Shown here: positions 1 through 24,384 of the stretch, in pieces | How the letters are laid out: every line of letters begins with the position of its first letter | Position numbering within the stretch: position 1 is the stretch's first letter | Virus record (IMG/VR): IMGVR_UViG_3300033141_001438 | Location: 1-24,384 of that record | Strand: one strand, 5' to 3' | Source: a virus | DNA: 24,384 bases | The notes under the pieces: generated by a model | Told to the model about the DNA's origin: nothing | The model's database searches: none | Seen by the model: the letters and a program-made list of their open reading frames with translations, nothing else | Translations under genes and position numbers: made by a program

Positions 1-620
1 ACAAGATACCGAGCTTGATGATTCCCTTACGAGAGAGCGTAGAGATTGCCGTGGTGTCGATCGCCTGGGCCTCTCTCGGTGCGCTTATCTTAGGCTTGAT
101 GGGTGCGCGCAATATTGCCCCGAACTGGATGTACCAGATAGCCAGATCGTTTCTCAATGCGCTGAGAGGCATCCCGGCGTTGCTCTACGCCCTGATCTTT
201 GTGTCGATGGTTGGATTAGGGCCGTTCCCCGGCGTATTGGGCCTCATCTGCCACTGTATCGGGGCATTAGGTAGGTACTTCGCTGAGGCATTCGAGGCAA
301 CTGATATCGAGCCGGTCGAGGCCGCGAAGGTAGACGGAGCGAACAAGTTGCAGATCATCTGGTACGTCCTTATCCCGAACGTGGGGCACCTGTTAATCGG
401 GTACATCCTTTACTACTTTGAATACTGTGTGCGCACCTCAACCCTGTTGGGGTTGGTCGGGGCTGGCGGAATTGGAGTGCCGCTCATTATCAGTATTAGG
501 CTATTCCGAACGCAAGAAGTGGCGGCAACGCTGTTGGTGATTCTAACGATGGTGTTCCTGATGGACAGGATGAGCGCCGCAATCAGACGGCGCGTGTTAG
601 GGGGTGAGAGAGTGTTATGA
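1..620 (+). CDS. phnE: PhnE-type ABC transporter permease, 5' end cut by window
   Basis: Membrane permease subunit of a phosphonate/phosphate-type ABC importer. The reading frame is open to the window edge (codons in phase from base 3), so the first transmembrane part probably lies outside. A TTG at 15 and an ATG at 18 exist but have no clear ribosome binding site. Visible are several hydrophobic helices, the PhnE-like stretch LRGIPALLYALIFVSMVGLG, an EAA-loop cytoplasmic motif (EAAKVDGANKLQIIWYVLIP) that contacts the ATPase, and the GLVGAGGIGVPL and QEVAATLLVIL segments typical of PhnE. The stop overlaps the next start (ATGA). The matching ATPase (PhnC) and binding protein (PhnD) are not in the window and may lie upstream. 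A sister MetI/glutamine-type permease is less likely given the GAGGIG and SIRLF motifs. Family call is firm; substrate is not. Confidence 0.85.
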   Translation, partial: KIPSLMIPLRESVEIAVVSIAWASLGALILGLMGARNIAPNWMYQIARSFLNALRGIPALLYALIFVSMVGLGPFPGVLGLICHCIGALGRYFAEAFEATDIEPVEAAKVDGANKLQIIWYVLIPNVGHLLIGYILYYFEYCVRTSTLLGLVGAGGIGVPLIISIRLFRTQEVAATLLVILTMVFLMDRMSAAIRRRVLGGERVL

Positions 621-1267
621 GAGCAATCATCATTGATGGGGGGAAGGCAACGCGGTTAGGGTATCCGCCCCCGAAAGGGCTTGTTCCTATTGGAGATAAG
701 TATCTGATGGAATATCTCTTCCAGCGACTCAAAGAACTAGGGATCGATCGGGCAACCGTGATCTTGGGCTTCCAGTCCGTAACGCGCTTCATCAAGTCCC
801 CACTGGCAAAACAGGTTGATGTTGTGGTGGATTACCAGATGGAGGGGCCTTTAGCCGCGCTCTGTCAGGTGGCCGACGAGTTTCGTGACTCTGATGTGGT
901 TATTACCACTGGCGATGCGTACTTCGAGCGCCTGGGACAGCTTCTCTCGTGTGAGGAAGGAACGGTACTCGCCCTAATAGATCGGCCACAGAAGGGACGT
1001 CCACAGATCAGGATGAAGAACAAGAAGATTGACTATGTGGGGCGTTTCCTCAAAGAGAGGGCGGTGACGTATACCGGGATTATGAGGGTCAATCGCTGTC
1101 CTGAGTTTTGGGATGCAATAGAGATGGGGCGTGATGCGGGGATGCAGTGGATAAGTCGCCCACTCTGTTTCCTGCCGAAAGGGATAGTGAAACTGAGGCC
1201 GGTTCTTGGCCTGCCGGTGAATGTCAATACGCCTAAAGATCTGGAACTAGTAAGGGGGGCAGTATGA
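617..1267 (+). CDS. Sugar-1-phosphate nucleotidyltransferase
   Basis: Predicted cytoplasmic enzyme joining a sugar-1-phosphate to an NTP to give an NDP-sugar and pyrophosphate. The N-terminus has the signature GGKATRLG (residues 8-15) followed by PPKGLVPIGDKYLMEY, which matches the GGxGTRL...PKxLxPI pattern, with Lys20 as the expected sugar-phosphate-binding lysine. A TTGDAYF segment in the middle is the likely metal-binding Asp region. The usual LAGG is IDGG here and the Gly before Thr-Arg is Ala, so the loop is a little unusual. At 216 residues it covers the catalytic Rossmann-like domain with no C-terminal beta-helix. The start overlaps the permease stop and the end overlaps the epimerase start by ATGA, so the genes are translationally coupled. 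Sugar and nucleotide specificity cannot be read from the sequence. Confidence 0.8.
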   Translation: MRAIIIDGGKATRLGYPPPKGLVPIGDKYLMEYLFQRLKELGIDRATVILGFQSVTRFIKSPLAKQVDVVVDYQMEGPLAALCQVADEFRDSDVVITTGDAYFERLGQLLSCEEGTVLALIDRPQKGRPQIRMKNKKIDYVGRFLKERAVTYTGIMRVNRCPEFWDAIEMGRDAGMQWISRPLCFLPKGIVKLRPVLGLPVNVNTPKDLELVRGAV

Positions 1268-2085
1268 GAATCCTAGTAACCGGCGGCGCGGGCTTTATCG
1301 GCTCGCACGTCGTCGATGCGTATCTAGCGGCAGGGCATGAGGTGGAAGTGTTCGATGATTTATCGACTGGAATTCAGAGTTATTATAACTTGTATGAGGC
1401 CGATATTCGAGATCGGCAAGCCGTGCGTGACGTGCTGGGAGACTTCCATCCCGATGTGGTGAATCACCATGCGGCGATGGTGGATGTGATTGAGTGCCAG
1501 AATGATCCTGATAAGGCTTGCGCAATCAACATAGATGGAACCTTGATTCTGCTTGAGCAAGCTCTAGCGGCGGGCGTTAAGAAGTTTGTCTTTGCCTCGT
1601 CGGGTGGTATCTACGGCGAGTGCCCGACACCGGCGCTAGAAACGTACCCGGTGAAGCCAAGTGGGGTGTATGGTTACTCAAAGCTCAGGGCCGAGCTTAA
1701 CGTCCTTGGATTCCGTAAGAAGCTATCCACAGTGATCCTGCGCTATGGCAACGTCTACGGCCCCCGTGGATATAGGGGTGTGATCCCGGCGTTCGAGGAT
1801 GCTCTGAGCACACAGAGGCTCTTAGCGATCTACGGCGATGGCAAGCAAGTGCGCGATTTCATCGGCGTAGCGGATGTGGCAAGGGCGAACGTCTTGGCCT
1901 TAGAACATGAGGGCATCTTCAATATCGCTACTGGCATCTCTACATCCATCCGCGATCTAGCTCGATCGATAGCGCCCAGTGATCCTTGCCACTACTATCC
2001 CCCGCGAGAAGGGGAAATCAGAGAGAGTAGGCTGGATGTTACGAAGGCGCGGGAAGTGATGGGGTTCGAGGCAGCGCCACTATGA
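1264..2085 (+). CDS. NAD-dependent NDP-sugar epimerase/dehydratase (extended SDR)
   Basis: Cytoplasmic NDP-sugar 4-epimerase or related extended short-chain dehydrogenase. The NAD-binding motif GGAGFIG is at residues 7-13, an acidic residue for the ribose is at 31-32 (DDLSTG), the catalytic Ser region is ASSGG at 111-115, and the catalytic YxxxK pair is Tyr136/Lys140 (YGYSK). The RYGNVYGPRG and GDGKQVRDFIGVADVA segments are typical of UDP-glucose 4-epimerase/GalE-like enzymes. At 273 residues it is about 35-45 residues shorter than usual, with the C-terminal helices trimmed. It overlaps both neighbours by ATGA, so it should act on the product of the upstream nucleotidyltransferase and feed the downstream glycosyltransferase. 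Epimerase versus 4,6-dehydratase is unresolved. Confidence 0.85.
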   Translation: MRILVTGGAGFIGSHVVDAYLAAGHEVEVFDDLSTGIQSYYNLYEADIRDRQAVRDVLGDFHPDVVNHHAAMVDVIECQNDPDKACAINIDGTLILLEQALAAGVKKFVFASSGGIYGECPTPALETYPVKPSGVYGYSKLRAELNVLGFRKKLSTVILRYGNVYGPRGYRGVIPAFEDALSTQRLLAIYGDGKQVRDFIGVADVARANVLALEHEGIFNIATGISTSIRDLARSIAPSDPCHYYPPREGEIRESRLDVTKAREVMGFEAAPL

Positions 2086-2711
2086 AATTCAGTGTCATCA
2101 TCGCCGCCCAAGATCGGCCAGAGGTGCTCGATGAGGTGCTCGCTGCCTTGCCCGATGTTGAGATCACCGTCGCTTATCGCTACATCGAACCACCGTCAGA
2201 CGTTGTGCTCGTCGATTGTAACCATCTTCCGTCCACTTGGCAGATAGGCGCAATGAAGAATCAAGGTGCAGGCTGGGCATGTGGTGATTACCTGATTTTC
2301 CTCGATGGGGACTGCATCCCGCAGGAAGGATGGTTGGAATCATATCAGGAAGCGATGAAGACGAACGATCTGGCTATCGGGCGTATCGACCGGGAAGAAC
2401 CTGACGGCACGATTAAACCCGATTATCGGTTATCACTACCACCTGAAAAGCGGCTTGATCAGGGCGGTGGGGGCAACTTCTGTATCTCTGCGGAAGCGTT
2501 TGATACGGGCTTTGATCCGGCCTACGACGGCGGGTGGGGGTTCGAGGACAGTGATCTATTCAGGCGCATAATCGGGCGAGGACTGCCCTACACGTTTTGC
2601 GATGCGCGGGTGATCCACAAACATCATGATCGAGAACCATTCCACTTTGCGAGGATGGCTCGGAACAGGAGGATCTATGAGCACCTGGAACTACAGAATA
2701 CTGCGGCATAA
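2082..2711 (+). CDS. GT-A glycosyltransferase, family-2-like
   Basis: Predicted transferase moving a sugar from an NDP-sugar to an acceptor. The N-terminal strand MKFSVIIAAQDRPE is that of GT2 enzymes. FLDGDCIP (Asp75/Asp77) is the metal-binding DxD. GGWGFEDSDLFRR (Glu155/Asp156) is the C-terminal acidic motif seen in galactosyltransferase-type GT-A folds, and GGGGNFCISAEAF precedes it. There is no membrane segment, so it is cytosolic or peripheral. At 209 residues it is compact. It is the last gene of the sugar cassette and overlaps the epimerase by ATGA; its 3' end overlaps the next small gene by 35 bases. The target could be host surface glycan, a virion protein or DNA; the sequence does not say. 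Confidence 0.8.
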   Translation: MKFSVIIAAQDRPEVLDEVLAALPDVEITVAYRYIEPPSDVVLVDCNHLPSTWQIGAMKNQGAGWACGDYLIFLDGDCIPQEGWLESYQEAMKTNDLAIGRIDREEPDGTIKPDYRLSLPPEKRLDQGGGGNFCISAEAFDTGFDPAYDGGWGFEDSDLFRRIIGRGLPYTFCDARVIHKHHDREPFHFARMARNRRIYEHLELQNTAA

Positions 2712-2904
2712 GCACGAAAAGGCTGATGATACTGTGGCCTTGCACGAGGTGTATTACGATGAGGATGGAAAAGCAGAGTGCTGCACGATTGATCCCGTTA
2801 CCCGCCATTCTGATAATGTCGCCGAACTGATAGAGGCCCTTGAGATAATGCTGTCTGACGCCAAGAAATGCCGAGATGATGTTATCGACTACGACAGTAT
2901 ATGA
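2677..2904 (+). CDS. Small conserved-type phage protein, unknown function
   Basis: 75-residue protein beginning MSTWNYRILRHKHEK. The start is set by AGGAGG at 2668-2673, inside the end of the glycosyltransferase gene; the longer frame opening at 2626 has no such site. It has an acidic centre (LHEVYYDEDGK), a following helix rich in Glu/Leu/Met, and no membrane segment. The WNYRI...EVYYDEDGK pattern is one I associate with small hypothetical proteins of phages and bacteria; no role is known to me. The stop TGA lies inside the 16-base boundary motif at 2897-2912. Confidence 0.75.
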   Translation: MSTWNYRILRHKHEKADDTVALHEVYYDEDGKAECCTIDPVTRHSDNVAELIEALEIMLSDAKKCRDDVIDYDSI

Positions 2905-2912
2905 GATACACC
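2897..2912 (+). promoter_or_regulatory. Boundary motif copy 1 (GTATATGAGATACACC)
   Basis: One of three close copies of GTATAY-NN-GATAYACC in the window (others at 12539 and 19674). It overlaps the stop codon of the preceding gene and lies 16 bases before the YkgJ-like start, leaving room for the GGAGG site. TATATG could serve as a -10; no -35 of TTGACA type is placed correctly. Promoter or operator function is inferred. Confidence 0.45.
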
Positions 2913-2928
2913 ATAACTGGAGGTGACT

Positions 2929-3258
2929 ATGCCTTGTAAGCAATGCGGCAACTGCTGTTATCCGCTCTGGCTTAACACACCCAAAAGCAAAGTCCCATCT
3001 AGTGATCGTGCTTTTCTTATGCGACACTGGAAGCGGATCGGCCGCAAAGTGGCCCTTGAGCGTCTTCCCGAAGAGCTTAGAGATGATGATTGGACGGGCG
3101 TGTTTTTCTACGAGTGCGAGTTTTTCAACCCCAAAACAAGAAAGTGCATGGCGCATGCCGAGCGTCCACCAGTATGCCGTGGATTCCCTGAGTACAATGA
3201 TCGCAAGGACATGAACGAGCGGATATTGAAGATATTCGGGTGTGGCTATTTGACTTGA
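2929..3258 (+). CDS. YkgJ-like cysteine-cluster protein (zinc/iron chelating)
   Basis: 109-residue soluble protein. The N-terminus MPCKQCGNCC carries the CxxCxxCC cluster (Cys3, 6, 9, 10). A second cluster follows: Cys at about 63 and 73, then RPPVCRGFP, where the RPxxCRxFP motif is the hallmark of the YkgJ/UPF0153 family, and GCGY near the end. The family is thought to bind zinc or an iron-sulfur centre; its biochemical role is poorly defined. I chose ATG 2929 because GGAGG at 2919-2923 sits five bases upstream; a GTG at 2923 overlaps that site and is less likely. It follows boundary motif copy 1 and may be transcribed from it. Confidence 0.75.
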   Translation: MPCKQCGNCCYPLWLNTPKSKVPSSDRAFLMRHWKRIGRKVALERLPEELRDDDWTGVFFYECEFFNPKTRKCMAHAERPPVCRGFPEYNDRKDMNERILKIFGCGYLT

Positions 3259-3292
3259 CTCCCCGCCCAAGATCCGTCATAATAGGTACACT
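3255..3292 (+). promoter_or_regulatory. Sigma-70-type promoter with boundary motif copy 4 (weak)
   Basis: TTGACT at 3255-3260, a 17-base spacer and CATAAT at 3278-3283 give a near-consensus promoter. The predicted start (about 3290) falls within three bases of the ATG at 3293, so the mRNA would be leaderless. TCATAATAGGTACACT at 3277-3292 aligns to the 16-base boundary motif at 10 of 16 positions and ends directly before the start codon, as copy 3 does. Confidence 0.6.
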
Positions 3293-3487
3293 ATGGAAGA
3301 CACGGTGAAAGCAGCGTTTGCCAACTATTTCGGGCACGAAACCCTGACGCTTCAACGCACTAAAGTTGATGGGTGGACGAATACGTGGATCGTAGTCTCG
3401 AACGGCCCCGAAGGGATCAAGCTAGAGAAGTCCAACACGAAGGCCAAGAAGGTGTACATCCTGCGCCGCCTCATCGGGGGCTGCTAG
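3293..3487 (+). CDS. Small protein of unknown function, probably leaderless
   Basis: 64 residues, beginning MEDTVKAAFANYFGHETLTL; basic C-terminal half (KLEKSNTKAKKVYILRRL). No domain is recognised. No Shine-Dalgarno precedes the ATG; instead a good -35/-10 pair places the transcription start next to it, which suggests leaderless translation. The stop TAG shares its last base with the GTG of the next gene, so the two are coupled. Coding status rests on that coupling and on the promoter position. Confidence 0.6.
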   Translation: MEDTVKAAFANYFGHETLTLQRTKVDGWTNTWIVVSNGPEGIKLEKSNTKAKKVYILRRLIGGC

Positions 3488-4005
3488 TGAGACGCCAGAA
3501 GCCGACAAAACCCGACAGGCCCAAAACGATGAAAGGCCGCTTAGAAGCGGCCCGGTTAGCGCGTGAGATGGCAGTCGAATTGCTTGGCGAAAACCAAGTT
3601 GAATTCTTCGACGAGCATGGTTATATGATCGTTGAGGGCAACAACGGTTATCGCTATTGGATCTTCGATAGGATTAGCGCCGAAGAGTTTGGGACTGCCG
3701 AGACGAACGAGATCCATAACATACTCATCAATACCCCCTGGGAACCAGATGAGGGGGCGGAACCCGCTGAGTGGCTTGTCTGGGGTTACGATACGGCGCA
3801 GGGATTCGACTGTATGAGATTCTTCATGTACGGCTCGTATGCGATGCCTCGCTACGATGAGCTTGCGGCGGCGGCAGTCGAACTGATGGTTGACACCAAT
3901 GGGTTCATCATGCGTGGGTGTCGGCCTGGCGGTTCGATTCAGACGCCTATCCTCAACCGTTTATTACAGAGCGCCAATCTAGGATCGCTGCCCGCAGAGC
4001 CTTAA
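3487..4005 (+). CDS. Hypothetical protein, 172 residues
   Basis: Not recognised. GTG start at 3487 overlaps the preceding stop by one base; the frame is open upstream to 3373 but that part overlies the previous gene. The first 20 residues are Lys/Arg/Pro rich (RRQKPTKPDRPK), followed by a helix (GRLEAARLAREMAVELLG), then an aromatic, acidic middle with EGNNGYRYWIFDRI and WLVWGYD, and helices near the C-terminus. No signal peptide or membrane span. Its 3' end runs 53 bases into the 3' end of the sigma gene on the other strand, so transcripts of the two are convergent and could interfere with each other. Confidence 0.65.
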   Translation: MRRQKPTKPDRPKTMKGRLEAARLAREMAVELLGENQVEFFDEHGYMIVEGNNGYRYWIFDRISAEEFGTAETNEIHNILINTPWEPDEGAEPAEWLVWGYDTAQGFDCMRFFMYGSYAMPRYDELAAAAVELMVDTNGFIMRGCRPGGSIQTPILNRLLQSANLGSLPAEP

Positions 4006-4597
4006 ACTCTTCCTCAGTCGCCATTTCTTCCAGAAGCGCCATCGTCTTCTTGTTGCGATATCCTTTTAGAAGGGATGTTTGTAGCTCGTCAGGAAGCGAT
4101 TCAATCATTGACCATAGTCTGTCTTGTGCCAGAATCGATTCCGGCCCCGGTGACAGATCTGTTCTAGGTATTTGCCGACAACGGGCTACATATTCCTGGC
4201 GTCTGTCTGCCCGTTTCTTCTCTTGCGCCACAAATCTGTAAACCCGCTGCCTGATGATCAGATTTGCCCACGATGTAAATCTCACTGTCCCTTTCACGCC
4301 CTTTCGCGGCTTGTCGGGATCAAACTTCTTGATTGCAAATACCAGGGCTTCGGCGGCCACGCAGATAGCATCATCAAGGCGCACCGGGTGAGCAGTGTGG
4401 GTGAAGAAGTCTTCCTTATTCCCGCCGCAGTGATGAGCCATGTTTGCAAAGAACAGAATGCGATTGGCATTGTGCTTAACCAGTAAATCGATTGCCTTCT
4501 CATCACCCTTAACGGCTCTACGAGCAAGCCGATCTTCTTCTTCGGCTGAAAGGTTAGGATAACGGATAGATAGCTGTTTGTACTCGTCCCATAACAC
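3953..4597 (-). CDS. Phage sigma-70-like RNA polymerase sigma factor
   Basis: 214-residue protein that should bind host core RNA polymerase and direct it to phage promoters. LSAEEEDRLARRAVKGDEKA plus LVKHNANRILFFANM match sigma regions 1.2-2.1. LDDAICVAAEALVFAIKKFD and RFTSWANLIIRQRVYRFVAQ match regions 2.2-2.4, including the FTSWA/IRQ core-binding and -10 recognition helices. Between them is an insert of about 20 residues (AHHCGGNKEDFFTHTAHPVR). The C-terminus has SLPDELQTSLLKGYRNKKT, a weak region-4-like helix-turn-helix that lacks the usual eIA..l motif. GTG at 4597 is chosen because AAAGGAG lies six bases upstream (4604-4610). It is the only minus-strand protein gene seen, divergent from the gene at 4632 and convergent with that at 3487. 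It might instead be an anti-sigma-like decoy, but region 2 looks intact. Confidence 0.8.
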   Translation of the reverse strand: MLWDEYKQLSIRYPNLSAEEEDRLARRAVKGDEKAIDLLVKHNANRILFFANMAHHCGGNKEDFFTHTAHPVRLDDAICVAAEALVFAIKKFDPDKPRKGVKGTVRFTSWANLIIRQRVYRFVAQEKKRADRRQEYVARCRQIPRTDLSPGPESILAQDRLWSMIESLPDELQTSLLKGYRNKKTMALLEEMATEEEFKALRAAILDWRSVING

Positions 4598-4631
4598 GAT
4601 TTTCTCCTTTTGGGGGCTAAAGTTTCTTGAG

Positions 4632-5024
4632 ATGAAAGACCACGAAGATATTCTCAAACGCATCGAAACTCTCTGTGCGGAATTGAAGGCCGACGAAGAC
4701 CGCCGAGCGCGGGTGGTGGGAATGCTATTGCGCGATCTGTCGCTGCCGCTAGACGCACTGGAAAAGCAGGCTAAGAGGCAGAAGAGGCTTGATGCGTTGA
4801 AGCTGAAGGATCATGCACATAAGCTAAACGAGCAAATTGTGGGCATCTTATCTAAGAAAGAACCTGACACAGCTTTGGCGATGCGCCTTCTTCTCACTAA
4901 GAATATACTGGAATCGGACATTGACCCTGAAAATGCGCAGGCGTTTAAGGCCCGCGCCGATGCCTGTAAGACACTTGCCGCCGAACAGACTATCTCCGCA
5001 CCCGGCAAGGACGTGACGTTTTGA
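4632..5024 (+). CDS. Helical protein of unknown function
   Basis: 130 residues, almost entirely predicted helix, with charged heptad-like stretches (EKQAKRQKRLDALKLKDHAHKL and a following QIVGILSKK segment). No domain recognised. ATG 4632 lies 34 bases from the divergent sigma start; an earlier ATG at 4578 lies inside the sigma coding region and is unlikely. The ribosome binding site is weak (GGGGGCT 15 bases upstream). The stop TGA overlaps the TTG start of the zinc-ribbon gene. A small terminase subunit is conceivable from size and helicity but the distance from the large subunit gives no support. Confidence 0.6.
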   Translation: MKDHEDILKRIETLCAELKADEDRRARVVGMLLRDLSLPLDALEKQAKRQKRLDALKLKDHAHKLNEQIVGILSKKEPDTALAMRLLLTKNILESDIDPENAQAFKARADACKTLAAEQTISAPGKDVTF

Positions 5025-5212
5025 TCTGCCCTGAGTGCAGTTCAACTGACGTGCGGGAATTGAAAGCCGAATATGTGTTCCATCAGGACACCACGTTTAC
5101 CTACCAGTGCAATGCCTGTGGGCATGTGTTTACCAGTACGGTAGACGGACGCGATGGGTTCTTTATTGAGCAACCGAGGACGTTGCTAAAGAAAACCGTG
5201 ACAGGGTCATAG
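5021..5212 (+). CDS. Small zinc-ribbon protein
   Basis: 63 residues with two CxxC knuckles: CPEC at residues 3-6 and CNACGHVF about 25 residues later, spaced as in a zinc ribbon. It probably binds one zinc and may contact nucleic acid or a polymerase, as many small phage zinc ribbons do; that role is inferred. The TTG start overlaps the preceding stop (TTGA), and AAGGA lies about nine bases upstream. After its stop begins a noncoding stretch of about 250 bases. Confidence 0.65.
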   Translation: MICPECSSTDVRELKAEYVFHQDTTFTYQCNACGHVFTSTVDGRDGFFIEQPRTLLKKTVTGS

Positions 5213-5460
5213 TCGGTTTTCAGTATATTCTTAATGAAGCTGGCCGACAGGTTAGCTGGCGCTGCGGGGAACGCATATCGTCCCGTGAAGAAAAGGTATG
5301 CGTTGGCAATGTAACGGGCATGTGGGATCGAAGCCCACCCTCGTAGCAAGGGCGACTGTGGATGTATCCGATAGGATGGGAAGCGTTAGACCACATCGGG
5401 CCGGGGACACGCTTACCGGCCAGCCGCCCCACTCATGCAAGCAAGTTCAAGGAGGACCAT
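5213..5460 (+). other. Noncoding stretch with strong RNA structure
   Basis: No convincing gene. It holds GTATAT at 5223, the three-way-junction element at 5263-5345, a hairpin with TGTGG 5357-5361/CCACA 5391-5395 around ATCC/GGAT, a six-pair stem GGCCGG 5399-5404/CCGGCC 5416-5421, and finally the AAGGAGG site of the gene at 5461. The frame open at 5298-5516 runs through these stems and past the strong site, so I treat it as chance. Confidence 0.5.
5263..5345 (+). ncRNA. tRNA-like three-way junction with possible pseudoknot
   Basis: Closing stem TGCGGGG 5263-5269 pairs with CCTCGTA 5339-5345 (seven pairs, two G-U). An eight-pair stem follows, AACGCATA 5270-5277 with TATGCGTT 5297-5304. A T-arm-like hairpin GTGGG 5322-5326/CCCAC 5334-5338 has loop ATCGAAG. 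CCCGT 5282-5286 in the second loop can pair with ACGGG 5314-5318, giving a pseudoknot. No proper D arm or seven-base anticodon loop can be drawn, so it is not a normal tRNA. It could be a decayed tRNA or a different structured RNA. The strand is taken from the flanking genes. Confidence 0.35.
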
Positions 5461-5742
5461 ATGAATTTCATCACAACCATCGTCGGATTGATCGGGAAGG
5501 TTATCTCGCCCTCTAAGCAGATTCAGGCTGTCGGGGGTAGACGGGTATGGGTTTCCCTTGTGGGGATGGCCTTCGTGATTGTTGCGTGGGTGCTGAAGAT
5601 CCCAGAAGCCCTCATCTATGGGGCGCTGGCAGTTGGCGGGGCATTCGTTGTCGGTGAGAGCGTGGCCGATGTGAAGGGGCGCAGTGGATTCAATTTGGCC
5701 GATATTCTCGGTCTGGGGGACGATGAAGAAGAAACGAATTAA
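5461..5742 (+). CDS. Small membrane protein, holin-like in shape
   Basis: 93 residues with an N-terminal amphipathic or hydrophobic segment (MNFITTIVGLIGKVISP), then RRVWVSLVGMAFVIVAWVLK and IYGALAVGGAFVVGESVADV, two likely transmembrane helices separated by a short turn, and an acidic tail (GLGDDEEETN). ATG 5461 is fixed by AAGGAGG eight bases upstream. Size and topology fit a class II holin or another phage inner-membrane protein; no lysin is seen next to it, so the holin reading is only possible. The end overlaps the next gene by 20 bases. Confidence 0.65.
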   Translation: MNFITTIVGLIGKVISPSKQIQAVGGRRVWVSLVGMAFVIVAWVLKIPEALIYGALAVGGAFVVGESVADVKGRSGFNLADILGLGDDEEETN

Positions 5743-6043
5743 GACAATTCGCGCTGGCGGGGAAGACTACGAGATACGCTGGGACCCTGATGGAGCATAT
5801 CTCATCAAGTTTGGGGCTGAAGCGATGGCTGATCATAATTCCTGTATCATTTATCTTCACCCTAGCCTGAAAGGACGCCCGCTAGCGATCCTCAAGGCCT
5901 TGTTTCACGAGACGTTTCACACCATCGAACACGTCGTCAACGAGGACCTTGACGAAGATACGCTTGATCGCTTTGCGAAGGGCTTAGCAATCGTGCTCAC
6001 CGAGAGCGGAATCATCAATCCAGAGGACTACGAGTTTGGGTAA
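5723..6043 (+). CDS. Small zincin-like protein with HExxHxxxH motif
   Basis: 106 residues. The centre carries FHETFHTIEHV, a full HExxHxxxH zinc-binding motif as in zinc metallopeptidases, preceded by a hydrophobic helix (LAILKALFHE) and followed by an acidic helix. The N-terminus is basic (MKKKRIKTIRAGG) and leads into a small beta region with GGEDYEIRWD. This is the size of phage minimal gluzincin/IrrE-like domains. ATG 5723 has GGGGGA just upstream; ATG 5684 lies further inside the preceding gene. It could be a protease, for example against a host repressor, or a metal-binding protein; catalysis is not proven. Confidence 0.65.
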   Translation: MKKKRIKTIRAGGEDYEIRWDPDGAYLIKFGAEAMADHNSCIIYLHPSLKGRPLAILKALFHETFHTIEHVVNEDLDEDTLDRFAKGLAIVLTESGIINPEDYEFG

Positions 6044-6290
6044 TCTCTTAGCCAGATATAACACTTGGCGCTTAGTAAGAAAGCTGCGAAAGGCAGAGCG
6101 AACGGGGAATGTCATCCTCTGCAATACCAAGGGCGTCGAGTTAGATCCGCGCATGGTGTTGGACACAGAGGGGTTCCAGGAAGGGTGTATTCCAGTGGCC
6201 TACAAGCCACCGTTTCTAGTGGTAATGACGCCCGAGACGGCACCCGTGGGCTTTTTCGTGCCATATCCAAGTGATGATTCGTGTAACTGA
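6036..6290 (+). CDS. Hypothetical protein, 84 residues
   Basis: Not recognised. TTG start at 6036 overlaps the previous stop, with AGAGGA about nine bases upstream. Basic N-terminal helix (ARYNTWRLVRKLRKAERTG), then a beta-rich part with KPPFLVVMTPETAPVGFFVP. No membrane segment is clear. The 3' end overlaps the HNH gene by 20 bases. The overlap pattern matches its neighbours, which is the main support for coding. Confidence 0.55.
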   Translation: MGNLLARYNTWRLVRKLRKAERTGNVILCNTKGVELDPRMVLDTEGFQEGCIPVAYKPPFLVVMTPETAPVGFFVPYPSDDSCN

Positions 6291-6987
6291 AGCGCAGATT
6301 ACAGAAGCAAAACAGATGCGCGGCGCTGGCTTGTCATATCAGAAAATTGCGGAGGCAGTTGGGTTTTCTGAGGCGACTGTCCGCTACCATCTCGATCCCG
6401 CGAAGGCTGCTGCATATCGGGCATCTCACAGGGAGGCTCGCCGTGTGCGTGCCGCTGAGTATCAGAGAACTCACCGGAAAGAAATCAGTGCGAGGAAGGC
6501 TAAATACCACGCCGCCCATAAGGAGCGCTTATTGCAATACGGCGTCGAATACTATTGGGCACACCGCGATGAGATCAAAGCGAGGAAGGCTAAATACTAT
6601 CAGGCACACTGCGATGAGATCAAGGTAAGGGAGGTGGAGTACCGCAAGGAACACCGTAATGAGATCAAGGCGAGGAAAGCGGAGTATTGCAAGGTTCACA
6701 GGGCCGAAAAGAATTCTCACACGGCTGCAAGATACGCCCTCAAGCTAGGCGCCACTATAGGCAATCTCGACGAGATCAAAGAGATCTACCGCAAGGCCAA
6801 AGAAGCCCCCAAAGTTCGCTGCTACCTCTGCGGTAAGCTGATCCCAAAAGGCCACCGCCACGTAGATCACATCATGCCGTTATCTAAGGGCGGCGCACAT
6901 CGGCCTTCCAATCTAGCAGCGGCATGCGATACGTGCAATTTGAGCAAGCATGATAAGACACCCGAAGAAATTGGGGTACTGATATAG
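6271..6987 (+). CDS. HNH homing-type endonuclease with HTH and 15-residue repeats
   Basis: 238 residues in three parts. Residues 1-50 hold a helix-turn-helix (GLSYQKIAEAVGFSEATVRYHL) that should recognise DNA. Residues 53-142 are six tandem 15-residue units of the form HRDEIKARKAKYYQA, a long charged helix or spacer, likely a DNA-contacting arm. Residues 184-230 are the HNH nuclease: CYLCGK, VDHIMPLSKGG (Asp199-His200), CDTCN and a final LSKHDKTPEE, with four cysteines binding a structural zinc. Start is GTG 6271 or ATG 6274; no strong ribosome binding site. No intron or split gene flanks it, so it looks like a free-standing homing endonuclease, placed beside the tRNA-like/tmRNA genes. Confidence 0.85.
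   Translation: MMIRVTEAQITEAKQMRGAGLSYQKIAEAVGFSEATVRYHLDPAKAAAYRASHREARRVRAAEYQRTHRKEISARKAKYHAAHKERLLQYGVEYYWAHRDEIKARKAKYYQAHCDEIKVREVEYRKEHRNEIKARKAEYCKVHRAEKNSHTAARYALKLGATIGNLDEIKEIYRKAKEAPKVRCYLCGKLIPKGHRHVDHIMPLSKGGAHRPSNLAAACDTCNLSKHDKTPEEIGVLI
6427..6696 (+). repeat. Six in-phase 45-bp tandem repeats inside the HNH gene
   Basis: Units begin at 6427, 6472, 6517, 6562, 6607 and 6652, each 45 bases coding for 15 residues starting with His. The last three are most alike (GATGAGATCAA and GCGAGGAA recur). A partial seventh unit (HRAEK) follows. Copy number may vary between relatives by slippage. Confidence 0.85.
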
Positions 6988-7012
6988 AACCATGAGGAGA
7001 GATAGAAAATAA

Positions 7013-7100
7013 GCATCCTGAGCAAGGTGGTCCTTGCAGAAGGTATCACGGGTAAACCGGGGATTTGAGGGTGGGATACTGGTCCGATTCCAGAGGGTGC
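7013..7100 (+). ncRNA. tRNA-like cloverleaf element next to the tmRNA
   Basis: GCATCCT 7013-7019 pairs fully with AGGGTGC 7094-7100. After a GA linker (as at tRNA positions 8-9) comes a D-arm-like hairpin GCAAGG 7022-7027/CCTTGC 7032-7037 with a four-base loop. A T-arm-like hairpin CTGG/CCAG (7079-7082/7090-7093) has the seven-base loop TCCGATT. The middle arm (GTATC 7043-7047/GATAC 7075-7079 region) has no seven-base anticodon loop. Only four bases separate it from the tmRNA 5' end. It may be a decayed tRNA or a processing guide; a working tRNA is doubtful. No CCA is encoded. Confidence 0.4.
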
Positions 7101-7104
7101 GCAT

Positions 7105-7449
7105 GGGGGTGACAGGCTTCGACGTGGGATTAGAGACGATGGCTGCAAGCACACTGTCTAATCGACAAACAAGTATCATTCCTGACTAAGATCAGGGTCT
7201 GGCTTGCGAACGCTGCTGATTCGTTCCTTGCTGGACTACGACCAATCGGCACGCCTGTCACCGTTTGCGCTTAACAAACAGGCAAGACTAAAGCGCACAG
7301 ACTCACCTGCCATGTGCAGGAGTAGCAACGTTGCCGTGTAAGCGGCAACCGCAGCTTGAACGGACTGTTGCACCGTCAACGCAACTAAGCTTGTAGATGC
7401 CACGAGGAGATCGCCACGGACGCGGGTTCAACTCCCGCCACCTCCACCA
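7105..7449 (+). ncRNA. ssrA: tmRNA (transfer-messenger RNA), complete
   Basis: Rescues stalled ribosomes by acting as alanyl-tRNA and then as a short mRNA. The acceptor stem GGGGGTG 7105-7111 pairs with CACCTCC 7439-7445 (one G-U), followed by A and an encoded CCA at 7447-7449. GGCTTCGACG at 7115-7124 is the conserved D-loop-like segment, and GGACGCGGGTTCAACTCCCG includes the T arm (stem 7422-7426/7434-7438, loop TTCAACT). Long helix H2 joins GATGGC..CAAGC near 7137-7150 with GCTTG..TGCCA near 7390-7411. Pseudoknots are visible: GCCTGT 7253-7258/ACAGGC 7278-7283 with TGCGCTT/AAGCGCA, a CCTGC/GCAGG plus GTTGCCG/CGGCAAC region, and ACGG/CCGT with GTTGC/GCAAC before H2. At 345 bases it is of normal size. 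The tag frame is not settled: no frame ends in the usual Leu-Ala-Ala-stop. One candidate is a 22-codon frame from GCG 7207 ending in TAA 7273. Confidence 0.92.
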
Positions 7450-7481
7450 GAATGAAACCAATTAGCGGATTTACGAAGAAA

Positions 7482-7655
7482 CGTTCCTTGTATCAGATCA
7501 AAGCCCCCTGGCTAGAAGATGTTGTTCGCAGTGCCGTGCATAGCACTACTGCCTCCCGCAGAACGGCTTTGGCCGCTGAGCCTATCAACGGCCACATCTC
7601 ACCTGCCACGAGCAGGCAGAGGAACATTGTCGCGGAAGCGGCAACAGCAATAGGA
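7482..7655 (+). ncRNA. Diverged second copy of the tmRNA pseudoknot core, in operon leader
   Basis: Bases 7597-7649 align without gaps to tmRNA bases 7301-7353, with about 41 of 53 identical by my count. Both hairpins persist: CCTGC/GCAGG, and TTGTCG/CGGCAA where the tmRNA has GTTGCCG/CGGCAAC. Directly upstream, with the same three-base spacing as in the tmRNA, is an H-type pseudoknot (GGCT 7565-7568/AGCC 7579-7582; GGCCG 7571-7575/CGGCC 7589-7593) at the place of tmRNA PK2 but with different bases. CGTTCCTTG also recurs (7482 and 7222). Two further hairpins lie at 7531-7546 and 7549-7561. There is no acceptor or T arm: the copy runs into TAGGAGA, the ribosome binding site of the gene at 7663. 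Confidence 0.7.
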
Positions 7656-7662
7656 GACTGAT

Positions 7663-7953
7663 GTGCTCTTAAACAAGGTGTACTACGTGGGCGAGGCCCG
7701 CATTCTCGCATTCTATCCTTTAAGGAACCGGGGTAAAATCACCCCCGATTCGGCAACGATCCAGATAACGGATAGCGAGGGCACAGATGTTGTACCTGTC
7801 ACCGCAGCGGGGATCACCGGCCAGAAGGTTTACTATCCGGTGAACGAATCGAACGTTACCGCCGAAGCCGGACAGTACACCGCGTACTGGGTGGTGAACT
7901 ACGGGGATGAGGTGATAAAGACCAAGCATCGAATTACCGTCGAGGAATTCTAG
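7663..7953 (+). CDS. Small virion-associated protein, probably baseplate or fibre appendage
   Basis: 96 residues, largely beta. GTG start at 7663 with TAGGAGA nine bases upstream. The pattern (Y.VGEARIL.FYPL...G.ITPDSATIQITDSEGT, then a QYTAYWVVNYGDEV strand and a short KHRITVEEF end) resembles small Ig-like or BppU-N-like domains found in phage appendages; the match is by overall look only. First gene of the fibre operon, behind the tmRNA-like leader. Stop TAG overlaps the next GTG by one base. Confidence 0.6.
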   Translation: MLLNKVYYVGEARILAFYPLRNRGKITPDSATIQITDSEGTDVVPVTAAGITGQKVYYPVNESNVTAEAGQYTAYWVVNYGDEVIKTKHRITVEEF

Positions 7954-8309
7954 TGGCGCAAGAGCATACCCCCATCTACATGTTCGTCGATGTAACGGGT
8001 GTCTATGACTTTATCGATATCGATGAATTCGAGCTTCAGGAAGAGACTCCTATCTACGACCTCGCTGACTACACGGCAGTCTACGACTTCAATTGGTTCG
8101 TCGTTGACATTGCGGTTCACGCGCACGTCCATTTTGTGATTCCAATCGGGGTCATAGATGGGATCAACAAGACATTCAAGGTGGGTGGAAGGCAGTTCGA
8201 GGTGATGCTGAACGGCCTCAACCATCCTTACACCAGTATCATCGGCGGCTTTGTTCTTGATTCTGCCCCACGCCCAGGGGACTTCCTCTGGTGTGACACC
8301 GTGATATGA
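7953..8309 (+). CDS. Small tail/appendage protein with GxIDGINKTF module
   Basis: 118 residues, GTG start sharing a base with the previous stop. The first half is acidic and aromatic with two echoing segments (TPIYMFVDVTGVYDFIDID and TPIYDLADYTAVYDFNW), an internal duplication of about 30 residues. The second half has IGVIDGINKTFKVGG, FEVMLNGLNHPYTS and APRPGDFLWCD, the same beta module as the next gene. Such modules occur in phage tail fibre proteins. The coding strand is strongly supported by neighbour overlap; function is inferred from position. Confidence 0.6.
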   Translation: MAQEHTPIYMFVDVTGVYDFIDIDEFELQEETPIYDLADYTAVYDFNWFVVDIAVHAHVHFVIPIGVIDGINKTFKVGGRQFEVMLNGLNHPYTSIIGGFVLDSAPRPGDFLWCDTVI

Positions 8310-8530
8310 CGCACATACATAGCCTATACAAAGAACTAACCGGCGCGGTTGATGGAATCAACAAGACGTTCGTCTTGCCGTCTACGCCCGTTGCGGGAAG
8401 CGTTAGGTTCTTCGTTCGGGGAATCGAGCAGTTCTACACGACTGACTTTACAGTTAGTGGAACCACCCTCACAACGGTTGAGGCTCCAAGAACGGGCGAC
8501 ACGATCTACGCGCATTACGAGGAAACATGA
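8306..8530 (+). CDS. Small fibre-module protein (VDGINKTFxLP repeat family)
   Basis: 74 residues making up a single module: TGAVDGINKTFVLPSTPVAG, then VRFFVRGIEQFYTTDFTVSG, then APRTGDTIYAHYEE. This is the pattern (VDGxNxxFxLP ... NG ... DYTvsG ... P..GDtI...Y) common in phage tail and baseplate proteins. ATG overlaps the previous stop (ATGA) and its own stop overlaps the next start. It is a paralogue of the C-terminal half of the preceding protein, so a tandem duplication is likely. Confidence 0.65.
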   Translation: MTHIHSLYKELTGAVDGINKTFVLPSTPVAGSVRFFVRGIEQFYTTDFTVSGTTLTTVEAPRTGDTIYAHYEET

Positions 8531-8727
8531 GAATACGTCTATCTCAGATAAGAATGACCCCGTTAAGCGAACCGCCTGACAATCCTCACGAGGATGAAGC
8601 GTACCTCGATGATGGGACGAATACGAAGTCGGGGGTCATGGGATGGCGGATTTACCGTAGTGGGGCATGGGAAGATGTAGGGCTACAAGAGATGGAAGAC
8701 ATTGCAATAGATGGGGGGAGCTTCTAG
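8527..8727 (+). CDS. Small protein ending in IDGGSF, fibre operon
   Basis: 66 residues. Start overlaps the previous stop. It reads as a short beta domain (MRIRLSQIRMTPLSEPPDNP..DEAYLDDGTNTK, then GWRIYRSGAWEDVG) of the kind that describes a displayed small structural module, ending in MEDIAIDGGSF. The same IDGGSF ending closes the large fibre protein that follows, which suggests a shared C-terminal function or origin. Unknown exact role. Confidence 0.55.
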   Translation: MRIRLSQIRMTPLSEPPDNPHEDEAYLDDGTNTKSGVMGWRIYRSGAWEDVGLQEMEDIAIDGGSF

Positions 8728-8736
8728 GAGGAGATA

Positions 8737-10062
8737 ATGGCAAATACTATCCAGATACGCAGGGGAACAGCAGCCGAGCTGGTTTCATTAGGGAATCTAG
8801 CAGCGGGCGAACTCGGATTTAGCACAGACACATACCAGGTACATATCGGGCAAGGGGCCGCAAACTACGAGTTCCTGATGCACCAGTTGTTTGATGCCGG
8901 GACGTTCTTGTATGCAGTAGATGATAACACGCCGGTAGTCAAGACACGCGCAGAGGTAATGGCCCTTCTGTCGGGTCAGGCGGCGGCTGACTTTGCGATG
9001 AATTCGCACAAGATCACGGGTGTAACTGATCCGACTGCGGCGCAAGATGCGGCAACAAAGGCATACGTTGACAGCATTGCGCAGGGCCTCAGAGTGATTG
9101 CAGACGTTGGCAATGCGACTACAGAAAACATCTCACTAACTGGCGAACAGACGATTGACGGGATTCTGACCTCGACGAGTCGCATCCTGGTTAAGGACCA
9201 GACGGACCCGAAAGAGAACGGGGTTTACGTCACGGCAGCGGAGGCATGGTCGCGTGCGGCTGACATGGATGCCAACGATGAGGTTTCTCATTCGTTCGTG
9301 TTCGTAACTGCGGGTACTGAAAATGCTGATACCGGCTGGGTTTGCACGAACGAACCGGAGTCGGTTGAGATCGGCACAGACAATATCACTTTCAGCCAGT
9401 TCTCAGCGGCGGGGCACATTACGGCAGGAACCGGACTTGCTAAGACTGGGAATACTCTCTCTGTCGATGGCCTTCTTGAAGACCTCGATGCGCTGGGTGC
9501 GTGTGCGGCTGACGGCGAGGTGATGGTTGGTACAGGCGAGGGCGCGATGGCTTGGGAATCAGGCGACACCCTGCGAACATCCCTTGGTTTGGCAATCGGA
9601 TCAGATGTTCAGGCGCACGACGCCGAACTTGCGGCACTCGCTGGATTGACCTCGGCGGCGAATAAGATCCCGTACTTCACGGGTAGCGAGACAGCGGGGC
9701 TTCTGGATCTCGTTCTTACCGTGGGTGATCCAGGCGATGATACCTCATTGGTCAGCGAACAGGGTATCCGTGAGGCTATCGATGCTGTTGCGGCTGGCGC
9801 ATTCACCGATCTCTCTGATTCGCCAGCAAACTACACCGATGCGGCGGGCAAGCTAGTAGTAGTCAACGGCACGCCAGATGGCCTTGAGTATGTGGCCATC
9901 ACCGCTTTTCTGGAAGACACACCAACCGAGGATCTTGCGACTAAGGCCCCGACTTCTGAATGGGCTTTTGATCATGATGCGGCCACTACTAGCGTGCATG
10001 GCGCAGGCGCGAACACGCTTCTACACAGCGGTTCGACGATCGATGGCGGGTCGTTCGCTTAG
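8737..10062 (+). CDS. Tail fibre protein with Mtd-N-like attachment module
   Basis: 441 residues, ATG with AGGAGG upstream. Residues 4-50 (IQIRRGTAAELVSLGNLAAG, then ELGFSTDTYQVHIGQG) match the N-terminal domain seen in phage major tropism determinant and tail-fibre proteins that fixes the fibre to the virion. A following TGVTDPTAAQDAATKAYVDS is the common fibre repeat/coiled-coil motif. The middle is a long beta-rich Ala/Gly/Thr/Asp region, and the end is LLHSGSTIDGGSFA. It should trimerise and take part in host binding. No reverse transcriptase or template repeat is seen, so there is no sign of a diversity-generating retroelement in this window. It is paralogous at its N-terminus to the protein at 10587. 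Confidence 0.8.
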   Translation: MANTIQIRRGTAAELVSLGNLAAGELGFSTDTYQVHIGQGAANYEFLMHQLFDAGTFLYAVDDNTPVVKTRAEVMALLSGQAAADFAMNSHKITGVTDPTAAQDAATKAYVDSIAQGLRVIADVGNATTENISLTGEQTIDGILTSTSRILVKDQTDPKENGVYVTAAEAWSRAADMDANDEVSHSFVFVTAGTENADTGWVCTNEPESVEIGTDNITFSQFSAAGHITAGTGLAKTGNTLSVDGLLEDLDALGACAADGEVMVGTGEGAMAWESGDTLRTSLGLAIGSDVQAHDAELAALAGLTSAANKIPYFTGSETAGLLDLVLTVGDPGDDTSLVSEQGIREAIDAVAAGAFTDLSDSPANYTDAAGKLVVVNGTPDGLEYVAITAFLEDTPTEDLATKAPTSEWAFDHDAATTSVHGAGANTLLHSGSTIDGGSFA

Positions 10063-10080
10063 CCTTAAAAGGAGTCCAAA

Positions 10081-10590
10081 ATGGAAAACGCGACAATCAC
10101 TTCTGACAAGCCGCAGGGGGACTCTCAGGGGTTCCCCAGCGTGCTCACGACTGAAGATCTGTACACAGAGATGGGCAGGCAAGTTGCGACTGTTCTCAAT
10201 CTTCACAAGATCATCAAGAGCCTAGCTGGACGTATGCAGGTAGCTGAAAAGGCTGCCGTAGAAGGGCGCGAGGCCGTTAAGAAGGCCACTGAGATCGAGA
10301 AATCGAATAAAGCCCTGTCTGAGCAGAATCGGGCGCTCGATCAGGAATTAACTAAAGCGCGAATGCGGGCGACCGAGGCTGAAAGCCGGATCACTGTTGC
10401 TGAGAAGGCTGTGGCCGCAGCAGAAGCCGCAAAAACCAAAGCTGTAGCTGCGATTCAAAAAGATGCCGCTTCAGTGGTTGAGTATCATCAGAAAACCACA
10501 GAGACCCTTCAAAGCAAACTCGATCTGGCGCAAGAAAAGATCGAGAAGCTGAAATCACCTAAGAAGCGCAAGAAGGCAAAGAAGAAATGA
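10081..10590 (+). CDS. Coiled-coil protein with Lys-rich tail, fibre operon
   Basis: 169 residues. After a short disordered start, residues from about 40 to 155 form a long helix with Ala/Glu/Lys heptads (MQVAEKAAVEGREAVKKATE, later AESRITVAEKAVAAAEAAKT). The end is KSPKKRKKAKKK. No membrane span. AAAAGGAGTCCAAA precedes the ATG, the same leader found before the gene at 23890. It lies between the two fibre genes and its stop overlaps the second fibre start, so it may be a fibre assembly chaperone or a fibre shaft. The basic tail could bind nucleic acid or acidic partners. Function is not recognised. Confidence 0.65.
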   Translation: MENATITSDKPQGDSQGFPSVLTTEDLYTEMGRQVATVLNLHKIIKSLAGRMQVAEKAAVEGREAVKKATEIEKSNKALSEQNRALDQELTKARMRATEAESRITVAEKAVAAAEAAKTKAVAAIQKDAASVVEYHQKTTETLQSKLDLAQEKIEKLKSPKKRKKAKKK

Positions 10591-11630
10591 GCAATACCCT
10601 GAAAGTCCGGCGTGGAACAGCAGCAGAATTGACCGCTCTGGGCGCACTAGAGGCTGGGCAATTCGGGTTCACGACTGATACTCATAAGACGTACATCGGC
10701 GATGGGGCGGCCAATCATCTGCTTGCCAATGACGTGGATGTTCTCAAGAAAGACGGTTCAGTTCCCCTCACCTCGGATTGGGACGCAGGCGCACACGGCA
10801 TTCGCGCACTAAATCTCACCGCAGACGGCCTCACGAGCGGGCGGGTGATCTTTGCGGGGGCGAATGGGCTGTTGTCGGATGATTCTACTTTCTTGTGGGA
10901 TAGCGGGAATCATCGTCTTGGCCTTGGTGCTGCTGCCGATGTATTGCTGCACCTTAAAACAGCAACCACGACCGAATTGCGATTGGAGACAAGCGGGTCA
11001 AGTGATCCAACGTTATCATTTAGAACCGCCGCGGATGGCATAAATCTTTATTTAGATGAAAGCAAAGGATACGACTACTTTGGTATCGACGGACAAACGG
11101 CGGCAGTGGATACTACCGTTCGCGTTACAGCAAAAGATGGGCAAGCGGCAGCATTTCAATTTGCGAGTGGGGCAAATTACTCTGGTTTGTACCATGATGC
11201 GTCTGACAACTTCTACTTCAAGGCATACACTCTAGACAAGGATATGGTTTTCCTTGTCAACGATGGCGGCGTAACGACCGAAACAATGCGCTTAGACGGG
11301 TCTGTCTCTAGCCTGCTTCTCTTCGGCAATACCGCACCTGGCACAAGCGGCGAGAAAGTGGTGGTCTGGGGTGCAGGCACAGCCCCGACGACCAGCCCTG
11401 CGGATGTGACACAACTTTGGTCGGCCGATGTAAACGCCGCTGCGGGATATGCTTGGCTGCATGGGCGCGATGAGAAGGGACACACAATGATCGTGGCGGG
11501 CGTTGTACTCAAGACAGATACCGGACATCCAGCCGATCCACACGAGAGTCTAATAGAAATCAACACGTTTGACAACAAAGCATACATCTACGGCGACGCC
11601 GATTGGCGCGAGATAGCAACCTGGGCATAA
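10587..11630 (+). CDS. Second tail fibre protein with Mtd-N-like attachment module
   Basis: 347 residues. Residues 3-50 (LKVRRGTAAELTALGALEAG, then QFGFTTDTHKTYIGDG) closely match the N-terminus of the fibre at 8737, so both should use the same attachment site. The middle is beta-rich with many Asp/Gly/Ala and a repeated style of short strands (LTSGRVIFAGANGLLSDDS, HRLGLGAAADVLLHLKT), like fibre/tailspike chaperone-bearing proteins. The C-terminus (MIVAGVVLKTDTGHPADPHE, then NKAYIYGDADWREIATWA) is of a kind seen as a closing domain in phage fibres. The distal part differs wholly from the first fibre, consistent with a second receptor specificity. Confidence 0.75.
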   Translation: MSNTLKVRRGTAAELTALGALEAGQFGFTTDTHKTYIGDGAANHLLANDVDVLKKDGSVPLTSDWDAGAHGIRALNLTADGLTSGRVIFAGANGLLSDDSTFLWDSGNHRLGLGAAADVLLHLKTATTTELRLETSGSSDPTLSFRTAADGINLYLDESKGYDYFGIDGQTAAVDTTVRVTAKDGQAAAFQFASGANYSGLYHDASDNFYFKAYTLDKDMVFLVNDGGVTTETMRLDGSVSSLLLFGNTAPGTSGEKVVVWGAGTAPTTSPADVTQLWSADVNAAAGYAWLHGRDEKGHTMIVAGVVLKTDTGHPADPHESLIEINTFDNKAYIYGDADWREIATWA

Positions 11631-11639
11631 GGAGGCAGC

Positions 11640-11891
11640 ATGAAGTACACATGGATGAACGCAAAAAATAAAAAGGTAATCAAAGAGACGGTCACTGAAG
11701 AGTGGGAACAGACGTTCTCTCTCGAAGACCTAGCGCGGGAGTGGGTAAACAGGAAGGCGGCGCTTGTGAAAGCGCAGGCCGATATCGTGGCCTTTCGCGA
11801 GAAGGTGGCGACTTTGCGTGCGGACCTTGCGCTAGACAAGGTTGATCTTGTCGGCATGGACGATCTCGATACATTCGGGGTGGTAAAGTGA
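11640..11891 (+). CDS. Hypothetical protein, 83 residues
   Basis: Not recognised. ATG with AAGGAGG seven bases before. Begins MKYTWMNAKNKKVIKE, followed by a helix pair with heptad-like spacing (DLAREWVNRKAALVKAQADI, FREKVATLRADLALDK). Probably a small helical protein. Stop TGA overlaps the next GTG, so it is coupled to the gene at 11888. Located after the fibres and before the packaging genes; a fibre assembly or tail chaperone role is possible. Confidence 0.6.
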   Translation: MKYTWMNAKNKKVIKETVTEEWEQTFSLEDLAREWVNRKAALVKAQADIVAFREKVATLRADLALDKVDLVGMDDLDTFGVVK

Positions 11892-12241
11892 GAAAGCTAC
11901 GTATTGGCAAGACGGTTGATCTGCTTGGAGAGCCGCAGAAGATCGTTGAGGGTAAGGCCAAGCGCGACATGGTAATCCGTGATCTTATCGTAAATCTGTA
12001 TCCGGTGCTTGAAGGGCAAAAAGGAAGCTCTCTCATTATAACGGACACCGTCCTGAAGATCCGCAACTGCAAGGAAGAATGGATCAAACTAGAAACCCAT
12101 GACTACGATGTGCTGAAGAGCGCCTTGTTGAGCGCCAAGCTTTTGGCGTGGGTGGAAACAGCACTGGTAAAGGCATTCGAGGAAACTGAGGCGCTGGATC
12201 AGAAAGAGGAAGCTAAAGAGAAGAAGGAAGCCGATGGATAA
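11888..12241 (+). CDS. Hypothetical protein, 117 residues
   Basis: Not recognised. GTG start overlapping the previous stop. Short beta N-terminus (MRKLRIGKTVDLLGEPQKIV), then KRDMVIRDLIVNLYPVLEGQ, a middle that could be helical, and a strongly charged end (DQKEEAKEKKEADG). No cysteine cluster, nuclease or membrane motif. The stop overlaps the next start by eight bases. Its size and helix-rich build would also fit a tail chaperone or small terminase, but I see no motif to choose. Confidence 0.6.
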   Translation: MRKLRIGKTVDLLGEPQKIVEGKAKRDMVIRDLIVNLYPVLEGQKGSSLIITDTVLKIRNCKEEWIKLETHDYDVLKSALLSAKLLAWVETALVKAFEETEALDQKEEAKEKKEADG

Positions 12242-12539
12242 GACTTACGAAAACGGTGTGCGCGACGGGCGCATTAAGGCAATCGAAGATCAGCAGATAC
12301 ATATGCAGGATTTGGTGCTTGAGACCCGGAAAGAGATGCTTGCCGCCGTAAACGGGTTAGGCACGTCCATTCGCAATGAATTCGAGCCGATGAGCAAGGC
12401 TCTTTTAGGTAATGGCGATGCCGAAAAAGGATTGTGTACGAGATTCGCGGTGCTTAGCACGAAGGTATTCACAAATCGCAAGCTGTTCTATCTGGTTATC
12501 ACCCTACTTGTTGCGTCAATCGTCAAAGACTTCTTCTAG
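12234..12539 (+). CDS. Small membrane-anchored coiled-coil protein (XhlA-like shape)
   Basis: 101 residues: an N-terminal helix of about 70 residues (KAIEDQQIHMQDLVLETRKE ... SIRNEFEPMSKALLGNGDAE), then one C-terminal transmembrane helix (KLFYLVITLLVASIVKDFF). This layout, with the LGNGDAEKGL turn before the last helix, matches the XhlA/hemolysin-type small phage proteins that act with holins at lysis. It has only one membrane span, so it would be N-terminus-in, tail-anchored. No endolysin is adjacent in the window. The stop TAG is the edge of boundary motif copy 2. Confidence 0.6.
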   Translation: MDKTYENGVRDGRIKAIEDQQIHMQDLVLETRKEMLAAVNGLGTSIRNEFEPMSKALLGNGDAEKGLCTRFAVLSTKVFTNRKLFYLVITLLVASIVKDFF

Positions 12540-12554
12540 TATATCCGATACACC
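12539..12554 (+). promoter_or_regulatory. Boundary motif copy 2 (GTATATCCGATACACC)
   Basis: Fourteen of 16 bases match copy 1 at 2897. It starts on the last base of the preceding stop codon and lies 39 bases before the terminase ATG, in a gap with no Shine-Dalgarno. It could start transcription of the packaging and head genes. No -35 of host type is seen 17 bases upstream. Confidence 0.5.
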
Positions 12555-12555
12555 C

Positions 12556-12579
12556 TCTACTTCACCTTCTACTTCACCC
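12556..12579 (+). repeat. Two 12-bp tandem units before the terminase gene
   Basis: TCTACTTCACCT then TCTACTTCACCC, between boundary motif copy 2 and the terminase start. Too short to assign a role; it would lie in the 5' leader. Confidence 0.6.
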
Positions 12580-12593
12580 CCTGAGTCCGAACT

Positions 12594-13961
12594 ATGCCAA
12601 AAGTCTATTCACCTGCGTTTAAGAGCCACCCCTTGCAGGAAAAGGTGCTGGCTGACAAGTCTCGTTACCAAATCATCGTTGCCGGACGGCGCTTTGGTAA
12701 AGGGAATCTTGCGTTGCGGAAAGCCGCGACAATCGCTTATCAGAAGCCTGGTTGCCGGATCTGGCTCGTATCACCCAACTATTCTTTCACGGACCCAATG
12801 TGGGACAAGGCGCTTTCCGCTTTCTACCCGATTCGCATAGATGGCAGGAAGTTCGTCAAGGGCGTTAGGCTGAAGGACCGCAAGGTCTTCTTCAGTAACG
12901 GATCAGCCCTGCAATTCAAGTCAGGCGATGAGCCGAACACCCTAAGAGGGGCCGGGGATTTGATGGAATTCCTGATCTTCGACGAAGCCGCTTACTGCAA
13001 AAGGGATGTATGGAAGGCCGTCAGACCAGCTTTGATGGACAGACAGGCTCCGGCGATGTTCATCACTACCCCACACTCAGCACAGCCTAAGAACTGGATC
13101 TACGACCTATTCCTGAAGGGCCAGGACCATCTCAGACAGACCTGCAATAGCTGTTTGGGATCAGGGTGTGAGAAGTGCAACGATCTAGGCTACAAGCTTG
13201 TTAAGAACGAGTCAAAACACCCTAGCTACCGCAGTTGGCAGTTTTCCAGTTATGACAACCCGTTTATCGCCGACCAAGAGATAGACGACATGATCAACGA
13301 GGCTGACTGGAACCCACTCGACATCCAGCGCGAGGTATATGGCGAGTTTGTAGGGGGCGAGGCAATCGTCTTCACCCTAGAAGGGATTAGGGACTGCGCT
13401 GAGGGCCACGAAGAGGGTTACGACCCTGAATGCGAGTACGTGATGGGTGTTGACCTCGGAAAGGTGCAGTCATACACGGTGGTAACGATCCTCAGAGTGC
13501 CAAAGACAGAGACCGAGCTTCCGCGTATCGTCAAATTCAGGCGCTTTCAAGGTGGTTGGCCGGTTCAGAAACAGAAGATTGTGGCCCTTGCCCAAGGATA
13601 CGGCATCCCGATCGTCATGCTCGATGCGTCAGGTGTCGGCGATCCGATGAGAGATGAGTTGCGCGAGGCCGGGTTGAAGAGGATCAAGCCCGTGAAGTTC
13701 AGTGGCATTAACAAGCCGCAGATGGTGGAATCCCTCATTGCGGCAGTCGAAAGCAAGTCCCTCACTTGGCCTTCCAACAAGCAGATCGAGAAAGAGATGC
13801 TAAACATGGAGGCGAATGTCCTTCCCAGTGGGGCAATTCAGTATAGGCACGCTAAGGGGCATCACGATGATTGCGTTTTAAGCATGTGCCTCTGCTGGTA
13901 CGGATATCAGAAATACGCAGGTCCCCGCCGCCCGAAAGTCTGGATTCACACTTTGGGCTAA
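12594..13961 (+). CDS. terL: Terminase large subunit with inserted zinc knuckle
   Basis: ATP-driven DNA packaging motor and headful nuclease. Walker A is AGRRFGKGN (residues 30-38), Walker B FLIFDEAA (126-133) and the coupling motif FITTPHS (156-162). The RNase-H-like nuclease has GVDLGK (Asp287), VMLDASGVGDP and a final HHDDCVLSMCL (second acidic cluster). At 455 residues it is of normal length. Between the two domains, residues 184-195 carry CNSCLGSGCEKC, a CxxC-x4-CxxC knuckle like DnaJ's, which most terminases lack. No Shine-Dalgarno precedes ATG 12594 (CCCCCTGAGTCCGAACT), so a leader-dependent or weak start is likely. A small terminase subunit is not identified. Confidence 0.93.
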   Translation: MPKVYSPAFKSHPLQEKVLADKSRYQIIVAGRRFGKGNLALRKAATIAYQKPGCRIWLVSPNYSFTDPMWDKALSAFYPIRIDGRKFVKGVRLKDRKVFFSNGSALQFKSGDEPNTLRGAGDLMEFLIFDEAAYCKRDVWKAVRPALMDRQAPAMFITTPHSAQPKNWIYDLFLKGQDHLRQTCNSCLGSGCEKCNDLGYKLVKNESKHPSYRSWQFSSYDNPFIADQEIDDMINEADWNPLDIQREVYGEFVGGEAIVFTLEGIRDCAEGHEEGYDPECEYVMGVDLGKVQSYTVVTILRVPKTETELPRIVKFRRFQGGWPVQKQKIVALAQGYGIPIVMLDASGVGDPMRDELREAGLKRIKPVKFSGINKPQMVESLIAAVESKSLTWPSNKQIEKEMLNMEANVLPSGAIQYRHAKGHHDDCVLSMCLCWYGYQKYAGPRRPKVWIHTLG

Positions 13962-13995
13962 TAGTTTAGTCGGCGTATATCGGGCTGAGTAAGGG

Positions 13996-14026
13996 GGTAT
14001 TTACGAAAACACCGTTGGTAAATGCC
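13996..14026 (+). promoter_or_regulatory. Nine-pair stem-loop after the terminase gene
   Basis: GGTATTTAC 13996-14004 pairs with GTAAATGCC 14018-14026 (one G-U), loop of 13 bases. No T tract follows, so a simple intrinsic terminator is unlikely; it may protect the mRNA end. Just upstream at 13976 is GTATATCGGG, which shares the first half of the boundary motif. Confidence 0.45.
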
Positions 14027-14054
14027 GTGAAGACAGCATCAAGGAGCACTAAAT

Positions 14055-14306
14055 ATGAAAGATACTAAATTGCGCCAATTATGGGAAGAGATCTATGGTC
14101 TCCGACTAAGAATTCTGGAGCTAGAGGGAATGGTTGTGCATAGAAATGCTGGCGCTGCTAAAGAGCATGAAGATTACTTACGCAGCCACATATTATCCCT
14201 TCCTGATGGCATTAGGAAGGAGGCAGCATTGATGGCTTTTGATAATGTGGCACTAAAGACGGATATGGCCTCTGATTTGCTTATTTGCGCTCGTAGCGTA
14301 AAGTGA
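14055..14306 (+). CDS. Small helical protein, unknown function
   Basis: 83 residues, ATG with AAGGAG 11-16 bases upstream. Helical with heptads (LWEEIYGLRLRILELEGMVV). A composition somewhat richer in A/T than its neighbours marks it and its flanks as possibly a late insertion. Not recognised. It lies in a gap between terminase and the gene at 14647, next to the minus-strand tRNA, which is a typical place for cargo genes. Confidence 0.55.
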   Translation: MKDTKLRQLWEEIYGLRLRILELEGMVVHRNAGAAKEHEDYLRSHILSLPDGIRKEAALMAFDNVALKTDMASDLLICARSVK

Positions 14307-14346
14307 ACTTCATGCCGGGAGTTTTGGTTATTCTGTTGGAGTCGAA

Positions 14347-14419
14347 AAGCCCCGCCGAGACTCGAACTCGGACTTACTAGGTGCGAACCAGGTGCTCTTT
14401 CCTTTGAGCTACGGGGGCT
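14347..14419 (-). tRNA. tRNA-Ala-like, anticodon CGC, acceptor with one extra C
   Basis: On the minus strand: D stem GCTC/GAGC with loop AAAGGAAA, anticodon loop TTCGCAC (anticodon CGC, U33 and A37 present) on a stem with four good pairs and one C-U mismatch, variable loop of four, T arm CCGAG/CTCGG with loop TTCGAGT. The acceptor would be AGCCCCG with CGGGGCT, seven perfect pairs, but the 5' side has five C instead of four. This is either a bulge or a homopolymer error. It lacks the G3-U70 pair expected of alanine tRNAs (C-G here). No CCA is encoded. It runs against the surrounding genes. Confidence 0.65.
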
Positions 14420-14646
14420 TAGCCCAATTGTCTCCTGCTTCTCTATGATGACGCACTTGATATCACGCGCCTTCAGACCATCGATGATCATCATGCGAAG
14501 GGTTCCGCCCGATAAACGCCGTTTAGTCCCCTAAATGCTTAAAGTTTCTGTGAGTAAAACATTCACGCTTTTCCACAACCCAACATCCGCTGCGCCCGCA
14601 ACATATCGGCAATCGCTGATACGGGTCGCGGCATCTAGGAGGCAAC
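14420..14646. other. Gap without a gene
   Basis: Nothing recognisable on the plus strand except the AGGAGG site for the gene at 14647 (14637-14642). On the minus strand it is the upstream region of the tRNA and would hold its promoter; no clear -35/-10 pair is visible. A minus-strand frame opening near 14494 continues through the tRNA and is probably chance. Confidence 0.5.
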
Positions 14647-15018
14647 ATGCCAACCATCCCTCATAACCTAGGAAGAGGCGGAACCGGCCTTAACAGGAAG
14701 CTCAAGACCATTCTCGACGCATTCGCAGACGACCAGCTTCTCGGTCATGTTAAGACCACGCAGGTAACAGGAACGACTGCTGACACTGCGATCACCCTAA
14801 CCGGAATCACCACAAGCGATCTAATCCTGTTTGGGTTCTCGCAAGCCGGTATGGGTAAAGCCACCCCTGCCGCAGAATCGCCCTACATGATCCCTCTCAT
14901 TCAGAGCCAGTTCACGATCTCCGCGACGAATACGATCAAGATCGACGTAGACACCTCAGACGACCTGGTAACCGTCGTGTGGGTAGATCTGAGCGCAAAG
15001 TCAGTCCAAAAGGCGTAG
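14647..15018 (+). CDS. Small virion protein, possibly head decoration
   Basis: 123 residues, ATG with AGGAGG five bases before. Opens MPTIPHNLGRGGTGLNRKLK and continues as beta-rich sequence with many Thr/Ile/Asp (TGTTADTAITLTGITTSDL, FTISATNTIKIDVDTSDD). This composition is common in head-fibre or decoration proteins and small structural domains. The stop is directly followed by the portal ATG. I do not recognise the family; role inferred from position and composition. Confidence 0.6.
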   Translation: MPTIPHNLGRGGTGLNRKLKTILDAFADDQLLGHVKTTQVTGTTADTAITLTGITTSDLILFGFSQAGMGKATPAAESPYMIPLIQSQFTISATNTIKIDVDTSDDLVTVVWVDLSAKSVQKA

Positions 15019-16401
15019 ATGGCTCTAACCATTCGGGTTCTGAACAAGGGCGGTGATGATCCGGCCACCCTGACAAAGTCGCTGATGAAGGCCGCTCAGA
15101 TGAAGGCGGCTGACGATTCGGCTGTTGTTAGGTCCATGAAGGAAAGTGGGACTGAGATCATCCCCTATCCGTATGATCTTGATCCAACCGATCTCGCCAC
15201 CCTTTACGACACAGAACCTACTCATTCGGCCTGTTGCGATACGAAGGCCAACGCCGTCATTTGCAACGGCTACAAGTTCGTCCACGACTCGAAGGAAGCC
15301 AAAGAACCGCCTGAAACCATGAAGAGGGCGTTCGAGGACGCTTTCCCCGAAGGCCAAGAAGATCTGATTATCAAGGCTGAGAAGGACTTTCAATCCATCG
15401 GCAATGCCTGGATTGAGGTTATTCGGGACAACACAGGACGCATTGCTGATAGCGAGGCGCTGGGGAATGTGGTTGAGTTAAAGCATATCCCGGCACCGAC
15501 TATGTGGGTTCTCAACCCCGATTCTGAAAAAGGGGCCTACGTCCAGGTTTGCAATGAGGTAAAGACGTACTTCCGCAAGTTTGGGTCGCCTCGCCAGGGC
15601 ACGCTAAACGAAATCATCCATCTCAAGCAGTACACGCCGTCGAATTACTGGTATGGACTTCCTCGTGTTTGGGCGGCCTTACGCGCTGCTCTCGGTAACC
15701 GCCTAATGGGTGAACACCTCATTGAGTATTTTGAGGACAAGGGAATCCCCGGTTACTTGCTGATCCTCGACGGAGCGCAAGACACACTCGCTACCGAAGA
15801 TGAGGATACGCTTACCCACTACATGAATCAGTTGCTCGAAGCGCGGGGGGCGAAGATCTGTCTACTCGGAACCCCAGAAGGGACTACTACACGGCTCGAA
15901 GAACTAAGGGAAAAGATCCAGATAGAGAGCTTTGATATCTTCCGTGGTGCGAACCGGGATGAGATCTGCCGTGTACACCGCACCCCCCCGCGCCTGATAG
16001 GAATCATCGCCCCTGGTTCACTCGGTGGTACTTCTGAGGGCGAGTCGCAGTTCGATCTGTTCAAGAAACTTGTCGTTCGCCCTCGCCAGAATGCGTGGGA
16101 AAAACTGTTCTACAAAGTGTTTTTGGAAAGCAATAACAGGTGGAACAAGTGGCGCGTGGAACTGAACGAAGTGGATATGACAGACCTTCTCAACCAGATG
16201 AACGCATGGGATACGGGTGTACGAGTAGGCGTCACGTCGATCAATGAGGTTCGCGCCCAACAAGGACGCCCTGCTGTTAAAGCAGGTGATGAGCACTTCA
16301 TCGTTGCTGGTGGCGTGCCAGTGAGGATTCAGGACATTGGGAAGGATCTCGAACCGCCAGAAACACCAAAACCAGAATCGAAAAAGCCAGAGGTAACTTA
16401 A
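15019..16401 (+). CDS. Portal protein (PBSX/HK97-like)
   Basis: 460-residue subunit of the dodecameric head-vertex channel through which DNA enters. Typical portal features: YPYDLDPTDLATLYDTEPTH (the N-terminal shell start), HSACCDTKANAVICNGYKF, DFQSIGNAWIEVIRDN (wing beta sheet), WYGLPRVWAALRAAL before the stem, and VHRTPPRLIGI, then QFDLFKKLVVRPRQNAWEKL in the crown/clip helices. These match the phage portal family of PBSX type. Its ATG follows the preceding stop without gap. The C-terminal end is Pro/Lys/Glu rich and disordered. The prohead protease gene follows directly with no space. Confidence 0.9.
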   Translation: MALTIRVLNKGGDDPATLTKSLMKAAQMKAADDSAVVRSMKESGTEIIPYPYDLDPTDLATLYDTEPTHSACCDTKANAVICNGYKFVHDSKEAKEPPETMKRAFEDAFPEGQEDLIIKAEKDFQSIGNAWIEVIRDNTGRIADSEALGNVVELKHIPAPTMWVLNPDSEKGAYVQVCNEVKTYFRKFGSPRQGTLNEIIHLKQYTPSNYWYGLPRVWAALRAALGNRLMGEHLIEYFEDKGIPGYLLILDGAQDTLATEDEDTLTHYMNQLLEARGAKICLLGTPEGTTTRLEELREKIQIESFDIFRGANRDEICRVHRTPPRLIGIIAPGSLGGTSEGESQFDLFKKLVVRPRQNAWEKLFYKVFLESNNRWNKWRVELNEVDMTDLLNQMNAWDTGVRVGVTSINEVRAQQGRPAVKAGDEHFIVAGGVPVRIQDIGKDLEPPETPKPESKKPEVT

Positions 16402-17694
16402 TTGCCCTTCGCTTCCTACGAAAATATGGCCGATTGCATCAAGAAGAACGCCTCGAAACGGGACCCTGCTGCTTATTGCGCTACCATCATGCGGGCCGTA
16501 GAGGGCAAGGCGTTCGTCCCCGCCACATTCGAGTGCAAGGAAGATCTCATTTCAGGCTATGCGAACGCCCCAATCATCGACTATGGCGACGAGAAGGCCC
16601 GCGACCTCATCCCTGCCGATCTATGGATAAAGGCGCTGACAACGTTCTTCGCCGGGGGCGCAAAGATCAACCTACTGCACCGCCCGATCTTCGTGGCAGA
16701 GACAGTCAGAGTTGAGAAGCATCCCGGAAAAGGGCCTCTACTTGTAGTCCGCCCAACTAAGTCGTGGGTGAAAGATATGGTGGCCGACAAGACGCTCACC
16801 GGCTATTCGATTGAGTACAAGCTGCTCGACTTTGAGCTTAAAGCAAGCGACGACGATGACCCCCGCCCAATACGGGTGTTCAAGGACTTCGATCTTGGGC
16901 GAGTGTCATTAGTAGATGAACCCATGAATCCCGGTTCAACTTTCCTTAGAGGTGAAAAGATGGGGATTGAAGATTATAGCTTTGTATTCGACAAAGAGAA
17001 CGGGCTAGTTACGGTAGAAGCAAAGGATGAAGAGTCTTTCGCCCGTCTGACTCATCTCTTTGGTGAGGGCCTGAAACAGAACGAGATCCCATCAACCGAC
17101 ATAAAGGCGATCGCGTTCAAGATGGCCGCAAAACCAGTTAAGCAGAAAGAAGATACGAAATCGCTGATCGCCACGATCAGGGGTCTTCTAATCAAGGAGG
17201 AGAACATGCTGAAAGGCAACGACGCAGAGGGCCTCAAGGCGCTGAAGAGCGAATTCGGTGACCTGCAAAAGAAAGTCGAGGCTCTGCAACTGACTGAAGA
17301 TCAGCGCAAGGCGGCTGAAGGTCTATGGAAGGGGTTGAAAGACCTGTTCCCGGAAGCCGATGATCCGCTGCTCAAATTCAAGGACGATCTCGATGCTATG
17401 AAAGCCAAGCTAGAGAAACTCGACTCGGATGAGGAGACGACTAAGGCTCTCACCGCGAAGGTCGAGGAACTACAGGCTTTGCTTCCCAAGGGGGAGAAAG
17501 ATCTGGGGGACCGTCTGGAGGGGCTGGAGAAAGAGCAGGAAGAGGGGAAAACCTCTCTCGCCGAGATGAAAGAGGCGATGGATCGCATCGTTTCTTATCT
17601 TGAGAAGGAACGCATGCCTTCGCAGGCTAAGAACCCGTTCGAAATCAAATCCGCTGCCCAGAAAGAGGAAGACCTCTGGGAAGGGGTGGTGTAG
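16402..17694 (+). CDS. Prohead protease fused to scaffold (XkdF-like)
   Basis: 430 residues. Residues 1-35 (MPFASYENMADCIKKNASKR...) are a small N-terminal domain often found on such proteins. Residues 40-185 form the serine protease of herpes-assemblin fold, with LLHRP (His93) and LTGYSIEYKL (Ser136) as likely catalytic residues and KDFDLGRVSLVDEPMNPG near its end. Residues 210-420 are a highly charged coiled coil, the scaffold. TTG start at 16402 follows the portal stop; AGAGGT lies just upstream. A strong internal ribosome binding site before codon 269 suggests the scaffold is also made alone. The protease should cut the scaffold and mature the head. Confidence 0.85.
   Translation: MPFASYENMADCIKKNASKRDPAAYCATIMRAVEGKAFVPATFECKEDLISGYANAPIIDYGDEKARDLIPADLWIKALTTFFAGGAKINLLHRPIFVAETVRVEKHPGKGPLLVVRPTKSWVKDMVADKTLTGYSIEYKLLDFELKASDDDDPRPIRVFKDFDLGRVSLVDEPMNPGSTFLRGEKMGIEDYSFVFDKENGLVTVEAKDEESFARLTHLFGEGLKQNEIPSTDIKAIAFKMAAKPVKQKEDTKSLIATIRGLLIKEENMLKGNDAEGLKALKSEFGDLQKKVEALQLTEDQRKAAEGLWKGLKDLFPEADDPLLKFKDDLDAMKAKLEKLDSDEETTKALTAKVEELQALLPKGEKDLGDRLEGLEKEQEEGKTSLAEMKEAMDRIVSYLEKERMPSQAKNPFEIKSAAQKEEDLWEGVV
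17206..17694 (+). CDS. Internal in-frame start: separate scaffold protein
   Basis: AAGGAGG at 17194-17200 is followed after five bases by ATG 17206, in frame with the protease-scaffold gene (codon 269). It is a far better start than the TTG of the full-length gene. It would yield a 162-residue coiled-coil protein (MLKGNDAEGLKALKSEFGDL ... ), like the nested scaffold Nu3 inside the lambda C gene. This is a known arrangement in other phages; here it is inferred from the ribosome binding site and frame. Confidence 0.7.
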   Translation: MLKGNDAEGLKALKSEFGDLQKKVEALQLTEDQRKAAEGLWKGLKDLFPEADDPLLKFKDDLDAMKAKLEKLDSDEETTKALTAKVEELQALLPKGEKDLGDRLEGLEKEQEEGKTSLAEMKEAMDRIVSYLEKERMPSQAKNPFEIKSAAQKEEDLWEGVV

Positions 17695-17696
17695 GT

Positions 17697-18755
17697 ATGA
17701 ACCAAGCTGATTTTTTGAAGAAATACGCAACTGCTAATATCGAGACCGGATCGTATTACGGGTTGCTTGATCCTAAGCAGTCCCATACGTTCATCGATCG
17801 GATGATCGAACGGTCTCAGCTACTCCAGATGGTAACCCGGCGCACGGTTGCCGAGAAGAGTGGTTACTTCTACGAGATCGATATGGCTAATCCGGCGACT
17901 GTCGCGGCGATCGAAGCGCGTGAGTACAACACCATGAACCCCTCGGGGGGGAATGAGACGGCTAACGACACCGGAAGCCTCGAACACACGCGGTTTAGCT
18001 ATGAAGTCAAGAAGCGCCGAACGCAGTTCGAGCTTACCTGGGAAGACCTGCATTGGACTATCGAGCAGGGCACTTACCGCCAGCATGTGATGAACATCTG
18101 GAACAAGCGCACGCAGCTTGATACGGAAATCCTGGCCATTCAGGGTGACGAAGACCTGTACGGTGGGCCTTCGTCTGCTTACGAGCTTCTTGTTGACATC
18201 AACGAGGGGTGGTTGCAACAGATCAGCGTCGCTAACGGCGCTCATATCCTCGATGCTTCCAACCTCGATGTGGCTTACGTCACACCTGATATGTACGCTT
18301 CGGCGTTGAACCTGATGCCCGCCAAGTACCTGTTGTTCGGACACCAGAACTTCAGGTGGTTGACCTCGCCGCACGTCATTCAGGACTACAGGCATTACCT
18401 GATGTCCCGTCAGACGAACCTCGGTGATGTCATTCTTCAAAGCCAGAAGAACCTAACGCCCGAAGGCTTTGACATCCTTGGCATCAACCAGATTCCTGAG
18501 AACCTGAACTCTTCGGGTGTCGTCGATACTTCGTCTCCAGGGACGAAGTGCAACCTGATCCTCATGGACCCAGCGGCACTGTGGTGGATTGTTCACCGCG
18601 ATATGTCGATGGAATCCAAGCGCGTGCAGGAAAAGGATTCTTGGCGCTACACCGGCTACATGGCCGACGACTTCATCGTTACCAACCATGACGCAATCGT
18701 GAGGGTTATCAACATCTCGCGCAACACCGATTGGGCTGTAGCTGAAGAGAGTTAG
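17697..18755 (+). CDS. Major capsid protein, P2-like
   Basis: 352 residues, HK97-fold shell protein. FIDRMIERSQLLQMVTRRTV, followed by the EIDMANPATVAAIEAREYNT segment, FELTWEDLHWTIEQGTYRQH and WNKRTQLDTEILAIQGDEDL resemble the P2-type phage capsid family. Unlike many capsids it has no long N-terminal delta domain, because the scaffold is a separate/fused gene upstream. ATG 17697 follows the protease stop by two bases (GTAGGT before it). Probably the most abundant protein of this window. The family call rests on the conserved segments and on gene order. Confidence 0.85.
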   Translation: MNQADFLKKYATANIETGSYYGLLDPKQSHTFIDRMIERSQLLQMVTRRTVAEKSGYFYEIDMANPATVAAIEAREYNTMNPSGGNETANDTGSLEHTRFSYEVKKRRTQFELTWEDLHWTIEQGTYRQHVMNIWNKRTQLDTEILAIQGDEDLYGGPSSAYELLVDINEGWLQQISVANGAHILDASNLDVAYVTPDMYASALNLMPAKYLLFGHQNFRWLTSPHVIQDYRHYLMSRQTNLGDVILQSQKNLTPEGFDILGINQIPENLNSSGVVDTSSPGTKCNLILMDPAALWWIVHRDMSMESKRVQEKDSWRYTGYMADDFIVTNHDAIVRVINISRNTDWAVAEES

Positions 18756-18757
18756 CC

Positions 18758-19063
18758 ATGAAGTGCAAGGCAACTAAGCGAGACGGGACCCCCTGTAAGG
18801 CCAACGCCGTGAAAGGTTCTGATTACTGCGCCTATCACAAGAAAGCTCTAAGGGAAACCATCGCCAAGGAGGAGTCCGTGCCTGCGATTCACAGCAAGAA
18901 AGAAAAGCCTATCCGCTTCCTCGCTAAAGGGACTTACACAATCCCCAACGGCTACAAAGGGAAGACCGTTCACTTTCACACGAAAGGGCAGGTGGCGCCA
19001 GTCGATTATTCGGTCTGGACCCACCTGCTTGAGACTCAACCCGAGGCGTTCGAGGAGGCTTAA
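18758..19063 (+). CDS. Small protein with N-terminal Cys3-His zinc motif
   Basis: 101 residues. Residues 1-27 carry CKATKRDGTPCKANAVKGSD followed by YCAYH, i.e. Cys3, Cys13, Cys24, His27, a pattern (CxaxTxxGxpCxxxA...yCxxH) common to small zinc-binding domains in phage and bacterial proteins. The C-terminal part (IRFLAKGTYTIPNGYKGKTV ... WTHLLETQPEAFEEA) is a second short domain of the head-neck gene cluster. Lies directly after the capsid gene. Stop overlaps the next start by one base (TAATG). Function not known; a DNA- or virion-associated role is possible. Confidence 0.65.
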   Translation: MKCKATKRDGTPCKANAVKGSDYCAYHKKALRETIAKEESVPAIHSKKEKPIRFLAKGTYTIPNGYKGKTVHFHTKGQVAPVDYSVWTHLLETQPEAFEEA

Positions 19064-19671
19064 TGCTGGTTACCCTCACTGAGTTCAAAAGCTCAGTCTA
19101 TTGGGAACCCAAGAGAAGCTGGACGGACACGCAGGTTCAACAGGCTCTTGATTTTGCCATTGATCGCTTCTATCGGTTTACAAAACGATCGGAAAGCGGT
19201 TACTGGTTGGAGCCGGTGGAAACGACGCTCACTCTGCACGGAACCGGACTCGCCGTTCTTAGATGCCCTTACCCCATGTTGAGCCTGTCGTCCGTCACTG
19301 TCGATGATGTCGATGTGACAACCGATGTTACATTTCGTCCGGGGGGCCACTACATCTGGCGCAAGACTGAGGGTAACACCTTTGGCGCAAAGCCAACGGC
19401 AACGGTGCCGTTAGTCCCGCTCAATGTTGTGGTAGTCGGAACGTGCGGCGATCCCCTGACGCAGTTAGCAATCCCCTGGGATGTCAAAGACTGCGTAATG
19501 CGGATGGTATGGCATCATCTGCGAAAGGAACGCCTGGCAAAGGCGCGTACTGACGAGCGGATAGGGCCGAGCAAAGCACCCGTGATAGGACTGACTAATG
19601 ATCCATCCGTTTTGGAAACACTTATGCGCTGGTCGAAAGCTGATCTTACCAAGACTTTTGATTTTCGCTAA
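19063..19671 (+). CDS. Head-tail connector (adaptor), gp6-like
   Basis: 202 residues. Start ATG overlapping the previous stop, with GAGGAGG upstream. The first helices (LVTLTEFKSSVYWEPKRSWT, LDFAIDRFYRFTKRSE), followed by a beta-rich middle (LRCPYPMLSLSSVTVDDVDV), and the C-terminal helix WDVKDCVMRMVWHHLRKERL match the layout of head-completion/adaptor proteins that sit under the portal ring. The gene order capsid-adaptor-completion-terminator-sheath supports it. Length is a little above the usual adaptor because of the beta insert. Role inferred from layout and position. Confidence 0.65.
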   Translation: MLVTLTEFKSSVYWEPKRSWTDTQVQQALDFAIDRFYRFTKRSESGYWLEPVETTLTLHGTGLAVLRCPYPMLSLSSVTVDDVDVTTDVTFRPGGHYIWRKTEGNTFGAKPTATVPLVPLNVVVVGTCGDPLTQLAIPWDVKDCVMRMVWHHLRKERLAKARTDERIGPSKAPVIGLTNDPSVLETLMRWSKADLTKTFDFR

Positions 19672-19673
19672 CC

Positions 19674-19689
19674 GTATACGCGATATACC
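19674..19689 (+). promoter_or_regulatory. Boundary motif copy 3 (GTATACGCGATATACC)
   Basis: Matches copies 1 and 2 at the conserved positions, with C for T and T for C in two places. It begins two bases after the connector stop and ends immediately before the GTG 19690 of the next gene, which has no Shine-Dalgarno. A transcription start seven to ten bases after TATACG would give a leaderless message. Confidence 0.5.
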
Positions 19690-20508
19690 GTGGCCGTAAG
19701 GGGACTTCCACTTCCACACCGCATTCCTAGCGGTTCGATGGAAGGCGCACCCGTCCTGCGCGGTGGCATCTTCACGATCACCGATACGGCGATGCAACAC
19801 CCGATGAGCTGGCGTGCTGGGATGGAGATGCTGAACGGGCTAATGCTCGGTGGCTTCTCTGAGAACCAGCTAAAGAAGTTCGGTTGGGCGCTAAGAGATG
19901 AACTGCACAACATCCTTATGTCAGGGAACGCCGTAACTAAGGATCTATCGCCTTTAACAGTATCACATAAGGGTGATTCTCGACCATTTGTCGAGAAAGG
20001 ATCGACCCTTGCCGACCACCTTGAACCCCAAATACTGGGAGAGAAAAAGGCAGTGCGCGGATACAGCGGAATCGCGTTGATTCCAAATAAGGGCGCGACT
20101 TCTCACAGCGGAAAGACAGCAATGCTCAATTACCAGCTATTTAGTGTGCTGTGTCAGGAAGGGCTTTCTCTATCTGCCGAGCAGTTGGGGCCAAAGAAAG
20201 TAGCGGCGATCATGGCTTGGCGCGATGCCAACTTCGGAAACACCGGTCCTGACGCCAAAGGGATATGGGAAAAGAAAGCTAAAAGGCTCTCGTGGGGACA
20301 TAAGCCGTTCCTGTTCATCCCCCCCCGCCCGCTATTCACCGATCCGGTGAAGATCAAGCTCGCAGAATACGTGCGGCGGAATTTCCAGAAGTATTTCCAC
20401 GAGGGGGCGGTAATCACCGCGCACCGGCTGGGGTACGAACACTGGGACGTTGCCGGTATAGCCAAAACAGAAGCAGATCTCGCCTCACTGGACATCGCGC
20501 ATGACTAG
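19690..20508 (+). CDS. Head-tail completion / virion morphogenesis-type protein
   Basis: 272 residues. GTG 19690 has no ribosome binding site and sits directly after the boundary motif; ATG 19738 (MEGAPVLRGG) is an alternative without a better site. Visible segments: a helix GMEMLNGLMLGGFSENQLKK, a loop SHKGDSRPFVEKGSTLADHL, a beta part GYSGIALIPNKG, and HKPFLFIPPRPLFTDPV, where the FIPPRPLF motif is typical of tail-completion/virion morphogenesis proteins (IPxRPFL). The basic C-terminus helices follow. ATG 20501 of the next gene overlaps the stop. The class is likely but not certain. Confidence 0.55.
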   Translation: MAVRGLPLPHRIPSGSMEGAPVLRGGIFTITDTAMQHPMSWRAGMEMLNGLMLGGFSENQLKKFGWALRDELHNILMSGNAVTKDLSPLTVSHKGDSRPFVEKGSTLADHLEPQILGEKKAVRGYSGIALIPNKGATSHSGKTAMLNYQLFSVLCQEGLSLSAEQLGPKKVAAIMAWRDANFGNTGPDAKGIWEKKAKRLSWGHKPFLFIPPRPLFTDPVKIKLAEYVRRNFQKYFHEGAVITAHRLGYEHWDVAGIAKTEADLASLDIAHD

Positions 20509-21124
20509 CCTAAGCGAATTACGAGCAGGAATCGGCGATCGCCTTGATGAAGGGCTATCGGGCTTCGATATCCAATCATCGGAATTCGTGGCCCTGAATA
20601 CGCTTTATCAGTTCGCTGATCTGCCGCGAGCAGTCTACTACTGGTCGTTAGAGCCGCACTATGAGCGGGTAGTCGATGTTAAGACTACCAAAGATTACGA
20701 CGAGATGACCGCTCACTCGCAAGAGCTTATCCCTCACAAGGTACTGATCCAGATCAAGGTGATGAGTTCCGAGATATTGGAAGTAGAAGAGATGGCGACA
20801 GCCGTATTGGAAGAGTTTGGCCGCGCACCGTGTATCGAGGGGGTCTCGTTCTACTACGAAGGATTTTCCAACGCGACTGACGAATTCAATACCGGGCTGT
20901 TTGCTCGCACATTCGAGTATTCGGGCTGGATCTGGCTCAACGGAAGATCTGAAACCAACCCGCTTGTTCAAAACATTGATCTGCAAATCGGGCTAACAGC
21001 CGATGAGGACGAATTGGCTGAGCGCCTTGCCGAAGAAGAAGAGGAAGATCCCAACCCGAAGCCAGATATACCAGACGATGCGGTAGCAATCACAGAGATT
21101 CTTTGGGATTTGATTACGAGTTAA
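20501..21124 (+). CDS. Tail terminator-like / neck protein
   Basis: 207 residues, overlapping the previous stop by eight bases. TSLSELRAGIGDRLDEGL, then YYWSLEPHYERVVDVKTTK, HKVLIQIKVMSSEILEVEEM and FEYSGWIWLNGRSETNPLVQ give a helix-beta layout like tail terminator/neck proteins that cap the tail tube. The C-terminal tail is extremely acidic (AERLAEEEEEDPNPKPDIPD). Direct neighbour to the sheath supports tail assignment. I do not see a catalytic motif. Confidence 0.55.
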   Translation: MTSLSELRAGIGDRLDEGLSGFDIQSSEFVALNTLYQFADLPRAVYYWSLEPHYERVVDVKTTKDYDEMTAHSQELIPHKVLIQIKVMSSEILEVEEMATAVLEEFGRAPCIEGVSFYYEGFSNATDEFNTGLFARTFEYSGWIWLNGRSETNPLVQNIDLQIGLTADEDELAERLAEEEEEDPNPKPDIPDDAVAITEILWDLITS

Positions 21125-21140
21125 GAGGGGTGAAGCAACG

Positions 21141-21314
21141 ATGCACACAGTGAAGAATAAAAAGAGACGGCAGCGGGCGATCAACCTGCCGGGGAAGACC
21201 CTTTATCTTCCCCCTCGCGGGAAGGCCCTGCTGACTGACAAGGAATTCCAATGTGTAGAGATACAGCAACTGCTTCTCGGTGGCTACATCTCTGAAGTAG
21301 GGGGTGAGAGATAG
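21141..21314 (+). CDS. Small basic protein before the tail sheath, 57 residues
   Basis: ATG 21141 with AGAGGGG 11-17 bases upstream; 57 codons, stop TAG at 21312-21314 overlapping the sheath GTG by one base. Begins MHTVKNKKRRQRAINLPGKT and ends LLLGGYISEVGGER. The first 15 residues are strongly basic, the rest is a short beta-helix motif (NLPGKTLYLPPRGKALLTDK) similar in style to the second half of the protein at 18758. The tight coupling to the sheath supports it as a real gene. Similar small proteins often lie before sheath genes in myoviruses; function unknown. Confidence 0.6.
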   Translation: MHTVKNKKRRQRAINLPGKTLYLPPRGKALLTDKEFQCVEIQQLLLGGYISEVGGER

Positions 21315-22852
21315 TGGCCGGGAATGAGACTTATATCGTACCGGGGGTATACACCCCAGAAGTACCAATAGGGGGCGAACCTCTACAGCCCGCAGGGTCG
21401 TCTGCTTACGCCCCAATCGGGACTGCCGAATGGGGGCCGATGAATGTCGCTACGCTTATCACCTCGTGGCCGCGATTCGTCGCCACCTTCGGATCGGATA
21501 TGACGAACGGATACCTGGCGATGGGGGTCCGAGACTTCTTCCGCATGGGCGGACAGCGAGCGTGGGTGACGCGCACCTGCCACTATTCGGATATTACTGA
21601 TGCCACAACCCTGACCGCAGTAAAGGCGCTCGTCACCCTGATCTCGGATGAGACGACGCCGCAGGATCTGTTCACGGCGACCGCCTTGTACTATGGGACG
21701 CATGGGAACGACATCCGGGTAACCGTAGAGAATGTGGATGCCGCAGCTTCTACATTCGATCTTGTCGTCTCGGTGACTAACGGCACTACCTATCGGGTTG
21801 TCGAGCGGTGGCGCGATGTGACGTTAGATTCGACGAGCACTACGGCGTTCATCGAGGACATTGTCAACGATCACAGTCTGTACGTCGTAATTGATGTATC
21901 CATTGAGGATCAAGATCCGCTAGAGGCGTCCTACAACCTCGTTGCGGGTGATGATGGTCTAACCAGCATTGCTGACGCTGACTATATAGGCGATGAGGCT
22001 TCTCATACCGGGCTGTATGCGCTTGATGCCATTCATGAGATCCTGACCATCAACCATCCGGGGATTACGGCAGTGTCTGTCCTTACCAACGGGCAGAACT
22101 ACGTGTATAGCCGGTTTGCCAGGCGGCAGATTGACTTCTACATCGGCGATCTCCCCCTGAACTACACACCAGCACAGGCATTGACTTTCGTTGGGGACAA
22201 CCTTCCCAGCAACGGATATGAAGCCTATTACTACCCGTGGGTGAAGGAAGGGACGCTAGAGAAGCCGGTATCGCCGTTCATGGCTGGTGTCTATGCCAAG
22301 AATGACTTCATTAGGGGCGTATGGCAAGCACCTGCTGGTGTCAGCTTCCCGCTTCCGATCACCGATGTTTGTTATGACGTGAACTGGGGCGATATGAGCG
22401 TCTTGAACCCGCACGGGATCAACTCGATCGATCAGACGCAGTTTGAGGGCTTCCTGCCGTGGGGTACGCGCACACTCGATGTGCAGACGCACTTCCGCTA
22501 TATCCCGGTAAGGCGTTTTGTGAACGTCATCAAGAAGACGCTGCACGATGGTTGTGTGCAGTTTGTGTTTGAGGGGAATGCACCTGCTCTTTGGGAACGA
22601 ATCGAAGATACTGCCCATCGGTTGCTGATGTATTACCACTCGATCGGAGCCTTTGCTGGTAAGACGCCGGAAGCGTCATTCTTCGCCAAGTGCGATGCGA
22701 CGACCAATCCGCCTGAGCTTATCGACCAGGGGATCGCCACCTGCCAAGTGGGGATTTGCCCATTGAAACCGGCAGAGTTCATAGTTTTCCCGATCATGGT
22801 TTACAACGAGGGCGTGCTTCCTATCGCTACAACCGGAAACGCCACTTCATAG
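21314..22852 (+). CDS. Contractile tail sheath protein
   Basis: 512 residues. The N-terminus YIVPGVYTPEVPIGGEPL, then APIGTAEWGPMNVATLITSW and the FVATFGSDMTNGYLAMGVRD run, with FFRMGGQRAWVTR, is the classic sheath motif (pGvy...i.G.a.wGP.n....i.s...F...FG ... yl...v..FF.nGG...yvvR). The C-terminal part (FVNVIKKTLHDGCVQFVFEG, LLMYYHSIGAFAG, and the CQVGICPLKPAEFIVFPIM run near the end) matches the conserved sheath C-terminal domain that forms the mesh. GTG start overlapping the previous stop. Length is in the usual 380-700 range. This fixes the morphology as myovirus-like. Confidence 0.92.
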   Translation: MAGNETYIVPGVYTPEVPIGGEPLQPAGSSAYAPIGTAEWGPMNVATLITSWPRFVATFGSDMTNGYLAMGVRDFFRMGGQRAWVTRTCHYSDITDATTLTAVKALVTLISDETTPQDLFTATALYYGTHGNDIRVTVENVDAAASTFDLVVSVTNGTTYRVVERWRDVTLDSTSTTAFIEDIVNDHSLYVVIDVSIEDQDPLEASYNLVAGDDGLTSIADADYIGDEASHTGLYALDAIHEILTINHPGITAVSVLTNGQNYVYSRFARRQIDFYIGDLPLNYTPAQALTFVGDNLPSNGYEAYYYPWVKEGTLEKPVSPFMAGVYAKNDFIRGVWQAPAGVSFPLPITDVCYDVNWGDMSVLNPHGINSIDQTQFEGFLPWGTRTLDVQTHFRYIPVRRFVNVIKKTLHDGCVQFVFEGNAPALWERIEDTAHRLLMYYHSIGAFAGKTPEASFFAKCDATTNPPELIDQGIATCQVGICPLKPAEFIVFPIMVYNEGVLPIATTGNATS

Positions 22853-22862
22853 GAGGGCATAA

Positions 22863-23822
22863 ATGACTGAACAACGTGCCCGCAGAGGATTCTTCACCGT
22901 AAGTGTCATTGGCGCTGGCGGCGAGCATAAGTTACAGGCTGTGAATGGGTTTGAGCATGGCGTCGAACTCATCGACCCTGTCTCTGAGTCTACTCGTATA
23001 GACCAGTTTGCGCTTCCCGCTCAGTACAACATGGGGGACCTCACATTCCGTGAGTCCCCCTTCGCAGGGTGTGGCGGCCAACCGGCGGCTAACTTCTACT
23101 TCAGGGTGTTGCTGAATGGGACGGAGATCGCTCACACCCGCAGTATCACCGGCCTTGGTATCCATTGGGACGTGATGACCAACCAGGAATCCACATCTCT
23201 CAATACGCAGAAGCTGTGGAATAAACGCTCGGTTCCTGAGATCACGCTCAATCAGGTAATCGAGTTATCCGAAGGCAATCCGCTCTATACCGAAATCAGC
23301 AAGCTCGGCACCTTTCAAGGGCCGGGAAAAGCATATTCGGTAGTTGGGGGCGCAGTGTGCGCCTATCGCGGCGACTGGACGATTGTCTTGATGATGCGTG
23401 ATGGCAGTGAAGTGGCAAGGTGGACTGTCTACGGATGCTTCCCCAGTCGCTATACGCCGATCAACGATCTTGAGGCCACGGCTACCGATGTCGGAATGCG
23501 TTCGCTTACCTTGCGTTCTAGTCCGGCTACAGGGATTCAGAACATCGAGGAAACGATTAGTTCGGCCCCTGGTGGGGATCAGCTTTATAGCCAAGCGTGG
23601 GCTGATTGGATCACGCAGGCATTCAAGGTTCCGCAGAGGAAAGACCTGGCACTCAACTTGTACGCACCCGAATCACTACCAGGTGTCGGTGCGCCAGTCA
23701 AACGCTGGAAGCTGTTCAACTGCTGGCCGAGTCAGATCAACTACCAGGATCTTGATGCCAGTTCCCCGTCGTTGGCTACACGAGAGATCGTTGTGGCGTA
23801 TGACGGATATGTAGAAGTATAA
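22863..23822 (+). CDS. Tail tube protein built from two nested homologous domains
   Basis: 319 residues, ATG with AGGAGG upstream. Two copies of a gp19-like tube domain can be traced. Copy B lies at about 78-220: FYFRVLLNGTEIAHTRSITG, then NKRSVPEITLNQV, then DWTIVLMMRDGSEVARWTVY, CFPSRYTPINDLEAT. Copy A is split around it: N-half 11-65 (FTVSVIGAGGEHKLQAVNGF, LPAQYNMGDLTFRES) and C-half 240-319 (AWADWITQAFK, KRWKLFNCWPSQINYQDLDA, VVAYDGYVEV). The RW..(Y/F).C(F/W)PS motif is shared. A usual tube monomer is 130-170 residues, so this may form a pseudo-hexamer of fewer subunits. Directly after the sheath, as expected for a tube. Confidence 0.75.
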   Translation: MTEQRARRGFFTVSVIGAGGEHKLQAVNGFEHGVELIDPVSESTRIDQFALPAQYNMGDLTFRESPFAGCGGQPAANFYFRVLLNGTEIAHTRSITGLGIHWDVMTNQESTSLNTQKLWNKRSVPEITLNQVIELSEGNPLYTEISKLGTFQGPGKAYSVVGGAVCAYRGDWTIVLMMRDGSEVARWTVYGCFPSRYTPINDLEATATDVGMRSLTLRSSPATGIQNIEETISSAPGGDQLYSQAWADWITQAFKVPQRKDLALNLYAPESLPGVGAPVKRWKLFNCWPSQINYQDLDASSPSLATREIVVAYDGYVEV

Positions 23823-23846
23823 CAAAAGCATTATGTAACAGCACTA

Positions 23847-23869
23847 GGTAGTCGCATTCTGCGACCACC
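23847..23869 (+). promoter_or_regulatory. Stem-loop between tube and chaperone genes
   Basis: GGTAGTCGC 23847-23855 pairs with GCGACCACC 23861-23869 (eight of nine pairs), loop ATTCT. No T run follows, so it is not a standard terminator. It lies 20 bases before the AAAGGAGTCCAAAAT leader of the next gene and could reduce read-through or stabilise the mRNA. Confidence 0.5.
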
Positions 23870-23889
23870 CCCACAAAGGAGTCCAAAAT

Positions 23890-24384
23890 ATGAAACTACC
23901 TGTAGGAATTGCTTTCAAGGACAACCTCTATCAGGAGGTTGAGATTGGCGGGCCAACTGGGAAGTTGCTGAAGACACTTAGAAACTCGCTCGCTAAGAAC
24001 ACGTTCGACACACGCATTTACCTTGACGCACTCAGAGAGGGCCTAGTCCACGTCGAAGGATGGGATGGGCCTATCTCTGAGGCAATCCTTCGCGCTATGT
24101 ACTGGTGTGATGCTGAGTATGTGTTCATGGAAATGGCAAAGCTCGATCTGGAAGACGAGGAGCCTGCTGTTATCCGCACTTGCCCTAACTGTAAGAAGCA
24201 GGACAAAGCTCACTTTTGCACATCGAAATTCGCGGGTGATCGAACGATCCCGTTCACCCTCAAGACCCCAATTACAACTCTCGATGTTGAGCGCACGCCC
24301 TACTACGATGGGGAACTCGGCCTACTGACAGTTGACGACTGGATGAAGATGTTCCCCAAAGCGCGAGAGAAAGTGGGTTCGCTG
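23890..24384 (+). CDS. Tail assembly chaperone-like protein, 3' end cut by window
   Basis: 165 codons visible without stop. Start ATG 23890 with AAAGGAG ten bases upstream. The opening MKLPVGIAFKDNLYQEVEIG followed by GPTGKLLKTLRNSL is typical of small tail assembly proteins (E/gp41-like chaperones: VEI.GPTGK.l). The middle holds CPNCKKQDKAHFC, a cysteine cluster that may bind zinc, and the end TVDDWMKMFPKAREKV. In myoviruses such a chaperone gene lies between the tube and the tape measure gene. The usual programmed frameshift product would be downstream of the window, so it cannot be judged here. Confidence 0.65.
   Translation, partial: MKLPVGIAFKDNLYQEVEIGGPTGKLLKTLRNSLAKNTFDTRIYLDALREGLVHVEGWDGPISEAILRAMYWCDAEYVFMEMAKLDLEDEEPAVIRTCPNCKKQDKAHFCTSKFAGDRTIPFTLKTPITTLDVERTPYYDGELGLLTVDDWMKMFPKAREKVGSL

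Follow-up and report, generated by a model that had tools for sequence, protein, structure and literature searches.

In virus record IMGVR_UViG_3300033141_001438, the untranslated leader before the tail-fibre operon carries a partial second copy of the phage's own gene for tmRNA, an RNA that rescues ribosomes. The record, analysed as a single stretch of 24,384 bases (the window), contains genes for a phage head and a contractile tail. The copy, at positions 7598-7649 on the + strand, comprises two internal tmRNA hairpins and the linker between them. We consider it somewhat probable that this is a short internal tmRNA fragment that was left at a recombination junction and now lies in an untranslated leader. 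An earlier note, made from the sequence alone, had described a partial tmRNA copy in this leader, which our analysis supports, and its fallback of a merely decaying duplication comes close to our best reading.

The window contains a complete one-piece tmRNA gene

The Rfam covariance model RF00023 matched positions 7105-7449 (+ strand) over its full length (model positions 1-374) with 81.5 bits and an E value of 1.8e-30, the gathering score being 47. The sequence shows an encoded CCA, an intact T arm and an acceptor stem of the alanine type that has the G3-U70 pair, and the gene looks intact. An ARAGORN run on the window did not call it. The most likely tag reading frame (7206-7274, + strand) would read ANAADSFLAGLRPIGTPVTVCA and stop at a TAA that lies in the hairpin loop of PK2; this predicted tag is long and is without the usual LAA/VAA end. 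PK2 itself was read at 7263-7296 (+ strand; GTTTG/CAAAC and CGCTT/AAGCG), and the block from which the copy derives was placed at 7302-7353 of the same strand by alignment and consensus pairing, with hairpin A (CCTGC/GCAGG) and hairpin B (GTTGCCG/CGGCAAC). No sequence similar to the central part of this tmRNA was found among the phage records searched.

Two further features were observed at the 5' side of the gene. A tRNA-like fold abuts the tmRNA 5' end both in the window (7013-7102, with a 7-pair acceptor, a D-like arm and a T-loop-like TCCGATT) and in the related phage L002 (9236-9328, with a T-arm-like GCAGG TTCGAGT CCTGC); neither ARAGORN nor Rfam called a tRNA at these folds, and no sequence is common to both. 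An HNH endonuclease gene (6271-6987) lies just 5' of the tmRNA and is missing from that place in L002. It is perhaps a homing endonuclease inserted close to RNA genes.

A 52-base piece of the tmRNA recurs downstream

Positions 7598-7649 aligned with tmRNA positions 7302-7353 without gaps and with 41/52 identities (~79%). The slightly wider alignment of the earlier note, 7597-7649 with 7301-7353 at about 41/53, turned out to be exactly 41/53, also ungapped. The local alignment reached a score of 30, whereas none of 3,000 dinucleotide shuffles scored above 19 (Gumbel P about 2e-9) and none of 936 other stretches, taken from both strands of the window, above 14. The copy is significantly similar to part of the tmRNA gene of the same genome. 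On the same diagonal, identity per ten-base bin was 6-9/10 in 7600-7649 and 1-4/10 elsewhere within 7480-7720, and local alignment of the upstream and downstream flanks of the copy to the tmRNA stayed at chance level (P 0.42-0.67). Since the edges are sharp and the flanks align at chance, the homologous unit is 7598-7649 only, that is, the two hairpins and their linker. The second copy proposed over 7482-7655 holds for this piece, but not for the remaining interval, where identity is at chance just outside. Similarly, the proposed duplication of a "pseudoknot core" was an overstatement, because the two hairpins are homologous and nothing else is. A longer duplication was ruled out by the chance-level alignment of the flanks.

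No match to a tRNA-like domain (acceptor stem, D loop, T arm) was found in 7450-7662, and the Rfam tmRNA search matched the main gene but not the copy. With flank alignment at chance, no tag-like frame with a resume codon was seen for the copy. These results agree with the previous description of a copy that is missing both the acceptor arm and the tag region. Lacking a tRNA-like domain and any detectable tag frame, the copy cannot act as a tmRNA. A permuted tmRNA (RF04321) was also rejected: 7389-7680 reached 29.7 bits, below the cut-off of 47, and the match consisted only of the tmRNA 3' half.

Both hairpins are kept in the copy

The claim that both hairpins are kept was confirmed: each of the 12 consensus pairs forms in the tmRNA and in the copy alike, with two of them swapped for other standard pairs. 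From the tmRNA to the copy, one C-G became U-G and one U-G became C-G, each by a one-sided change, and no compensatory (two-sided) pair changes were found in either hairpin. Hairpin B of the copy has lost its outermost G-C pair. The 11 substitutions fell at 2/24 stem positions and 9/28 other positions, and were rarer in stems (one-sided P 0.037). Folding was better than that of shuffles for 7597-7650 (z -3.0) and for 7560-7655 (z -2.85), but only slightly better for the whole leader (z -1.6). The stem-sparing substitutions, the 12 kept pairs and the z of -3.0 give a hint of selection for the hairpins; the constraint could have acted in the tmRNA lineage instead of in the copy.

Upstream of the copy, GGCT at 7565-7568 is complementary to AGCC at 7579-7582, and GGCCG at 7571-7575 to CGGCC at 7589-7593. 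The region 7565-7593 (+ strand) may therefore form an H-type pseudoknot, or else a simple hairpin (7570-7579/7585-7594). The earlier note had placed this pseudoknot at the position of PK2, with a different sequence. Its stems are as described, the fold is feasible and the sequence does differ: 7565-7593 had no sequence similarity to 7263-7296. Pseudoknots of this size occurred in 2.4% of the 52-base stretches of the window, and in 0.8% within 3 bases of this place. Energy folding of the 7565-7594 region, by a method that cannot predict pseudoknots, gave a 9-pair hairpin (TGGCCGcTGA/TCAaCGGCCA). Owing to the post hoc choice of the candidate, its dissimilarity to PK2 and the nested 9-pair alternative, we counted the pseudoknot as weak evidence for a PK2 equivalent.

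The copy lies at the left edge of a tail-fibre block

Family matches and synteny comparison defined a 4.6 kb tail-fibre block (7663-12241, + strand) with Mtd_N-type and tail-fibre proteins, which in the window stands between the tmRNA and a small gene followed by the terminase. No counterpart of 7663-12241 was found in L002, L005 or L065. L002 is a relative with a terminase 53% identical; its genes at 5727-9160 match those at 3373-6043 of the window in identical order, and its tmRNA (9329-9655) is directly followed by the small gene (9698-9988) and then the terminase. In L065, the small gene and terminase are preceded at this point by a tRNA array. The ten tRNA genes of L065 (20-3864) form two groups, the second of which is in the place of the tmRNA of L002. 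By this comparison of gene order, the copy sits beside an RNA-gene cluster, on the left-hand border of a module that has been gained or moved. A repeat of the tmRNA 3' end, which is the expectation for an integrase-type insertion, was sought at the right junction of the block and nothing convincing was seen (P 0.043).

Relatives were sought with the first operon protein, terminase (also used as a query in genomes), portal, sheath and DNA motifs, and only one of them, L002, had a tmRNA. No second copy was found downstream of the L002 tmRNA, and a two-hairpin model gave only weak matches, inside the portal gene, on other family contigs; absence of the copy in relatives rests mainly on L002, as most family contigs end before the tmRNA region. 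The conservation in related phages by which the earlier note had proposed to judge its idea was not seen, the only relative with a tmRNA being without the copy. Neither conservation nor covariation of the kind that would mark a structured leader RNA was found in L002, the family contigs or the pairing of the two copies.

The leader that carries the copy is probably not translated

The stretch from the tmRNA 3' end to the tail-fibre operon (7450-7662, + strand) was assigned as an untranslated leader by coding score, family searches and reading of the ribosome binding site (RBS). AGGAG at 7652-7656 (+ strand), 6 bases before GTG 7663, was read as the RBS of the first operon gene. The copy stops 2 bases before it, in line with the previous claim that it ends at this RBS. 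Predictions had the RBS mostly paired (0.86-0.93), and 0.9 is not unusual, as the same region of other window genes ranged from 0.26 to 0.98. No promoter-like or terminator-like site on the + strand marked the copy or the leader.

The minus strand at 7515-7625 is predicted to form four GUUC/GAAC-closed hairpins (z -3.4), and few 100-base stretches of the window fold as well as the minus strand of the leader. Beyond this fold, the only sign of a minus-strand RNA at this place was one promoter-like site, at chance frequency.

Origin of the copy and alternative explanations

The sharp edges, the junction position and the missing conservation favour a recombination fragment, and ~79% identity inside with chance level outside is the expectation for a short segmental copy. 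In this mechanism, a 52-base internal tmRNA piece would have been duplicated into, or left at, the junction at which the 3' flank of the tmRNA and the left edge of the tail-fibre block came together. The fragment would now be part of the untranslated leader of the block, directly before its first RBS, and any activity would be that of a passive hairpin element ahead of the first gene of the operon. We infer a recombination origin for the copy and no specific function.

Since the stems were preferentially kept, the copy may play a modest structural part in the leader as a 5' element. A functional leader RNA is in our view rather unlikely. In this reading, the hairpins would make the 5' region of the mRNA more stable or regulate how the tail-fibre operon is translated, perhaps once the tmRNA has been excised from a transcript shared with the operon. 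The reading agrees with the position of the copy next to AGGAG, the preferentially kept stems, the folding of the copy and its surroundings and the predicted pairing of the RBS. However, such pairing is within the range of other genes, the leader as a whole folds little better than shuffles, and no covariation, no relative with the copy and no promoter-like or terminator-like + strand site were found. The suggestion of a regulatory tmRNA mimic that binds SmpB or another partner appears highly improbable. The tRNA-like-domain RNA of mycobacteriophage DS6A resembles a tmRNA inhibitor, perhaps titrating SmpB (PMC4131195), and phage mimics are thus conceivable. The copy, however, is the opposite part of the molecule, without acceptor arm, D loop or T arm, and had no Rfam tmRNA match. 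SmpB binds the tRNA-like domain of tmRNA; as this domain is absent from the copy, a decoy role is disfavoured and the suggestion has lost its basis.

The leader also contains a 69-codon open frame (7452-7661), which is probably not a gene. We give little credence to the idea that it is a real gene that took in the tmRNA piece and is coupled to the next gene, even though it ends just ahead of GTG 7663 and its coding score exceeds that of 99% of off-frame stretches. The score is below that of 98% of true gene stretches, codon usage was not above dinucleotide shuffles (P 0.096), and a frame of this length in shuffles is unsurprising (P 0.054). There was no RBS before 7452 and no Pfam or PHROGs match, and the alignment showed no third-position bias in the substitutions between copy and tmRNA. 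A recurrent RNA module, moving between phage RNAs (tmRNA, leader and a separate non-coding unit elsewhere), also seems improbable. It was suggested by L043, a 109-kb viral contig with 20 identical bases, CTCACCTGCCATGTGCAGGA, and partial similarity downstream; this match scored 29 against a maximum of 25 in 3,000 random-flank controls and 38.7 bits with the two-hairpin model. The similarity starts at the same base, CTC, in the tmRNA, the leader copy and L043, where it belongs to a ~240-base non-coding unit with a terminator and without tmRNA features on an unrelated contig. Yet it took a motif scan over a very large collection to find L043, the BLAST E value of 9.5e-8 was obtained in a search of four small records and is borderline over the whole collection, and hairpin B is not kept in L043. 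Moreover, 19 motif hits in bacterial genomes gave no convincing further member and no extended similarity, and the two-hairpin model, in a search without positive control, had no match in 398 genomes of one bacterial phylum. Given the scan size, the L043 resemblance is a lead only. There is a slim chance that the hairpin pair is a recurrent phage module that has a shared binding partner, from phage or host, and couples tail-fibre expression to the tmRNA; it would then occur in a tmRNA, an operon leader and an independent non-coding RNA.

The same bacterial searches gave no support for a bacterial origin of the core. In L043 itself, 335-600 (G013 74214-74494) combines a terminator and a tRNA-like fold with a hairpin that matches hairpin A of the tmRNA and with the string GCAAACGAC, which is like a tmRNA tag start. 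The unit had no tmRNA or tRNA match and no Rfam match above threshold, and is possibly an unrecognised RNA.

Comparison with known systems

Bacteria are known to carry tmRNA pseudogenes and pieces of tmRNA genes (PMC4131195), and prophages to carry ssrA fragments (PMC9004378). Like the copy described here, these are partial, non-functional second pieces beside an intact ssrA. They differ in that one gene end is missing, or in their origin by genomic-island integration or prophage excision, whereas the present copy is an internal 52-base piece and lies in a phage, beside the tmRNA that the phage itself encodes. An internal two-hairpin tmRNA fragment in a phage operon leader would be a small variation on these known fragments. 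Phage-encoded tmRNA occurs in about 2% of phage genomes (PMC9004378). Those of Bxz1, Wildcat, phage G and Melnitz resemble the window tmRNA in the one-piece form (Melnitz has the two-piece form), CCA and G3-U70; the window tmRNA differs from them in the partial copy that follows and in its distinct central part. In DS6A, the tmRNA consists of the tRNA-like domain only (PMC4131195, PMC11915505). This too is a truncated tmRNA-derived sequence in a phage, but it keeps the very domain that is absent from the present copy, in which two internal hairpins alone are kept. The T4 gene 32 mRNA has a leader pseudoknot and likewise a structured leader upstream of a phage RBS. The leader here differs in containing a tmRNA-derived piece, and the likeness is one of predicted structure and position.

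If the copy is a relic, it would be a clear example of phage RNA-gene clusters serving as exchange sites for tail-fibre modules, with pieces of RNA genes left behind. If the hairpins are used, the phage would have reused part of a tmRNA as an mRNA leader.
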